A stretch of 64,000 bases of DNA from Lactiplantibacillus plajomi. GTDB lineage: Bacteria > Bacillota > Bacilli > Lactobacillales > Lactobacillaceae. How positions within the stretch are numbered: the stretch's first letter is position 1; each line of letters starts with the position of its first letter. Below, piece after piece: positions 1 through 64,000 of this stretch. The stretch is taken from positions 62,001 to 126,000 of the forward strand of contig NZ_BJDZ01000006.1 of assembly GCF_005405405.1 (NCBI RefSeq), given 5' to 3'. Under the pieces are notes generated by a model. That model was given only the letters and a program-made list of their open reading frames with translations. It searched no databases and had not been told where the DNA came from. A program made the position numbers and the translations under genes.

Positions 1-142
1 CGCGGCGTTGGTCCACTTTGACCACCAACTGATCGACTGGCACCTTAGTCCGGGCGGGACCGCCGACTTGCTCGCCCTCAGCGTCTTCTTTGACCACCTC
101 CAGCAGTTAGATTTAAACTTGCTTAGAAAAGTTGCGTTCTAG
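1..142 (+). CDS. citG: Triphosphoribosyl-dephospho-CoA synthase, C-terminal end (partial)
   Basis: Only the last 46 residues are inside the window, ending at TAG 140-142. They contain HLSPGGTADLLALSVFF, which resembles the conserved LSPGGxADLLA segment at the C-terminus of the CitG/MdcB family. CitG makes the prosthetic-group precursor of the citrate lyase acyl carrier protein from ATP and dephospho-CoA, so a cit cluster may lie upstream, but none of it is visible here. The stop codon lies inside the terminator stem that follows. The family call rests on a short C-terminal match. Confidence 0.72.
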   Translation, partial: AALVHFDHQLIDWHLSPGGTADLLALSVFFDHLQQLDLNLLRKVAF

Positions 143-153
143 GCAAGTTTTTT
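115..153 (+). terminator. Terminator of citG
   Basis: Fourteen-base stem (115-128 with 137-150, one G-T pair), 8-base loop and a T run to 153. The 5' arm lies within the last citG codons and the stop codon is in the 3' arm. Confidence 0.85.
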
Positions 154-204
154 GCTCTCATCTGTTCCTAATCACCGGGGGAAGTATGATACAATGAAAA
201 AGAG

Positions 205-230
205 TTTATACACTGCACTTAGTGTGTAAA
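205..230 (+). promoter_or_regulatory. Hairpin in metG leader
   Basis: TTTATACACT (205-214) pairs with AGTGTGTAAA (221-230) over ten positions with one G-T pair and a 6-base loop, about 100 bases before metG. A TATGAT/TACAAT-type -10 lies just upstream at 185-195. There is no T tract after the hairpin and no T-box bulge sequence, so this is a leader or operator dyad of unknown role. Confidence 0.35.
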
Positions 231-305
231 TATGACCATAGTAGCCGGATGTTACGGCGTCTGGAGTCAATATGGCATATCGATTGATTCGTGATTGAAC
301 GATAA

Positions 306-2381
<2,076 letters not shown>

Positions 2382-2397
2382 TTGAAATGGTTGAGGG

Positions 2398-2427
2398 GCA
2401 GCTCAGGATTGAGTTGCTCTTTTTTGT
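2398..2427 (+). terminator. Terminator of metG
   Basis: GCAGCTCA pairs with TGAGTTGC (one G-T pair) around a 4-base loop, followed by six T. Confidence 0.8.
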
Positions 2428-2430
2428 CTT

Positions 2431-2459
2431 TTGACAAGTAGCGGGAATTCTCGTAGAGT
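2431..2459 (+). promoter_or_regulatory. Promoter of the MFS exporter unit
   Basis: TTGACA (2431-2436), 17-base spacer, TAGAGT (2454-2459). The -35 is perfect and the -10 matches 4 of 6. Confidence 0.55.
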
Positions 2460-2487
2460 TGAGAGAACAGAAATGGGGTGACGGCAC

Positions 2488-2553
2488 GTGATTTATGAAC
2501 AAATATTAGTGTGTGTGGCCGTAGAAGGAAAAGGACGTTTTTCCGCAAATTAA
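2488..2553 (+). CDS. Possible 21-residue leader peptide before MFS exporter
   Basis: A 21-codon frame from GTG 2488 to TAA 2551 encodes about MIYEQILVCVAVEGKGRFSAN. It is preceded at good distance by GGGGTGA, a close match to the anti-Shine-Dalgarno. It ends 23 bases before the exporter start, and its last third overlaps a small hairpin (GGAAAA/TTTTCC, 2527-2544). Leader peptides of this layout control some drug-efflux and resistance genes, but nothing in the sequence shows that this one is translated. It could be a chance frame. Confidence 0.35.
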   Translation: MIYEQILVCVAVEGKGRFSAN

Positions 2554-2576
2554 TTTGATTTAGGAGTATTAATTAA

Positions 2577-3767
2577 ATGAAAAACGTCCAAAAACAAGTT
2601 CCATCTTTACCATTATTAGTCACTTTAGTTGGGTTTCCGCAAATCAGTGAGTCGATTTTTACGCCGATCTTACCGGCCCTGAGTCGGTCGTTGCAAGTTA
2701 GCGCGGGACGTAGTCAGTTAACCATGAGTAGTTACTTCGGTGCTTTCGCGATTGGCGTACTGTTTTGGGGACAGTTGGCTGATTACCGTGGCCGGCGACC
2801 AGCAATGTTGGCGGGACTACTTATTTATTTAGCGGGTAATATCGGACTGTTAGTGAGCCCTAACTTCACCTGGTTGCTGGGTTGCCGGTTGATTCAAGCC
2901 TTTGGTGCCAGTGCCGGGTCAGTGGTGACGCAAACGATTATGCGGGAAAGCTTTTCCGGCGTGAGGGGGACGCAAGTGTTCGCTAGGGTGAGTGCTGCGA
3001 TGGCACTCGCGCCTGCGCTTGGCCCGCTAATTGGTGGTAGTGTTGAAAGTTATCTTGGTTATCATCACGTATTTACGGTGCTAGTTTTAATGGCGCTAGC
3101 CTGTTTAGGCTACGCAACCGTGTGCTTACCCGAAACCCGACCAGAAACGGTTAGGGTTGCGGATTGGGGGCAACAAAAGCGGGTGATTGGCCGACTAGTA
3201 TGCGATCCGGTTGTATGGACTTACGGCTTACTTATTAGTGGTATCAATGGTATCTTGTTTAGTTATTACGCTGAAGCGCCGTTTATTTTTGAAGCGCGGT
3301 TTGGCTTTAGCGCTGTTCAATATGGTAGCCTTGGGTTGCTCTTGGCGGCGGCCAGTTTGGGTGGTGCGTTGTTGGTGAGCTGGCTAGCCAGCTTTTGGGA
3401 CCCGATGAGAATTATGTTTGACGGTTTGCTACTCAGTAGTTTGTCAGCTGGTGGTTTAATCGTAGCGGCGTATTTCGGGTTAGTGGGGCCGATGCTAGTT
3501 AGCCTATTCATGGTGTTTTTAGGCTTAAATATTACCTTACCGAACGCGCTGAACCGAGCGTTGGTCGGGTATGAAGCGGTGATGGGCAGTGCTAGCGGTT
3601 GGTTTAGCCTCGGCTACTATTTATTGGTCAGCGGTTTAACTTATTTGATGAGTTGGTTACACAACGGTAGCATTGTGACGTTACCAGCCTATATCCTTGG
3701 AATTTGCTTAACGATGAGCGCGGTTTATGGGTGGCTGTATTTGAAAAGCTTGGCTCATGAAGGTTAA
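2577..3767 (+). CDS. MFS multidrug-type exporter (Bcr/CflA-like)
   Basis: Membrane protein of 396 residues with about twelve hydrophobic segments. The loop after segment 2 reads GQLADYRGRRPAML, the DHA1 signature (G-x-LaD-x-x-GRR), followed by a segment containing RLIQAFGASAG, as in Bcr/CflA drug-proton antiporters. It probably exports small molecules with proton motive force; the substrate cannot be told. The ATG at 2577 follows TTAGGAG by nine bases. It is a single-gene unit between terminators, behind a TTGACA promoter and a possible leader peptide, a layout that would suit inducible expression. Confidence 0.85.
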   Translation: MKNVQKQVPSLPLLVTLVGFPQISESIFTPILPALSRSLQVSAGRSQLTMSSYFGAFAIGVLFWGQLADYRGRRPAMLAGLLIYLAGNIGLLVSPNFTWLLGCRLIQAFGASAGSVVTQTIMRESFSGVRGTQVFARVSAAMALAPALGPLIGGSVESYLGYHHVFTVLVLMALACLGYATVCLPETRPETVRVADWGQQKRVIGRLVCDPVVWTYGLLISGINGILFSYYAEAPFIFEARFGFSAVQYGSLGLLLAAASLGGALLVSWLASFWDPMRIMFDGLLLSSLSAGGLIVAAYFGLVGPMLVSLFMVFLGLNITLPNALNRALVGYEAVMGSASGWFSLGYYLLVSGLTYLMSWLHNGSIVTLPAYILGICLTMSAVYGWLYLKSLAHEG

Positions 3768-3781
3768 ATGAGTAAAATGAA

Positions 3782-3816
3782 AAACTGGTTGTTTTGTTAG
3801 CGACCGGTTTTTTTCT
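3782..3816 (+). terminator. Terminator of MFS exporter
   Basis: AAACTGGTTG (3782-3791) pairs with CGACCGGTTT (3801-3810) with G-T pairs, followed by a run of T. Confidence 0.85.
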
Positions 3817-3829
3817 TTGGGAAAACCAA

Positions 3830-4066
3830 GGTGGCTCCGTACATCATAGTTCGTCCGTTGCGGAATGGTCGAAACGTGGGGCAGCCAGCAAAGTCCTGCG
3901 CGTAGGGACGCCACCAGCCCCATGCACAATTCGCCTGTTTTGAATAGCCGAAACGTGGGCCAGTGAGCAGGTCCCTGTGCCTAGCTACGCTTTCTGCCCC
4001 ATGCACAATTCGCATGAAACAGAAAGCTAGGCTATGCTCGGTACCTAACCGCTCACTGTCCCACTC
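3830..4066 (-). repeat. Dispersed intergenic repeat R, copy 1
   Basis: Read on the minus strand, this starts with GAGTGGGA at 4066, continues to TACCGAGCA...GCCTAGCT, and ends with two blocks around CCACGTTTCG. The same order of blocks occurs on the plus strand at 13765-14000 and 35372-35641. Inside the copy, an 18-base block that includes GCCCCATGCACAATTC occurs twice. No convincing ORF is present. It fills the space between the exporter terminator and the tatD promoter. Confidence 0.6.
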
Positions 4067-4095
4067 TTGCTTCTCATGTTAAAATCAACTAAGAT
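4067..4095 (+). promoter_or_regulatory. Promoter of tatD-rnmV-rsmA
   Basis: TTGCTT (4067-4072), 17-base spacer, TAAGAT (4090-4095), 27 bases before the tatD start. Confidence 0.55.
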
Positions 4096-4121
4096 AACAA
4101 AAGTCGAAAAGGGGTTCCATT

Positions 4122-4898
4122 ATGCGCATTTTTGATTCCCATACCCATTTAAATAGTGAAGAGTTTATCCAAGCGGTCCCGCGCTTCCTCGAGCAAGCCC
4201 GCGACCTCGACGTTGTCCGGATGGCCATCGTCGGCTCGAATACCCAACTTAACGCCGACGCCATCAAGTTGGCCGAAACGTATCCCGAGTTGGTCGCCAT
4301 CGTCGGCTGGCACCCGGAAGATTCTAAGAATTATACGAAAGAAACCGAAAAGGTATTAGTTGAGCAACTTCAACGACCAAAAGTGGTCGCGCTCGGTGAG
4401 ATCGGATTAGACTACCATTGGGATACGTCACCGCAAGATACTCAGCGGCGGGTGTTTGCCCGCCAGGTGGCGATTGCCAAGGAAATGGGGATACCGATTT
4501 CGGTGCATAACCGCGACGCCTTCGAAGACACTTACAAGATTTTAAAGGCGGCCGATATTCGCGATACCGGCGGGGTCATGCATAGCTTTAACGGTGATCC
4601 CGAATGGTTGAAGCGTTTCTTGGACCTCGGAATGCACATTTCGTACAGCGGTGTGGCCTCGTTTAAGAACGCCCACGAGGTGCACGATTCCGTACGTGCG
4701 ACCCCGTTAGACCGCCTATTAGTCGAAACTGACGCACCGTACTTAACGCCGGAACCGTACCGTGGCAAGCAAAACCAGCCGGCCTACACCCGTTACGTGG
4801 TGGAAGCCGTGGCGAAACTACGCGGAACCACTCCGGACGCAATTGCGACGCAAACTTATCAAAATGCAGAGGACTTATTTAAGATTGAAGAAAATTAA
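4122..4898 (+). CDS. tatD: TatD-family metal-dependent hydrolase
   Basis: Cytoplasmic TIM-barrel metallohydrolase of 258 residues, normal length for YabD/TatD (3'-5' DNase type). Metal ligands of the family are visible: FDSHTHLN at the N-terminus, GEIGLDYHW with the bridging Glu, HNRDAF, MHSFNGD, and VETDAPYLTPEPYRGKQNQP, which carries the catalytic Asp. The ATG at 4122 is preceded by GGGG. The 3' end overlaps rnmV by 14 bases, and rnmV overlaps rsmA, so the three form one operon, the same order as in Bacillus. Confidence 0.93.
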   Translation: MRIFDSHTHLNSEEFIQAVPRFLEQARDLDVVRMAIVGSNTQLNADAIKLAETYPELVAIVGWHPEDSKNYTKETEKVLVEQLQRPKVVALGEIGLDYHWDTSPQDTQRRVFARQVAIAKEMGIPISVHNRDAFEDTYKILKAADIRDTGGVMHSFNGDPEWLKRFLDLGMHISYSGVASFKNAHEVHDSVRATPLDRLLVETDAPYLTPEPYRGKQNQPAYTRYVVEAVAKLRGTTPDAIATQTYQNAEDLFKIEEN

Positions 4899-5451
4899 GG
4901 AAGTAATCGTTGTTGAAGGCAAGGACGACACGAAACGCCTCGCGTTGGCCGTGGATGCCGATACGCTAGAAACCAACGGCTCAGCGATTTCTGAAGAAAC
5001 CCTGAACCATATCCAACAGCTCCAAGCAAGTCGTGGCGTGATCGTCTTTACCGACCCGGACTTTTCCGGCGAACGGATTCGCAAAATCATTTCTGCCCGG
5101 GTACCGGGCGTCAAACACGCCTTCCTACCACGCCAGGCCGGTGTACCGACCAAGGCCGGTGGTAGCCTAGGAGTCGAACACGCCAGCCCGGAAGCACTGC
5201 GTACGGCCTTAGCCAATCTGTATACGGAGCGGGTGGACGAACCGGCCACCTTAATCAGCCGCGCTGACCTGATCAAGGCGGGCCTATTGGCCGGCCCCCA
5301 AGCCCGACAACGACGCGAACAGTTGGGCGAATTGCTAAAAATCGGCTACGTGAACGGTAAGCAGTTACCGAAACGACTACAATTGTTTCAGGTTCAACCG
5401 GCTGATTTTTGGCGGGCCGTGGACCAGTTAACAACAGAGGAGAACAAATGA
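4885..5451 (+). CDS. rnmV: Ribonuclease M5 (5S rRNA maturation)
   Basis: Toprim-domain nuclease that cuts the 5S rRNA precursor. With the TTG start at 4885 it has 188 residues, the usual length. The Toprim motifs are VVEGKDDT at residue 8 onward and FTDPDFSGERIRK near residue 54, which hold the catalytic Glu and the Asp pair. An in-frame ATG at 4864 lacks a ribosome site, whereas the TTG has AGAGGA about 11 bases upstream. It overlaps the end of tatD by 14 bases and shares ATGA with rsmA. The exact start is less sure than the identity. Confidence 0.9.
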   Translation: MKKIKEVIVVEGKDDTKRLALAVDADTLETNGSAISEETLNHIQQLQASRGVIVFTDPDFSGERIRKIISARVPGVKHAFLPRQAGVPTKAGGSLGVEHASPEALRTALANLYTERVDEPATLISRADLIKAGLLAGPQARQRREQLGELLKIGYVNGKQLPKRLQLFQVQPADFWRAVDQLTTEENK

Positions 5452-6335
5452 GCAAAGAATTAGACATTGCAAACCCCGCCCGCACCCGGGCCATTATGAA
5501 CACGTACGGCCTGCAAGTGAAGAAGAGCCTCGGGCAGAACTTCCTGACCGACCAAAACGTGCTCCACAACATCGTGTTTACGGCCGACATTAGTCAGGAC
5601 GATAACGTGATTGAAATCGGCCCCGGAATCGGTGCCCTAACCGAATATTTAGCCCGCGCCGCCCACCAGGTATTAGCGTTTGAAATCGATGACCGCTTAC
5701 TACCGATTTTGGATGAGACCCTAGCCGACTACGATAACGTTGAAATTATCAACCAGGATATTTTGAAGACCGACTTAACCGCGATGGTCGCTGAACATTT
5801 AGACAATGAACGTCCGCTTAAGTTGGTCGCAAACCTACCATATTACATTACGACGCCGATTTTAATGAACTTATTAGCGGGGGACGTGGCCTTTGAAAAC
5901 ATCGTGGTAATGATGCAAAAAGAAGTGGCCGACCGCTTATCCGCTGAACCGGGTACCAAGGCGTACGGTGCGTTAACGATTGCCGTTCAGTACCGGATGG
6001 CTGCCGAGTTGGCGATGGTCGTGCCGCGTAGCGTTTTCGTGCCGGCCCCGAACGTCGATTCCGCAATCGTGAAGTTAACGGCATTGCCACCACGGACCCA
6101 CGTTCCGTTTGACGAAGCCGCCTTCTTTAAAGTGGTCAAGGCGGGCTTTGCGCACCGCCGGAAGAATTTATGGAATAATTTGCAAAGCCTTTTTGGTAAG
6201 CAAGCGGAAACTAAAAACGCGATTCAAACGGCATTGGACACTGCCGGGATTGATCCTAAAATTCGTGCGGAACGGCTGACCGTCGACGAATTTATTACCT
6301 TAACGGATGCGCTCCACCAGGCGGACTTACTTTAG
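5448..6335 (+). CDS. rsmA: 16S rRNA dimethyladenosine transferase
   Basis: SAM-dependent methyltransferase (KsgA) that dimethylates two adjacent adenines near the 3' end of 16S rRNA during 30S assembly. It has 295 residues from ATG 5448, which overlaps the rnmV stop as ATGA and follows AGAGGAGAA. Motif I is IEIGPGIGALTEYL, and NLPYYITTPIL is the N6-adenine methyltransferase NLPY motif. The C-terminal small domain contains FAHRRKNLWNNL. It is the last gene of the tatD-rnmV-rsmA operon. Confidence 0.96.
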   Translation: MSKELDIANPARTRAIMNTYGLQVKKSLGQNFLTDQNVLHNIVFTADISQDDNVIEIGPGIGALTEYLARAAHQVLAFEIDDRLLPILDETLADYDNVEIINQDILKTDLTAMVAEHLDNERPLKLVANLPYYITTPILMNLLAGDVAFENIVVMMQKEVADRLSAEPGTKAYGALTIAVQYRMAAELAMVVPRSVFVPAPNVDSAIVKLTALPPRTHVPFDEAAFFKVVKAGFAHRRKNLWNNLQSLFGKQAETKNAIQTALDTAGIDPKIRAERLTVDEFITLTDALHQADLL

Positions 6336-6356
6336 AGTGACAAAGCTATAAAATTG

Positions 6357-6385
6357 TTGCACATCGGAAAACCTTGTGATATAAT
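6357..6385 (+). promoter_or_regulatory. Strong promoter of veg
   Basis: TTGCAC (6357-6362), 17-base spacer, perfect TATAAT (6380-6385). It starts 21 bases after the rsmA stop. The veg promoter of B. subtilis is also known as very strong. Confidence 0.85.
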
Positions 6386-6438
6386 ATTGACTTTTTTGTG
6401 AAAAGCTAGTATCATGTCTTTCATGAGGAGGATTCTGA

Positions 6439-6690
6439 ATGCCAATTTCACTAGCTGCAATTAAAGACAAACTCGACTCCCGGATCGGCCAACGAATGAA
6501 GGTCGTCGCCCAAGCGGGTCGCAAGAAAACGACGGAACGCCACGGTGTCTTAAAAGAAACCTACCGTTCCGTATTCGTTGTGGATTTAGATCAACAGGAA
6601 AACGCATTTGAACGGGTCTCCTATAGTTATACTGACGTGTTGACAAAGAACGTTCAAATCGCCTTTGAAGACGAAAAAACAGAAGCATAG
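6439..6690 (+). CDS. veg: Veg protein (DUF1021)
   Basis: Small protein of 83 residues with the Veg/DUF1021 pattern: IGQRMKVVAQAGRKK, then ERHGVLKETYRSVFVVDLD and a C-terminal VSYSYTDVLTKNVQI. In B. subtilis Veg is a highly expressed protein linked to biofilm matrix gene control; its biochemical role is unclear. ATG 6439 follows GAGGAGG. It has its own near-consensus promoter and terminator, so it is a strong one-gene unit between rsmA and ispE, as in Bacillus. Confidence 0.93.
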   Translation: MPISLAAIKDKLDSRIGQRMKVVAQAGRKKTTERHGVLKETYRSVFVVDLDQQENAFERVSYSYTDVLTKNVQIAFEDEKTEA

Positions 6691-6716
6691 TTCGCACCAC
6701 GTGAACACATAATATT

Positions 6717-6741
6717 AAGACCCCCAGCAAGGTCTTTTTAT
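6717..6741 (+). terminator. Terminator of veg
   Basis: AAGACC (6717-6722) and GGTCTT (6731-6736) with an 8-base loop, then T residues. Confidence 0.75.
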
Positions 6742-6821
6742 TTTGCCTTGATATTAGTATAATTGTATCAAAGTAAGCTTACGACCCGGTTTATCGCGGT
6801 CATGGAAGAGGGTGCGAACGC

Positions 6822-7688
6822 GTGCAAATCGTTGAAAAAGCTCCGGCAAAAATTAATTTGGGGCTGGACACTTTATTTGAACACCGCAACGGTGACAAGG
6901 AATGGAACATAGTTATGACTTCGGTCGATTTGGCGGATTACGTTCAGTTGGAAGACTTGGCGACCAACCGCATTGAAGTCGTCACCGACAGCGGCTTTTT
7001 ACCGAATGACCGGCGCAACCTGGCTTTTCAAGCGGTGAGCGTGTTAAAACGGTACTGTCACGTTGAACGGGGGGTTCGCATCACCATTAAAAAAGTGATT
7101 CCGGTTGCCGCCGGATTGGGTGGGGGCTCGTCCGACGCCGCCGCGGTCTTGCGCGGATTGAACCTGATGTGGCACCTGGATTTAGACTTAGCGACCCTGG
7201 CACGTTTAGGGCTGAAAATCGATTCGGACGTGCCGTACTGCGTTTATAGTCAGACGGCCCACGTAACTGGTAAGGGTGAGATTGTGACGCCGTTACCCAA
7301 GCTACCACCAATGTGGATTGTGCTGGCCAAACCCAAAATCAGTGTTTCGACACCCAATATTTTACGGCAGGTCAACTACGCGCAGTTGACGGCGCATCCC
7401 GATATTGACCAGCTACTGGCTGGTATTCAGCACGGGGACGCCGGTGAAATTTTCGCCCACATGGGGAACGTGTTGGAGCCGATTACGGCCAAGCGCCACC
7501 CGGAGATTACCCAGATTAAGCAACAACTCCTGAACTTCGGCGCGGACGCCGCCCAGATGAGTGGGACCGGCCCGACCGTCTTTGGGGTCTGTCGCAAGCA
7601 ATCGCGGGCGCAGCGGGTCTATAACTCGTTGAAGGGATTTTGCCGGGAAGTCTACCTGGTTCGGCCGGTCAACTTGGCTGATCACTAA
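6822..7688 (+). CDS. ispE: 4-diphosphocytidyl-2-C-methyl-D-erythritol kinase homologue
   Basis: GHMP-family kinase of 288 residues starting at GTG 6822 after GAAGAGGGTG. KAPAKINLGL at the N-terminus and PVAAGLGGGSSDAAAVLRGLN near residue 95 are the IspE substrate and ATP-binding motifs; MSGTGPTVFGV near residue 245 is the third GHMP motif. IspE phosphorylates CDP-methylerythritol in the MEP isoprenoid pathway. Lactobacilli generally make isoprenoids by the mevalonate route, so the physiological substrate here is uncertain. The place between veg and purR is the Bacillus order. A perfect TATAAT lies at 6758-6763 after the veg terminator. Confidence 0.88.
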   Translation: MQIVEKAPAKINLGLDTLFEHRNGDKEWNIVMTSVDLADYVQLEDLATNRIEVVTDSGFLPNDRRNLAFQAVSVLKRYCHVERGVRITIKKVIPVAAGLGGGSSDAAAVLRGLNLMWHLDLDLATLARLGLKIDSDVPYCVYSQTAHVTGKGEIVTPLPKLPPMWIVLAKPKISVSTPNILRQVNYAQLTAHPDIDQLLAGIQHGDAGEIFAHMGNVLEPITAKRHPEITQIKQQLLNFGADAAQMSGTGPTVFGVCRKQSRAQRVYNSLKGFCREVYLVRPVNLADH

Positions 7689-7691
7689 CCT

Positions 7692-7720
7692 GAAGCTGGC
7701 ACGCGGCTGGCTTCTTTTTT
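7692..7720 (+). terminator. Terminator of ispE
   Basis: GAAGCTGGC (7692-7700) pairs with GCTGGCTTC (7706-7714) with two G-T pairs, followed by six T. Confidence 0.85.
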
Positions 7721-7829
7721 AGTTGGATTTTAAAGCGGTTACATTATTTGGTAAAATGAAACGGGAAGCACCTTTACGCGCTTTTAGCGTGCGGTTATGC
7801 TTAAATTGAGTTGAAATGGGGTGGTCAGT

Positions 7830-8774
7830 GTGAAACGAACAACGAAGTTAGGGTTAGGATTAGCTGGCGTGGCGGGCGTGACCGCCTATGCCGGGACGTT
7901 GATTGGTGGGCTGGTAGCCTACCACGCGGCGATGCACGTTAGCCCTGACCAGAAACTGCGCGGGCGGCAACGGTCGCGTGAGGAAAATACGGAATTAGAA
8001 AATTTCTGGTATGACCATCATGAGCAGGAACGGTGGACCGTCCGCTCGTTTGACGGCTTGAGGTTGGTTGCCAGCTACTTACCCAACCCGCAGGCGCACG
8101 GTCGGTTAGCAATTTTAGCGCACGGGCTCGGCCACTCGCGTGAGCAGATGGTGCCGTACGCGCGGTTATTTATGGACTTAGGTTACGACGTCTTGATGCC
8201 GGACGCCCGCTCATTTGGTGAAAGTGAGGGGACGACCATCGGCTACGGCTGGCTAGACCGCCACGATTATCAGCAGTGGCTGAACCTCGCCGTTGACCGT
8301 CTGGGTACCAACGTGGACATTGTCCTGATGGGGATTTCCATGGGGGCGGCAACGGTGATGGCGACGAGTGGTGAGGCCCTGCCGGCCAACATTAAAGCCG
8401 TTATTGAAGATAGTGGCTACGCCGACCTTTACGATGAAGCGAAGTACCGGGTCCGCCACCGGTTCCACTTACCGGCGTACCCGATCATGCCGGTCGCCAA
8501 CCAAATTGCGCAGCGGCGCGCCGGGTACGGGTTCAAGGACGGCTTGATGTTACGCCAGGTGGCGACGGGCGGCCTGCCGATTCTAATGATTCACGGGGCG
8601 CGTGATCAAACCGTGCCGGTGCGGAATGCGCGCCAACTGTACGACCAGTTGCCGCAACAAAAGGAACTCTACGTTGACCCGGACGCCGCCCACGTTCAAG
8701 CGATTCGGACCCATCCGGATCGTTACCGCGACGTCGTGACCGAGTTCTTAAGTGACGAAGTTGGGCTGGGATAA
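7830..8774 (+). CDS. Membrane-anchored alpha/beta hydrolase
   Basis: Serine hydrolase of 314 residues. An N-terminal hydrophobic segment (about residues 7-32) should anchor it, with the catalytic domain probably outside. Motifs: AHGLGHSREQM (oxyanion-hole region), GISMGAATVM with the nucleophile Ser, HGARDQTVP and DAAHVQAI, which provide the acid and His. It resembles YqkD-type hydrolases of Firmicutes; the substrate is unknown. GTG 7821 and GTG 7830 are both possible starts; GGGGTGG is better spaced for 7830. The GT8 gene follows after 25 bases, so they are probably co-transcribed. Confidence 0.85.
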   Translation: MKRTTKLGLGLAGVAGVTAYAGTLIGGLVAYHAAMHVSPDQKLRGRQRSREENTELENFWYDHHEQERWTVRSFDGLRLVASYLPNPQAHGRLAILAHGLGHSREQMVPYARLFMDLGYDVLMPDARSFGESEGTTIGYGWLDRHDYQQWLNLAVDRLGTNVDIVLMGISMGAATVMATSGEALPANIKAVIEDSGYADLYDEAKYRVRHRFHLPAYPIMPVANQIAQRRAGYGFKDGLMLRQVATGGLPILMIHGARDQTVPVRNARQLYDQLPQQKELYVDPDAAHVQAIRTHPDRYRDVVTEFLSDEVGLG

Positions 8775-8799
8775 GTATGGAGAAGTGGGGGATGAAATA

Positions 8800-9627
8800 A
8801 TGACGGAACCAATTAATTTGTTAGTCACGCTGGACGCGGGCTACTTACCGCCGCTAAAGGTGATGCTGTGGTCGTTATACGCCAATAACCGGCGGCAAGT
8901 CGTACACGTCTGGCTAGTCCACGAAAAGTTGACGGACGCTCAAATTGCGTCGGTACGGGCTTTAACCGACGGCCTCGGTTGGCAACTGACCGCGTTGCCG
9001 GTCAAGATTGATTTGACCGACCAGCCGGCGTTGATCAAGCGCTACCCACCGGCAATGTATTTCCGTTTACTTTGCGGACAGGTGTTGCCAAAGGACGTTC
9101 ACCGGGTGATTTACCTTGATCCGGATATTATCGTTATCAACGACATTACGCCGCTGTGGCAACTGGACCTTCAGGGGAAGATGTTGGCCGCTTCGGCGCA
9201 CCGCGGCGTGACCAAGCTAGTCGACAGTGTTAATCAACTGCGCTTAGGGACGAACACGAGCTATTTTAACTCCGGTGTGTTGGTGATTGACGTTGACCAG
9301 GCCAGAGAAAAAATTCGCTTGGCGGACATTACGGAAGCGATTGAAACTTACCACGATTCGTTGATTTTGCCGGATCAGGACATCTTAAACTTCCTGTATG
9401 GCGAAGCCATTATGGAAATTGACGAGGAAGTTTGGAATTATGATACCCGTAAGTACCTGATTTATCAGACCCGTAATTTGACCCAGCACGACATTCACTG
9501 GGTGATGGCGCACACCGTAATCCTGCATTACTGTGGTACGCCGAAGCCGTGGGATGCCACGAGTGATAGTAAGTTCACTAGCCTATTTTTGAATTACCAG
9601 CAACAAGTTGACCGCTTTTTAGCTTAG
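8800..9627 (+). CDS. Family 8 glycosyltransferase
   Basis: Protein of 275 residues with the GT8 fold: INLLVTLDAGYLPPLKVML at the start, then YLDPDIIVINDI near residue 104 with the metal-binding DxD, FNSGVLVID, and LPDQDILNFLYG. GT8 enzymes of lactobacilli commonly transfer glucose or galactose to lipids or wall polymers; donor and acceptor cannot be read here. No membrane segment is seen. ATG 8800 follows GTGGGGGATG. It is the second gene of a pair with the hydrolase and ends at a strong hairpin. Confidence 0.88.
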   Translation: MTEPINLLVTLDAGYLPPLKVMLWSLYANNRRQVVHVWLVHEKLTDAQIASVRALTDGLGWQLTALPVKIDLTDQPALIKRYPPAMYFRLLCGQVLPKDVHRVIYLDPDIIVINDITPLWQLDLQGKMLAASAHRGVTKLVDSVNQLRLGTNTSYFNSGVLVIDVDQAREKIRLADITEAIETYHDSLILPDQDILNFLYGEAIMEIDEEVWNYDTRKYLIYQTRNLTQHDIHWVMAHTVILHYCGTPKPWDATSDSKFTSLFLNYQQQVDRFLA

Positions 9628-9633
9628 GTTGTT

Positions 9634-9672
9634 CGCCGTTCTAAAACGATTCGTTTTGGAGCGGCGTTTTTT
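9634..9672 (+). terminator. Terminator of GT8 gene
   Basis: Fifteen-base stem (9634-9648 with 9652-9666) with a 3-base loop, then TTTTTT. Confidence 0.92.
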
Positions 9673-9692
9673 CATGGTTAACGGCGCGGCTA

Positions 9693-9720
9693 TTGACAAA
9701 TAGTGACTTTCAGGTAAACT
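9693..9720 (+). promoter_or_regulatory. Promoter of zinc ABC genes
   Basis: TTGACA (9693-9698), 16-base spacer, TAAACT (9715-9720). The Zur-like box starts at the next base. Confidence 0.65.
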
Positions 9721-9743
9721 AAAACAGTAATCATTACTATTTA
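9721..9743 (+). promoter_or_regulatory. Zur-like operator
   Basis: GTAATCATTAC at 9727-9737 is the exact core GTAATNATTAC of the B. subtilis Zur box. The outer six bases match 3 of 6 on the left and 5 of 6 (TATTTA against GATTTA) on the right. It begins just after the -10, where a repressor would block transcription. This supports zinc, rather than manganese, as the cargo of the downstream ABC genes. Confidence 0.7.
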
Positions 9744-9766
9744 CTTGAAAAGATGGGGGTAGAAAA

Positions 9767-10468
9767 ATGACGGAACCCTTAATTGCCGTCCAACACCTTG
9801 GGATCGCATTTCCGAATAACCAGGTGTTTAAAGATTTGAATTTTGACATGCAGCGGGGCGATTTTCTCGCTGTGATCGGAGAAAACGGTGTTGGTAAGAC
9901 CACCCTTATTCGGGCCTTACTCGGGTTGGTCAAACCGGTTGCCGGTCAAATTCGCTATTATCCGAATAAAAAAGCCATTAAAGTGGGCTACGTCCCGCAA
10001 TTTCGTAACTTGGATCAGGAATATCCGTTGACGATTGAAGACTTCGTTAGCCTTAATTTACGGGGCTGGCGGCCGTGGTTGTCTAAAGCGGAACGGCGCC
10101 AGGTCGACACGGCCTTAGCGGTGACGAATCTGAAAAAAATTCGGCAGCGGCCGCTCGGCATGGCGTCCGGTGGTGAAAAGCAGCGCGCTTACCTGGCCCA
10201 GGCCATTGTTCAAGAACCACAACTGCTAATTTTGGATGAATCCACCGCCAGTTTGGATAACGAGATGAAGTACGAGTTGCTCGACTTAGTTGAGAATTTG
10301 AACCAAACCAGTGCCATTACGGTCTTCTTTGTAACCCATGACTTGCCATTAGCGAAGCGTTACGCTAAGCATTACCTCGCTTTGCGACCAGGTCAACAGG
10401 AATTTGGCCAAGTCGCGGACATGTCGGTTGAACAGTTGAAGGAGGCTAGCAATGTTAGCAATGTTTAG
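9767..10468 (+). CDS. znuC: Zinc ABC transporter, ATP-binding protein
   Basis: ATPase subunit of 233 residues for a metal ABC importer. Walker A is GENGVGKTTL near residue 42, the signature is ASGGEKQRAYLAQAI (LSGGQ variant), Walker B is LLILDEST, and the switch His is in FFVTHDLPLAKRY. It powers the permease that overlaps it by 17 bases. The Zur-like operator upstream argues for zinc (ZnuC/AdcC type). No substrate-binding lipoprotein gene lies next to it, so that part must be encoded elsewhere. ATG 9767 follows GATGGGGGTAG. Confidence 0.88.
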   Translation: MTEPLIAVQHLGIAFPNNQVFKDLNFDMQRGDFLAVIGENGVGKTTLIRALLGLVKPVAGQIRYYPNKKAIKVGYVPQFRNLDQEYPLTIEDFVSLNLRGWRPWLSKAERRQVDTALAVTNLKKIRQRPLGMASGGEKQRAYLAQAIVQEPQLLILDESTASLDNEMKYELLDLVENLNQTSAITVFFVTHDLPLAKRYAKHYLALRPGQQEFGQVADMSVEQLKEASNVSNV

Positions 10469-11258
10469 TCTGGCGTTCATGCGCAACGCCTACCTTGCCG
10501 GAACGTTTATCGCCATTATTTGTGGAACGATCGGGGTCTTCGTAATTGCCCGTAACTTATCGTTTCTAACCCATACGTTATCCGAAATTGGCTTTGCCGG
10601 CGCCGCCTTCGGGATTTTCATGGGTTGGACGGCGCTCAGTGGGATGCTGATCTTTACCGTTATTAGTTCGGTGATTGTTGGCCAAATGAGTGTGAAACAG
10701 TCGCGGCGAGAAGCATCGATTTCGGCAATTTCCGCGCTGTTTATCGGCCTAGGCATCCTATTTCTCTCACTATCGAACCAGACGTCCAGTTACGCGACGA
10801 GCATCTTGTTCGGGAGCGTCATCGGGATCGCGGCCGCTGACGTGGTGCGGGTCGCCGTGTTATCCGGAATCGTGTTACTCGTAATGCTCGGACTTTACCG
10901 ACCGTTAAAATTCGATTCGTTTGACGCCATCGGTGCGCGGGTCAGTGGCTTGTGGACAACGGCCATTTCGGTCGTTTTCTTAGTGTTAGTCGCGATGAGT
11001 GTCAGTGTGGCGGCTCAAATTGTGGGGTCCTTACTGATTTTTATCTTACTGACCTTACCGGCTGCGGCTGCCCGCTACTTCGTGCATACCGTTAGTAAGA
11101 TGATTTTTCTCGCTATCGGCTTTGCACTCGCCGGGGTGTGGATTGGCTTATACCTGAGCTACCTAACGAACCTGCCCGTCAGCTTCTTCATTGCGTCGAT
11201 CGAGTGCCTGTTCTACTTTGCGGCGTTAACGTATCAACGGGTACACGTTGGTAGTTAA
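10452..11258 (+). CDS. znuB: Zinc ABC transporter, permease
   Basis: Integral membrane protein of 268 residues with seven to nine hydrophobic segments, of the ABC-3 (ZnuB/AdcB/MntB) family. MRNAYLAGTFIAIICGTIGVF at the start and SLLIFILLTLPAAAARY near residue 195 are typical. The start ATG 10452 lies inside the end of the ATPase gene after AAGGAGG, so translation is coupled. The purR unit follows a terminator. Confidence 0.88.
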   Translation: MLAMFSLAFMRNAYLAGTFIAIICGTIGVFVIARNLSFLTHTLSEIGFAGAAFGIFMGWTALSGMLIFTVISSVIVGQMSVKQSRREASISAISALFIGLGILFLSLSNQTSSYATSILFGSVIGIAAADVVRVAVLSGIVLLVMLGLYRPLKFDSFDAIGARVSGLWTTAISVVFLVLVAMSVSVAAQIVGSLLIFILLTLPAAAARYFVHTVSKMIFLAIGFALAGVWIGLYLSYLTNLPVSFFIASIECLFYFAALTYQRVHVGS

Positions 11259-11263
11259 AAAAT

Positions 11264-11297
11264 AAGTGTTGGGATTAAATTCCTAACACTTTTTTTA
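11264..11297 (+). terminator. Terminator of zinc ABC operon
   Basis: AAGTGTTGGGA pairs with TTCCTAACACTT with a G-T pair, followed by T7. Confidence 0.88.
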
Positions 11298-11360
11298 TTG
11301 TTCTCATTTTAAAGCTGATTCGTCGTTTGCTAGCGTGTTTTTTGACCAAATATTAAGAAA

Positions 11361-11423
11361 TTCCGACTATTTCGGAAAAAGATGTTAAATAGTTACCTTA
11401 TTTCCGAACGTTTGTGTTATCAT
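11361..11423 (+). promoter_or_regulatory. purR promoter with PurBox-like sites
   Basis: TTCCGA (11361-11366) and TCGGAA (11372-11377) form a dyad, and TTTCCGAACGTTT (11401-11413) matches the CCGAAC core of the PurBox. The last is followed by an extended -10, TGTTATCAT (11415-11423). The arrangement suggests that PurR controls its own gene. Confidence 0.6.
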
Positions 11424-11467
11424 TTTGCATAGACTTTATTAAAGATGATTTAGGTTGAGGTGGAAAC

Positions 11468-12304
11468 ATGAAAGTACGTAGAAGCGAACGTTTAATCGAT
11501 ATGACCCGTTATTTGTTGGAACGTCCCCATACGTTAGTCTCATTAACGTTTTTTGCGGATCGTTACCAATCGGCGAAGTCTTCGATCAGCGAAGATTTAA
11601 CAATTCTGAAAAAGGTCTTCCAGTCGCGGGGAACTGGGATTTTGGAAACCATTCCCGGTGCTGCCGGTGGGGCCCGGTTTATTCCGTACATCTTAAAGGA
11701 AGAGGCCCAGGCCTTCATCGAAGAAATGGCGGAAAAAGTGGCCGATAAGAGCCGGGTCCTACCTGGAGGTTACGTTTACTTGTCTGACATTTTAGGTCAA
11801 CCGGACATTTTACGCCAAGTTGGTCGGGTAATCGCGACCCAGTATTTGAACCAACGGATCGATGCCGTGATGACGGTCGCAACTAAGGGAATCCCGATTG
11901 CGCAAAGCGTGGCGACCTACTTGGACGTGCCGTTCGTGATCGTGCGCAACGACTCCAAAATTACCGAAGGTTCGACCGTTAGTGTGAACTACGTTTCCGG
12001 CTCTTCGGAACGCATTAAGAAAATGGAGCTTTCTAAACGTAGTTTGACGGAAGGCGCCAACGTGTTGATCGTGGACGACTTCATGAAGGGCGGCGGAACA
12101 ATCAACGGGATGAAGACCCTGATCGAGGAATTCGACGCCAACTTAATCGGTATTACCGTCTTTGCCGAAGCCGCCTTCACGGGCAACCGCTTGATTGACG
12201 ACTATACCTCTTTACTCCGGGTCACCAACGTTAACGATAGTGATAAGGCGATTAAAGTCGTTGCTGGGAACTATTTAGAAAAAGTTTTCGGTGCGGAACT
12301 TTAG
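11468..12304 (+). CDS. purR: Pur operon repressor
   Basis: Transcription regulator of 278 residues, normal length. Residues 1-75 form the winged-helix DNA-binding part (RRSERLIDMTRYLLERP). The rest is a phosphoribosyltransferase-fold domain whose PRPP motif is VLIVDDFMKGGGTINGM near residue 198. PurR senses PRPP and controls purine genes through PurBoxes. ATG 11468 follows TTGAGGTGG. PurBox-like sequences precede the gene. It lies upstream of glmU and prs, and prs makes its effector PRPP. Confidence 0.96.
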   Translation: MKVRRSERLIDMTRYLLERPHTLVSLTFFADRYQSAKSSISEDLTILKKVFQSRGTGILETIPGAAGGARFIPYILKEEAQAFIEEMAEKVADKSRVLPGGYVYLSDILGQPDILRQVGRVIATQYLNQRIDAVMTVATKGIPIAQSVATYLDVPFVIVRNDSKITEGSTVSVNYVSGSSERIKKMELSKRSLTEGANVLIVDDFMKGGGTINGMKTLIEEFDANLIGITVFAEAAFTGNRLIDDYTSLLRVTNVNDSDKAIKVVAGNYLEKVFGAEL

Positions 12305-12317
12305 GTTAGTGTAAACC

Positions 12318-12335
12318 ATACCAATTTTTTGGTAT
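12318..12335 (+). terminator. Hairpin between purR and glmU
   Basis: ATACCAA (12318-12324) and TTGGTAT (12329-12335) pair perfectly around TTTT. There is no T tract on the 3' side, so it may be a weak terminator, a pause or an mRNA-processing hairpin. Confidence 0.4.
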
Positions 12336-12371
12336 CATGGGAGTATCTGATAGCTAAGGGGATAAATCGTA

Positions 12372-13754
12372 ATGACAACTAAGAACGCAATCATCATGGC
12401 CGCTGGTAAAGGGACCCGGATGAAATCGAAGCTAGTTAAGGTATTGCACAAGGTTTGTGGTAAATCGATGGTCGACCACGTGTTGACCCAGGTTGAAGCA
12501 ACGAACATGAACAACATCGTGACGGTGGTTGGCCACGGTGCCGCCGACGTTGAAGCGGCACTCGGTGACCGCACTAAGTACGCGGAACAAAAAGAACAGC
12601 TGGGGACCGGCCACGCCGTACTCCAAGCAGAACCCCTGTTAAAGGACGCTGACGGCATGACGTTGATCGTCAGTGGTGACACCCCGTTGTTCCGCGCGGA
12701 AACGTTCGAAGAATTATTTGAATATCATCAAGCAAAGGGCGCGGCCGGTACGATTTTGACGTCGGTTGCCCCGGACCCACAGGGCTACGGACGGGTCGTT
12801 CGTAACCACTTGGGAATCGTTGAAAAAATCGTTGAACAAAAGGATGCCACTAAGGAAGAACAGGAAATCCACGAAATTAACACCGGGGTTTACTGCTTCG
12901 ATAACCAAAAGTTATTCGCTGCCTTACACGAAGTCACCAACGATAACGCCCAGGGTGAATATTACCTGACCGACGTTATTCAAATTATGAAGGACCAGGG
13001 CGACGTCGTGGCAGCTTACAAGATGGCCGACTTTGACGAATCAATGGGCGTAAACACCCGGGCGGCGTTAGCGCAAGCCACTAAGGTGATGCAAAAGCGG
13101 ATCAACGACGCCCACATGGAGAACGGGGTTTCAATCATTGACCCGGATAGTACGTACATTGATGCCGGCATTAAGATTGGGGCCGATACCATCATCGAAC
13201 CCGGTGTCCTGATTAAGGGCAACACCACGATTGGTGAAGATTGTTTTATCGGAGCCCACTCGGAAATTCATGACATGGTGATTGAAGACCGGGTTCGTGT
13301 GACGGCCTCCTTCTTGGAAGACTCGATCATGCACGCGGACAGTAACATTGGTCCGTACAGTCATTTGCGGCCACAAGCTGAAATTGGCGAACACGTCCAC
13401 TTAGGGAACTTTGTGGAAGTTAAGAAGGCTCAAATTGGTGCCCGCACCAAGGTTGGTCACCTGACTTACGTTGGTGACGCAACCTTGGGTAAGGATATCA
13501 ACGTCGGTTGTGGGGTCGTCTTCGTTAACTACGACGGCGTTAACAAGCACCACACCAACGTTGGCGATTCGGCCTTTGTCGGCAGTAACTCTAACATTAT
13601 TGCGCCGGTTGAGGTGGCGGACCACTCGTTCATCGCTGCGGGCTCGACGATTACCGACGACGTCGACTTCCACGACATGGCAATCGCCCGTGCGCGTCAG
13701 ACTAATAAGCCGGATTACTGGAAAAAGCTGCTGCATGAGAAGGAAAATGAGTAG
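12372..13754 (+). CDS. glmU: Bifunctional UDP-GlcNAc pyrophosphorylase / GlcN-1-P acetyltransferase
   Basis: Makes UDP-GlcNAc, the precursor of peptidoglycan and teichoic acids, in two steps: acetylation of GlcN-1-P and uridylation. It has 460 residues. The N-terminal pyrophosphorylase domain starts with [20 protein letters not shown]. From about residue 250 there are left-handed beta-helix hexapeptide repeats, with [20 protein letters not shown] and [17 protein letters not shown] in the acetyltransferase active site. ATG 12372 follows AAGGGG. The order purR-glmU-prs is the Bacillus order, without yabJ and spoVG. Confidence 0.97.
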
Positions 13755-13764
13755 AGGATAAAAG

Positions 13765-14000
13765 AGTGTGAGCTCCGGCCGGTTTTGCCCTGAGGATTAG
13801 CCTAGCCATCAGCATTATGCGGGGTGTGCATGGTGCTGGTGGCGTAGCTAACCGGAAGGGCATGGCTGGCACGAACACGTTTCGGCTATGCAGCTAAGTA
13901 GTTATTGCGGTTTTTGCAATGGCTACTTAGCGTAGCAAGCGCAGGTATTAGCTTGGGCGAACACGTTTCGGCACAACAGCCAAGCAAGCGCAGACAACTG
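13765..14000 (+). repeat. Dispersed intergenic repeat R, copy 2
   Basis: It begins with GAGTGTGA ten bases after the glmU stop, passes a GCCTAGC block, then GTGCATGGTGCTGGTGGCGT, and ends with two GAACACGTTTCGGC blocks, with AGCGTAGCAAGCGCAGG between them. The blocks are shared with 3830-4066 (minus) and 35372-35641. No ORF with gene-like features is present. The rest of the gap to prs holds a terminator, about 250 bases without recognisable content, and the prs promoter. Confidence 0.62.
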
Positions 14001-14022
14001 AATCGGTTAAAAATACTACTTC

Positions 14023-14055
14023 AAAACGGCGTTCCCAACTCGGAACGCTGTTTTT
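14023..14055 (+). terminator. Terminator after repeat R2 (glmU unit)
   Basis: AAAACGGCGTTCC (14023-14035) pairs with GGAACGCTGTTTT (14042-14054) over 13 positions with one G-T pair; the T run is part of the arm. Confidence 0.88.
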
Positions 14056-14312
14056 TGCTGAAATCGGCTTGAAAGTTCGGGTTCATTTTTCTGAATTGTG
14101 ACATTGAAAGTGTCTCCGCTGGGTTAGACGGGTGTTTTAGCCAGATTGGGACTGGGAGCGCTAACAGGCCTAGAATGACTGCTTTTACGTTAAACCCGAA
14201 TTTTAAAACGGTCGGACTCACGAAACTTTAATTTTTTTACCGGAATATGCGCCTTGGCGCTATCGGTCGTGCTTCCAGCCCAGTCTGATGCATTTTATAA
14301 CCGCTATGGGGC

Positions 14313-14341
14313 TTGATTTTCGGCGCTAAAATGCCTATTAT
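14313..14341 (+). promoter_or_regulatory. Promoter of prs
   Basis: TTGATT (14313-14318), 17-base spacer, TATTAT (14336-14341), 34 bases before the prs start. No clear PurBox is seen here. Confidence 0.7.
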
Positions 14342-14375
14342 TTAGTAAGTAATAAATTTTCGAATGGAGGAAATT

Positions 14376-15356
14376 ATGTCAGAACAGTATTTTGATCCAA
14401 AGTTAAAGATTTTTGCTTTGAATTCAAATAAACCATTGGCAGAAAAAATTGCGGACGCCGTTGGGGTTAAGTTAGGTAAAACTTCGGTCGATCGCTTTAG
14501 TGATGGCGAAATTCGCATTAACATTGAGGAAAGTATTCGTGGTGACCAAGTGTACATCATTCAATCAACTTCCGCTCCGGTTAATGATAATTTGATGGAA
14601 TTGTTGATCATGATTGATGCGTTACGGCGTGCAAGTGCGAAAACCATTAACGTGGTTATTCCGTACTACGGTTATGCTCGTCAAGACCGTAAAGCGCGTT
14701 CCCGCGAACCAATCACCGCTAAGTTAGTTGCGAATATGCTGGAAACAGCCGGCGCGACCCGAATCTTAGCGCTTGATTTACACGCGGCCCAAATCCAAGG
14801 TTTCTTCGACATTCCATTAGACCACTTAATGGGTGCGCCACTACTGGCTGACTACTTCTTAAATCACCATTTGGACGAAGACGCGGTTGTCGTTTCGCCT
14901 GACCATGGTGGTGTGACGCGAGCACGTAAGTTAGCGGAATTCTTGAAGGCACCAATTGCCATCATTGATAAGCGTCGTCCGCGGGCGAACGTTGCCGAAG
15001 TGATGAACATTATTGGGGACGTTAAGGGCAAACGGGCGATCATGATTGATGACATGATTGATACGGCCGGTACCATTACGTTAGGGGCGCAAGCCTTAGT
15101 TGACGCTGGTGCTACCGAAGTCTACGCAAGTTGTACCCACCCAGTTCTTTCTGGTCCAGCGATTGAACGAATCGAAAAGTCACCGATCAAGAAGTTAATC
15201 GTGACCGACTCGATTGCGTTACCAGCTGAAAAGCAAATTGCGAAGATCGACCAAGTTTCCGTTGGGCAATTGATGGGTCAAGCCATTAAATTCATCCACG
15301 AAAATAAACCAGTTAGTCCGTTATTCAAGAACCGTTTCCATAACGAAGAAAACTAA
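14376..15356 (+). CDS. prs: Ribose-phosphate pyrophosphokinase
   Basis: Makes PRPP from ribose-5-phosphate and ATP, feeding purine, pyrimidine, His, Trp and NAD synthesis. It has 326 residues from ATG 14376, which follows GGAGGAA; an ATG at 14364 in frame lies before the ribosome site. [17 protein letters not shown] carries the flexible loop and [12 protein letters not shown] is the PRPP-binding motif. [14 protein letters not shown] is also typical. It is a one-gene unit with its own promoter and terminator. Confidence 0.97.
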
Positions 15357-15371
15357 ACAAGTTATTCAAGT

Positions 15372-15401
15372 GTCGCGTGGGGTTGCTCACGCGACTTTTT
15401 T
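15372..15401 (+). terminator. Terminator of prs
   Basis: GTCGCGTG (15372-15379) and CACGCGAC (15388-15395), followed by six T. Confidence 0.9.
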
Positions 15402-15471
15402 GGTATGCAGTAGGTGCCGAATGGCATCAAAATGGGTACAATAAAGTTAACGAAGAAAGTGGGGTGATGCG

Positions 15472-16488
15472 TTGGATTGGTTTTATATCGGTAGTCTGGC
15501 ACTGGCTAGCATGTTAACTTTGCAACTAAGTGACCGCCGTCATTGGGTAATTGGACACCTTGGCATTGTGGCGGTCGTGGGCCTGTTGATTGCGGCTTAC
15601 CGAGCGTTTAGTGCCCAGGCGGACCCGCTCTGGCAGCTGCTGATTGTTGGACTAAAAATTTTGGCGTACGGTTTGTTACCACTAGTGACGCTAATCGTTG
15701 CGATTAGCTTTGTGCGTTATAGTTACCGCCTGATTCGTAAAGAGGGCTGGCACTTTCATTATAGTTTGTTGGCTATTGTTGGAATCCTGCTAATTGGTAT
15801 GTTAACGTTAGCGGCCCTTAATTTTTCCAGTTGGCAAGATGAGCGTTTATGGCAATTATTGGGACTAGCCTTTTTGTTAACGGCCTTTTTTGTCTTTAGT
15901 TTTTTGGCCTACTTGGTGGTTTGCGTTACGACCCGGCTCGGCTGGCGACACCAACTCGATGCCATCATTGTGTTAGGAGCCGGCCTAATGCCGGACGGGC
16001 GCCCGACTCGTAGTTTGAGTTACCGGTTAAAAGCGGCGGCGAAACTCTATCACCGCCAGCGAACGAAATATCATCAACGACTTGTTATTGTTGTGTCAGG
16101 TGGTCAGGGGGCCGACGAAGTGGTTGCGGAAAGTACCGCGATGCGCCGGTACTTGATGGCCATCGGGGTCCCACGCGACGCGATTTTAGAAGAAAATCAG
16201 TCGACCACGACCCGCGAAAACTTGATCTTTAGCCACCGGTTACTTGTTCAACGGCAGCCACTATACCGCGCCGTTTTTGTGACGAATGGCTACCACGTTT
16301 TGCGGGCGAACATCTTTGCGCGGCAGTTACATTTAAACTTAACGGGGATTGGTGCGCGGACGCCGTTCTACTACCTACCGTTTGCCATGTTTCGGGAATA
16401 CTTAGCCTTAATCGTCATGTATCGCTGGACGAATTTCATAGCGGTGATCGTCCTGACCGGCTTGTACGGCTGGCTGTTAGTTCGGTGA
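15472..16488 (+). CDS. YdcF/ElyC-like membrane protein (DUF218)
   Basis: Protein of 338 residues with four or five N-terminal membrane segments, then a DUF218 domain from about residue 160 (DAIIVLGAGLMPDGRPTRSL, later VVSGGQGADEVVAES, ENQSTTTRENLIFS and FVTNGYH) and one C-terminal membrane segment. DUF218 proteins such as ElyC and SanA are linked to envelope integrity; no reaction is firmly known. The TTG start at 15472 follows GGGGTGATG. The lipoprotein gene downstream has its own promoter. Confidence 0.8.
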   Translation: MDWFYIGSLALASMLTLQLSDRRHWVIGHLGIVAVVGLLIAAYRAFSAQADPLWQLLIVGLKILAYGLLPLVTLIVAISFVRYSYRLIRKEGWHFHYSLLAIVGILLIGMLTLAALNFSSWQDERLWQLLGLAFLLTAFFVFSFLAYLVVCVTTRLGWRHQLDAIIVLGAGLMPDGRPTRSLSYRLKAAAKLYHRQRTKYHQRLVIVVSGGQGADEVVAESTAMRRYLMAIGVPRDAILEENQSTTTRENLIFSHRLLVQRQPLYRAVFVTNGYHVLRANIFARQLHLNLTGIGARTPFYYLPFAMFREYLALIVMYRWTNFIAVIVLTGLYGWLLVR

Positions 16489-16520
16489 GTAGCGTTCGAT
16501 TGGGGCTCCGGGAATATCGC

Positions 16521-16548
16521 TTAGTTTTACCCGTAATAATGTTATAAT
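16521..16548 (+). promoter_or_regulatory. Promoter of lipoprotein gene
   Basis: Perfect TATAAT (16543-16548) with TTAGTT (16521-16526) 16 bases upstream. Confidence 0.55.
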
Positions 16549-16574
16549 GGACGGAGTAAAAGGAGGGATTTGCC

Positions 16575-17540
16575 GTGGATCATGCCTATCGAGCACCTTG
16601 GGCCTTGCTGTTGGTTCTCTTATTCGGCTTGGCTACGTTATCCGGCTGTGCGAATAGCGCTGCCAGTGGGTCGCCGAGTTCCATAACGACGGCCAAGACT
16701 TCGGCCGGCGTTCTAGCAAAAGCTGATCAGCAAATTTCGCAACAAAAAATCTCGGCAGCGCAAAAGACGCTTGCCCAAGCAGCGAAACCGAATAATGATA
16801 CGAAGAATTTAGTCACCGGATTGAAGTATTACCGGCAGGCCGAACAGGCTTTAAATCGAAACGAACTGAGCGTTGCGAAAACTTATTTTCAAACATTACG
16901 CAACTATCAGGGAACGACCGGCGCGGCGTTTATCAACGCCCGGCGTAAACTTGATCAACAGTACCAAGCGGTTAAAGTCGCAAACGGGTACTATAATAGC
17001 GCCCGCGATGCGTTAAGCGTGCACGACTTGAACGCCGCCAAGACGGCGATTGATAAGTTGGACGGGTTGGCCGCCAGTCACCCGGTTATTAAACAGTTGC
17101 AAAAGAAGTCGACCACGATGAAACAGGCGATTATGAACTACGAAGCGTCGCAATCGACGAGTTCTTCGGAGACCGGTTCAACGGTTGACAGTCCGGCCGC
17201 TTCATCGTCAACTAGTACTAGTTCTGCGAGTCAATCATCAACTTCGAGTTCAGCTAGTTCGTCAGCGTCGTCCTCGTCATCGAGTTCGACCGCAACTAGT
17301 TCAGCAAGTAGTAGTGTCGAAAGTGAATCGGCCCCGTCGACCGCTAGCGTTATCCGTGATTTTCAAGCGGCCTCCGGTAAACAATTTGCCAGTGACACGT
17401 TGTTTAACTTAACCGGTCAGACCGAAGACTATTACCAAATTTCGGCCACCGCGACTGACCAGAATGCGACGCAGTACCGCTACTATCCGAATAGTGGCAA
17501 GGTTACCAAGCAAAACAGTAAGACCGGTGCGTTTGAATAA
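16575..17540 (+). CDS. Serine-rich lipoprotein of unknown function
   Basis: Exported protein of 321 residues. The signal peptide ends in the lipobox LSGC (Cys near residue 27), so it should be lipid-anchored outside the membrane. Residues 45-200 are helical and Ala/Gln/Lys rich. Residues about 200-258 form a long linker almost only of Ser, Ala and Thr, which looks like a wall-spanning spacer. A small C-terminal domain of about 60 residues follows (DFQAASGKQFASD...YYPNSGKV). I do not recognise the family. GTG 16575 follows AAAAGGAGGG. Confidence 0.75.
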   Translation: MDHAYRAPWALLLVLLFGLATLSGCANSAASGSPSSITTAKTSAGVLAKADQQISQQKISAAQKTLAQAAKPNNDTKNLVTGLKYYRQAEQALNRNELSVAKTYFQTLRNYQGTTGAAFINARRKLDQQYQAVKVANGYYNSARDALSVHDLNAAKTAIDKLDGLAASHPVIKQLQKKSTTMKQAIMNYEASQSTSSSETGSTVDSPAASSSTSTSSASQSSTSSSASSSASSSSSSSTATSSASSSVESESAPSTASVIRDFQAASGKQFASDTLFNLTGQTEDYYQISATATDQNATQYRYYPNSGKVTKQNSKTGAFE

Positions 17541-17557
17541 CCGGTTATTCAAAAATT

Positions 17558-17607
17558 AAAAGAGTCGTTCTGTGAATCCAGTGTGGATTGCAGAACGGCT
17601 CTTTTTT
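17558..17607 (+). terminator. Bidirectional terminator, lipoprotein gene and HAD gene
   Basis: Long stem of more than 20 pairs (17558-17580 with 17584-17605) with a 3-base loop. A on the left and T on the right allow it to stop transcription from both sides. Confidence 0.93.
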
Positions 17608-17617
17608 GACCTTTCAA

Positions 17618-18427
17618 CTAGTTCAACGCCCACGTTCGGATCGCGTACGCAACCCCGTCTTCAACGTTGGTCCTAGTTTCGTATTTGGCCTTTTGCTTCA
17701 CTTCGGGAATGGCGTTGCCCATTGCAACGCTGTTAGTGGCGTATTCGATCATGCTCAAGTCGTTCCCCTGATCGCCGATCGCCATGGTTTCGTCGGCGCT
17801 GATGTTCAGCAGCTTGGCGAGGTCGGCCAGCGTGCGGCCCTTGCTTGCCTGCTTATTGAGGACTTCTAAGTAGTAGGGGGCTGAACGCACGATGTGGAAG
17901 CGGTCGTGGAAAGCAGCTGGAATCTTGGCAATCGCCGCTTCCAAGATGTCCGGGTGGTCGATGATCATGGCTTTGACCAGTGGTCGGTCGGGACGCATTT
18001 CTTCCGGTGTCCGGTAACGAATCGCCATGTTGACTAACGAGCTTTCGTTAATCGTGTACGGGCTGATGTTGCGGTTAGCCGTGTAAATGTGGTTTTCGCT
18101 TTCGACGTGGCAGTGCACGTTGAGCTTCCGGGTCAACGACTCGATATCGATGTAGTCTTCGTGGGATAGCGGTAGGCTGGTGACCACTTTACCAGTCACG
18201 GTTTGGGCCATGGCGCCGTTAAAGGTGATGACGTAACTGTCGTCGCCACTGAGCTTAAGCTGGTCTAAGAACGGCGTGACGCCGCTGAGCGGCCGACCGG
18301 TACAGATAACGACGTAGATGCCTTGGCGTTGCGCTTCGTGGATGGCCGCAATGGTGGCCGGGTTCAGTTCACTATGTTCGTTAAGTAGGGTGCCATCCAT
18401 GTCGATGGCAATGAGCTTGATTGACAT
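17618..18427 (-). CDS. Cof-type HAD sugar-phosphatase-like hydrolase
   Basis: HAD-superfamily phosphatase of 269 residues, subclass IIB (Cof/YidA type). Motif I is IDMDGTLLNEH at residue 8, with the nucleophile Asp. Motif II is CTGRP, the cap domain follows, and KGRTLADLAKLLNISADETMAIGDQGNDLSM carries motifs III and IV. Such enzymes dephosphorylate sugar phosphates or flavin precursors; the substrate is not readable. It is read from 18427 down and follows the HD hydrolase gene by 20 bases on the same strand, so the two are probably co-transcribed. Confidence 0.88.
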   Translation of the reverse strand: MSIKLIAIDMDGTLLNEHSELNPATIAAIHEAQRQGIYVVICTGRPLSGVTPFLDQLKLSGDDSYVITFNGAMAQTVTGKVVTSLPLSHEDYIDIESLTRKLNVHCHVESENHIYTANRNISPYTINESSLVNMAIRYRTPEEMRPDRPLVKAMIIDHPDILEAAIAKIPAAFHDRFHIVRSAPYYLEVLNKQASKGRTLADLAKLLNISADETMAIGDQGNDLSMIEYATNSVAMGNAIPEVKQKAKYETRTNVEDGVAYAIRTWALN

Positions 18428-18446
18428 GTTAAAAATTCCTCCAAAT

Positions 18447-19799
18447 TTATTTTGGTAAAATGAGGCGGTCGTTTAAAATGTAACGTTGGAAATCTTGATA
18501 AACCGGTTTGAAAAGGTCGTTTTCGGCCTGGGTACTCAACATTTCCTTCGGGAAGAAGAATCGTTGGTCACCGGACACCTTACCGGTGATTGCGCGAACG
18601 AGGTCACTAACGGTCGACAACTCGAGTAGTGAACCGTCCTTTTGCATCAACTCGATCTGGGTCCGCGGTTTCTTCATTTTCGGATCGTAGGCGTCGTACG
18701 GCAAGTCGTAGCTGTCGTTGGTGTCGGTATAGTAGTGGCTGTCAAAACCGGCTTGTTCGATTAACCGGCGTAGGTCCGGCAGTAACGGTTGGGTCAGCTG
18801 GTCGACGCGGGCGGACTTCAGCGGCCGCCGGTCTAGGAAGCGGGTCGCAAGGTCGGCTAGAATCTGGTCACGACTATCGCGCCAGTGGTTGAAGTAGGTG
18901 TTCAGCACGCCGTCGTCGAGTCGCAGGTAGTCCTGTAACGTAAAGTTGTTATTGAAGAATGGCAGTAGCATGTGCGGCGTGGCTTCGGCATCGGCCGCGT
19001 GACTCTGGTACAGGACGTTCGCCCGTTCGAGCAGGTGGTCTAAGATGACCTCCATTGAGCGGGAGACCGGGTGGAAGTAAACCTGCATGTACATTTGAAA
19101 CCGGCTAACGATGTAGTCCTCGACCGCGTGCATGCCTTCCATGGCGAAGGTGATACCGCCCTTGTAAGGACGCATCACCCGCAAAATTCGGGTTAAATCG
19201 AAATTCCCGTAGTTGGTCCCGGTAAAGTAGGAGTCGCGGAGCAGGTAGTCCATCCGGTCGGCATCAATTTGACTAGAAATCATCTGAACGACTTGCGGGT
19301 TCGGGTACGTTTTTTGAATGACCGCGGCAACTTGTTGCGGGAAGTCGGGAGCTACCTTACGCAGCACCTGGTTGACTTCGGTCGCCGGCGAGGTGATAAT
19401 CTGCGCGGTCAGCGCTTCGTGGTCGGTGTGAAAAATGTGTTCAAAAGTATGTGAATACGGGCCGTGACCAATGTCGTGCAGTAGCGCGGCACATAACGCG
19501 ACGAGCCGTTCGTGATCGTCCCAACCACCGTCGCCGGTTACTTTAGACGGGTAGTTGCGTTCGAAATTATCGCAAATCCGGCGGGTGATTTCGTAAACGC
19601 CTAAGCAGTGGCCGAAGCGGGAGTGTTCCGCGCCATGAAAGGTCAAGGAGGTCGTTCCGAGTTGTTTGATTCGGCGCAACCGTTGGAATTCAGACGTGTT
19701 GATCAAGTCTAAAATAACTTGGTGTTGGACGTAGACGTAGTCGTGGACCGGGTCACGAAAGACCTTTTCCATGGGTAAAAGTTGTTGTTGGTAAGTCAA
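18447..19799 (-). CDS. HD-domain phosphohydrolase (YwfO-like, dNTPase family)
   Basis: Protein of 450 residues with an HD domain: GAEHSRFGHCLGVYEI, ALLHDIGHGPYSHTFEH and QIDADRMDYLLRDS supply the metal ligands. It resembles YwfO of B. subtilis and the enterococcal dNTP triphosphohydrolase EF1143, which hydrolyse dNTPs. It lies in one minus-strand unit, lipL-HD-HAD, with 18 bases after lipL and 20 bases before the HAD gene. In B. subtilis ywfL (lipL) and ywfO are also near each other. GGAGGA precedes ATG 19799. Confidence 0.88.
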   Translation of the reverse strand: MTYQQQLLPMEKVFRDPVHDYVYVQHQVILDLINTSEFQRLRRIKQLGTTSLTFHGAEHSRFGHCLGVYEITRRICDNFERNYPSKVTGDGGWDDHERLVALCAALLHDIGHGPYSHTFEHIFHTDHEALTAQIITSPATEVNQVLRKVAPDFPQQVAAVIQKTYPNPQVVQMISSQIDADRMDYLLRDSYFTGTNYGNFDLTRILRVMRPYKGGITFAMEGMHAVEDYIVSRFQMYMQVYFHPVSRSMEVILDHLLERANVLYQSHAADAEATPHMLLPFFNNNFTLQDYLRLDDGVLNTYFNHWRDSRDQILADLATRFLDRRPLKSARVDQLTQPLLPDLRRLIEQAGFDSHYYTDTNDSYDLPYDAYDPKMKKPRTQIELMQKDGSLLELSTVSDLVRAITGKVSGDQRFFFPKEMLSTQAENDLFKPVYQDFQRYILNDRLILPK

Positions 19800-19817
19800 T
19801 CAAAGTCCTCCGTTCCG

Positions 19818-20660
19818 TTATGGTTTAGGAAGCCGTTCTTGGCGGCGTTGCATTTGTTGGTAAGCGCGCTTTAAGTGCGCCTGAAATTCGGGTTCCTCGG
19901 TCACTAGCGGTAAGCTACGCGTATCGACGGCCCCGTGGCGGGCTAACGCGGTCATGAAAGCTTGCTCGGTCGCGCGCACGCTCACTGGTTGGTCGAGTTG
20001 TGCGGCCACGGTCGTCATGACGGCCGGGTCGACAACCGGAAAGCGGTCGTCGGTGGTACCGTTCAAGCCGGTTTGGTAAAAGTCGTGAATTAACCGGCTA
20101 CGGTCGGCCTGATCACCGTTCACGCTGACGTATAACATAATGACGAGCGCGTTTTCGGTGCGACGCTGTGACATCCCGGCGATTTTTTGACCGTTGATAC
20201 TGAGGTCGTAATCACCGGGGCAGTACGATCGTTTGATTTCACCGGTGATGATCGGCAGTTGTGGCCAGACCGCCTGGACGTAATCGACCATTAATTGGTA
20301 GGCCTCGGTGATGGCGTAATCATTCCGACTAGCCGGTAAGAATAGTGAGACGTTCAAAACACCGGCGTCGGCGACCACCGCGAGCCCGCCGGAGTTGCGC
20401 AGGAGCGACTGGTAGCCGGCTTGGTGGAGCGTTGTTAAGCCGCTTGCTAACTGCGGTAGTTGCTGATCAAGTAAGCCTAAAATGACGGTTTGGTCCAACT
20501 GCCAGAAGTGGACGATCGGTTGTTGACGCTTGGCCGTCAGCCAGAGTAAGGCGTTCGTATAGGCGAAGCTATCCAGCATCGCTGCTGGTTCGTAATGTTG
20601 ACTTAGTGTAGCAATGGTTGGTTGCGACAAGTGATTCACCCCGTTCAAACTCAATTTCAC
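19818..20660 (-). CDS. lipL: Octanoyl-[GcvH]:protein N-octanoyltransferase-like protein
   Basis: BPL/LPL-fold acyltransferase of 280 residues. The segment SYCPGDYDLSINGQKIAGMSQRR fits LipL (YwfL), where the Cys is the acyl-carrying nucleophile and the Lys sits in NGQKIAG. RNSGGLAVVADAGVLNVSL is the substrate-binding loop. LipL moves octanoyl groups from GcvH to the E2 subunits of 2-oxoacid dehydrogenases. A lipoate ligase of the same fold is the alternative, but the Cys and the ywf-like context favour LipL. First gene of a three-gene minus-strand unit. Confidence 0.8.
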   Translation of the reverse strand: MKLSLNGVNHLSQPTIATLSQHYEPAAMLDSFAYTNALLWLTAKRQQPIVHFWQLDQTVILGLLDQQLPQLASGLTTLHQAGYQSLLRNSGGLAVVADAGVLNVSLFLPASRNDYAITEAYQLMVDYVQAVWPQLPIITGEIKRSYCPGDYDLSINGQKIAGMSQRRTENALVIMLYVSVNGDQADRSRLIHDFYQTGLNGTTDDRFPVVDPAVMTTVAAQLDQPVSVRATEQAFMTALARHGAVDTRSLPLVTEEPEFQAHLKRAYQQMQRRQERLPKP

Positions 20661-20718
20661 TGCTAATTATACTCGAAAAGCGGGCGCTGCGCAGGTTTTG
20701 GCGGGGATGGGGGATTTT

Positions 20719-20748
20719 TTAGTTATTTTAAGGCGAATGGCTTATAAT
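20719..20748 (+). promoter_or_regulatory. Promoter of DUF1934-rpoE unit
   Basis: TTAGTT (20719-20724), 18-base spacer, perfect TATAAT (20743-20748). Confidence 0.6.
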
Positions 20749-20763
20749 TGAAGGGAAGTTGAC

Positions 20764-20824
20764 GGGTGGAACCGTTGCGGTCCATCCGGTGAACAACTTG
20801 GGAATTGAACGTGCGGTGTTCACC
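20764..20824 (+). promoter_or_regulatory. Structured 5' leader
   Basis: Two successive hairpins: GGGTGGAACCG with CGGTCCATCC (20764-20787), then GGTGAACA (20788-20795) with TGTTCACC (20817-20824). CGTGCGGT occurs twice, once in the second loop and once just before the ribosome site. There is no T tract, so any control would act on translation or stability. Confidence 0.4.
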
Positions 20825-20850
20825 TGACCGTGCGGTAGGAGGAAAAATTC

Positions 20851-21291
20851 ATGGATGATTTAACAACCGGCGTACCCGTTGCCATTCACTTGGAAACGCA
20901 GGCGCGTCAAGACGGTGATACGGCAAATTACGCGCTGGACGTGGACGGCCAACTCGTGCAGATGGGGGGCGCCTTTTACTTACGGTATAAAGAAGTTAAT
21001 GATGAGACGACCGACCCGGTGCCGGTCACGATTAAACTGGCCCGCAACGGTGACGTGGTGTTGACCCGGAGTGCGGAGAATCGCTTACGCTTGCATTTTT
21101 CAAACGGTAAACGCGTCCGCGCCCACTACCAGACCCCGATGGGCATCTTACCGGTCGAAACGGTGACGCCAATGTTACAGGTACGGTTACGCGAACGGCC
21201 ATTCTCTGGTGAAGTAAACGTTAACTACGATTTATACGCGGGCGAGCAACTAATTGGTAACTACAAGTTGCGATTGCAATTCACTGCCTGA
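20851..21291 (+). CDS. DUF1934 beta-barrel protein (YwiB-like)
   Basis: Cytoplasmic protein of 146 residues that matches the YwiB/DUF1934 pattern: an N-terminal PVAIHLETQARQDGD, then GAFYLRYKE, RSAENRLRLHF, MGILPVETVTPML and a final YDLYAGEQLIGNYKLRLQF. The family is a calycin-like barrel of unknown function. It is found next to rpoE in related genomes and here ends 44 bases before it. ATG 20851 follows GTAGGAGG. The mRNA leader before it can form two hairpins. Confidence 0.85.
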   Translation: MDDLTTGVPVAIHLETQARQDGDTANYALDVDGQLVQMGGAFYLRYKEVNDETTDPVPVTIKLARNGDVVLTRSAENRLRLHFSNGKRVRAHYQTPMGILPVETVTPMLQVRLRERPFSGEVNVNYDLYAGEQLIGNYKLRLQFTA

Positions 21292-21335
21292 TTTGGTATG
21301 ATGAACTGTAAACTGTGGAAAGGACGTGCACCAGT

Positions 21336-21941
21336 TTGGAACTTAAACAATTTGATGGACAAAAGAAGTCCGAATTATCTTTAATCGAGGTTGCGCACGC
21401 GATCTTATCACAACATGGTGACGTGATGGCTTTCGCCGATCTAACCAACGCTGTGCAATCATATTTAGGTAAAAGCGACGAAGAAATTCGGGAGCGTTTA
21501 TCACAATTTTATACCGATCTGAACATCGACGGTAGTTTCATTTCGCTCGGTGACAATATGTGGGGCCTGCGTGCATGGTACCCATTCGAATCCATTGACG
21601 AAGCCGTTATTCATACCGATGATGATGAAGACGAAGACCGGCCAAAGCGTAAGAAGCGTAAGAAAGTTAACGCCTTCTTGGCTGACGCTGGGGATGACGA
21701 CGACGTGATCGATTACGACGACGATGATCCCGAAGATGATGATAATTATGAAGATGATGATCAAAACGACGACGATGACGATTCGGAAGCTTCTAACAAG
21801 TACGACGAATTAGCCGGGGTCGATGACAGTGACGATGACGCCGCTGACGAATCATTACCAGACGGCATCGAAGGCCAGTTATCAGAATTAAACGATGATG
21901 ATGACGATTACGACGACGATGACGAAGACGAAAATAAGTAA
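21336..21941 (+). CDS. rpoE: RNA polymerase delta subunit
   Basis: Firmicutes-specific subunit of RNA polymerase, which increases recycling and initiation specificity. It has 201 residues from TTG 21336. The N-terminal HARE-HTH domain reads KSELSLIEVAHAILSQHG...GLRAWYPFESIDE. From about residue 90 the chain becomes a basic patch (KRKKRKK) and then a long tail, almost only Asp and Glu, to the end, the usual delta architecture. A GTG at 21315 is in frame, but MELKQFDGQKKSEL fits the family start; AAGGA lies 11 bases upstream. Confidence 0.95.
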   Translation: MELKQFDGQKKSELSLIEVAHAILSQHGDVMAFADLTNAVQSYLGKSDEEIRERLSQFYTDLNIDGSFISLGDNMWGLRAWYPFESIDEAVIHTDDDEDEDRPKRKKRKKVNAFLADAGDDDDVIDYDDDDPEDDDNYEDDDQNDDDDDSEASNKYDELAGVDDSDDDAADESLPDGIEGQLSELNDDDDDYDDDDEDENK

Positions 21942-21958
21942 GCTCGCGAGATTTTAGC

Positions 21959-21987
21959 TTGACGAACGGCCAATCTCCTTGTATTAT
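21959..21987 (+). promoter_or_regulatory. Promoter of pyrG
   Basis: TTGACG (21959-21964), 17-base spacer, TATTAT (21982-21987). The likely transcript start is GGGCTC at 21995, seven bases after the -10. Confidence 0.8.
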
Positions 21988-21994
21988 CTTATTT

Positions 21995-23724
<1,730 letters not shown>

Positions 23725-23744
23725 GCAACTGTAAGTAAAGTGAG

Positions 23745-23777
23745 GGACCTTCGTTTTGTAACGAAGGTCCTTTTTTT
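23745..23777 (+). terminator. Terminator of pyrG
   Basis: GGACCTTCGT (23745-23754) and ACGAAGGTCC (23761-23770), followed by seven T. The next 190 bases up to murA are AT-rich and hold only weak -10-like sequences. Confidence 0.92.
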
Positions 23778-23964
23778 AGTCGAAAATATGTGTAAATCCG
23801 TGCACTTTCTTCTTGAAAGCGGTTTAATGGATTAAGTTCATGATTTTATGGCGCAAAAAGATTACAGTTTCCTGATTTCGGTTGTTTTTTTGCATGACAT
23901 TCTTTATTATGGTTAATGATTGTATGATACAGTGTGACACTTATTTAGCGAGGAAAGTTATGTT

Positions 23965-25245
23965 ATGAAAAAAATGATTATCCATGGCGGAAAACGACTT
24001 TCTGGGGAATTAACGATCGGTGGCGCAAAAAATAGTACCGTCGCACTGATTCCTGCTGCGATTCTCGCAGACACTCCGGTCCGATTTGACACCGTTCCGC
24101 ACATTCTCGACGTTCACAACCTGAGAATTATCCTTGAATCGATGAACGTCCCTTCCACTTTTGAAAATGATGTTTTAACAATTGATCCAACGCATATTAA
24201 AGAATCCGAATTACCAAGCCACGCAATTAAAAGCTTGCGGGCTTCCTACTACTTTATGGGCGCATTACTAGGGCGCTTCAACCGCGCGACCGTGACCTTC
24301 CCCGGTGGGGATAACATTGGGCCCCGGCCGATCGACCAACACATTAAGGGCTTTAAGGCCTTAGGTGCTAACGTGGTTGAAGAAAACGACTCCGTTTTTA
24401 TTTCAACGGGGACGGAAGGCCTGCACGGCGCCCGTATCTTTTTAGACGTCGTTTCCGTTGGGGCGACGATCAACATTATCTTGGCTGCGGTCAAGGCCCA
24501 CGGTAATACCACGATTGAAAACGCCGCAAAGGAACCCGAAATTATTGATTTAGCCACTTTCTTGAACAACATGGGGGCTAAAATTCGCGGTGCCGGCACC
24601 GACGTGATTCGAATCGAAGGGGTGCCGGCGTTACATTCACGGGCGACCCACACGATCATTCCGGATCGAATCGAAACCGGAACCTACTTATCGTTAGCCG
24701 CTTCGGTCGGTGACGGCGTGCTGTTGAAGAACGTGATTCCCGAACACATGGAATCCTTTACGGCTAAAATGATTGAAATGGGCGTCGACTTACAAATTAA
24801 CGAAGATAGTATCTTTGTGCCGAAGTCCAATGAATTGGGACCGGTTCGGATCAAAACGGGGACTTACCCCGGTTTTGCGACCGACCTGCAACAGCCCATC
24901 ACGCCGTTACTCTTACGGGCGACTGGCAACAGTATCGTCATCGATACGATTTACCCGCAACGGACCCAGCACATTGATCAGTTACGCAAAATGGGCGCCG
25001 ACATCCACGTCCAGGACAACCTGATCGTAGTGGGCCATTCCGCGCATTTGCAGGGCACCCACGTTGAGGCGGGAGAAATCCGGTCCGGCGCCGCCCTGAT
25101 GATTGCCGGGCTGTCCGCAACCGGAACGACTGAAATTTCACGCGCCGACAACATTTTACGGGGGTACGACCGGGTGATCGATAAGTTGCACACCCTTGGC
25201 GCCGACGTTGAAATTGCTGCCGACGAAGAAATTCCTGAAAGCTAG
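23965..25245 (+). CDS. murA: UDP-GlcNAc 1-carboxyvinyltransferase with Asp in place of active-site Cys
   Basis: First committed enzyme of peptidoglycan synthesis: transfers enolpyruvate from PEP to UDP-GlcNAc. It has 426 residues and the EPT fold (GGAKNSTVALIPAAILAD, SLRASYYFMGALLGR, AGEIRSGAALMIAGL). The active-site loop reads FPGGDNIGPRP, so residue 116 is Asp (GAT, 24310-24312) where most MurA have the Cys that fosfomycin alkylates (Cys115 in E. coli). The place between pyrG and rho is usual for a second Firmicutes MurA. ATG 23965 follows GAGGAAAG. Confidence 0.94.
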   Translation: MKKMIIHGGKRLSGELTIGGAKNSTVALIPAAILADTPVRFDTVPHILDVHNLRIILESMNVPSTFENDVLTIDPTHIKESELPSHAIKSLRASYYFMGALLGRFNRATVTFPGGDNIGPRPIDQHIKGFKALGANVVEENDSVFISTGTEGLHGARIFLDVVSVGATINIILAAVKAHGNTTIENAAKEPEIIDLATFLNNMGAKIRGAGTDVIRIEGVPALHSRATHTIIPDRIETGTYLSLAASVGDGVLLKNVIPEHMESFTAKMIEMGVDLQINEDSIFVPKSNELGPVRIKTGTYPGFATDLQQPITPLLLRATGNSIVIDTIYPQRTQHIDQLRKMGADIHVQDNLIVVGHSAHLQGTHVEAGEIRSGAALMIAGLSATGTTEISRADNILRGYDRVIDKLHTLGADVEIAADEEIPES

Positions 25246-25275
25246 TCTGAACACTAGTGAGAAAGAACTGTATTT

Positions 25276-26568
25276 ATGGAAAAAATTTTAACCATGCACG
25301 ACCTTGAGCGTAAGACGCTAAAGGAGATTTACGCGTTCGCTCGTGATTATAAAATTGCTTACTATTCACAGATGAATAAGAAGGAATTGTCACTGGCCGT
25401 TTTACGCGCCCAGGATAAAAAACGTGGTTTCGTGCAGATGGAAGGCGTCTTGGAAATTGTCAGCCAAGAGGGCTTCGGTTTTCTGCGGCCAATTAACTAC
25501 GGGCCGTCGCAGGAAGACGTTTACATCTAACAGTCACAGATTCACCGCTTCGGGTTACGGAACGGTGATTTTGTGGTTGGTCAGGCGCGACCGCCGAAAC
25601 CTAAGGAACGCTATTACGGTCTGATGCGGGTCGGGACGGTCAATGGTAAGGACCCCAACGAGGCCAAGCAACGGCCGCACTTTCCGGCCTTAACACCGTT
25701 ATACCCAGAACGCCAAATCAAGCTGACCACGACGCGGTCAGTAGCGGCGACCCGCTTGATTGACACCTTCGTCCCGATTGGCTTTGGTCAACGGGGCCTG
25801 ATCGTGGCACCACCGAAAGCCGGGAAGACGACCTTACTCAAAAATATTGCCAACGGTATCATGACCAATTATCCGGACGCGAAGTTAATTATGTTATTGA
25901 TTGATGAACGGCCGGAAGAGGTGACTGACTTGGAACGCTCGATCAAGGGCGAAGTGGTCAGCTCGACGTTCGATCAGCAACCGCAAAATCATGTCCGGGT
26001 TGCCGAACTGGTTTTGGAACGCGCGCGGCGGCTTGTTGAGGATAAGCAGGACGTCATTATCCTACTGGATTCAATTACCCGGTTGACCCGGGCGTATAAC
26101 TTAGTGATTCCATCGAGTGGCCGGACGTTATCCGGTGGGGTCGATCCCGCCGCGTTTTATAAACCCAAACGGTTCTTCGGTTCGGCCCGCAATATTGAAG
26201 AGGGTGGGAGCCTGACAATTTTAGGAACCGCCTTAGTCGATACCGGCAGCCGGATGGATGACATGATTTACGAAGAATTTAAGGGGACCGGGAACTCCGA
26301 GTTACAATTATCCCGTGAACTGGCTGAACGGCGGGTCTTCCCGGCACTGGACCTTAAGCAGTCCGGTACCCGCAAGGAAGAGTTGCTGATTCCAAAGGCG
26401 CAGTTAGCACCCGTCTGGCAAGTTCGCCGCTCGATGACCGGTTCCGCACTGGACTATACCGAGCAGCTTTTGAACTTGTTGAACGCCACCAAAACCAATG
26501 CCGATTTTTTAAAGCGATTAGCGACGCTCAAGCTTGCCGGTCAGTCCGTTCGGCGCGGGCACCGCTAG
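25276..26568 (+). pseudogene. rho: Transcription termination factor Rho, interrupted by an in-frame TAA
   Basis: The reading frame encodes an otherwise complete Rho of about 430 residues, but codon 85 is TAA (25528-25530). The two halves are in the same frame: upstream ...QEDVYI, downstream QSQIHRFGLRNGDF. Rho proteins normally read DVYISQSQIRRFGLR here, so the stop looks like TCA changed to TAA by one base. The stop falls inside the N-terminal RNA-binding cold-shock domain. Downstream the ATPase core is intact: VAPPKAGKTTLLKNIA (Walker A), LLIDERPEEVTD, ILLDSITRLTRAYN (Walker B) and [17 protein letters not shown] (Q/R loops). GTG 25573 or ATG 25624 could restart translation but would give a Rho without a full primary RNA site. 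Rho is dispensable in many Firmicutes. Confidence 0.9.
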
Positions 26569-26576
26569 AATTCAGC

Positions 26577-26606
26577 TTGACTAGTAAAGTGGGTTCATGA
26601 TAAGAT
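26577..26606 (+). promoter_or_regulatory. Promoter of rpmE2
   Basis: TTGACT (26577-26582), 18-base spacer, TAAGAT (26601-26606). Confidence 0.55.
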
Positions 26607-26676
26607 GTTACCCGTTGATTAAAACAATGATAATCTCTGTTTCAGCAAATGATTCAGGGCAAAGGAGCGTAATACA

Positions 26677-26922
26677 ATGCAAAAAGGAATCCATCCAGAT
26701 TACCACGAAGTTGTGTTCCAAGACTCAACGACTGGTTTCAAGTTCCTCTCTGGTTCAACGGCAACGTCTGACGAAACTGTTGAATGGGAAGACGGTAACA
26801 CTTACCCATTGATCCGGGTTGAAATTACTTCAGACTCACATCCATTCTACACTGGTAAGCAAAAGTTTACCAAAGCCGATGGTGCGGTCGATCGTTTCAA
26901 CAAGAAATACGGTCTCAAATAA
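26677..26922 (+). CDS. rpmE2: Ribosomal protein L31 type B
   Basis: 50S protein of 81 residues. [17 protein letters not shown] at the start and [26 protein letters not shown] at the end are characteristic. The zinc-binding CxxC motif of type A L31 is absent, so this is the zinc-independent form. ATG 26677 follows AAAGGAGCG. One-gene unit downstream of rho, with its own promoter and terminator. Confidence 0.96.
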
Positions 26923-26935
26923 GCATACGATTCAA

Positions 26936-26968
26936 AAAGTCGTCCAGGTTGACTGGGCGACTTTTTTT
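26936..26968 (+). terminator. Terminator of rpmE2
   Basis: AAAAGTCGTCCAG pairs with CTGGGCGACTTTT around GTTGA, followed by more T. It may also act on the minus-strand small gene. Confidence 0.9.
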
Positions 26969-27001
26969 GTGCGCTTCGTGCGGCTCGATAGTTGTCTTAA
27001 C

Positions 27002-27142
27002 TTATAAACTATGTAAGATGGTGACGAGTAGCCACATGAAAACACCGGCGACGCCAAAACACACGGCGGCAATTAGTAAGTAAAAAATAAGCTGAAAAAT
27101 TGAACCAATTAGCTCAAAGAATTCTCCGAGTTTATCCAACAC
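27002..27142 (-). CDS. Small single-pass membrane peptide (46 residues)
   Basis: A minus-strand frame of 46 codons from GTG 27142 (rc) to TAA 27002, preceded by a run of seven G at a spacing of seven bases, which can serve as a ribosome site. The product starts MLDKLGEFFELIGS and continues as one long hydrophobic stretch (about residues 15-42) with a short HSL end. An amphipathic head followed by a membrane segment is typical of real small membrane proteins. It converges on the rpmE2 terminator. No family is recognised and expression is not shown. Confidence 0.55.
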   Translation of the reverse strand: MLDKLGEFFELIGSIFQLIFYLLIAAVCFGVAGVFMWLLVTILHSL

Positions 27143-27384
27143 AATTATGCCCCCCCTTTTTAATTTTTTTTGAGTAGCTCCCCCGCAAGATGCGTACCCC
27201 CATTAAATATATACCTAAATCATCTATTTCGTATATTGATAGAACTCGTAAATTTAGTTCCGCAAAGTATCCCAGCCAGTTATTTAAGTGGTGGCCCCCA
27301 ATTGGCGCTTTCGGGGGACCTGAAATTATGCGACACTAAAGGTAATACTAAATGAACATTGCAGTTTAGGGGGGAGCTTGATCA
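27143..27384. other. Gene-free stretch before the LysR gene
   Basis: No gene seen. The region holds runs of C and T, an AT-rich part at 27205-27240, and a hairpin-like pair CCCCC/GGGGG around 27296-27321. It would contain the promoters of the LysR gene (plus) and of the small membrane peptide (minus), but neither is clear. Confidence 0.5.
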
Positions 27385-28263
27385 ATGAATTATAACTTAA
27401 TGCCGGTTAAATACTTTATTGATGTTGTTCAGACGCGTGGCTTTATTTCGGCCGCCAAGAAGAATTACGTCTCGGAAACGGCCGTTAGTACCGCCATTAG
27501 TAAGCTGGAAGGCGAACTGGGACAGCGGTTGTTAGTCCGCTCGGCGGGGCAGTTTGACTTAACGCCGGTCGGCCGGGAGTTTTATAAACGTGCGGTTGAA
27601 ATTTTAACTGCTTACTCTGAAATTTGGCGCCACCCGGACATCAACCCGGACCGGTTACTGCGGATCCATTTTTTACAAGGGTTGGGTAGTGACGCGGCAA
27701 CCTTTGCCAGTGGGTTACCTACTGAATACCAGGTTAGTTTTGACGAAGAAACGCTGGATAACAGTGTGAGTCGCTTAGTGAAGGGCTACTACGATTTATT
27801 GGTGGGCTTTGAACTAGCCTTTTTGAATAACGCAAAGGTCAAGGTATTACCGCTCCACCGAATTAGCTTTGACCTGCTCTTTAACGCTGACCAAGTGGCG
27901 GCCGCCGACGACTTGAAGACGCTAGCCAAGCAAAGCTCGCTGTACTTGCAATACTGGCAATCGACCGGCATTTCGGACATTCAGACGGCGATGCTCAAAA
28001 CGTACCGTCAAGATCAGTGGGACTACCACCAAATCGAAGGCGTCAACAGCTTTGCGGCGGCCTGCCTGAGCGTTAATTTTAAGGGTGGCGTCACGATGGT
28101 ACCGGAGAACTTTCAAATCCCGGCCGGTTGTGAACGGATATACAGATACTCGCCACGTCACTTAAAAGACGCATTTTTAGTAGTCTTAGCTTTATCCAGC
28201 GCCAATTCACGCGATTTAGAACGGATTGCGACCCGGACGATAACTAAAACTTATCGGTCATAA
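27385..28263 (+). CDS. LysR-family transcriptional regulator
   Basis: DNA-binding regulator of 292 residues. The N-terminal winged helix reads VKYFIDVVQTRGFISAAKKNYVSETAVSTAISKLEGELGQRLLVR, the standard LTTR layout, and a periplasmic-binding-like effector domain follows. ATG 27385 follows GGGGGGAGC. It precedes three oxidoreductase genes on the same strand by about 85 bases and probably controls them, since LysR regulators usually sit beside their targets. The effector is not readable. Confidence 0.9.
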   Translation: MNYNLMPVKYFIDVVQTRGFISAAKKNYVSETAVSTAISKLEGELGQRLLVRSAGQFDLTPVGREFYKRAVEILTAYSEIWRHPDINPDRLLRIHFLQGLGSDAATFASGLPTEYQVSFDEETLDNSVSRLVKGYYDLLVGFELAFLNNAKVKVLPLHRISFDLLFNADQVAAADDLKTLAKQSSLYLQYWQSTGISDIQTAMLKTYRQDQWDYHQIEGVNSFAAACLSVNFKGGVTMVPENFQIPAGCERIYRYSPRHLKDAFLVVLALSSANSRDLERIATRTITKTYRS

Positions 28264-28347
28264 CTTTTATGTGTTAGCACCAATTTGTGATTCATCATAC
28301 AATGTAAGTGTAGAAGCGAATTGGATTACGGAAAGGTGGACATAAAC

Positions 28348-29841
28348 ATGAAAGCGCTATCAACAACGGTTGTGATCGTCGGGTCCGGGTCAGCCGGAAT
28401 TTCCGCTGGTTTTGAACTTTATCAACAGGGGACCCCGTTTATTTTACTCGAACGTGGGGAACAGGTCGGCGGTGCCGGTAAGTTCGGTGCCCACGGCGTG
28501 TTTGCCATTAATTCCAAGCAGCAAAGGGCCAAGCACGTGGCGTACGGATACGCGGACGCCTTTAAAGGCTTAACGGACTATAACCATTTCTTCGTTAACG
28601 GAGAGTTGTTAGCCCGGTTCTTAAAGGAATCTGGTGAAAATATTGACCGGTTAGCGGAGATGGGGCTTCCCGTTACGGTTGAACAAAGTGAACAGAAAGC
28701 GCACTTGAATGATCCGCTGGTTTACCATAAGTTCAACGATTTTAAGAAAAAAATGACCAACTGGGATAAGTTACCGGATAAGTTTCGCGCTGCCGGTAAC
28801 CAGGTCCTGACCGGGATGGCCGCCGTCGACGTTGAATACGACGACGGGCTCAAGGCCGTGATTGACGAAGATGCGGATGGCAACCGGACCCGCATCGCCG
28901 CTAAGAAGGTAATCTTTGCGGACGGTGGTTACTGTGGTAGTCCGGAAATGATGGCGGCGAAGTACGCGGATAACGCGGCGTTGTTGAACTTAGGTGAACG
29001 TAAGGCCGACGGTACCGGAATCCGGTTAGCCGCTAAGCTGGGTGCCAACACTGACCATAACCCGGTGCTCTTTGCCCACGGTTGTGCGCCGAGTCTCTCA
29101 ATTAACCCGATGCGGCGTGATAGCAGCGTTGAAACGCTCACCAACTTACCGTTACTGTGGGTCGATCAAACGGCCAACCGTTTCGTTGACGAAAACGTCG
29201 TGTACGATTTTGCGATGTGGGCGAACGCGGCGCACAACGTTGGTGGTCAGTACTACGTTTTAGTCGACCAGAAGACGCTGGACCAGTTCAGGACCCAAGA
29301 GGTCGCGATGGAAGACACCTTCGAACGCCAGTTTTGCGACGTCGGTGAGACCCCGAAGACGACCGTTGGCCCGTTGCCGAATATTCAAAAAGACTTTGAT
29401 GCGGCGATGACGAGCGGCGAAGTCGTTAAGGGGACGTCGGTGGCTGACTTAGCCGCTAAGCTCGGGTTGCCATTGGCCGCGTTACGGCGGAGCCTGAAGG
29501 TTTATAACCAAGCGGTCGAATCCAAGGACGACGCGGTCTTCTTGAAGGCGGCGGACGCTTTGCAATTCACCGTAGACGACGGACCGATTTACGCCATCGT
29601 TGAACACTGTGCCATTCTGGGGACCCTAGACGGGGTCAACGTTGACCGAAATTGTCAGGCGGTCGGTAAAACCGGGTTGCCAATCAAGGACATTTACCTA
29701 GTGGGTAATAACGTCAACGGCTTGTACTCGGACGGTTATCCGAGTTACGAAGGAATCGCGAACGGGTTCGCGTTCGTATCCGGTTGGATTGCGGCCAAGG
29801 AAGCCGTTAAGAGTTTGAAACAAGAAAGCGTGGAGGCATAA
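28348..29841 (+). CDS. FAD-dependent dehydrogenase (fumarate reductase/FAD_binding_2 family)
   Basis: Flavoprotein of 497 residues from ATG 28348, which follows GGAAAGGTGG; there is no signal peptide, so it is cytoplasmic. The dinucleotide-binding fold is VVIVGSGSAGISAGFELYQQG with Glu at the end of the second strand (LLERGEQVGGAGKFG). VDQTANRFVDENVVYD matches the substrate-domain strand of fumarate reductase-like enzymes, and IKDIYLVGNNVNGLYSDGYPSYEGIANGFAF is the C-terminal FAD motif. There is no FMN-binding or NADH:flavin domain. Members reduce or oxidise activated C=C bonds (fumarate, urocanate, cinnamates, ketosteroids). The substrate is unknown. Its stop overlaps the next start. Confidence 0.85.
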   Translation: MKALSTTVVIVGSGSAGISAGFELYQQGTPFILLERGEQVGGAGKFGAHGVFAINSKQQRAKHVAYGYADAFKGLTDYNHFFVNGELLARFLKESGENIDRLAEMGLPVTVEQSEQKAHLNDPLVYHKFNDFKKKMTNWDKLPDKFRAAGNQVLTGMAAVDVEYDDGLKAVIDEDADGNRTRIAAKKVIFADGGYCGSPEMMAAKYADNAALLNLGERKADGTGIRLAAKLGANTDHNPVLFAHGCAPSLSINPMRRDSSVETLTNLPLLWVDQTANRFVDENVVYDFAMWANAAHNVGGQYYVLVDQKTLDQFRTQEVAMEDTFERQFCDVGETPKTTVGPLPNIQKDFDAAMTSGEVVKGTSVADLAAKLGLPLAALRRSLKVYNQAVESKDDAVFLKAADALQFTVDDGPIYAIVEHCAILGTLDGVNVDRNCQAVGKTGLPIKDIYLVGNNVNGLYSDGYPSYEGIANGFAFVSGWIAAKEAVKSLKQESVEA

Positions 29842-29843
29842 TG

Positions 29844-30578
29844 ATGTTAAAGGATAAAGTTGCAGTTGTTACGGGTGCCGCACAGGGAATCGGTTTTGCC
29901 ATCAGTGAAGCTTTTGCTAAGCAGGGGGCCGACGTCGCGTTGACCGATTATAATCCGAAAGTCAGTGACGCCGCGGCTGGTTTGGCAGCCAAGTACCCGG
30001 GTAAAATCAAGGGCTTGGTATTGAACGTCATGGATAACGACAGCATTCAAAGCGGCTTAGACCAAATTATGACCGACTTTGGCCGCATCGATTACGTGGT
30101 CAATAATGCCGGTGGCGGCGTTTTAAAGCCGTTTGCCGAACTGTCGGACAAGGACTTCGACGACACTATTAACTTGGATCTGCGCGGCACCTTTAAGTGC
30201 ATGCGTGCTGAAATTAAGGTGTTCTTAAAGCAGGGCTTTGGCTCGATCGTTAATACCGGCGCCCTCGGCAGTATTTATAATCCTGGTGGCATGGGTGCTT
30301 ATAACGCCGCTAAGAACGGAATTATGGGGATGACTCAGGCGGCCGCCGTTGATTACGCCGATAAGAACATTCGCGTTAACTGTGTCGCTCCGGGCCTGAC
30401 CAAGACACCGCTCAACGAAGGTGGGTTCCTCGATAAGATTTTACCGACCGTCCCAATGAAGCGGTACGAAACGGCAGACGAAGTGGCGAAAGTCTTCGTC
30501 TTCGTGGCTAGCGAGGCCACGTTCATGACTGGACAAACGATCCTTAGTGATGGCGGGGTTTCCGTCGGTTTGAAATAA
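29844..30578 (+). CDS. Short-chain dehydrogenase/reductase
   Basis: NAD(P)-dependent SDR of 244 residues. VVTGAAQGIGFAISEAFAKQG is the cofactor motif, NNAGGG the structural motif, and YNAAKNG holds the catalytic Tyr153 and Lys157; Asn110 is also in place. In a gapless alignment with classical SDRs the catalytic Ser position, 13 residues before Tyr, is Ala140 (VNTGALGSIYNPGG). ATG 29841 overlaps the flavoprotein stop, but ATG 29844 is better spaced to GGAGG. It sits between two flavoproteins in one operon, so it may act on the same substrate, such as a keto or hydroxy group next to a C=C bond. Confidence 0.88.
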   Translation: MLKDKVAVVTGAAQGIGFAISEAFAKQGADVALTDYNPKVSDAAAGLAAKYPGKIKGLVLNVMDNDSIQSGLDQIMTDFGRIDYVVNNAGGGVLKPFAELSDKDFDDTINLDLRGTFKCMRAEIKVFLKQGFGSIVNTGALGSIYNPGGMGAYNAAKNGIMGMTQAAAVDYADKNIRVNCVAPGLTKTPLNEGGFLDKILPTVPMKRYETADEVAKVFVFVASEATFMTGQTILSDGGVSVGLK

Positions 30579-30591
30579 GCGGGGTGAGCGC

Positions 30592-32046
30592 ATGTTTCCA
30601 GCAAATAAACAGTATGATTTGATCATTGTCGGGGCCGGCTTATCCGGGTTCGCCGCGGCGGTCAGTGCTCGTGAAAATGGGCTAACGACCCTGGTCATCG
30701 AAAAGGGCCGGTCGCTTGGTGGTGACGGGAACTACGTTGAAGGAGCGATGGGCGTTGACAGTCAGTTGCAACGAGCGGCTGACATTCGCGTCGATAAAAC
30801 GCAGTTATTGCAAGACGAATTGAACTATTCACACTACGAAGCCAGTGCACCACATTTAAAACAGTTCATTGACCATTCCGGTGAGACCATTGATTGGCTA
30901 CAAGGATTGGGCATCAAATTCAGTAAAGTCGGCGCTCAAGGAAAGAGTTGGCCAACGATCCACACCTTTGAAGGCGGTGGGCACGCGGCCGTACAAGCCT
31001 TGATCGATCAAGCGACAACGCACGGTACTGAAATCGTCACCAGTCTGAGCGCCCAACGGGTTCTGATGACCGATGGCCACGTCAGCGGCTTAGTCGTTAA
31101 GAGTGAAGCGACCGGTCAGCAACGCGACCTGAGTACTTCGGCCGTCCTATTAGCAACCGGGGGCTACGTTGATAACCCAGACCTAATCAAGCAACGGACC
31201 CCGTTTTCGAACCGACTATTGTCAGTGAGTGACGGTAAGTCGACCGGTGATGGGATGCAATTGGCCTGGCAAGCCGGGGCCGCCCACTATCAAATGGGTG
31301 CGATTCAGTACGGCGGTGGCGCGATTTACGACCGCATTAACCCGCCGTTCGTTCACATGGCGTCACAAGTGGCCGCCGCGGCAACCCAGGAAGCCATTCT
31401 CTGGGTCAACGAGCGCGGGGAACGCTTCATTAACGAGGACGTGAACGACAACATGTGCCATGCCGGTGGTGCGATTCTGACGCAGTCCCGGGTCTATTCA
31501 ATCTTGGACCAAGCCGCCGTTGACCACCTAACGGACGTTGGTCTTTATAAAGAAGTCGGTAACTCGCCAGTTTCGCCGGATAAGTTCGACCAGTTAAAGG
31601 ACGAACTGACGGATAAGTTAGCCGCGGGTGCGAAGTACCTGACCAAAGCCGACAGTCTGGATGCCTTAGCAAGACAATTGCACTTAGCAGACTTGCCCGC
31701 AACGGTGGCCCACTATAATCAGTTGGTGGCGGCCGGAGTTGACAGTGACTTTGGCAAGGCTGCGGCCTACCTAACACCGGTCACGACCGGACCGTTTTAC
31801 GCGGTCGAACTGGGAGTCGGGATGGCCTGCGCCCTTGGTGGCTTACGGGTCGATCACCAAAACGCCGTGCTAAATGATCACGGTTACCCGGTTAGCGGCT
31901 TGTTCGCCGCCGGTAACGACGCGGCTGGTATGCTGGTCGGCGACACTTACGCGGTCACGCTGCCTGGGAGTACCGCGGGCTACGCGGTTTATTCGGGCCG
32001 TAACGCGGTGGCCAGTTTATTGACCAAGCAAGCAGTTACTAATTAA
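30592..32046 (+). CDS. Second FAD-dependent dehydrogenase (fumarate reductase/FAD_binding_2 family)
   Basis: Flavoprotein of 484 residues in the same family as the gene at 28348, but clearly different in sequence. N-terminal fold: DLIIVGAGLSGFAAAVSARENG and VIEKGRSLGGDGNYVEGAMG. WVNERGERFINEDVNDN is the substrate-domain strand, and GYPVSGLFAAGNDAAGMLVGDTYAVTLPGSTAGYAVYSG is the C-terminal FAD region. It is cytoplasmic and has no extra domain. It starts 13 bases after the SDR stop with GGGGTGAG as ribosome site and ends the operon before a terminator. Confidence 0.85.
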   Translation: MFPANKQYDLIIVGAGLSGFAAAVSARENGLTTLVIEKGRSLGGDGNYVEGAMGVDSQLQRAADIRVDKTQLLQDELNYSHYEASAPHLKQFIDHSGETIDWLQGLGIKFSKVGAQGKSWPTIHTFEGGGHAAVQALIDQATTHGTEIVTSLSAQRVLMTDGHVSGLVVKSEATGQQRDLSTSAVLLATGGYVDNPDLIKQRTPFSNRLLSVSDGKSTGDGMQLAWQAGAAHYQMGAIQYGGGAIYDRINPPFVHMASQVAAAATQEAILWVNERGERFINEDVNDNMCHAGGAILTQSRVYSILDQAAVDHLTDVGLYKEVGNSPVSPDKFDQLKDELTDKLAAGAKYLTKADSLDALARQLHLADLPATVAHYNQLVAAGVDSDFGKAAAYLTPVTTGPFYAVELGVGMACALGGLRVDHQNAVLNDHGYPVSGLFAAGNDAAGMLVGDTYAVTLPGSTAGYAVYSGRNAVASLLTKQAVTN

Positions 32047-32060
32047 GTTGAATTTGAGAA

Positions 32061-32093
32061 AAAACGGGAGCTGGCAACGGCACCCGTTTTTTT
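32061..32093 (+). terminator. Terminator of flavoprotein operon
   Basis: AAAACGGG (32061-32068) pairs with CCCGTTTT (32083-32090), with more T after it. Confidence 0.82.
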
Positions 32094-32161
32094 GTGCGCT
32101 AAACGCAGCAAGGGGTTAACCGTTATAGCGGATAAATTAATCAACTTTCCGAGTTTTGGAC

Positions 32162-32190
32162 TTTCCACGGCCGGCGAATTAAGGTATATT
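32162..32190 (+). promoter_or_regulatory. Promoter of sortase gene
   Basis: TTTCCA (32162-32167), 17-base spacer, TATATT (32185-32190). Confidence 0.45.
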
Positions 32191-32191
32191 T

Positions 32192-32226
32192 ACGGTAGAC
32201 GTTCGTGAGTGCGGACGGTAAACGTT
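32192..32226 (+). promoter_or_regulatory. Direct repeats in sortase leader
   Basis: ACGGTAGACGTT (32192-32203) and ACGGTAAACGTT (32215-32226) are spaced exactly 23 bases apart, between the -10 and the ribosome site. A related pair with the same 23-base spacing lies before lemA. Confidence 0.45.
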
Positions 32227-32241
32227 ATGGGAGGCGGGTTC

Positions 32242-32946
32242 ATGCCGGCAAAGAAGCGTTCCGGGCTAAAATGGTTGGGCCGGATATTATTTGTACTGCT
32301 AATTGCACTATCGTTAGCATTGATTTTTAATGAACAGATCAAGAGTTGGCTGGTGAGTTCCTATTCGCCAACAGTGACCGAAAAGACGGTCAAACAAAAT
32401 GCCAAGAAGAAGGGTGACTTTAACTTCTCTAAAGTTAAATCACTGGACTTTCAAACGGTCGCAAAGGCCCGGATGAATAAGAATTCGATTCACGTGATCG
32501 GGTCGATTGCAATTCCAAGTATCGACCTGTACTTACCAATCGGTAACGGCGTTAGCAACGAAACGTTAGCGCTGGCCGCCGGGACGATGAAGCAGGATCA
32601 AAAGATGGGGAGCGGCAACTACACCTTAGCGGGCCACCACATGATCAAGCACGGGGCGTTGTTCAGCCCACTGTACTATAAGAGTAAGGTCGGCCAGATG
32701 ATGTACCTGTCGGACGCCAAGTCAATTTATGCATATAAAACGACTGAACGTAAATTTATTGAGGCGACCGCCGTGCAAGTCATTAACGACGTTCCGGGTA
32801 AAAAGTTGTTAACGCTGATTACCTGCGATAAGACCGGTGCCGGTCGCTTAATGATTCGCGGGACTTACGTGGAAAAATGGTCGTTTAAACAGGCGCCCAA
32901 GAAGGTTCAAAAGGCCTTTTCGAGTCATTTTAATAACAAATATTAA
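32242..32946 (+). CDS. srtA: Class A sortase
   Basis: Membrane-anchored transpeptidase of 234 residues that links LPxTG-type surface proteins to the wall. A basic N-terminus and one membrane segment (about residues 10-28) are followed by the catalytic barrel, with His in YTLAGHHM, the nucleophile Cys in LLTLITCDKTGAGR and Arg in GRLMIRGTYVEKW. ATG 32242 follows GGGAGG; an upstream GTG frame (32209) would add eleven residues. No sortase substrate is encoded nearby, as is usual for housekeeping SrtA. Confidence 0.93.
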   Translation: MPAKKRSGLKWLGRILFVLLIALSLALIFNEQIKSWLVSSYSPTVTEKTVKQNAKKKGDFNFSKVKSLDFQTVAKARMNKNSIHVIGSIAIPSIDLYLPIGNGVSNETLALAAGTMKQDQKMGSGNYTLAGHHMIKHGALFSPLYYKSKVGQMMYLSDAKSIYAYKTTERKFIEATAVQVINDVPGKKLLTLITCDKTGAGRLMIRGTYVEKWSFKQAPKKVQKAFSSHFNNKY

Positions 32947-32959
32947 CAATGTTACATTT

Positions 32960-32999
32960 ACCGCTAACGGTGTATTATGACTACCGTTCACGGTACAAT
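32960..32999 (+). promoter_or_regulatory. Tandem dyads and -10 before lemA-htpX
   Basis: ACCGCTAACGGT (32960-32971) and ACCGTTCACGGT (32983-32994) are two copies of ACCG-N4-CGGT, 23 bases apart. The second runs into a -10, TACAAT (32994-32999). This looks like a pair of operator sites for one regulator. Confidence 0.5.
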
Positions 33000-33051
33000 G
33001 GATGTAATTGGTGTTTATACCCAAGGTTAACAATATGAGGGGGTCTACTTG

Positions 33052-33612
33052 ATGATTGGCTTAATTATTGTCGCGGTCATCTTAGTTATCGTTGCGATCT
33101 ACGTCGTTATTTATAACGGGTTGGTAAAAGCCCGGATGTATACTCAGGAAGCTTGGAGTCAGATTGACGTTCAGCTGAAACGACGGACGGATTTAATTCC
33201 GAACTTAGTCAATACGGTCAAGGGATACGCGAAACATGAAAAGAGTACTTTGGCACAGGTAGTCGCGCTACGGAACCAGTTAGTTGACGTTCCGAGTGGT
33301 GACCACCAACAAGCAATGGCCGTTTCCGACCAGCTGACCAATTCGTTGAAATCGATTTTTGCACTGGCGGAAAGCTACCCGGATTTAAAGGCAAACCAGG
33401 AATTCGGTAAATTAATGGAAGAACTAACTAATACGGAAAATAAGATTGCCTATTCACGGCAGTTATTCAATTCCAGTGCGGCTAGTTACAACATGAAGTT
33501 ACAGCAATTTCCGTCCAACTTAATTGCCAATATCCATCATTTCCAAGCCGTTGAATTTTTAACGGTACCGGAAGCGGAAAAAGCCGCACCGAACGTTTCT
33601 TTTGAAGATTAG
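33052..33612 (+). CDS. lemA: LemA-family membrane protein
   Basis: Protein of 186 residues with one N-terminal membrane segment and a helical domain, matching Lem[40 protein letters not shown], then a C-terminal [15 protein letters not shown]. Function unknown; lemA is very often beside htpX and is linked to envelope stress. TTG 33049 and ATG 33052 are both possible; GAGGGGG is seven bases before the ATG. htpX starts 11 bases after the stop. Confidence 0.93.
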
Positions 33613-33623
33613 AGGTTACGCCC

Positions 33624-34523
33624 ATGTTATTTGAGCAAATTGCCCGCAACAAGCGGCACACGCTAGTCGTGATGGCCGCTTTTGTCGTATTAATTGCCAT
33701 AATTGGGATGGCACTCGGGTACGTTTTTTTTAACAGCGTGCTGGCCGGACTGTTCGTTGCAATTCTGACCGCCGCGTTTTACATGATCATCATGCTTGGC
33801 CAGGCGACCGACTTAGTGATGAACATGAACCACGCCCGCGAACTGCACTCAGCGGAAGACGACCCGGAACTTTGGCACACCGTTGAAGACATGGCGTTAG
33901 TGGCCAAAGTGCCGATGCCGCGGGTCTTTATCATTGATGATGACAGTCCCAACGCCTTTGCGACTGGGAATAACCCCAAGCACGCGGCCGTTGCGGTCAC
34001 GACGGGGATTCAGGCCCGCTTAAACCGTGAAGAAATGGAGGGCGTGATCGGTCACGAAATGAGTCACGTTCGTAACTACGACATCCGCCTCCAAACGGTC
34101 GCGCTAGCGCTGACCGCCGCCATTAGTCTTTTGGTCAACTGGGGCATGAACGCCTTTTGGTGGGGCGGTGGCCGTGGTCGCGACGATGATGACCGCGATG
34201 GCAACGGGGTTCAAGCGTTGTTAATGGTGTTAGCCGTCGTTGTGATCGTGCTCGCACCGTTAGCTGGCAGTCTCGTGCAGCTCGCACTGTCGCGGAACCG
34301 CGAGTACTTAGCGGATGCTAGTGCCGTTGAACTGACCCGTAATCCGCTGGGGTTGATCAACGCACTCGAAAAAATCGATGATAGTCAGCCGATGAAGGCC
34401 GCCGACCCGAGTAGCGCGGCGCTGTACATCTCGGATCCCTTTAAGGCTAAGAAATCGTGGACCCATTTATTTGATACCCACCCGCCGATGGCCGATCGAA
34501 TCGCGCGGTTAAAAAAGATGTAA
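33624..34523 (+). CDS. htpX: Membrane zinc metalloprotease HtpX
   Basis: M48-family membrane protease of 299 residues that removes damaged membrane proteins. Two N-terminal membrane segments, the zinc motif HEMSH in [14 protein letters not shown], two more hydrophobic segments, then [16 protein letters not shown] with the third zinc ligand Glu. The loop between contains [15 protein letters not shown]. It forms an operon with lemA behind a promoter with paired dyads. Confidence 0.95.
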
Positions 34524-34592
34524 TAAAAAACTGTGAATTGTTTAATAACAGCTTATAATGGAACTAAATAGACAGTTGAAAGAGTGAGACGG

Positions 34593-35372
34593 TTGCAACG
34601 CAGATATATTTACGCCAATTTAGAAAAACTTGATAATCTGGTCTTCGCTTACGGCATTGACCAGAGTGATTTTGTGCACGGCATCAAGCGGTTACCCGCC
34701 AACATTGTGTCACTCGTGGGGGTGGATGACGATGAACACGCCGTTAACGCCCATACCGGTTTGAACGTTATCAACGAAGAAAATGAGATTCGGCGTTATC
34801 TGTTACAAAGTCACCCGTTACCAATTAAGTGGCTGGATTACGATGAGGTTGGCGATTTGGATTTTCTAACGGCGACGGAAATTGCGGAACTGTTATATTT
34901 GGGACACATGAACCGGCCGATTCGCTCGCCGTTCAATTATAAGTTGCGCAACCACTACGTCTTTTTGCAACAGCGTAACGGTGGCATTAAAGTTTACTTT
35001 TACTACATCTCGGCGTTTAGCCACGTGTTAAACGCGGCGATTATCCGCCATACGTTAGCGGCTTACCGCGGCCGGCGGATGTTCATGCGCTCGTTAAGCG
35101 TGCCGCGGGTACCGGAAGCGATTTTAAAGCAGTTAGTTAAGTTGATGGCGGATGGCTTGTTCATCTATTTTGATCAAGCGATGGTCCGCCAGCGACAGTT
35201 ATTGGTGCCGGTTCATACGGAATTGGTTAATGACGACATTGAGGTCTTTGATCCGGGTCGCCACGAAGAGATGCGCTGCACGCATAACGTGGGCACCCTG
35301 GCGTTCAACCTGTCCACCGGCAAGTGGGCGTTGCGGGTCCAAGATAAGGCGGCGTTTGAGGAAAAGTTGTAG
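34593..35372 (+). CDS. Uncharacterised protein
   Basis: I do not recognise this protein of about 259 residues. It is soluble in appearance, mixed alpha/beta, rich in Arg, Tyr and Asp, with no signal peptide or membrane segment. Notable stretches are IVSLVGVDDDEHAVN near residue 40, LPIKWLDYDEVGDLDF near 75, and HNVGTLAFNLSTGKWALRVQDK at the C-terminus. Codon use fits its neighbours, so it is a real gene. TTG 34593 and GTG 34584 are both possible starts. It follows htpX by about 70 bases. Repeat R copy 3 begins at its stop codon. Confidence 0.8.
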   Translation: MQRRYIYANLEKLDNLVFAYGIDQSDFVHGIKRLPANIVSLVGVDDDEHAVNAHTGLNVINEENEIRRYLLQSHPLPIKWLDYDEVGDLDFLTATEIAELLYLGHMNRPIRSPFNYKLRNHYVFLQQRNGGIKVYFYYISAFSHVLNAAIIRHTLAAYRGRRMFMRSLSVPRVPEAILKQLVKLMADGLFIYFDQAMVRQRQLLVPVHTELVNDDIEVFDPGRHEEMRCTHNVGTLAFNLSTGKWALRVQDKAAFEEKL

Positions 35373-35417
35373 AGTGTGAAGGGCGACGGGTTGATACCGA
35401 GCACTGCCTAGCTAACC

Positions 35418-35487
35418 CAATGACGCGGGCTTTGCGTTGTTGGGTTAGCGTAGCAGGCACAGGTGTCAGTCGTCCTGAACACGTTTC
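35418..35487 (+). repeat. 70-base direct repeat, first unit
   Basis: It differs from 35571-35640 at one position only (GGCACAGG against GGCGCAGG), 153 bases apart. A recent local duplication inside repeat R. Confidence 0.85.
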
Positions 35488-35570
35488 GGCAAACAGAGGT
35501 TGTGGCTTGTGCAATGACCCGCGTAGCAAGCGCAGGGGGTTGCTTCGGGGAACACGTTTCGGCTCGCTTG

Positions 35571-35640
35571 CAATGACGCGGGCTTTGCGTTGTTGGGTTA
35601 GCGTAGCAGGCGCAGGTGTCAGTCGTCCTGAACACGTTTC
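35571..35640 (+). repeat. 70-base direct repeat, second unit
   Basis: Second unit of the pair starting at 35418. Confidence 0.85.
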
Positions 35641-35664
35641 AACCATCAATCAATAAAAGTACAT

Positions 35665-35695
35665 GGGGCCGTGGCAAAAGTCACGGCTCCCTTTC
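35665..35695 (+). terminator. Terminator after repeat R3
   Basis: GGGGCCGTG (35665-35673) pairs with CACGGCTCC (35682-35690) around GCAAAAGT; only a short broken T run follows. Confidence 0.6.
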
Positions 35696-35872
35696 ATTTC
35701 CAAACAGGCATCGTCGAAACAGGCACCGAAAGTCAGCCCGCTACGCGTATCGACTTCCCGACTTTTGGCACGCGCTGTAGTTTCAAAGTTGAACTGACAA
35801 GTCAGCGCAGCGATGAGCGGTGGTGATCGGCCGCGATTTGTTCGGCCTAGTGCCCCCAAGCGGGTAAAGTGG

Positions 35873-35984
35873 TATAATTTTTATGCGCGTAGCAAAAAGT
35901 AAGTTGCTATGATTTGAGAAAATAGACCATAGTCAAAATTGGGTTACCCGAAACGGGAACCGCGAATGGAGCGTATAAATCAAT
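35873..35984 (+). promoter_or_regulatory. murF -10 and leader
   Basis: A perfect TATAAT is at 35873-35878 without a clear -35. The leader of about 100 bases can form TAGCAA/TTGCTA (near 35889-35910) and a second hairpin GGTTACCCG/CGGGAACC (near 35942-35962). The 180 bases before the -10 hold nothing recognisable. Confidence 0.5.
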
Positions 35985-37373
35985 ATGAAGATGCAGGTTA
36001 CCGAAATTGCCAAGGCGGTTCAGGCAAGTAATGCTGAACAGGCTTGGCCCGATGTCAACGTGACGGGGGTGGCTTTTGATAGTCGTAAGTTGCAGGCGGG
36101 CGATTTATTTGTCCCGCTTGCCGGCGAACACGACGGCCACCAATTTATCCAAAGTGCGATTGACCACGGTGCGGTTGCAACCTTATGGGCGGACGACCAT
36201 GCGGAGAGTGCTCCCAGTGATTTACCGGTGATCATGGTCGCGGATACGTTAAAGGCGTTGCAAGCGCTTGGTAAATATTATTTGCAGAAGATTAACCCGA
36301 AGGTCGTAGCGGTTACCGGTAGTAACGGTAAGACGACGACTAAGGATATGATTGCTAGTTTGCTTAGCACCCAGTTCAACGTGACGAAGACGCACGCTAA
36401 TTTTAATAACCAAATCGGGGTGCCGATTACGCTATTGAGCATGGAACCGAATACGGAAGTCGTCGTTGTTGAAATGGGCATGGACCACTTCGGCGAACTG
36501 GACTTCTTAAGCCGCTTGGTTGAACCGGATATTGCGGTGATTACCATGATCGGTGAAGCCCACATTGAATTTTTCGGCACCCGCGATAAAATTGCCGATG
36601 CAAAGATGGAAATTGTGCACGGCTTAAAAGCTGACGGGACCTTCATCTATAACGGCGACGAACCATTGTTGCGTGAACGGGCTGAAAAAGTTAGTCAACG
36701 GCAACGGACGTTCGGAATGACTGACGATGATACGTTAACGGGTAGTGAAGTAACGACGAGTCGGGCGCAAACACAATTCAAAGCTAGTTTGTGGCCGGAA
36801 GAAGCCTACACGATTCCGATGATGGGTGCGTATAACGTGAATAACGCTTTGGCAGCTTTGCTGGTTGCCGATACGTTCCACGTTCGTTCAACTCCGGCGC
36901 GGACTGCGTTGGCAAGCTTCGTGCCGACGGAAAACCGGACGGAGTGGTTGACCGGTGCGCAGGGTGAGGCCATTCTGAGCGACGTGTATAACTCTAACCC
37001 GACGGCGGCTCGCCGTGTGTTGGCGGCCTTCGCCGCCGTTCCAACCAAGGGTCATCGAATCGTCGTACTGGGGGATATGCTGGAACTGGGTGAACAATCT
37101 GACACGTTACACGTCAGTTTAGCCAGTGAATTGCATCCAGAAACGATTCAAAGTGTTTACCTGAATGGGCAACACATGCAGGCCCTAGCAACCGCGTTGC
37201 AATCGCAATACCCAGCGGACGCGATCCATTACTACCCAACTGATCAACAAGAACAGTTGATCACGGATTTACGGGCTGAGGTTCAAGCGGACGATCAGGT
37301 TCTTTTGAAGGGGAGCCACGGCATTCACCTCGAGAACGTTTTACAAGCGTTACAAGCAAACGATGAAAAATAA
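35985..37373 (+). CDS. murF: UDP-MurNAc-tripeptide--D-Ala-D-Ala ligase
   Basis: Adds the D-Ala-D-Ala dipeptide to the wall precursor, in the cytoplasm; 462 residues, usual length. Domains: N-terminal UDP-binding domain (VAFDSRKLQAGDLFVPLAGEHDGH), central Mur ATPase with VTGSNGKTTTKDMIAS, the EMGMDHFGEL region, then the C-terminal ligase domain with YNSNPTA. The gene stands alone, with alr (D-alanine source) about 2.4 kb downstream. The ribosome site GGAG is rather far from ATG 35985; ATG 35991 is also possible. Confidence 0.95.
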   Translation: MKMQVTEIAKAVQASNAEQAWPDVNVTGVAFDSRKLQAGDLFVPLAGEHDGHQFIQSAIDHGAVATLWADDHAESAPSDLPVIMVADTLKALQALGKYYLQKINPKVVAVTGSNGKTTTKDMIASLLSTQFNVTKTHANFNNQIGVPITLLSMEPNTEVVVVEMGMDHFGELDFLSRLVEPDIAVITMIGEAHIEFFGTRDKIADAKMEIVHGLKADGTFIYNGDEPLLRERAEKVSQRQRTFGMTDDDTLTGSEVTTSRAQTQFKASLWPEEAYTIPMMGAYNVNNALAALLVADTFHVRSTPARTALASFVPTENRTEWLTGAQGEAILSDVYNSNPTAARRVLAAFAAVPTKGHRIVVLGDMLELGEQSDTLHVSLASELHPETIQSVYLNGQHMQALATALQSQYPADAIHYYPTDQQEQLITDLRAEVQADDQVLLKGSHGIHLENVLQALQANDEK

Positions 37374-37479
37374 ATTTTAAAGGCTTTTCACGGAAGACGC
37401 CGTGCGCTAAGTCGGTATTGGTGACGCTCACAAAACGGAGCGGATCACTAGAATCGACCAGTTGCGCCCGGGGTCTTTC

Positions 37480-37508
37480 TTGCTTATTTATAATAACCGG
37501 TGTATGAT
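37480..37508 (+). promoter_or_regulatory. Promoter of cshA with long leader
   Basis: TTGCTT (37480-37485), 17-base spacer, TATGAT (37503-37508). The transcript would have a leader of about 110 bases before TTG 37627. Cold-shock genes often have such long leaders. Confidence 0.65.
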
Positions 37509-37626
37509 AATCCAGTTGTACCATTTGAAAGTCAGACCGTTGGCTTACATGATAGCGCCTTACGGGGAACGGATTTTTTCCTAGCTGTCAGTAATCCCAT
37601 GGTGTCATCCTTAGGAGGAAACATAT

Positions 37627-39204
37627 TTGAAGTTTACAGAACTAGGCTTAACCGATAGCCTACTTAAAGCAGTTCAGCGGGCCGGTTACGAAGAAGCAAC
37701 GCCCATCCAAGCCGAAACCATTCCGATGGTTTTAGACGGAAAAGACGTCATTGGCCAAGCTCAAACCGGGACCGGGAAGACCGCCGCGTTTGCATTGCCA
37801 ATCCTACAACGGTTGGATTTTAGCAACCATAATATTCAGGCCCTCGTTATTTCACCAACGCGTGAATTAGCCATCCAAACGCAGGAAGAAATCTTCCGTT
37901 TGGGTAAAGACGAACGGGCAAAGGTACAGGTTGTCTATGGCGGGGCTGACATTCGCCGCCAAATTAGAAACTTAAAACAAAATCCCCAAGTGATCGTTGG
38001 GACGCCGGGCCGGTTACTCGACCACATTCGGCGTGGAACCGTTAAGTTAGATCATGTTCAAATGCTCGTCTTAGACGAAGCGGACGAAATGCTTAACATG
38101 GGATTCTTGGAAGACATTGAATCCATTATCAAACAGGTGCCGAATGAACGGCAAACGATGCTGTTCTCCGCAACGATGCCGCCAGAAATCAAGCGCATCG
38201 GGGTTCAGTTCATGAAGGAACCGCACCACGTTAAAATTAAATCAAAAGAAATGACCGCTGATACGGTTGATCAATATTACGTTAAAGCTAAAGAATACGA
38301 AAAGTTCGATATTATGACTCGGTTGTTCGACGTTCAGGCGCCAGAATTAACCATCGTCTTTGGTCGGACGAAGCGGCGGGTCGACGAATTATCAAAGGGA
38401 CTGGAAGCGCGTGGTTATAACGCTGCCGGTATCCATGGTGATTTAAGTCAACAACGCCGGACGCAAATCATGCGCCAATTCAAGGCTGGTAAGTTAGATA
38501 TCCTAGTTGCGACCGACGTTGCTGCCCGGGGACTGGACGTTTCCGGTGTGACCCACGTTTACAACTACGATATTCCGCAAGATCCGGACAGTTATGTTCA
38601 CCGGATTGGTCGGACGGGGCGTGCCGGACATAAAGGGGTTTCCTTAACGTTCGTAACGCCTAACGAAATGGAATATTTGCGGGTCATCGAAAAGTTGACC
38701 AAGAAGCGGATGTTACCATTGAAGCCACCAACAGAAGCCGAAGCCTTTGCGGGCCAGTTGGCTGCTGCTGAATCAGACGTTGATACGTTAGTTGCGAAGA
38801 CCTCAACTGATAAGTACGCGGACCAAGCGGCGGAACTCTTACGTAAGTACGATGCCACCGACTTAGTTGCAGCGTTACTGAACGAATTGACGAAGGACGA
38901 CGCCAGTGCCGTTCCCGTTAAAATTACGCCAGAACGGCCGTTACCACGCCATAAGGGCGGCGGTAACCGTCGCGGTGGCTACCGTGGTAACCGTAACCGC
39001 AATAATAATAGTCATGGACGCGGCGGGTATTCACACGGCCGTAACCGTGACCGGAATGGCCGTGATCGCAATGGTCGCGGTGACCGTAAGAGTAACGGTT
39101 ACAAGGGTCGTTCCCGTGATGATAACCGCAGCAACAACCGTAATCATGACGAAGGCCGTAAGCAAAGCAGTAAGCGGAGCTACACCATTCGGACGAATGA
39201 CTAG
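37627..39204 (+). CDS. cshA: DEAD-box RNA helicase
   Basis: ATP-dependent RNA helicase of 525 residues, CshA type, involved in RNA degradation, ribosome assembly and cold adaptation. Motifs in order: Q motif (FTELGLTDSLLKAV...ATPIQ), AQTGTGKTAAF (I), SPTRELAIQ (Ia), TPGRLLDH (Ib), LDEADEMLNMGF (II), FSATMP (III), FGRTKRRV (IV), ATDVAARGLD (V) and YVHRIGRTGRAG (VI). The C-terminal 90 residues are a basic Arg/Asn/Gly-rich tail, probably an RNA tether. TTG 37627 follows TTAGGAGGAAAC. Confidence 0.95.
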   Translation: MKFTELGLTDSLLKAVQRAGYEEATPIQAETIPMVLDGKDVIGQAQTGTGKTAAFALPILQRLDFSNHNIQALVISPTRELAIQTQEEIFRLGKDERAKVQVVYGGADIRRQIRNLKQNPQVIVGTPGRLLDHIRRGTVKLDHVQMLVLDEADEMLNMGFLEDIESIIKQVPNERQTMLFSATMPPEIKRIGVQFMKEPHHVKIKSKEMTADTVDQYYVKAKEYEKFDIMTRLFDVQAPELTIVFGRTKRRVDELSKGLEARGYNAAGIHGDLSQQRRTQIMRQFKAGKLDILVATDVAARGLDVSGVTHVYNYDIPQDPDSYVHRIGRTGRAGHKGVSLTFVTPNEMEYLRVIEKLTKKRMLPLKPPTEAEAFAGQLAAAESDVDTLVAKTSTDKYADQAAELLRKYDATDLVAALLNELTKDDASAVPVKITPERPLPRHKGGGNRRGGYRGNRNRNNNSHGRGGYSHGRNRDRNGRDRNGRGDRKSNGYKGRSRDDNRSNNRNHDEGRKQSSKRSYTIRTND

Positions 39205-39255
39205 GTTTTAGCGGATACATGACAAATTAACTCCAGAAATGGTGTGTTGATAATA

Positions 39256-39286
39256 AAAAGTCGAGCGTTGGCTCGGCTTTTTTGTT
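39256..39286 (+). terminator. Terminator of cshA
   Basis: AAAAGTCGAGC pairs with GCTCGGCTTTT around GTTG, followed by T. Confidence 0.88.
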
Positions 39287-39433
39287 GCCGTTAAATGGTA
39301 AACTATGGGGGCACCGGTCGAAGATAACGAACCTTCACGCCAACGTGAAAAGATTGCGTGCTGGTTTTCCTTTTATCGCCCCGGAAGCTGTGGTAAATTG
39401 GAAATATCAGACACGATGAAAGGCGGCGCGAGC

Positions 39434-39796
39434 ATGATTTATGGCACCGGGATCGATTTAACGGAAATCAATCGTATTCAAGAAATGTTAGCCGCGGGAT
39501 TACGATTACCGCAAAAGGTTTTAACACCGGCGGAACTAGCGGTGTTCAATCGGTACCAAGGTCGCCGGCGCGCTGAATTTTTAGCCGGCCGGTTTTCAGC
39601 TAAGGAAGCGTACAGTAAGGCCTTTGGTACCGGCATCGGCGCCGCGGTCGGCTTTCACGACATTGAAATATTAGATGATCAGCTCGGTAAGCCGGCGTTA
39701 ACCCGCCACCCGTTCGATGGGCCGGGCTGGGTGTCGATTTCGCACACCGACCAGTTAGTAATGACACAAGTAATCTTGGAAAGAGGCAAAATGTGA
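39434..39796 (+). CDS. acpS: Holo-[acyl-carrier-protein] synthase
   Basis: Transfers phosphopantetheine from CoA to the acyl carrier protein; 120 residues from ATG 39434, the normal length. [14 protein letters not shown] and [20 protein letters not shown] carry the Mg-binding Asp and Glu; [18 protein letters not shown] closes the fold. A longer frame back to 39305 has no ribosome site. The stop overlaps the alr start (TGATG). The order acpS-alr-mazF is standard in Firmicutes. Confidence 0.94.
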
Positions 39797-40923
39797 TGGT
39801 TGTTATTGGGGAACACCGCCACACGCAGGTCACGGTTGACCTGCAGGCAATTAAGAATAATATTCAGCAGGAAATGCAACGGAAAGATGCGCTGACCGAA
39901 CTGTGGGCGGTCGTTAAGGCCAACGGTTACGGTCACGGGATCATTCAAGTTGCGCAAGCAGCGAAGCAGGCTGGGGCTACCGGCTTTTGCGTTGCTATTT
40001 TGGACGAAGCCTTAGCGTTACGGGCAGCCGGGTTGACCGAACCGATTTTGGTTTTGGGCATCACCGAACCGGAATACGCCGCGTTAATTGCCGAAAAACG
40101 AATTTCGGTTGCCGTGGGTAGTCAGGAATGGTTAAATCAAGCTAGCGCAGTTTTGGCAGCGAATAACGTCAAAATTCCGTTGCGGGTCCACCTGGCACTG
40201 GATGCTGGTATGGGCCGGATCGGATTCCAACAGCCGGCCGACTTAGCTGCAACCGTTGCGCAATTGCGACAAGCCAACACGCTGTTTGATTTTGAAGGCA
40301 TCTTCACTCACTTTGCCACCGCGGATCAGTCCGATGACACTTATTTCATGCACCAACTGGCTGTTTGGAAAAAGTTGATCGCGGTAATCGGCGAGTTACC
40401 GCGCTACGTCCACGTTTCAAACTCGGCGACGAGCTTGTGGCACCAGGCTTGCAACGGCAACGTTGTGCGCTTTGGGGTGGCGCTGTACGGGCTAAATCCG
40501 TCCGGCACAGCCTTAAGTGCCCCGTACAAGTTGCAACCAGCCTTGTCATTGACTGCCCAGTTGACCTTCGTCAAACGGTTGGCGAAGGGTCAGTCGGTTA
40601 GTTACGGCGCGACCTATACCGCAGCACAGGATGAATGGATCGGTACGGTACCGATTGGTTACGCTGACGGTTATGAACGTCGGTTGCAAGGATTTCACGT
40701 GTTAGTTAACGGTCAGTTTTGTGAAATCGTTGGTCGGGTCTGCATGGACCAACTGATGGTCCGCTTACCACACGAAGTCCCGGTAGGCACCAAAGTGACG
40801 TTAGTCGGCACGGACGGTGACCGGACGATTAGTTTACAAGACGTCGCCGACTACTGTGGCACAATTCACTATGAAATTGCGTGTGGGTTAGCCCCGCGGG
40901 TTCCGCGGGTTTACCTTGATTAA
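39796..40923 (+). CDS. alr: Alanine racemase
   Basis: PLP enzyme that makes D-alanine for the wall and for teichoic acids; 375 residues. The PLP Lys is in [12 protein letters not shown] near residue 40, the catalytic Tyr is in [10 protein letters not shown], and [21 protein letters not shown] and [11 protein letters not shown] are family blocks. ATG 39796 overlaps the acpS stop; AGAGG lies about nine bases upstream. It supplies D-Ala for the dipeptide added by MurF, encoded just upstream. Confidence 0.96.
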
Positions 40924-40933
40924 GACTTAAAGT

Positions 40934-40963
40934 ACGGCTCTCGGTAACGGGAGTCGTTTTTTA
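40934..40963 (+). terminator. Terminator of acpS-alr
   Basis: ACGGCTCTC (40934-40942) pairs with GGGAGTCGT (40949-40957), with T6 at the end. Confidence 0.85.
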
Positions 40964-41043
40964 TTATCGTCAACGCATTCTAAGAAAAACGGAATAATTC
41001 GCTTAAGTTAATAATCAACTGATTAGCCAAAATTAGTAAACGG

Positions 41044-41073
41044 TTGCTAAAAGTGGAGAATTCATGCTATCAT
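41044..41073 (+). promoter_or_regulatory. Promoter of mazF
   Basis: TTGCTA (41044-41049), 18-base spacer, TATCAT (41068-41073) with the TGC extension. It makes mazF separate from alr. Confidence 0.65.
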
Positions 41074-41120
41074 GAATGACAAGCATAGTCACAGTTACGA
41101 TGGGATAACTAGGAGTAACT

Positions 41121-41546
41121 ATGGGTGTCAGTATAAAGGGAGATGAGGCGATGGCCGCAGCTGATATTAAGCGTGGTGATATCTTTTACGCGGATTTATC
41201 ACCAGTTGTGGGGTCTGAACAGGGCGGCATGCGCCCGGTGTTAATCGTTCAAAACAACGTGGGTAACCATTACAGTCCAACGGTAATCGTTGCGGCCATC
41301 ACGGCTAAGGTTCAAAAAGCCAAAATGCCCACGCACGTGAACATTAACGCGGCACATACGGGGATTGAAAAAAATTCAGTCGTGTTACTCGAGCAGGTTC
41401 GGACAATCGACAAACAACGCTTAAAGGACCGGGTGACTCACCTAGATGAGCAAACGATGCGCCGGGTGGATAATGCTTTACAGATCAGTATCGGTTTAGC
41501 TGACCGGACCAATCGCAGGCACACTCAACGAACGTTGCAACCATAG
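41121..41546 (+). CDS. mazF: MazF/PemK-type endoribonuclease toxin
   Basis: mRNA-cleaving toxin of the MazF (EndoA) family, 141 residues. [30 protein letters not shown] is the family hallmark, and the catalytic Arg (MRPVLIV) and Thr (VAAITAK) are in place. ATG 41121 has AGGAGT at good distance; ATG 41151 also has a usable site and gives the more common N-terminus. In Bacillus the antitoxin gene lies between alr and mazF. Here the 197 bases between them hold only a terminator and a promoter, with no MazE-like frame. Confidence 0.93.
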
Positions 41547-41619
41547 TTAATTGATGGGGAAATAATCAATTTACATAAATCAAATCATTTCGGTGTGATA
41601 GCCGATTCACAATAACGCC

Positions 41620-41668
41620 AAACGCGCCAAGTTAGTTGTATTGACAACCGACTTGGCGCGTTTTTAAC
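41620..41668 (+). terminator. Terminator of mazF
   Basis: AAACGCGCCAAGT (41620-41632) pairs with ACTTGGCGCGTTT (41651-41663); inside, GTTGT pairs with ACAAC. T run follows. Confidence 0.93.
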
Positions 41669-41678
41669 GGATTTTTGC

Positions 41679-41707
41679 TTGTGGTTTGGGACGCGGCGTG
41701 CTACGAT
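41679..41707 (+). promoter_or_regulatory. Promoter of queT
   Basis: TTGTGG (41679-41684), 17-base spacer, TACGAT (41702-41707) with the TGC extension. Confidence 0.5.
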
Positions 41708-41730
41708 GAAAGCCGTTTTGTATTTTCACA

Positions 41731-41769
41731 ACGTGGTTCGTAACCATCCCACGTTAAAAAACTAGGAGG
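41731..41769 (+). promoter_or_regulatory. preQ1-I riboswitch
   Basis: The stem ACGTGG/CCACGT (41731-41736 with 41749-41754) encloses TTCGTAACCATC and is followed by TAAAAAACTAGGAGG. This is the compact class I preQ1 fold (P1, C-rich loop, A-rich tail ending in AAAAAACTA). The ribosome site of queT directly continues the tail, so preQ1 binding should hide it and reduce translation. Confidence 0.88.
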
Positions 41770-41779
41770 AACTAACAAC

Positions 41780-42286
41780 ATGACGCAATCAAAAATCCGG
41801 CCGTGGATCATCAACGCCCTCGTGGCGGCGATGTACGTAGTCCTATGCCTCGGCCCAGCCGCGTTCAGCCTAGCGTCCGGCGCGATTCAGTTTCGCGTTT
41901 CGGAAGGCTTGAACCATCTCGCGGTGTTTAACCGAAAATATATCTGGGGAATCGTCGGCGGAGTCGTCCTGTTCGATGCGTTTGGCCCCGGTGCCAGCCT
42001 ACTTAACGTTTTATTCGGGGGCGGGCAATCATTATTAGCCCTATTAATCCTAACTTGGATTGCCCCGAAGTTAAAAACCGTTTGGCAACGCATGGTTCTG
42101 AACATCTTCCTGTTCACCATTTCGATGTTTATGATTGCCATTATGATCACCTTAATGAGCAGCGGCGTCGCCTTTTGGCCAACCTACTTAACCACCGCGT
42201 TATCCGAACTCATCATCATGACGATTACCGCGCCAATCATGTACGCGCTTGACCGGGTTATGCACTTTAGTGACCGAATCGGTTAA
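41780..42286 (+). CDS. queT: Queuosine precursor transporter QueT (ECF S component)
   Basis: Membrane protein of 168 residues with five or six hydrophobic segments, matching QueT: SLASGAIQFRVSEGLNHLAVF near residue 30, then YIWGIVGGVVLFDAFGPGASLLNVLFGGGQSLLALL. It is the substrate-binding part of an ECF importer for preQ0/preQ1 and uses the shared EcfAAT module encoded elsewhere. The preQ1-I riboswitch directly before it supports this. ATG 41780 follows AGGAGG. A terminator follows at 42311. Confidence 0.95.
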   Translation: MTQSKIRPWIINALVAAMYVVLCLGPAAFSLASGAIQFRVSEGLNHLAVFNRKYIWGIVGGVVLFDAFGPGASLLNVLFGGGQSLLALLILTWIAPKLKTVWQRMVLNIFLFTISMFMIAIMITLMSSGVAFWPTYLTTALSELIIMTITAPIMYALDRVMHFSDRIG

Positions 42287-42310
42287 CCAAATTTAAATTG
42301 TTTTAGAAGC

Positions 42311-42346
42311 ATCCTAGCCTATTAACTTTTAGGTTAGGATTTTTTA
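42311..42346 (+). terminator. Terminator of queT
   Basis: ATCCTAGCCT (42311-42320) pairs with AGGTTAGGAT (42331-42340), followed by T6. Confidence 0.9.
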
Positions 42347-42397
42347 TTACTTGAGCGGGTAGACGCTGACGACATAAATCAAATTTGATTAGTAGAT

Positions 42398-42549
42398 CGG
42401 TCCGCTCCGCCGTCACGAAAGCAAGGCTGTGGGCACGCTCGGAAGCCGATTCACAACCCGAATCGTCTCCCAAGACGGCCTTGTTGTAAGTCGCCCAAAA
42501 ACGGCGACCAACAACAACCTCACAGCCATGTTTCGAAGGGCTCCGGGAC
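42398..42549. repeat. Structured repeat A, copy 1
   Basis: First of three nearly identical GC-rich units of about 153 bases. Ends GGTCC and GGGAC; inner helices CGAAA/TTTCG and GGCTGTG/CACAGCC; inside these, two hairpins: CGATTC/GAATCG and GTTGTAAGTCGCC with GGCGACCAACAAC. No ORF with a ribosome site fits it. Confidence 0.85.
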
Positions 42550-42932
42550 AGCATCTAATTTGATAACCAATTGTTTCAAAGACACAACATACATATGCTG
42601 AAAAGCTTTTCTTAATGCAAATCGGTAATAAAATTATTTTTACAAATGGTCTTAGTATGCCGGTCCGCTCCGCCGTCACGAAAGCAAGGCTGTGGGCACG
42701 CTCGGAAGCCGATTCACACCCCGAATCGTCTCCCAAGACGGCCTTGTTGTAAGTCGCCCAAAAGACGGCGACTAACAACAATATCACAGCCATGTTTCGA
42801 AGGGCTCCGGGACCTAAGTAGAGCATCTGATTTGATAATCATTCGTTTCAAAAACACAACATACATATGCTGAAAAGCTTTTCTTAATGCAAATCAATCA
42901 TAAAATTATTATTACAAATAGTCTTAGTATGC
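42550..42932. repeat. Repeated AT-rich spacers between A units
   Basis: The bases after copy 1 (42550-42660) and after copy 2 (42815-42932) are nearly the same, including ACACAACATACATATGC, the palindrome GAAAAGCTTTTC and CTTAGTATGC just before the next unit. So the true tandem period is about 263-272 bases. Confidence 0.8.
42661..42814. repeat. Structured repeat A, copy 2
   Basis: Same unit, 263 bases after copy 1. Differences from copy 1 are few and fall mostly in loops, such as CCAAAAGA in the second hairpin. The spacer before it (about 110 bases, AT-rich) is also repeated between copies 2 and 3. Confidence 0.87.
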
Positions 42933-43085
42933 CGGTCCGCTCCGCCTGCACGAAAGCAAGGCTGTGGGCACGCTCGGAAGCCGATTCACACCCCGAATCG
43001 TCTCCCAAGACGGCTTTGTTGTAAGTCGCCAAAAGACGGCGACCAACAACAACTTCACAGCCATGTTTCGAAGGGCTCCGGGACC
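42933..43085. repeat. Structured repeat A, copy 3
   Basis: Same unit, 272 bases after copy 2. It has CTGCACG for CGTCACG near the start and a one-base shorter hairpin loop. The repeated spacer does not follow it, so the tandem array ends here. Confidence 0.86.
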
Positions 43086-43120
43086 TAAATTACAGCATTA
43101 TATCTAATAACGCGTTAGAT

Positions 43121-43160
43121 TTAATGAACCAGTCGCTCAGTTAGCGATGTCGTTCATTAA
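43121..43160. other. Long hairpin C
   Basis: TTAATGAAC (43121-43129) pairs with GTTCATTAA (43152-43160), and inside it TCGCT pairs with AGCGA. The dyad is symmetric and has no T tract. It follows array A at once, after a smaller dyad TCTAA/TTAGA. Confidence 0.7.
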
Positions 43161-43287
43161 CAGATAACTTGAATTAGTAATTCTGAACGGATAGATCCTA
43201 AAATTCTTGATTTTCTAAGTAGTGACCCCCATTCAATAATCAATTACCGACCTAACGCAATCTATTCATACAAATTAACTTACTAAT

Positions 43288-43468
43288 GCCTGCCAACGAC
43301 CAACTTAAGCTTGGAGGGAAAGCGGGAACAGTCCCAGCGGTGAAGTTTCACTTGGTCGCCGGTTTTTGGCGAGTTAGTGAAAGCCCGGTGGTTAAGACCT
43401 GGGTTGTGGGCTTAACCCCGAGGCCACCGCGTTCCGGACTGATTCCCGCTGACTGGAAGGCTGACAAG
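43288..43468. repeat. Structured repeat B, copy 1
   Basis: About 180 bases. The core 43321-43450 closes with AGCGGGAACAGTCC against GGACTGATTCCCGCT (14 pairs, one bulge). Inside are two hairpins: TTTCACT..TCGCC/GGCGA..AGTGAAA, and CGGTGG..GTTAAG/CTTAAC..CCACCG. This is a three-way junction fold. GCCT at the start can pair with AGGC at 43458. No ORF is convincing. Confidence 0.82.
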
Positions 43469-43606
43469 TGTTTACTAACTTCGAAGCGATTACCAACCAC
43501 TAGGATGAAGTGACGTTACCCATCTGTTTAGTACGTCTAATATTGTGTCCCTGACAGCTAGATTTAACAGCGAGTTTTTCACCAATTCTCATCAATGAAA
43601 TCTAAC

Positions 43607-43787
43607 GCCCGCCAACGACTAATTAAAGCCTGCAGGGAAAGCGGAAACGGTCCCAGCGGTGAAGTTTCACTTGGTCGCCGGTTTTTGGCGAGTTAGTGAA
43701 AGCCCAGTGGTTAAGACCTGAAGTTTGGGCTTGACCCCGAGGCCACCGCGTTCCGGACTGATTCCCGCTGACCGGAGGGCTGGCAAG
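43607..43787. repeat. Structured repeat B, copy 2
   Basis: Second copy, 319 bases after the first, with about 20 scattered differences. The three-way junction is kept. The outer GCCC/GGGC pairing here replaces GCCT/AGGC of copy 1. Bases 43569-43606 before it recur in altered form at 45119-45163, beyond the IS element. Confidence 0.82.
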
Positions 43788-43896
43788 AAAAACTAACTCG
43801 GAATCGAGCTAAACTTAAATAATTAAGTTCTGTTTTTCTTCAATTTAGTAACACTATGGATTTAGGTCAAGAATCTGGACACATTTTATGTATAAT

Positions 43897-44730
43897 TTAA
43901 GCGACTAATTTTTCCTTTTCATTTGGAGTTAAATAATCAATGCTACTGTGAATTCGAGCACTGTTATAAAAGCTCTCAATGTAGCTGAATATTGCAGCAT
44001 TTGCTTCTTCAAAATCCTGATAATGGTGTTGGTAAACCTCTTCTTTTTTCAAACTGGCGTGAAATGATTCCAAACATGAATTGTCATAGGGACAGCCACG
44101 CTTGCTATAAGAATGGCGAATATGGTGTTGCGCTAAGATCTGTTCAAAGCCAGCACTGCGGTACTGGCTACCCAGATCGGTATGCACAATTAAGTTATTA
44201 GTCGTCTTTCTAGTTTCAAAGGCTTGTTGAAAAGTGCTGATCACAAGATCAGCAGTCATATGACGGCTGATTTTATGGGCAATGATTTTACGTGAATATA
44301 AATCCTGAATGCTTGATAAATAACACCAGCCATTGGCTTTGGTGTGAATATAAGTTATGTCTGCACACCACTTTTGATTTGGACTGGTTGTACGAAAATC
44401 TTGCGCGAGTATATTTGAATAATCAGTCGCATCAATATCATTAGTTTGTTGATAATGCCACTTCTTGCGCGTGATTGATTTTAACCCCATTTGGCGCATT
44501 AATCGTTGAACTAGCTTAATACTGGCAGTCTTACCTTCTTTTTGTAACGCTTTTAGAATTTTAGGTGCCCCGTAGATACGTCTAGAATTAAAGTAAATGC
44601 GTTTAATCGACTGGCTAAGTGTCTTACGACGCTTGGCTTGTGGCGATACATGATTCTGCTGATGTTCATAGTAAGTTGAGCGTGGAACTGAGAGTACTTT
44701 ACAGGTTTCTTTGATACTATGGTGCTTCAA
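43897..44730 (-). CDS. IS3-family transposase OrfB
   Basis: DDE integrase-type catalytic part of 277 residues as an own frame from TTG 44730. An HTH_21 region (ETCKVLSVPRSTYYEH, then RRIYGAPKI) is followed by the rve core, with Asp in KWCADITYIHTK, Asp in VHTDLGSQY and Glu in CLESFHASLKKE; the catalytic triad is complete. It is probably made mainly as an OrfAB fusion by -1 frameshifting. In the shifted frame the chain continues upstream into orfA without a stop. It looks active. Confidence 0.92.
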   Translation of the reverse strand: MKHHSIKETCKVLSVPRSTYYEHQQNHVSPQAKRRKTLSQSIKRIYFNSRRIYGAPKILKALQKEGKTASIKLVQRLMRQMGLKSITRKKWHYQQTNDIDATDYSNILAQDFRTTSPNQKWCADITYIHTKANGWCYLSSIQDLYSRKIIAHKISRHMTADLVISTFQQAFETRKTTNNLIVHTDLGSQYRSAGFEQILAQHHIRHSYSKRGCPYDNSCLESFHASLKKEEVYQHHYQDFEEANAAIFSYIESFYNSARIHSSIDYLTPNEKEKLVA

Positions 44731-44765
44731 ATTAATATCAACGGCTGTCTGCCAGTCATCTGGGT

Positions 44766-45023
44766 TTACTTTTTGGCGAATATGGTTAAGGCTTTTTTTA
44801 AGATGTCATTCTCACTTTCTAGCTGTTTCAAACGTTTTTGCAACGCTAAAACATCTGATTTGGAAATTCCACTTCCTTTGTCTTCTTTATATAGATTAAT
44901 CCATTTGTAAATAGTTACATTTGATACACCATATTCGTCTGTAAGATCAGCTACCGGGGCGCCATCCTGGTACAGCTTGACAATCATTTTTCTAAAATCT
45001 ACTGAGTACTTTTTCTTGGTCAT
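44766..45023 (-). CDS. IS3-family transposase OrfA
   Basis: Protein of 85 residues with a helix-turn-helix (YSVDFRKMIVKLYQDG...DLTDEYGVSNVTIYKWINLY) and a C-terminal leucine-zipper-like stretch (LQKRLKQLESENDILKKALTI). It binds the IS ends and can regulate transposition. Read from ATG 45023; a run of seven A near its end allows -1 frameshifting into orfB. Confidence 0.92.
   Translation of the reverse strand: MTKKKYSVDFRKMIVKLYQDGAPVADLTDEYGVSNVTIYKWINLYKEDKGSGISKSDVLALQKRLKQLESENDILKKALTIFAKK
44792..44799 (-). other. -1 frameshift site of IS3 element
   Basis: On the minus strand, AAAAAAAG lies 11 codons before the orfA stop. OrfB is in the -1 frame relative to orfA (the start-to-start distance of 293 bases equals 3x98-1), and that frame is open from here into OrfB. 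Confidence 0.75.
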
Positions 45024-45118
45024 AAAAACACAATCCTTCCTATTATGGAATTATACTAAATCGTGTCCATGATTTCATACTACCTTCACTATGTCCAAAC
45101 ATGACTTAATGTTGTTGG

Positions 45119-45163
45119 CAGCGAGTTTTCACACTGGTTCTCATCAATAAGGTTAGACACTGG
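45119..45163 (+). repeat. Remnant of repeat-B upstream flank
   Basis: AGCGAGTTTTCAC..TTCTCATCAAT.. resembles 43570-43606, the sequence just before B copy 2. This suggests that the repeat region once extended past the present IS element. Confidence 0.5.
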
Positions 45164-45166
45164 CAA

Positions 45167-45196
45167 TAAAAAAGTACGTTGCTAAAGCAACGTACT
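45167..45196 (-). terminator. Terminator of CBS gene
   Basis: AGTACGTTGC (45173-45182) and GCAACGTACT (45187-45196) pair perfectly; on the minus strand T6 follows. Confidence 0.92.
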
Positions 45197-45207
45197 AAGA
45201 AAAGAAC

Positions 45208-45846
45208 CTATTCTGCTTGTAAGTCTTCAACTTCGATGACTTTGAATTGTTTGCGGTTGAGGTTGTCCGTGATGCGTTTGAGTTTTTCGGTGTCAACGTC
45301 TTCCGGAAGGGTGAATAATGTTCGGTGGCCGAGGGTGCCGGCTTGAACGTCAAGCGTTAGGCAACCGGCAATCGAGGTGTATTTCGTGATGATTTTGGCC
45401 ATGGCGGCGAGGTCGCCACGTTCACCAATGGAGACGACGGTGAGGACGTAGCTACCGACGTTGACGTTCCAGGATTGTGAGAGCATGTCCAGTAGGCGGG
45501 TATGCGTTAGGATCCCGTAGAAGTAGCCGTGTTCGTCAAGGACGGCGATGTAAGGCAAGTCCTTGATTGAGAAAAAGACGTTGTAGAAGGCGGCGTCTAA
45601 TTGAATGGTTTTAGTGGCATTTTTGAGGAGCGACGTGACGGGTAGTGACATGTCGCCACCACGCGATTTATGACGATAAATATGCATTTTGTAAATGTTA
45701 CCGCGGAAAATATGACCGGTTTCATCTAAAATCGGGACACACCGGAAGCCGGAATCTTCTAAGACTTGTAAGGCTTCTTCCAAGGTTGAGTCGGCCGTGA
45801 CCGTTGTTAAGCGTTCCTTGGGTTTAACAATTGTTTTTAATAACAT
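45208..45846 (-). CDS. CBS-domain protein with ACT-like C-terminus (CbpA-like)
   Basis: Cytoplasmic protein of 212 residues. Two CBS motifs cover residues 1-135 (TLEEALQVLEDSGFRCVPILDETGHIFRGNIY and LPYIAVLDEHGYFYGILTHTRLL). The last 75 residues (YVLTVVSIGERGDLAAMAKII...) look like an ACT domain. This layout resembles the c-di-AMP-binding protein CbpA of Listeria, so nucleotide sensing is likely; the ligand is inferred only. Monocistronic, with its own terminator. Confidence 0.8.
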   Translation of the reverse strand: MLLKTIVKPKERLTTVTADSTLEEALQVLEDSGFRCVPILDETGHIFRGNIYKMHIYRHKSRGGDMSLPVTSLLKNATKTIQLDAAFYNVFFSIKDLPYIAVLDEHGYFYGILTHTRLLDMLSQSWNVNVGSYVLTVVSIGERGDLAAMAKIITKYTSIAGCLTLDVQAGTLGHRTLFTLPEDVDTEKLKRITDNLNRKQFKVIEVEDLQAE

Positions 45847-45950
45847 GGCGAGTAATCCCCCAGACTTATTAGTTTGTTTTAATAAATGATACCATAAAAC
45901 CGCTAAAAGTTCGCAGTGATTTGAGTGGTAAATCGCGATGAAGTCAATAA

Positions 45951-45984
45951 AAAAGCCGGTCCAAATGACTTTGGACTGGCTTTT
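45951..45984 (-). terminator. Terminator of L,D-transpeptidase gene
   Basis: AAAAGCCGGTCCAAA (45951-45965) pairs with TTTGGACTGGCTTTT (45970-45984) around TGAC; it works on either strand. Confidence 0.92.
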
Positions 45985-46002
45985 GTTAAGGTTAAAAATT
46001 AA

Positions 46003-47397
46003 TTAGAAAATAACAACGGGAGTTCCGGTTGGTACCGCCGCGTAGACTTTTGCCATGACTGATGGTGGCGTGTTAACGCAACCGTGCGAGCCGTGCGTTT
46101 TGTACCAAGTGCCACCGTAACGCGGTTGCCAAGAGGAATCGTGGATACCCTGGCCGGTGTCGTCGAACGGCATCCAGTAGGAAACGGGTTGGGCGTAGTT
46201 TGAACCGTTGTCGTTTTGGCCTTTCAGGGTCGTGTTTTGTTGTTTACTCCAAACGTCCCAAACGCCGGTCGTAGTGGCATGTTTACCCGGTTTACCGGTC
46301 ACAACGTCGGTGGAAACTTTGACCTTACCGTCCACGTAGACCCACATGTGTTGGTTGACCTTGTCAACTTCGATGTAGGTGTTGCCGATGTCGGTACCGT
46401 GATCGTTGTAGCCGGAGCCGCTAATTAGTGGCGTACGGTTGAAATCCTTGCCGGCCTTGATCTGTTTAGCAAGGGCCTTGGCTTCGGCGTTAGCTTTGAT
46501 CGACCAGCCGTAGAAGCCACCGCTAATTTTAACGGTCCCACGCTTGGTGCTTTTGAACGTCCGGGTCGTATGGTAGGTCCGGTACTTGGCATCAAGTTTG
46601 TTAACGTAACTTAGGATTTGGTCGTGATTTAGGGAAACGGCGCCGTCTTTAGCGACCGTCAGCCAATTTAGAATCGTCGTGTGCGGAACCTTTACCTTAT
46701 GACCGTTGATGTGGTAGGTGATGGTTTCACCCGCATACTTCTGGGCCTGGGTCCGGGCCGTCTTTAAGCTGGTGCTCTTACTGGTGACGGTCGGCGTAAC
46801 GTAAGCGTCTTTAAGTTGAATTTGGCTTTTACCCTCGCTCAGTGCGGTGGTCACAACCTTTTTGAGCTTGGGTTGACTGAGTTCAGTTCCCTGAACTTCT
46901 TTTTGAATTTGGACACCGTTATTTTTATAAACTAACTTAGCGTTGACCGTCTTAGTCCGCTTAGTGGCGTTAGCCTTCTTGGTGATGGTTGCCAGTAAGT
47001 TGTTCAGGCTGGTTTTATTAATCGTTAATTGACCGACGGGAGCCGTTTCATCAGCCTGGGCGGTTGCAACTAACGACAATGGCCAGCGCCAATAGTTTTG
47101 CTGTTGCGCGAGTTGGTTCAGTTCTTTTTTGGTGTTGATGGAAATTCCCGCAGATTTACTTGTGAATTGATAGGTCGTTTGGCCACTTTCGGTCACGTGA
47201 TAAGTCCGGTGCTCAAGGGCGTGGTTCACTGAAGTGGCGGCTTGATCAGCGGTTTTACCACTGATATTAACGCCGGCCACCGTGGTGTTTGGCAAGAAAG
47301 TACGTTGGCCTTGCCAGATTAGGCTGGTGGCAACGTACGCGATAGCGAGAACGCCGACGATACTGCCGCCGATAATGAGCCCGCGTTTATGTGTCAT
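46003..47397 (-). CDS. L,D-transpeptidase (YkuD) with peptidoglycan-binding domains
   Basis: Extracytoplasmic wall enzyme of 464 residues. An N-terminal membrane segment (residues 6-28) anchors it. Residues about 35-310 hold two PG_binding_4-like repeats (TTVAGVNISGKTADQA..., later HKVKVPHTTILNWL). The C-terminal YkuD domain begins YIEVDKVNQHMWVYVDG, and KTHGSHGCVNTPP carries the catalytic His and Cys. Such enzymes form 3-3 cross-links or fix proteins to the wall. Read from 47397; gene between ldh and the CBS gene, each with its own terminator. Confidence 0.93.
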   Translation of the reverse strand: MTHKRGLIIGGSIVGVLAIAYVATSLIWQGQRTFLPNTTVAGVNISGKTADQAATSVNHALEHRTYHVTESGQTTYQFTSKSAGISINTKKELNQLAQQQNYWRWPLSLVATAQADETAPVGQLTINKTSLNNLLATITKKANATKRTKTVNAKLVYKNNGVQIQKEVQGTELSQPKLKKVVTTALSEGKSQIQLKDAYVTPTVTSKSTSLKTARTQAQKYAGETITYHINGHKVKVPHTTILNWLTVAKDGAVSLNHDQILSYVNKLDAKYRTYHTTRTFKSTKRGTVKISGGFYGWSIKANAEAKALAKQIKAGKDFNRTPLISGSGYNDHGTDIGNTYIEVDKVNQHMWVYVDGKVKVSTDVVTGKPGKHATTTGVWDVWSKQQNTTLKGQNDNGSNYAQPVSYWMPFDDTGQGIHDSSWQPRYGGTWYKTHGSHGCVNTPPSVMAKVYAAVPTGTPVVIF

Positions 47398-47496
47398 GAT
47401 AGTGTTGGCCTCCGTTTGTTTTTGATGTTCTCACCTTATAACAGAATGGGATGAAGTGCAAACGGCAAGGACGGGAAGATAATTGAAATTCGGGTA

Positions 47497-47524
47497 AAAT
47501 AAAAGGGCCCTGCAAGAGAGCCCT
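47497..47524 (-). terminator. Terminator of ldh
   Basis: AGGGCTCT pairs with AGGGCCCT on the minus strand (47517-47524 with 47504-47511, one G-T pair), followed by T-rich sequence. Confidence 0.8.
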
Positions 47525-47536
47525 CCGTTCAAACCG

Positions 47537-48505
<969 letters not shown>

Positions 48506-48545
48506 TCATCCTCTCGTAACGAAAATTTGTTTATTCAACATGCTC

Positions 48546-48554
48546 ATTATATCA
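48546..48554 (-). promoter_or_regulatory. Extended -10 of ldh
   Basis: On the minus strand TGATATAAT, a perfect -10 with the TG extension. No good -35 is seen at 17 bases. Confidence 0.65.
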
Positions 48555-48763
48555 TGAACAACGTTAATTAGTCTTGGGTTTTTGGGTGATTTTTAATGCG
48601 CTTTCATTATTGACTGAAATAAATTGTTGTAATTTCAAAGCTTTTCTGAAAAGGCGAAGACAACGACTTGAAACCGTTGGTTATATTTGAATCGGCCGTT
48701 TGAATACCGGTTAGGCTGCTAGGGTGGTGGTCGTTCAAATAGTAAGTGTTAAGGCGGTGATTG

Positions 48764-48893
48764 TGGTATACTGATTGCACTTCGAATACGCTGCAGAATG
48801 CGCCGTAGTGCAACTTCGAGCAGTGTTTGGTGCGATGAACAGGCTACGGCAGGTTGCCGAATCGGGGAAGTCCCCCGGTTCGGCCTGTTTGCT
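48764..48893 (+). promoter_or_regulatory. Promoter and structured leader of pth-mfd
   Basis: TGGTATACT (48764-48772) is an extended -10. The transcript can form TTGCACT/AGTGCAA (48775-48781 with 48807-48813) or GCCGTAG/CTACGGC (48802-48808 with 48844-48850); these overlap and exclude each other. A third, 12-pair hairpin (48856-48867 with 48873-48884) comes next, with only TTT after it. This looks like a leader with a structural choice. Confidence 0.5.
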
Positions 48894-48928
48894 ATGCAAA
48901 AATCAAATTATGGGAGTTTAACGAACGA

Positions 48929-49486
48929 ATGAAAATGATCGTGGGTTTAGGAAACATTGGACAAAAATACGCGGGTACCCGGCATAACGTGGGCTTTATG
49001 ATTGTTGATAAGCTTGCCGAACAATTAAACGCAACTTTTCAAACGAGTAAGTTTGAAGCGGAGGTCGCAACGGTTTTTAAAGACGGAGAAAAGGTTATGC
49101 TGGTCAAACCGTCAACTTATATGAATGAATCAGGCCGTGCGGTTGGTCCGTTGATGGCTTATTACGACGTCGACTTAAGCGACTTACTAGTCATCCACGA
49201 CGACCTGGACTTACCTCTGGGCAAAGTTCGGCTAAAACAAAAGGGGTCCGCGGGCGGTCATAATGGTATTAAGAGTATTATTGCCCACGTGGGCGACCAA
49301 AAGTTTAAGCGCGCCAAGGTCGGCATTGATCACCCCCAAAAGATGAGCGTAGTCAATTACGTGCTGGGACAGTTTTCAGCCACCGAAAAGCCGCACTTTG
49401 AGGACGCAGAAACGACGGCGGTTGCGGCGGTCTCCGCTTGGCTAGCCGGCGACGACTTTGCGGCGGTCATGAATCAATATAACTAA
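48929..49486 (+). CDS. pth: Peptidyl-tRNA hydrolase
   Basis: Releases tRNA from peptidyl-tRNA dropped by ribosomes; 185 residues from ATG 48929. VGLGNIGQKYAGTRHNVGFM has the catalytic His, KPSTYMNESGRAV and HDDLDLPLGKVRLK carry Asn and Asp of the active site, and GSAGGHNGIKSI is also conserved. GGGAG precedes the start. mfd starts 13 bases after the stop. The long leader before it is structured. Confidence 0.96.
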   Translation: MKMIVGLGNIGQKYAGTRHNVGFMIVDKLAEQLNATFQTSKFEAEVATVFKDGEKVMLVKPSTYMNESGRAVGPLMAYYDVDLSDLLVIHDDLDLPLGKVRLKQKGSAGGHNGIKSIIAHVGDQKFKRAKVGIDHPQKMSVVNYVLGQFSATEKPHFEDAETTAVAAVSAWLAGDDFAAVMNQYN

Positions 49487-49499
49487 GGGAGGACGTCAC

Positions 49500-52400
49500 A
49501 TGAATATTGAGGCGATTATTGAACAGACGCCGGATTTTCAAACGATTTTAGCGGGAATTAGTCCGAAGAGTCGCCAGTTGATCACGGGGCTAAACGGCTC
49601 CGCACGGACGGTTTATTTAACGGCTTTATTTCATCAACTAACGCATTCACTATTGATCGTGACGGATAACCTGTTTCACGCCAGTCAGTTAGTGGATGAC
49701 TTAAATAGCTTATTGGCCGACGACCAGGTTTACCTGTTTCCGGCGGAAGAAATGATGGCGTCGGAAATTGCCACCAGTTCACCGGAATACCGGGCACAAC
49801 GGGTTCAGGCGGTTAACGCACTGTTGCGCGATACGCCGGCCATCGTGGTGACCTCGGTATCGGGTGCCCGGCGGTTCCTACCACCGGTGGCGCAATTTAA
49901 AGCGGCTCGGATCGACTTAAAAGTTGGTGGCGACGTTGATCTCGCCGACTTACAAGTGCGTCTGCACGATATGGGCTACGTTAAGGAACAGCTGGTGGCG
50001 CGACCGGGCGACTACGCGGTCCGCGGGTCAATCATGGATATTTACCCGTTAGACGCGGACTACCCGTTACGGCTCGATCTATTTGATACGGAAATTGATA
50101 CGTTGAAGTATTTTGATCCGGCGACTCAGCGTTCGGTACAAAATTTGGACGCTTATACGGTGCTGCCGGCAACTGACTTTATTTTAACGGCCGACATGTT
50201 ACGGGCGGGAGCTGAACGCCTAAGGGCTGCCATGGCAACCGAAAGCAAGAAATTGAAAGCGGCCGATAAGCAAACCTTAGCCGACAACCTCGCGCAACCG
50301 CTGGCAGACATGGAAAAAGGGATTATCGGCAACGACTTGCTTTTGTACGGCAATTACCTGTACGATCGTAAAACCAGTATTTTTGATTACGTTGCGGCTG
50401 ACGGCGTTGTCGTGTTTGACGATTATTCACGAATTCTGGATAGCGAACAGCAGTTGCTGACTCAGGAAGCCGACTGGGTGACTGACCAGCTCAGTCACCA
50501 CCGCGTCTTATCCACGGCGACTTATGGAAACGAAATGCGCGACTTGTTACGTGATGACCAACACGCGCAGGTCCTGATGGCGCTGTTTCAAAAGGGAATC
50601 GGGAACGTTCGCTTCGCGCAGGTAACGAACGTGCGGACCCGACCGATGCAGGAATTCTTCGGGCAATTGCCGACGCTGAAGACTGAACTGGACCGCTGGC
50701 GGAAGCTAAAGCAAACCGTCGTTTTGATGGTTTCCGAAGCGGAACGGTTAACGAAGGTCAGCAACACCTTGGATGACTTTGAAATTGAGGCCGTGATGAC
50801 CAAGGCGGAAAATTTGCAGACCGGGGTCGTACAGATTGTTCAGGGCAGTTTACAAAACGGTTTTGAGTTCCCGGATGGCCACCTCGTGGTGATTACGGAA
50901 CAGGAAATGTTTAAGAAGGTAGCTAAGAAACGCCCCCGCCGTCAAACGTTAGCGAACGCGGAACGGTTGAAGAGTTATACCGACTTGAAACCGGGCGACT
51001 TTGTTGTGCACGTCAACCACGGGATTGGGAAGTACGTTGGTATGCAGACGCTGGAAGTCGATGGTGTGCACCAAGACTACATTACGATTGCGTATCAAAA
51101 CAACGCTAAGATTTTCATTCCGGTCACCCAACTGAACCTGGTGCAGAAGTACGTCTCGTCGGAATCCAAAACACCCCACATCAACAAGCTTGGTGGAACG
51201 GAATGGACGAAGGCCAAGCGTAAAGTTGCGGCGAAGATTGAAGACATTGCTGACGAGTTAGTCGACCTTTATGCCAAGCGTGAAGCTGAGAAGGGGTACG
51301 CCTTTCCGGAAGATGACAGCTATCAGGATGATTTCGATAACGAGTTTCCGTACGCCGAAACACCGGATCAGCTGCGCAGTATTAATGAAATTAAGCATGA
51401 TATGGAGCGGCCAAAGCCAATGGATCGCTTACTAGTTGGTGACGTGGGTTATGGTAAGACGGAAGTGGCGTTGCGTGCCGCTTTTAAGGCAATCGAAGCG
51501 GGCAAGCAGGTTGCCTTCCTTGTACCGACCACGATTTTAGCCCAACAACATTACGAAACGATGTTGAACCGGTTTGAAGGCTACCCGGTCAACGTCGGTA
51601 TGTTATCACGCTTTCGGACGGCTAAAGAAATGAAGGAAACCGTTCAGCAGTTGAAAGATGGCGAACTAGATATCGTGGTCGGTACCCACCGGCTGCTGTC
51701 TAAGGACGTTAGCTTTGCTGATTTAGGTTTACTGATTATTGATGAAGAGCAACGCTTTGGGGTTAAACATAAGGAACGGTTAAAAGCGTTGAAGGCCAGC
51801 GTTGATGTGTTGACGTTAACGGCGACGCCGATTCCACGGACGCTACACATGTCAATGCTGGGGGTACGGGACCTCTCCGTCATTGAAACGCCACCGACCA
51901 ACCGTTACCCGATCCAAACTTACGTGATGGAGCAAAACTACGGCGTGATCAAGGAAGGTATCGAACGCGAAATGCAGCGAAACGGCCAGGTCTTTTACCT
52001 GCATAACCGGGTTCATGACATTGATAAGGTCGTTGCCCAAATCAAGGCGCTGGTACCGGACGCCGCGGTCGCCCACATTGACGGTCAAATGCCGGAATCA
52101 CAATTGGAGGGGATTTTATACGACTTCATTCGTGGTGAGTACGACGTGTTGGTGACGACGACCATCATTGAAACCGGGGTCGATATTCCGAACGTGAACA
52201 CCCTGTTCGTGGAAAACGCGGACCGAATGGGCCTGTCCCAGCTTTACCAACTCCGGGGCCGGATCGGTCGGAGCAGTCGGGTCGCCTACGCCTACTTTAC
52301 GTACCAACAAAACAAGGTGTTAACCGAAGTCGGTGAAAAGCGGCTCCAAGCCATTAAGGACTTTACCGAACTGGGTTCCGGTTTTAAAATCGCGATGCGC

Positions 52401-53036
52401 GACTTATCAATTCGGGGTGCCGGGAACCTATTAGGTAAACAACAACACGGCTTTATCGATTCGGTCGGCTACGACCTGTATACTCAGATGCTTTCGGAAG
52501 CCGTCGCTAAGAAACGCGGGCAGCAGGCCAAGGTCAAGACGGATGCCACGATTGAACTGGGCATCGAAGCCTACCTACCGTCCGAGTATATTGAAGATGA
52601 ACGGCAAAAGATTGAAATTTATAAGCGGATTCGCCAGTTAGAAAATAATGACCAGTACCTCGAAGTTCAGGATGATTTAATGGATCGTTTCGGCGATTAC
52701 CCGCAAGAAGTGGCCAGTCTGTTGGCGGTTGGTAAGTTGAAGATGTTGGCAGACGATGCGCTGATTGAAAAGATTCAACGCGACGATGACAATCTGAACC
52801 TAACTTTATCCAAGCAGGGAACGGCTAAGTTGGATACTAAAGATATTTTTAAAGCCCTCGCAAAAACGAAATTACGAGCGACAGTCGGCATTGATGATGA
52901 TAAAATGAAGGTTAAATTAGTGATTCAGCCACAAATGCAGCCGCAGGAGTGGTTGGATCAACTGACTCAGTTTGTGGACCAGCTTGGTAAGATCTTAACG
53001 CCGGCAGCCACGACCGTCAGTACACCGGTCAAGTGA
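49500..53036 (+). CDS. mfd: Transcription-repair coupling factor
   Basis: Removes RNA polymerase stalled at DNA damage and recruits UvrA; 1178 residues, normal length. The N-terminal part is UvrB-like (residues 1-400), followed by the RNA polymerase-interacting CarD-like domain (LKPGDFVVHVNHGIGKYVGM near residue 495). The RecG-like translocase has LLVGDVGYGKTEVALRAA (Walker A), LLIIDEEQRFGVKHKE (Walker B), LTATPIPRTLHMS and a QLRGRIGRS motif. The C-terminal TRCF domain closes it. Cotranscribed with pth and the flippase gene. Confidence 0.98.
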   Translation: MNIEAIIEQTPDFQTILAGISPKSRQLITGLNGSARTVYLTALFHQLTHSLLIVTDNLFHASQLVDDLNSLLADDQVYLFPAEEMMASEIATSSPEYRAQRVQAVNALLRDTPAIVVTSVSGARRFLPPVAQFKAARIDLKVGGDVDLADLQVRLHDMGYVKEQLVARPGDYAVRGSIMDIYPLDADYPLRLDLFDTEIDTLKYFDPATQRSVQNLDAYTVLPATDFILTADMLRAGAERLRAAMATESKKLKAADKQTLADNLAQPLADMEKGIIGNDLLLYGNYLYDRKTSIFDYVAADGVVVFDDYSRILDSEQQLLTQEADWVTDQLSHHRVLSTATYGNEMRDLLRDDQHAQVLMALFQKGIGNVRFAQVTNVRTRPMQEFFGQLPTLKTELDRWRKLKQTVVLMVSEAERLTKVSNTLDDFEIEAVMTKAENLQTGVVQIVQGSLQNGFEFPDGHLVVITEQEMFKKVAKKRPRRQTLANAERLKSYTDLKPGDFVVHVNHGIGKYVGMQTLEVDGVHQDYITIAYQNNAKIFIPVTQLNLVQKYVSSESKTPHINKLGGTEWTKAKRKVAAKIEDIADELVDLYAKREAEKGYAFPEDDSYQDDFDNEFPYAETPDQLRSINEIKHDMERPKPMDRLLVGDVGYGKTEVALRAAFKAIEAGKQVAFLVPTTILAQQHYETMLNRFEGYPVNVGMLSRFRTAKEMKETVQQLKDGELDIVVGTHRLLSKDVSFADLGLLIIDEEQRFGVKHKERLKALKASVDVLTLTATPIPRTLHMSMLGVRDLSVIETPPTNRYPIQTYVMEQNYGVIKEGIEREMQRNGQVFYLHNRVHDIDKVVAQIKALVPDAAVAHIDGQMPESQLEGILYDFIRGEYDVLVTTTIIETGVDIPNVNTLFVENADRMGLSQLYQLRGRIGRSSRVAYAYFTYQQNKVLTEVGEKRLQAIKDFTELGSGFKIAMRDLSIRGAGNLLGKQQHGFIDSVGYDLYTQMLSEAVAKKRGQQAKVKTDATIELGIEAYLPSEYIEDERQKIEIYKRIRQLENNDQYLEVQDDLMDRFGDYPQEVASLLAVGKLKMLADDALIEKIQRDDDNLNLTLSKQGTAKLDTKDIFKALAKTKLRATVGIDDDKMKVKLVIQPQMQPQEWLDQLTQFVDQLGKILTPAATTVSTPVK

Positions 53037-53055
53037 TCGGTAGAAGGGATTTGCT

Positions 53056-54660
53056 ATGCCAAAAGATCACCTGAACACTGTGTTCCGGGGTGCCCTAATT
53101 CTCTCGATTTCGTCGTTAGTGGCCAAGATTTTGAGTGCGGTATACCGGATTCCACTGCAAAATATGGTTGGTAACACCGGTTTTTACGTTTACCAACAAA
53201 TTTACCCGATTTATGGCATCGGGATGACGTTCGCACTGAACGGCTTTCCGAACTTCATTTCAAAACTAGTTGCTGAACAACCGGACGCGACGAGTAAGTC
53301 ACTGGTCACGCGCCGGGCCTTTCACATTTTAAGCGGACTGTCATTGCTAATTTTTCTGGGGCTACAACTTGGGGCCGGCTGGATCGCGACGCGGATGGGT
53401 GACGTTCGCTTAGCACCGATTATTAGTTCGGTGGCGTGGATGTTTATTTTCATGCCGTGGCTGGCAACCGGCCGTGGCTTTTATCAAGGGCAATTCCTGA
53501 TGGGACCGACCGCGGTCTCACAATTGATTGAACAGGTCGTGCGGGTCGCCATCATTATCCTGGCCGCCTATTTCAGTATTCACCGGGTTTGGGATGATTA
53601 CCACATGGGGACTTGGGCAATGAGTTCCGCGGCGTTTGCCGCGATTTGTTCATCTCTCGTTTTTACGAATTTCGGATTAAAACACTTATTAGCGCCAGCT
53701 CCAGTAGCAACGCGACCACTGCCGAGTTACCGCAAGTTGATCAAGCGGTTTATTGTGGAAGGTGGAACGCTCTGCCTAGTTGCGGCGGTGGTGATCTTGC
53801 TCCAGCTAATTGATTCATTCACCGTTATGAAGGGGTTGTTGGCGCAAGGCCAACTCCCAGAAATTGCTAAGTCGTTAAAGGGGGTCTACGATCGTGGTCA
53901 GCCACTGGTTCAACTAGGACTGGTCGTGGCGACCTCGTTTTCGGCCACCTTACTACCGGCGTTGACCAACGCGTTAGCCAAACGTCAGTTTATTGAGTTT
54001 AAACGCCAGACCCAGGCAATGGTGCGGGTCAGTCTCGCACTGTCAATGGCGGCAACGGTTGGGTTGGTGGTTTTGATGCCGTCGATTAACCGCCTGTTGT
54101 TCGGGTCGTTGGAAGGGACCACGGCACTGCGGGTCTACGCGCTTAGTATTGTCTTTGCGGCGTTGATTACGACTTATACGAGTGTGTTGCAAAGCTTGAA
54201 CCAGTACGGTGCCATGATTATTGGGATTATTGCCGGACTGGTGACGAAGCTAGCGCTGAACTACACCTTGGTGATTCATTACGGAATCAACGGCGCTAGT
54301 CTGGTGACGGCGATGAGTCTGGCCGTGATGTTTGGCATTATGTGGCTCGGGTCACCCGAAGACTTGCAACGGGTTTTACTGGAAAGCGGGTTTATAACTA
54401 AACTGTTGGCGATTAGTGCGGCCATGGGACTGGTCGTCCTCCTCAGCAGTCACGAGATTCGGGCGCTAGTTGGACCGGCCATGGCGGACAACCGTGGGAT
54501 TGCCGGTATCGTAGCGCTAGTCGGGGTTGCCGTTGGCGTTGTTGTATTCGTTGGTGGCGCCGTCGCCGGTCGGTTGTTTGCGATTCGCGAGTGGCTCGTG
54601 CTGCCGTATGGACGACGCTTAATTAAAGCAGTTGCAAAAAGAAAGGAACATCGCTCATGA
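53056..54660 (+). CDS. MOP-family lipid/polysaccharide flippase (YabM-like)
   Basis: Polytopic membrane protein of 534 residues with about 14 hydrophobic segments, of the polysaccharide-transport/MurJ-like exporter group ([27 protein letters not shown]..., [23 protein letters not shown]). B. subtilis has yabM at the same place after mfd. It probably flips a lipid-linked wall precursor, but the cargo is unproved. ATG 53056 follows GAAGGGA. It overlaps rqcP by four bases (ATGA). The mazG/yabN gene that follows in Bacillus is absent. Confidence 0.88.
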
Positions 54661-54944
54661 GTATGCGGTTAGATAAATTTTTGAAAGTTTCACGGATTAT
54701 TAAGCGGCGTTCAGTCGCTAAAGAAATTGCGGATAAGGGTCGGATTCAGATTAACGGTAAGGTGGCGAAGTCTTCCACCAACGTTAGCGTTGGGGATGAA
54801 TTGATCATCGGCTTTGGTAACAAAACGTTGACGGTCAAGGTTAACCAGTTGCTGGAAACGACCAAGAAGAACGATGCTGAATTGATGTACGACATCGTTA
54901 GCGAAGATTACAAGACGGATTATCGGCAACCGTTTAGTGATTAA
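54657..54944 (+). CDS. rqcP: S4-domain RNA-binding protein RqcP
   Basis: Ribosome quality-control factor (YabO/Hsp15 group) of 95 residues that helps RqcH add alanine tails on stalled 50S subunits. The S4 domain reads [38 protein letters not shown], then [21 protein letters not shown] 54657 and ATG 54663 are both near AAAGGAAC; the second gives the usual N-terminus. It is last in the pth-mfd-flippase-rqcP run. Confidence 0.92.
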
Positions 54945-54974
54945 GCCGACTTCGGTCGATAAAAATGGGCACAA

Positions 54975-54990
54975 ACGTTGAGCTCAACGT
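54975..54990. other. Perfect 16-base palindrome before divIC promoter
   Basis: ACGTTGAG followed by CTCAACGT, with no loop, ten bases upstream of the divIC -35. It has no T tract, so an operator is more likely than a terminator. Confidence 0.55.
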
Positions 54991-55000
54991 AATGATGTCG

Positions 55001-55029
55001 TTTACACCGGCGGTTGAAGTTGTTATAAT
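55001..55029 (+). promoter_or_regulatory. Promoter of divIC
   Basis: TTTACA (55001-55006), 17-base spacer, perfect TATAAT (55024-55029). Confidence 0.8.
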
Positions 55030-55062
55030 TTAGGCAACCCAATTTGAAAGGACTGCACCGAC

Positions 55063-55461
55063 ATGACGAACGGTTCCCGGAATAAAGTTCAACAGTTAAA
55101 TAATGACTATGCGCGTCAAGTAGCGAACGACCAGCAAAATCAGCGCCAGCGGATCAGCCGGGTGCGGCGGCGTCGGTTCGTCGTTATCGTGGCTTTCTTT
55201 GGTGCGTTAATGCTACTTTTAGGTTATCAACTGATTAACACACGGGTAGATTTGCACCAAGTGAACCGGGAAGTTGCGACCAGTCAGGTCAAATTAAAAC
55301 GGGCACAACAAAAAAATAGTCAGCTAGAAACGCAGATCAAACAGCTCAATAATAAAGATTATTTACAAAAATTATTGCGGTCAAAGTATGATTATACGAA
55401 GAGTGGCGAAACGGTCTATAGTTTACCAAATGACAACGCTGCTGACGTAACTGCTAACTAG
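55063..55461 (+). CDS. divIC: Septum formation initiator DivIC
   Basis: Bitopic division protein of 132 residues. A basic cytoplasmic part (VRRRRF at about residue 48), one membrane segment (VVIVAFFGALMLLLGYQLI), then an extracytoplasmic coiled coil (VKLKRAQQKNSQLETQIKQLNN) and a short DYLQKLLRSKYDYTKSGETVYSLP end that marks the FtsB/DivIC family. It works with FtsL and DivIB in the divisome. ATG 55063 follows GAAAGGA. Confidence 0.92.
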   Translation: MTNGSRNKVQQLNNDYARQVANDQQNQRQRISRVRRRRFVVIVAFFGALMLLLGYQLINTRVDLHQVNREVATSQVKLKRAQQKNSQLETQIKQLNNKDYLQKLLRSKYDYTKSGETVYSLPNDNAADVTAN

Positions 55462-55471
55462 TCAAGGCTCA

Positions 55472-55501
55472 GGTCTGCTTTTAGTGAGTAGACCACTTTT
55501 T
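55472..55501 (+). terminator. Terminator of divIC
   Basis: GGTCTGC (55472-55478) pairs with GTAGACC (55488-55494), then T5. Confidence 0.7.
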
Positions 55502-55541
55502 GTTCGTTGAAAAAATGTTTAAATCAATGTTTCACAAAATA

Positions 55542-55550
55542 TGCTATACT
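55542..55550 (+). promoter_or_regulatory. Extended -10 of yabR
   Basis: TGCTATACT: TGn extension and a -10 matching 5 of 6. No clear -35. Confidence 0.55.
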
Positions 55551-55585
55551 AAAACCATTATTTCATAGGAGGAACAACTTTTTTT

Positions 55586-56107
55586 ATGGCAATTGAAGTA
55601 GGTACGAAAGTCACTGGTAAGGTATCTGGAATCACGAATTTTGGTGCGTTCGTGAACCTGGGTAATAATCAAACGGGGCTGGTTCACATCAGTGAAGTTT
55701 CCGATGGCTTTGTTAAAGATATCCACGATGTTTTGAGTGTTGGCGATGAAGTCACGGTCAAAGTTTTATCGGTTGGTAACGACGGTAAGATTGGCCTGTC
55801 CATTCGCAAAGCGGTTGACCATCCGCACGGAGAACACGGCCATAATGACCACCACAATTCCCACCAGGGCAATAGTCATGGTCGGAACGAACACCAAAAC
55901 AACGGTAACCATCGCGAACGTACTAATAACTTTCATTCGCGCGGTGGTAACGGCGGTGGCCGTTACCAATCCCGCCAACATGAAAACAAGAAACAGGACT
56001 TTGATTCGTTAATGTCTGGTTTCTTGAAAGAAAGTGAAGACCGACTCGCCACCTTAAAGCGTAATACTGAAGGTAAACGTGGGGGTCGCGGCGGTCGCCG
56101 GAGTTAA
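55586..56107 (+). CDS. yabR: S1-domain RNA-binding protein (YabR)
   Basis: Protein of 173 residues. The S1 domain covers residues 1-75 (VGTKVTGKVSGITNFGAFVNL...TGLVHISEVSDGFVKDI...VGNDGKIGLSIRKA). Residues 78-140 are a low-complexity stretch rich in His, Asn, Gly and Arg, longer than in Bacillus YabR, and the end is GGRGGRRS. It probably binds RNA on ribosomes. ATG 55586 follows ATAGGAGG. Place between divIC and tilS is as in Bacillus. Confidence 0.9.
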   Translation: MAIEVGTKVTGKVSGITNFGAFVNLGNNQTGLVHISEVSDGFVKDIHDVLSVGDEVTVKVLSVGNDGKIGLSIRKAVDHPHGEHGHNDHHNSHQGNSHGRNEHQNNGNHRERTNNFHSRGGNGGGRYQSRQHENKKQDFDSLMSGFLKESEDRLATLKRNTEGKRGGRGGRRS

Positions 56108-56179
56108 TCCAGGCTAGGGCGATATTGCCATTAATTTAGTGCTAATATGACCACGGAATTTTTACGCGGTCAGTCAATT

Positions 56180-56218
56180 AAAACGGGAAGGGTTATGATG
56201 ACCTTTCCCGTTTTCTGT
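56180..56218 (+). terminator. Terminator of yabR
   Basis: AAAACGGGAAGGGT (56180-56193) pairs with ACCTTTCCCGTTTT (56201-56214) with one G-T pair. Confidence 0.88.
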
Positions 56219-56246
56219 TAAGTTTAAAGTTTGGAGGTGTTGACCG

Positions 56247-57623
56247 GTGACGCCCGTGCAACAATTTAACCGCCAGCTGGCCGCAGCCGGCTTGCTTGAT
56301 CCAACGAAGACGGTAGTCGTCGCCATTTCAACCGGGGTCGACTCGATGGTGTTATTAACCTTATTACAGCGACTTCCCACTCAACAGCGGCCACAATTAG
56401 TTGTAGCTCACGTTAATCATCAGTTGCGAGCTGAAAGTGATGCTGAAGCGGCTTATTTACAACGGTATTGTGACGATCACGACCTGACGCTACGTGTAAC
56501 CCGTTGGCCGCAAGCGCAGCACCCTCAAACCGGGGTCGAAGCGGCCGGCCGGAAGTTTCGCTACCAATTTTTTGCCGATGTCATGCGTGCAAGCGGAGCG
56601 GTAGCGTTACTAACGGCGCACCACGCCAACGATCAGGCGGAAACCTTTTTAATGAAACTTGCGCGCGGCGGTGACTTGGCTCAGTTAACGGGTATCGCTG
56701 GCCAGCGACCGTTTACGGTTGGACAACTAGTCCGCCCGTTATTAACTTGGCCTAAAGCAGCCTTGTACGCGTACGCTGACCGGCAGCGAGTACGATTCTT
56801 TGAAGATGCGACCAATCAAGATGTTAGCTTCACGCGTAACCGGATTCGCCACCGGGTTGTTCCGGAACTGACCACCGTTAATCCCGAATTCTTAGGTCAC
56901 GTTGCTGGTTATGAACGGCAATTGGCAACGTTACTAGCAGCCCAAAAGCAGATGGTGGCGCAGTTATTACCAACGGTACTGACTAGTAATACCAAGTTGC
57001 AGCTTCAAGCATGGGCGGCGCTGCCGACGTTGTGGCAGGCGCCGGTTTTTAGGGAGTGGCTGCAGCAGCGGACCGGGCAATTGTACAGTTTGGCGAAACT
57101 TGCGCCCTGGCAGCGGTGGTTAGTCAACACAAATCAACCGACCGGCCGGCGGCAATTAGATGCTGACTTCGATTTAGTGAAGACGGTTGATATGATTGAC
57201 GTTTCTCCCCATAAAAAAAGGGTTAAAAAGTTAATGCCCGCTGAAAAAATTATGGTAGACTTAAACCAATGGCAGAAAATTACTGCGGGACAAACCGTGG
57301 GGGTTTTTGCGTCACCACCAGGATTTGCGGCGCAGCCGTTCCGGTTGGCTGCAAATGACTGGCCGCTTAGTTGGCGACCGTGGCAACCGGATGATCGGGT
57401 AACGCTGCGGGGTGGTGGCCATCAATCCGTACGGCGAATTTTGATTAATCACAAGGTGCCGCGTGCGGCTCGTCACCAGGTCATGGTGTTGGTCAACGCG
57501 ACCGGTGACGTGTTATGGGTCGTGGGTCACAAGTTTACCTATCGTAAACGTGAGTTTGGCACCCAGACAGTATTTTTGGCCTCAAAACCACGGGAGTTGA
57601 AAGGAGTACATCTGAAACGATGA
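56247..57623 (+). CDS. tilS: tRNA(Ile)-lysidine synthetase
   Basis: Modifies C34 of the CAU anticodon of tRNA-Ile to lysidine, so that it reads AUA; 458 residues. The PP-loop reads [15 protein letters not shown], with STGVDS in place of the common [41 protein letters not shown] and FTRNRIRH are family blocks; the C-terminal TilS domain has [24 protein letters not shown] 56247 follows TTGGAGGTG. It overlaps hpt by four bases, an operon conserved in Firmicutes. Confidence 0.94.
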
Positions 57624-58159
57624 ACAACGACATTGAACGAGTGCTTTATAGTCGCGAGGATATCCATCAGGTTGCACAGAAGTTAGGAAAACAGTTAACG
57701 ACGGATTACGCGGGGAAGAACCCGCTGATTATTTGTGTGCTCAAAGGTGCCATCTTATTTACGACCGACGTGATGCGCGAAATGGATATTTACGCGGACA
57801 TTGATTTTATCAATTTATCAAGTTACGGTAACGAGACCATTTCGAGTGGCCAGGTCCAGCTAACTAAGGACTTGGATGCTGACGTGACTGGCCGTGACGT
57901 TTTAGTTATTGAAGACATTATTGATACTGGTCGCACGTTGAAGTTTTTGATCGACTTATTGAAGGGACGCGACGTTAATTCGGTTAAGGTCTGCACGTTA
58001 CTGGACAAACCAGCTGGGCGGCTAGTCGACATTAAAGCGGACTACATTGGTTTTGAAGTCCCGAATGAATTCGTTGTTGGTTACGGTTTGGACTACGCAG
58101 AACGCTACCGTAACTTACCATACGTTGGAATTTTAAAACCTGAAATTTACCAGCATTAA
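57620..58159 (+). CDS. hpt: Hypoxanthine-guanine phosphoribosyltransferase
   Basis: Salvages hypoxanthine and guanine with PRPP; 179 residues. The PRPP motif is [17 protein letters not shown] near residue 95, and [20 protein letters not shown] forms the C-terminal metal and base site. ATG 57620 overlaps the tilS stop (ATGA), after GAAAGGAG. ftsH follows with its own promoter. Confidence 0.96.
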
Positions 58160-58162
58160 AGA

Positions 58163-58192
58163 TTGGTCAATGAAAGTCAAATGTGCTATTAT
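58163..58192 (+). promoter_or_regulatory. ftsH promoter with CtsR box
   Basis: GGTCAAT GAA AGTCAAA (58165-58181) fits the CtsR operator RGTCAAA-NAN-RGTCAAA with one mismatch. It overlaps the -35, and an extended -10 TGCTATTAT ends at 58192. CtsR should repress ftsH until heat stress, as is known for L. plantarum ftsH. Confidence 0.78.
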
Positions 58193-58258
58193 TTAGACTA
58201 TCGAAGAATAGCACCACGCTTTTAATAATATATAAAAGTTTCGATGAAGGAGGCACAT

Positions 58259-60442
58259 ATGAACAATCGACGAAATGGACTCTTTCGTAATAGCTTATTT
58301 TATATTTTGCTCTTCTTAAGCTTGATGGGAATTATCTACTTTTTCTTTGGTGGTAATTCCAGCTCACAGACTCAAAATATTCGCTATAGCGAATTTGTCA
58401 AACAATTGGATAAAAATAACGTTAAGAACGTTAATATCCAGCCAAGTGGTGGCGTCTACAAGGTTACCGGTTCATACCGTAAAGCCCGGACCGCTTCTTC
58501 CTCTAACGCGTTAGGGATGAAGAGTTCGGCGACGAAGACCACGTCGTTTTCAACAACGATGTTGGAAAACAACGCCACGGTTGAGCAGGTTTCCAAGTTA
58601 GCAGCCAAACACAACGTTAATTTGACGGCGAAAGCCGAAGAATCTAGCGGTATCTGGGTCACGTTGTTAATGTACATTGCACCGTTGATTCTGTTTGTAT
58701 TCCTATTCTACATGATGATGGGACAAGCAGGTCAGGGTGGCGGTAACAACCGGGTTATGAACTTTGGGAAGACCAAGGCTAAACCAGCCGATAGTAAGCA
58801 AAACAAGGTTCGTTTCTCCGACGTTGCCGGTGAAGAAGAGGAAAAGCAAGAATTAGTCGAAGTTGTCGAGTTCTTGAAAGATCCGCGGAAATTCGTCTCG
58901 CTGGGTGCCCGGATTCCATCTGGGGTACTGCTCGAGGGGCCTCCTGGTACTGGTAAAACGTTACTGGCCAAAGCGGTTGCCGGTGAAGCCGGCGTGCCGT
59001 TCTTCTCGATTTCGGGTTCTGATTTCGTTGAAATGTTCGTTGGGGTTGGGGCTTCCCGGGTCCGCGATTTGTTCGAACAGGCCAAGAAGAACGCACCGTC
59101 GATTATCTTTATTGATGAAATCGATGCCGTTGGGCGTCAACGTGGTAACGGCATGGGCGGTGGCCACGACGAACGTGAACAAACCTTGAACCAATTACTG
59201 GTTGAAATGGACGGGTTCACGGGTAACGAAGGGGTCATCGTGATGGCTGCGACGAACCGTTCCGACGTGTTGGACCCCGCCTTGCTACGGCCGGGTCGGT
59301 TTGACCGGAAGATTCTGGTTGGCCGTCCGGACGTCAAGGGTCGTGAAGCCATTTTGAAGGTTCACGCCAAGAACAAGCCGTTAGCAGCGGACGTTGATTT
59401 GAAAGAAATTGCTAAGCAAACGCCTGGATTCGTCGGGGCCGACCTTGAAAACTTATTGAACGAAGCGGCCTTACTGGCAGCCCGGCGCAATAAGAAACAA
59501 GTGGAAGCTTCTGACTTAGACGAGGCGGAAGACCGGGTTATCGCCGGACCAGCTAAGCACGATCGGTCGATTAGTAAGCGCGAGCGGGAAACCGTTGCGT
59601 ACCACGAAGCCGGCCATACGATTGTTGGGTTGGTCTTGAACGATGCGCGGGTCGTGCATAAAGTTACCATCGTACCACGGGGTCGTGCTGGCGGGTACGC
59701 CATCATGTTACCGCGTGAAGACCAGATGTTAATGTCGAAGCGCGATGCTAAGGAACAAATGGCTGGTTTAATGGGTGGTCGGGCCGCCGAAGAAATTATC
59801 TTCGATTCCCAATCATCCGGTGCTTCTAATGACTTTGAACAGGCCACTCAAATCGCCCGGGCGATGGTGACCCAGTACGGGATGAGTGAAAAGCTTGGAC
59901 CGGTCGAATTAGAAAATGCCAACCAGCAAGCTGCTTACCAACAAGGGATGGGCGCTAACGCCTTTTCACAACATACAGCGCAACTAATTGATGACGAAGT
60001 TCGGCGTTTGGCTAGCGAAGCACACCAAACGGCTACCGACATCATTCAGGCGCACCGCGAACAACATAAAGTGATCGCGGAAGCGTTGCTGAAGTACGAA
60101 ACGCTGGATGAAAAGCAGATTATTAGTCTGTTCAAGACTGGTAAGATGCCAGAAAAGGACAGCGCTAGCGAATTTCCAAGTGAAAAAGCGGCAACGTTCG
60201 AAGAATCTAAACGTGAATTAGAACGGCGGGAAGCGGAAAAGCAAGCTGACTTGAAGTCAAGTGCGGCGGCCGATTCGGATCAACCAGCGTCAACGGCGCC
60301 GGCCAGTGAAGAACCAACTTTCCCAAGTGAATCACAAGCGGATTCGGCTTCATCGAGTACTGATGATTCAGCTAGTTCAGCGGCAAGTGACGGTGCGGAT
60401 AGTGCAGTGCCGACTTCCGATGATGATGATCACCAAGTTTAA
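58259..60442 (+). CDS. ftsH: ATP-dependent membrane zinc metalloprotease FtsH
   Basis: Membrane-bound AAA protease of 727 residues. Two membrane segments (residues 10-30 and about 140-160) flank an external domain. The AAA module has [19 protein letters not shown] (Walker A), [11 protein letters not shown] (Walker B) and an SRH with [10 protein letters not shown]. The protease domain has HEAGH in [12 protein letters not shown]. From about residue 650 there is a Ser/Ala/Asp/Glu-rich tail, longer than in B. subtilis. ATG 58259 follows GGAGG; an upstream ATG 58244 lies before that site. A CtsR box overlaps the promoter. Confidence 0.97.
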
Positions 60443-60455
60443 AATGATTGTTAAG

Positions 60456-60483
60456 GAGCTGGGACTTTGTCTCAGCTCTTTTT
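60456..60483 (+). terminator. Terminator of ftsH
   Basis: GAGCTGGGA (60456-60464) pairs with TCTCAGCTC (60470-60478) with one G-T pair, followed by T5. Confidence 0.85.
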
Positions 60484-60531
60484 CTGCGGTATGATATGGC
60501 AGACTATTAAATGTGAGATGGGAGAATTTCA

Positions 60532-61419
60532 ATGGCAGATTATTTAGTAAAGAGTGTGGCGGGTAACGAGATGTTTCGGGCCTACGCGGTGGACGCAACC
60601 GAAGTTGTTGCAACTGCACAACGAAAGCATGATACCTGGAGTGCGGCTTCCGCAGCGCTCGGTCGTAGTTTAGTCGGAACGTTACTACTGGCTTCGTCCG
60701 TCCTGAAGGGTGACGAACGGATGACCGTTAAGATCAACGGGAACGGACCGGTCGGCGGGATCGTTGTCGATGGCAATGCGAACGGGACCGTGAAGGGTTA
60801 CTTGCAGCATCCGCATATTCACTTACCGTTAAATGATAAGCATAAGATTGATGTTAAGGGAGCCGTTGGGACCGAGGGCTTTTTAGCGGTCACTAAGGAC
60901 CAGGGTATCGGTGATCCGTTTACCGGGACGGTCGGGTTAGTCTCCGGTGAACTGGGTGAGGACTTTACGTATTACCTCGCACAGTCAGAACAAATTCCAT
61001 CAGCGGTTGGTTTATCGGTATTCGTTAACGATGACAATACAATCGGCGTTGCCGGGGGCTTTCTGATTCAGGTGCTACCGAACGCGGATGATGAAGCCAT
61101 CGATAGTTTGGAAGCTAAGCTCAAGGACATGCCGCTGGTTTCGCAACTATTACGTGATGGTCAGACACCGGAAGATATTTTGAACCGGTTGTTTGACGGT
61201 GACGTTAAGGTCTTGGACCGGATGCCGGTCAAGTTCGAATGTGACTGTTCTAAAGAGCGGTTTGCGGAAGCGCTGATGGCTTTACCAAAACACGAGGTTC
61301 GTGAAATGATTGATGAAGATCATGGTGCAACCGCAGTGTGCCATTTTTGTGGTAACCAGTATCATTTCAGTGAATCAGAACTTGAAACGGTGCTGACCCG
61401 TTCAAAGGGTGACGATTAG
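60532..61419 (+). CDS. hslO: Redox-regulated chaperone Hsp33
   Basis: Holdase activated by oxidation; 295 residues, normal length. The N-terminal domain starts DYLVKSVAGNEMFRAYAVDATE. The C-terminal zinc switch has all four Cys: CDCSKERF (residues 238-240 region) and CHFCGNQY near residue 271. ATG 60532 follows GATGGGAGA. dusB begins one base after the stop, so they are coupled. The coaX gene between ftsH and hslO of Bacillus is absent. Confidence 0.96.
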   Translation: MADYLVKSVAGNEMFRAYAVDATEVVATAQRKHDTWSAASAALGRSLVGTLLLASSVLKGDERMTVKINGNGPVGGIVVDGNANGTVKGYLQHPHIHLPLNDKHKIDVKGAVGTEGFLAVTKDQGIGDPFTGTVGLVSGELGEDFTYYLAQSEQIPSAVGLSVFVNDDNTIGVAGGFLIQVLPNADDEAIDSLEAKLKDMPLVSQLLRDGQTPEDILNRLFDGDVKVLDRMPVKFECDCSKERFAEALMALPKHEVREMIDEDHGATAVCHFCGNQYHFSESELETVLTRSKGDD

Positions 61420-61420
61420 G

Positions 61421-62434
61421 ATGGATTTGAATACGCCGTGGCGAATCGGCGACGTGGTGATTCCGAACCGCCTAGTGGTTGCCCCGATGGCCGGGGTGAC
61501 TAACGCCGCTTTTCGAGTGATTTGTAAGGATTTTGGTGCGGGACTGGTTGTCTGCGAGATGATCTCCGACCGTGGTATCATGTACCATAACCAAAAGACG
61601 CTTTCGATGATGTTTGTGGACCCCAAAGAACACCCGATGAGCATTCAAATTTTTGGCGGGTCGAAGGAAACGTTGGTTCGAGCCGCGCAATTTGTTGACC
61701 AGCAAACCAGTGCGGATATTATCGATATCAACATGGGCTGTCCAGTGAACAAGGTCGTTAAAACTGATGCTGGCGCCAAGTGGTTATTAGATTCGAATAA
61801 GGTTTACGAAATGGTGGCCGCGGTGACTAGTGCGGTACAAAAGCCGGTTACGGTGAAGATGCGTACCGGGTGGGATGACCAGCACGTGCTCGCCGTTGAG
61901 AACGCCTTAGCAGCTGAACGGGCCGGTGCCGCGGCAATTGCGATGCACGGGCGGACCCGTCAACAGATGTATCGTGGTCACGCTGACTGGGACGTTTTAA
62001 AACGGGTGGCGGACGCCATCAGTATCCCGTTGATGGGAAACGGTGACGTTCAAACGCCGCAAGATGCTGAACGGATGTTAACCGAAGTCGGGGCGGACGC
62101 AGTGATGATCGGACGGGCCGTTGAGGGGAACCCGTGGATGTTGCGGCAAACGGCGCATTACCTGGCGACGGGAGAACTGTTACCCGTACCGAGTGTCAGC
62201 GAAAAAATGCAAACGGCCCGGGAACACTTACAACGGCTAGTTGCGTTAAAGGGCGAGCGGGGCGGTTGTCATGAGTTTCGGGAACAGGCCCCTTATTACC
62301 TAAAGGGAATTCCCCGCTCAGCCCGAACCAAGGTTGCGTTGATGGAAGCGACTAGTGAGAGTGAGATGTTAGCGATTTTAGCAACTTTTCAGGCGCAAAC
62401 GGAAAGTTATTTAGCAACGAAAGCGCTAAAGTGA
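61421..62434 (+). CDS. dusB: tRNA-dihydrouridine synthase DusB
   Basis: FMN- and NADPH-dependent reductase of uridines in the tRNA D-loop; 337 residues from ATG 61421. VVAPMAGVTNAAFRVICKDFGAGLVVCEMIS is the FMN-barrel start, NMGCPVNKVVKTDAGAKWL holds the catalytic Cys, and VKMRTGWDD, HGRTRQQMYRG and IGRAVEGNPW follow. Start lies one base after the hslO stop, with GGGTGA as ribosome site. lysS follows after 100 bases, an order known from Bacillus. Confidence 0.95.
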   Translation: MDLNTPWRIGDVVIPNRLVVAPMAGVTNAAFRVICKDFGAGLVVCEMISDRGIMYHNQKTLSMMFVDPKEHPMSIQIFGGSKETLVRAAQFVDQQTSADIIDINMGCPVNKVVKTDAGAKWLLDSNKVYEMVAAVTSAVQKPVTVKMRTGWDDQHVLAVENALAAERAGAAAIAMHGRTRQQMYRGHADWDVLKRVADAISIPLMGNGDVQTPQDAERMLTEVGADAVMIGRAVEGNPWMLRQTAHYLATGELLPVPSVSEKMQTAREHLQRLVALKGERGGCHEFREQAPYYLKGIPRSARTKVALMEATSESEMLAILATFQAQTESYLATKALK

Positions 62435-62468
62435 AGAATTCACTTGCATTTTTGCAAATGGACTGTAA

Positions 62469-64000
<1,532 letters not shown>

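Follow-up and report, generated by a model that had tools for sequence, protein, structure and literature searches.

A dispersed repeat of Lactobacillaceae with divergent three-armed modules, probably a MITE-like element

The bcr1-bcr18 repeats of the Bacillus cereus group are high-copy intergenic sequences, often found in untranslated regions; bcr1-3 have been described as MITE-like, and bcr10 and bcr18 have a conserved predicted RNA structure (PMC3446304). The BOX elements of streptococci are composite small interspersed repeats with a tandemly repeatable module and strong predicted secondary structure, and mobilisation by the transposase of an insertion sequence has been proposed for them on the basis of similar terminal repeats (PMC3049150). 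In the REPIN/TnpA-REP (RAYT) system, inverted pairs of hairpin-forming repeats are scattered between genes (PMC3116915, PMC8266576).

We analysed a 64,000-nt stretch of the Lactiplantibacillus plajomi genome (contig NZ_BJDZ01000006.1, positions 62,001 to 126,000), referred to below as the window, which carries an array of two related repeats, A and B. The array is like the bcr repeats in being high-copy and intergenic but belongs to a different taxon, a distinction drawn from their description. To our knowledge, bcr repeats are not built of two outward-facing three-armed modules. BOX, likewise set apart by description, has the form boxA-(boxB)n-boxC in one direction, whereas homologous modules are here inverted around a middle segment; it is the end modules that are repeated here and boxB in BOX, and the taxon again differs. 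REPIN palindromes are much shorter than the modules found here, and the link to a Y1 transposase that marks REPINs does not hold for these modules. What is new relative to all three systems is that large modules, conserved in a strand-specific manner, stand as an inverted pair. We consider the array to be, with good probability, one copy of a family of MITE-like, non-autonomous transposable elements.

Layout of the element in the window

The preliminary description of this DNA reported three near-identical units separated by repeated AT-rich spacers, and both observations hold: the A units are 95% identical, with start-to-start distances of 263 and 272 nt, and the AT-rich A-A spacers are repeated along with them. 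The three ~153-nt units are confirmed as real, chance being ruled out. As an account of unit, strand and extent, however, that description was incomplete, as it missed the better preservation of the fold on the minus strand, the repeat B, the dispersal throughout the genome and a tail split by an IS3 element. We built a covariance model from the minus strand of the A copies and ran it on the window, where it matches, on the plus strand, both copies of B (two ~186-nt copies beginning at 43283 and 43602); A and B are therefore inverted relatives. On its minus strand A carries the hairpin TTGGTCGCCG...GGCGAsTTA, which B has on its plus strand, and the three-armed layout is likewise shared. B is a structural homologue of A, inverted, and forms part of one element with it. 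The features are as follows, in window coordinates.

42398-42550, minus strand: A module copy 1, outermost on the left (model match, E = 7.7e-42)
42551-42660: A-A spacer
42661-42814, minus strand: A module copy 2 (model match, E = 1.7e-42)
42815-42932: A-A spacer
42933-43085, minus strand: A module copy 3, innermost, the reference copy for the three-armed fold (E = 7e-43)
43086-43282: middle segment of 197 nt between the divergent A and B modules
43283-43468, plus strand: B repeat copy 1, module core 43315-43455 (A-derived model, E = 1.4e-12)
43469-43601: B-B spacer, which is the right tail of a B unit
43602-43787, plus strand: B repeat copy 2, module core 43635-43774 (A-derived model, E = 5.6e-9)
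43788-43856: right tail of B copy 2, first part, broken by the IS3 insertion (75-81% identity to the tails of other loci)
45088-45154 (approximate): right tail of B copy 2, second part, beyond the IS3 insertion (88-90% identity to the tails of other loci)

The full element thus has three A modules on the minus strand, a middle of ~200 nt and two B modules on the plus strand, all facing outward. At a paralogous locus, the start of the A-A spacer resembles the middle segment (27 nt, 89%). No coding sequence is evident in the element, as had been claimed, the sole long frames being chance minus-strand ORFs. The IS3-family element (~43857-45087), which interrupts the last B unit within its right tail, has two minus-strand ORFs (43897-44730 and 44766-45023) and a few bases repeated beyond the insertion; the tail that resumes after it (~45088-45154) directly precedes a CBS-domain gene. 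On its left the array adjoins a preQ1 riboswitch (41727-41771) which lies immediately upstream of a gene for a QueT-like membrane protein (41780-42286). Elsewhere in the window, an L31 ribosomal protein leader was matched by Rfam at 26635-26667.

A covarying fold and its strand

The module folds over ~130-155 nt as a long outer stem closing two hairpins. The strongest hairpin had been said to keep its stem while its loop varies, and this is the case for the P3 hairpin of the A copies. Covariation was scored on 150 sequences: 57 of the 58 pairs covary, with changes on both sides, and the covariation score is 0.582, compared with 0.155 for shuffled sequences and at most 0.074 with slid partners. 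Because this alignment leans to the model, we ran the test again on a structure-blind MAFFT alignment, taking the structure from the window A copies and excluding their rows, so that the test is out-of-sample. Core pairs were then 87% paired, as against 67% for shuffles (maximum 67.5%) and 35-51% for slid partners. Nucleotides in the junction and internal loops are also conserved over several genera. That the fold is kept by compensatory change is exceptionally well supported.

On the outward strand, G-U pairs outnumber A-C mismatches in the inner helices by 290 to 75 (115 sequences versus 17), and by 303 to 126 in the blind alignment. A strand-neutral feature of duplex DNA would be expected to show the two in equal numbers; the excess of G-U marks the outward strand. 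In the A copies that were folded, RNA of the minus strand is also more stable than that of the plus strand. In DDE transposition, the transferred strand is the one with its 3' end at the terminus; the outward strand has its 3' end at the terminus of the element, and therefore corresponds to the transferred strand in a DDE transposon. The strand-specific covariation would fit either a use of the outward strand as a folded single strand or the existence of outward transcripts.

Dispersal and genomic setting

About 14 full-length matches to A, several partial ones and 18 matches to B were found in the genome of L. plajomi itself. The composite order A(1-3)-middle-B(1-2) is invariant at about ten of its loci. 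The middle segment is conserved, measuring 197 nt in the window and 235-246 nt at the other loci, and some outer A copies are truncated, with the inner side missing. Across 98 clusters, taken from the named loci and the window, we counted 43 of the form '-+', two '--+', one '---++', one '--' and 51 single modules. All 46 of the 46 clusters of mixed orientation run minus-then-plus, and none is '+-'.

Among congeners, 19 of 21 genomes are positive (the own genome being counted among the 21), with 0 to at least 120 model matches per genome, the counts being lower bounds. The congeners G001 and G002 are without any module match, yet carry several ISL3 and Y1 transposase genes. The proposed search of Lactobacillaceae was run with a second covariance model, built from 150 relatives and applied both to the family and to Bacilli at large. 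Full-length relatives are present in 41 of 151 Lactobacillaceae genomes (13 of 40 genera), often in dozens of copies each. Genera represented among the named hits include Lactiplantibacillus, Companilactobacillus, Lacticaseibacillus, Lapidilactobacillus, Levilactobacillus and Pediococcus. Of 150 sampled genomes of other Bacilli none matches, the own genome being the sole positive in the set of 151. Within the samples searched, the element family is restricted to Lactobacillaceae. The exact A pattern does not occur in the named genomes, unlike a two-part consensus pattern, which has many occurrences there.

Viral contigs scanned for the exact pattern and phage records searched for distant matches gave no copies, and we therefore reject a phage feature. 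On plasmids we found one locus shared by related plasmids and one on a plasmid of L. pentosus, which were unusable as an empty-site comparison. A module relative lies on a plasmid family of L. plantarum/paraplantarum (L182, L184 and L185; about 2501-2603), with a heavy-metal P-type ATPase gene downstream of it in at least two of these plasmids.

Rfam (release 15), with which a comparison had also been proposed, gave no match at the gathering score, in agreement with the claim that no known RNA family is present; a permissive threshold gave sub-threshold chance matches (E up to 5). We found no account of this repeat in the open-licence papers searched. In the element region one promoter-like site was detected, compared with 2.2 expected by chance, and it lies outside the modules. 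Flanking genes, as placed by a simple ORF caller, show no preferred orientation (++ 22, -- 27, +- 20, -+ 15).

These observations bear on the strongest alternative, that the modules are dispersed functional structured RNAs, acting as outward or untranslated-region transcripts in protein binding, processing, stability or termination control, for which mobility is mere spread. The very strong covariation, including the conserved junction and internal-loop nucleotides in several genera, the excess of G-U over A-C on one strand and the greater stability of that strand as RNA in the folded A copies all speak for this reading. However, the promoter-like sites do not exceed chance, neighbouring genes stand in all orientations, congeners range in copy number from none to over 100 and no Rfam family corresponds, and we consider the alternative unlikely. 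Of the structured non-coding RNA proposed in the preliminary description, the strongly covarying structure stands, whereas neither promoter-like sites nor gene orientation speak for a free-standing RNA gene.

Mobility, candidate transposases and interpretation

In the complete genome of a member of another Lactobacillaceae genus (G176), paired modules are bounded by terminal inverted repeats of the GGTTCTTTCTTAAGTTAGGTTA type, and the resulting units measure 281-528 bp, with no coding frame within. With the frame fixed, 14 of these paired-repeat elements were scored for target duplications: a perfect 7-bp duplication occurs in two (AATTGAG and AATTTCT) and three more agree at 6 of 7 positions, whereas 0 of 182 mismatched left-right flank pairs reach 6 of 7. 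Further elements have offset duplications, for example CTTGTGG, and a clean duplication is seen in only part of the G176 elements. When the flanks are rejoined, an intrinsic-terminator hairpin with the insertion in its loop is obtained in about six cases (e.g. 633004, 1127725, 2193241 and 2288152); the mean folding energy of rejoined flanks is -10.7 kcal/mol, compared with -6.5 kcal/mol for mismatched flanks.

In Lapidilactobacillus bayanensis, inverted repeats sharing the core CTARAACTGTTATGTTGTRCTTCTTCG flank the module pairs, and the genome has 175 such terminal-repeat sites (at most 3 mismatches), whereas the reversed pattern has 0; neither target duplications nor a terminator-loop signal were seen at its elements. 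At L187, L190, L193, L194, L197 and L213 of this species, truncated outer modules lie outside intact units, most with a terminal repeat of their own. Right tails are visible in G182 and G100. At the queT-CBS site itself, several congeners have just 58-89 bp with one terminator, and others have module pairs of differing subfamilies, or remnants.

The MITE-like reading offered in the preliminary description is thus supported in relatives, where the main features of such elements were found, with inverted repeats at the termini, duplicated target sites and insertion into terminator loops; for the window copy, at which neither terminal repeats nor target duplications could be made out, it would follow by homology. 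The loci inspected for the G176 terminal repeat include no autonomous element with such ends; ORFs beside solitary matches to the repeat are mostly housekeeping genes, with no transposase, and on plasmids the repeat gave weak chance matches alone. An autonomous partner is usual but not required for the MITE class, and partners can be lost.

The best lead to an enzyme comes from the ISL3 insertion sequences of Lactobacillaceae, which resemble the G176 elements in their GGTTCT(TT) ends, 8-bp duplication and terminator-hairpin targets. In the same genomes they begin GGTTCT or GGCTCTTT and generate duplications of 8 bp (in one G176 copy, CAACTTAT). Several of them are located in terminator hairpins, like the G176 units; a target preference for such hairpins is possible for the ISL3 family here. 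The G176 terminal repeat agrees with ISL3 ends in its first eight bases and differs in most of the remainder, with duplications of 7-8 bp. ISL3 elements, however, have a transposase of roughly 410-470 aa and no such modules, and their numbers are uncorrelated with those of the modules: no ISL3 match occurs in G017, G008 or G073, all of them rich in modules, whereas G001 and G002 have 7 and 12 ISL3 matches, respectively, and zero modules. The case for and against a link between the elements and an ISL3-type transposase is about evenly balanced. Separately, ISL3 copies at L349, L351, L356 and L370 appear to lie in intrinsic-terminator hairpins (in the loop or T-run), with short duplications.

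A REPIN-like origin, in which inverted hairpin pairs are moved on single-stranded DNA by an unlinked Y1 (TnpA-REP/RAYT) transposase, would account for structured, intergenic, high-copy modules in inverted pairs with a strand-specific fold. It is nevertheless very improbable. The modules are ~150 nt long, against 20-40 nt, and the target duplications suit a DDE enzyme. A link to Y1 transposases is rejected, as their presence does not track the modules (the module-rich G008, G020 and G013 have no Y1_Tnp match, and the module-free G001 and G002 have 3 and 7) and 30 Y1_Tnp loci are without any module nearby. Local tandem duplication of an immobile chromosomal sequence, suggested by the tandem standing of the three A copies and their spacers, can be dismissed, being refuted by the same-order dispersed copies at about ten loci and by relatives across the family.

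If the array is a MITE-like element, as we think probable, its unit would comprise a terminal inverted repeat, a minus-strand module, a short middle, a plus-strand module and a second terminal inverted repeat. A transposase supplied from elsewhere, perhaps of the ISL3 type, would recognise the terminal repeats and move the unit in trans, inserting it into intergenic DNA with 7-8-bp duplications and, in at least one genome, with a preference for terminator loops; the window copy presumably moved in the same way. The fold may be used while the outward strand is single, in end recognition, synapsis or the choice of hairpin targets, and may also render insertion tolerable close to transcript ends. 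The truncated outer modules of L. bayanensis and of the own genome suggest nested insertion or recurrent loss of the inner side, and the A-A-A-B-B arrays may go back to insertions nested in one another, or to tandem duplication, with the outer units decaying afterwards. One point against the MITE-like reading is that covariation across genera is stronger than a simple MITE requires.

MITEs usually show little beyond their terminal repeats. Here a three-armed fold of ~150 nt is held by compensatory change in several genera, on one strand only, and this makes it possible to test whether selection can act on the ends of a transposon as folded single strands. It is conceivable, if somewhat doubtful, that the elements form a class of transposon whose ends are both large domains of the transferred strand, folded while single; the transposition machinery or a host protein would read them as structure rather than as duplex sequence, and the transposon would home to the loops of intrinsic terminators. 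Alternatively, and with the same reserve, the modules might also serve as a structured RNA that is widespread in lactobacilli and has gone unrecognised. In food and gut lactobacilli the number of these elements can exceed 100 per genome, although neither the RNA-family library nor the open-licence literature searched includes them; they give rise to assembly breaks, strain markers and altered transcript ends.

Follow-up and report, generated by a model that had tools for sequence, protein, structure and literature searches.

Introduction

REPIN units are 20–25 nt long, and we know of no 9-bp target duplications or terminal inverted repeats associated with Y1 enzymes. BOX elements of Streptococcus pneumoniae are modular, tandem-variable, structured intergenic repeats, and in these respects they resemble, in a lactic acid bacterium relative, the element described here; they differ from it in that their modules are not known to share a single fold in inverted pairs. 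REPIN/RAYT systems share with it the inverted paired units, the dozens to hundreds of copies and the species-specific families (in part PMC3116915), whereas the present units are about five times longer, branched, associated with 9-bp duplications and without a tie to Y1. MITEs such as QMITE2 of Coxiella and Correia/NEMIS are likewise non-coding, intergenic and multi-copy, with terminal inverted repeats and short direct repeats, according to a review of prokaryotic MITEs that also names BOX elements, states that MITE transcripts can fold and contains no occurrence of Lactobacillus (PMC10969869). Unlike these MITEs, the present element has as its body an inverted pair of homologous three-way-junction modules with covariation across 14 genera, and no autonomous partner was seen. 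Covarying non-coding structures have also been proposed in the same order, Lactobacillales, as candidate structured RNAs, including Lacto-rpoB, Lacto-usp, Lacto-int and others (PMC2864571, 2010).

We analyzed a window of 64,000 nucleotides from Lactiplantibacillus plajomi and followed its repeats into related genomes. The repeats probably belong to a non-coding, MITE-like dispersed element of the Lactobacillaceae, the body of which consists of two three-way-junction modules in inverted arrangement, here called A and B. The analysis yielded a common fold with strong covariation, divergent pairing, dispersal and between-species differences in the sites occupied, and, in relatives, repeats at the termini and target duplications of 9 bp. 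What is new is the branched, covarying inverted pair; the MITE-like behavior is of an already known kind. No paper on the element was found in the literature searched, the coverage of which mostly excluded subscription journals.

If this reading is true, a structured element that reaches at least 150 modules per genome stands unannotated in food and probiotic lactobacilli, with consequences for the annotation, assembly and RNA-seq mapping of carrier genomes. The element would combine a branched, covarying fold with a small transposon, features that are usually seen apart, and would thereby enable a sharp test of whether the spread of a bacterial repeat is compatible with selection that preserves a complex RNA or single-stranded DNA shape in each copy.

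The cluster in the L. plajomi window

An earlier note on this DNA had reported two diverged B units 319 bases apart, and the two B modules are indeed separated by that distance and are 90% identical. The reported region, 43288–43787, is nevertheless only part of a cluster spanning about 42380 to about 45160, with alr, pemK and queT with its PreQ1 riboswitch on the left and genes for a CBS-domain protein, an L,D-transpeptidase and L-lactate dehydrogenase on the right. The features are listed below, with scores from R1, a covariance model built from B-type copies only.

39205–39305, no strand: DEAD-box helicase/acpS intergenic region; in the related genome G243 its counterpart contains the complete element, which is absent here
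42398–42549 (R1 core 42414–42537), minus strand: A module copy 1; 97% to the A query; R1 66.6 bits, E 3.9e-17
42655–42822 (R1 core 42677–42801), minus strand: A module copy 2, identical with the A query; R1 63.7 bits; fold z −6.2 on the minus strand
42927–43088 (R1 core 42949–43072), minus strand: A module copy 3; 96% to the A query; R1 62.4 bits
43089–43282, no strand: A/B spacer of about 190 bases; aligns with the spacers of other clusters and is more diverged than the modules
43283–43468 (R1 core 43328–43442), plus strand: B module copy 1; R1 126.8 bits, E 2.7e-35; among the model-building sequences
43602–43787 (R1 core 43647–43761), plus strand: B module copy 2; R1 116.6 bits; in the model
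43788–43874, no strand: first part of the right tail, ending at the IS3 insertion; matches the tail 3' of B in other clusters
43875–45068, minus strand: IS3-family element in the right tail, a passenger outside the repeat; ends read by eye, terminal TGGACA/TGTCCA
43897–44730 and 44766–45023: IS3 transposase open reading frames with rve and HTH_Tnp_1 matches
45095–45160, no strand: right tail resumed after IS3; equals the tails of clusters C18, C47 and C7a

The modules encode no protein, as had been stated. The suggested tie to IS3 elements was rejected: the IS3 element sits as an insertion in the right tail, and neither a transposase gene nor any other gene family recurs inside or beside the modules elsewhere. 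No Rfam 15 family matched the region at its gathering score, and the best sub-threshold match to a module was at chance level; Lacto-int has no Rfam entry and hence falls outside this comparison. The only Rfam 15 matches at gathering score in the window lie elsewhere, namely a PreQ1 riboswitch at 41727–41771, immediately 5' of the QueT transporter gene, and an L31-Firmicutes ribosomal protein leader at 26635–26667.

Fold, covariation and strand

On the plus strand, B folds as a three-way junction that is closed by a stem and bears two long arms, the shape that had been read from the window, at −85.2 kcal/mol (z −4.7), an energy reached by none of 200 shuffles. The minus strand of the region also folds (z −6.0), so that folding energy alone leaves the strand undecided, a point on which the earlier note had been rightly cautious. 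An ungapped inverted match of 40 nt at 80% links A and B, and R1 matches the three A copies of the window at 62–67 bits (E 4e-17 to 7e-16). Because R1 finds A with no A copy in the model, A and B are one fold with different sequences, which bears out the suggested common origin.

The fold was evaluated over a 119-column core in 29 B-type copies, comprising 5 from the L. plajomi genome, 23 from related members of the genus and family and 1 from an L. pentosus plasmid. Among these copies, which come from several genera, 26 of the 39 pairs of the fold change on both sides yet stay paired. The covariation score, in a tally that counts sequences rather than events, is 0.497 versus 0.155 (sd 0.011) in shuffled alignments, with 96.8% versus 79.0% of cells paired; none of 500 shuffles reaches either value, and slid controls give 0.03–0.09. 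Within the L. plajomi genome, by contrast, covariation among the 18 B copies does not exceed that of shuffles (94.6% versus 94.5% paired; double changes in 4 pairs versus 2.4), these copies being too alike to provide sufficient variation, and the proof therefore rests on the cross-species alignment. Accordingly, the single compensatory outer pair that had been noted is weak evidence when taken alone.

Covariation of this kind might, in principle, be an artifact of hairpin-templated correction of mutations in a functionless repeat that is decaying. Double changes do outnumber single ones in G243 (55 versus 10 cells), and the two ends of one copy covary as well, both of which would be expected from such correction; however, these cell counts tally inherited changes repeatedly, and conservation across genera extends to unpaired positions that are invariant or nearly so, namely the CA/GUUCC internal loop that lies beneath the junction and the A bulge of the third arm. 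We regard this explanation as very unlikely.

The strand is resolved by the type of mismatch tolerated. A hand count in the 29-copy B alignment gives 32 G-U versus 10 A-C cells, and in the 24 B copies of G243, where 65 cells differ from the commonest pair and 63 of these still pair, there are 8 G-U and 0 A-C. This excess of G-U over A-C assigns the fold to the plus strand for B and the minus strand for A; the covarying strand of B is thus settled, and RNA is favored over single-stranded DNA as the working form. In a survey of 197 modules, 80 of 176 P3 loops fit C-UNYG-G and 37 fit N-UNYG, a rough pattern in which some loops are misread.

Copies in L. plajomi and spread across Lactobacillaceae

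A BLAST search of the L. plajomi genome found 18 full B copies, 14 full A copies and 5 further partial A copies, with A and B each about 90% alike within the genome. These fall into 12 sites, 10 of which hold A on the minus strand followed by a divergent B on the plus strand; of the other two, one is located at the end of a contig and the second holds two B copies with only a distant A fragment. This high-copy dispersal and the divergent A/B pairs, together with the terminal repeats and target duplications of relatives, had been missed by the earlier note. At one of the 10 A+B sites, C7a, A and B stand about 1 kb apart. A stretch of about 1 kb with an open reading frame of 117 amino acids, of unassigned kind, separates A from B there (contig C7, about 5675–7033), and is the sole extra sequence of such kind seen in this genome.

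At E<=1e-4, R1 matches 89 of 301 Lactobacillaceae genomes and 14 of 40 genera, in a survey run with stricter filters and scoring at most 12 candidates per genome; at this threshold the survey gave no R1 match in G038 and G211, which are two species from the genus of L. plajomi. Across 246 genomes of the order there were 9 matches, 8 inside Lactobacillaceae and 1 marginal match outside (E 6.7e-5). When 150 candidates were scored, two genomes contained at least 150 modules and four others 143, 92, 79 and 72. The matches listed in a pattern scan included species of Lactiplantibacillus, Levilactobacillus, Liquorilactobacillus, Companilactobacillus, Secundilactobacillus and Pediococcus. Parts of the element are carried by 26 plasmid records of Lactiplantibacillus and Ligilactobacillus; the compact form of L. 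songbeiensis described below was not found in plasmids, phage records gave no match with the B query, and viral contigs none with one exact pattern.

Architecture and terminal repeats

Adjacent modules no more than 800 nt apart at 80 named loci are divergent in 50 cases, tandem in 4 and convergent in 0, with a median core gap of 91 nt (155 of 160 rows counted, 5 fragments at locus ends being omitted). G243 has 56 R1 matches, mostly in divergent B/A pairs within units that are mostly 740–900 bp long and carry inverted end repeats, whereas L. songbeiensis and L. dongliensis have compact units of 300–400 bp ending in ACGCTTGGTGCTAGTT, with about 50 nt between the outer stems. The end sequence of the element is ACGC(T/A)TGGTGCTAGTT, and terminal inverted repeats are present in L. 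songbeiensis, L. dongliensis, G243 and L. plantarum EGD-AQ4. A count in L. songbeiensis gives 99+99 sites for the end motif versus 4 for the reversed control. End repeats are weak in two G243 groups (L118, second, and L131) and were not found near the usual place in 3 of 29 (L121, L130 and L133). A search at 11 clusters of the L. plajomi genome found no terminal repeat, the best inverted match being 6–13. Derivatives of about 125–270 bp that keep the end repeats and have lost one or both modules were seen at L286 (577–700), L326 (267–420) and L327 (268–538).

In 19 G243 copies, 18 bases of the inner end repeat match better within a copy than between copies (0.933 versus 0.832, p<=2e-5); both ends were located independently by likeness to one consensus, and 5 copies with mutually chosen ends were excluded. 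This likeness may reflect pairing between the two ends within a single strand, or template switching that makes them alike. Matched ends also bear on the possibility that the repeats are chromosomal DNA sites, dispersed and retained through selection, at which a nucleoid, replication or repair protein recognizes cruciforms or single strands. Matched ends, symmetric pairs, foldability of both strands and the intergenic position of all 28 G243 sites (by simple open reading frame calls) would fit such sites, but a bias toward G-U over A-C on one strand would not, nor would copies on plasmids or a copy number that differs widely among close species and, at E<=1e-4, is zero in two sister species. 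This makes DNA-binding sites a rather improbable explanation.

Movement of the element

For 18 elements with both ends, all from relatives, the 9-base flanks match at 4.83 of 9 positions versus 3.08 (sd 0.33) in permuted pairs (p<=5e-5). The signal is found at offset 0 only and is lost on frame shift; width 8, which lies inside 9, gives p=0.004, and widths 7, 10 and 11 are not significant. Perfect 9/9 flanks occur in 2 of the 18 and in 1 further element, a 154-bp deletion derivative. A fixed-length target duplication of 9 bp, the terminal inverted repeats of relatives and intergenic, transposase-free multiplication are thus all features that the element has in common with MITEs, and, since terminal repeats were not found at the 11 L. 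plajomi clusters, the evidence for mobility is confined to relatives.

Comparison of the L. plajomi and G243 genomes shows sites that differ between species. Only one of the 12 L. plajomi sites, C18, shares its flanking genes with a G243 element, and two G243 element sites, in the helicase/acpS region and at L110, lack the element in L. plajomi, at a divergence between the genomes too high for exact junctions to be read at these empty sites. At the cluster in the window, gene order between the two breaks after pemK. Among plasmid sites checked for emptiness, one held a partly deleted copy and none was cleanly empty. The G243 copies are at most 92% identical to each other, which places movement on an evolutionary time scale.

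In L. songbeiensis, a 3.4-kb unit bounded by two perfect ends, the single unit of this kind examined, was rejected as an autonomous partner, as it contains host genes only. A REPIN-like origin, in which an inverted hairpin pair is moved by a Y1 (RAYT-type) transposase that recognizes single-stranded hairpins, would accord with inverted paired units that are numerous, intergenic and long-lasting. The Y1 transposase domain Y1_Tnp (PF01797) is, however, absent from five element-rich genomes of the genus (G099, G172, G243, G258 and G273), whereas G038 and G211, which are element-free, contain it. Moreover, units of about 115–180 nt compare with 20–25 for REPINs, and 9-bp target duplications and terminal inverted repeats are unlike the behavior of Y1 enzymes as we know it. 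The PF01797 distribution and the target duplications largely refute this reading, which we consider extremely unlikely. The MITE-like element would instead have been moved, now or formerly, by a DDE-type (cut-and-insert) transposase acting in trans.

Genomic setting, constraint and proposed role

Module divergence in G243 is 0.047 for A and 0.075 for B, versus 0.150 for the spacer and 0.17–0.20 for the flanks, which suggests constraint on, or homogenization of, the modules. The flanking genes of the 28 G243 sites are convergent in 9 cases, in the same direction in 13 and divergent in 6, and 10 L. plajomi sites comprise 6 same-direction, 3 convergent and 1 open; a convergent-gene niche, suggested by the first clusters, was rejected on these counts.

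The modules could also be read as divergently transcribed genes for small structured RNAs, such as regulatory RNAs or sponges, that are kept by the host and duplicated around the genome, the terminal repeats marking spread only. The strand-specific wobble in both alignments (32 G-U versus 10 A-C; 8 versus 0 in G243), the 63 of 65 departing cells that remain paired, the P3 loops that fit C-UNYG-G (80) or N-UNYG (37) among 176 and the lower divergence of modules than of spacer are all in keeping with this explanation. On the other hand, compact elements would leave scant space for two promoters, copy number ranges from 0 (G038 and G211) to at least 150 inside one genus, and derivatives minus one module persist. 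Host-kept RNA genes are therefore possible but somewhat doubtful. The small promoter space in compact units makes it more likely that any RNA action takes place within transcripts entering from neighboring genes.

For the MITE-like element, we propose a unit of 300–900 bp in the order terminal inverted repeat, minus-strand module, spacer, homologous plus-strand module and terminal inverted repeat, with extra modules in tandem in some species, L. plajomi included. The fold may have been retained because the modules act as single strands, with RNA being more likely, and transcription entering from either side would expose one correctly oriented module. Possible roles would include ending, trimming or protecting transcripts between genes. 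A broader version of this proposal, which we hold to be unlikely, is that the element is a family-wide mobile structured RNA, i.e., a gene-less transposon with two divergent, branched working RNAs, in which a transcript from either side presents one functional module and which is kept as a bidirectional transcript-end or RNA-protein binding device.

Variation within the module

B-like modules whose first arm is interrupted by a long extra hairpin, of one kind in both cases, were seen at L116 (3600–3760; G243, 770 kb) and at L321 (5130–5280), which lies on a Ligilactobacillus salivarius plasmid. The extra hairpin may be another small element, or it may mark a larger variant of the module.
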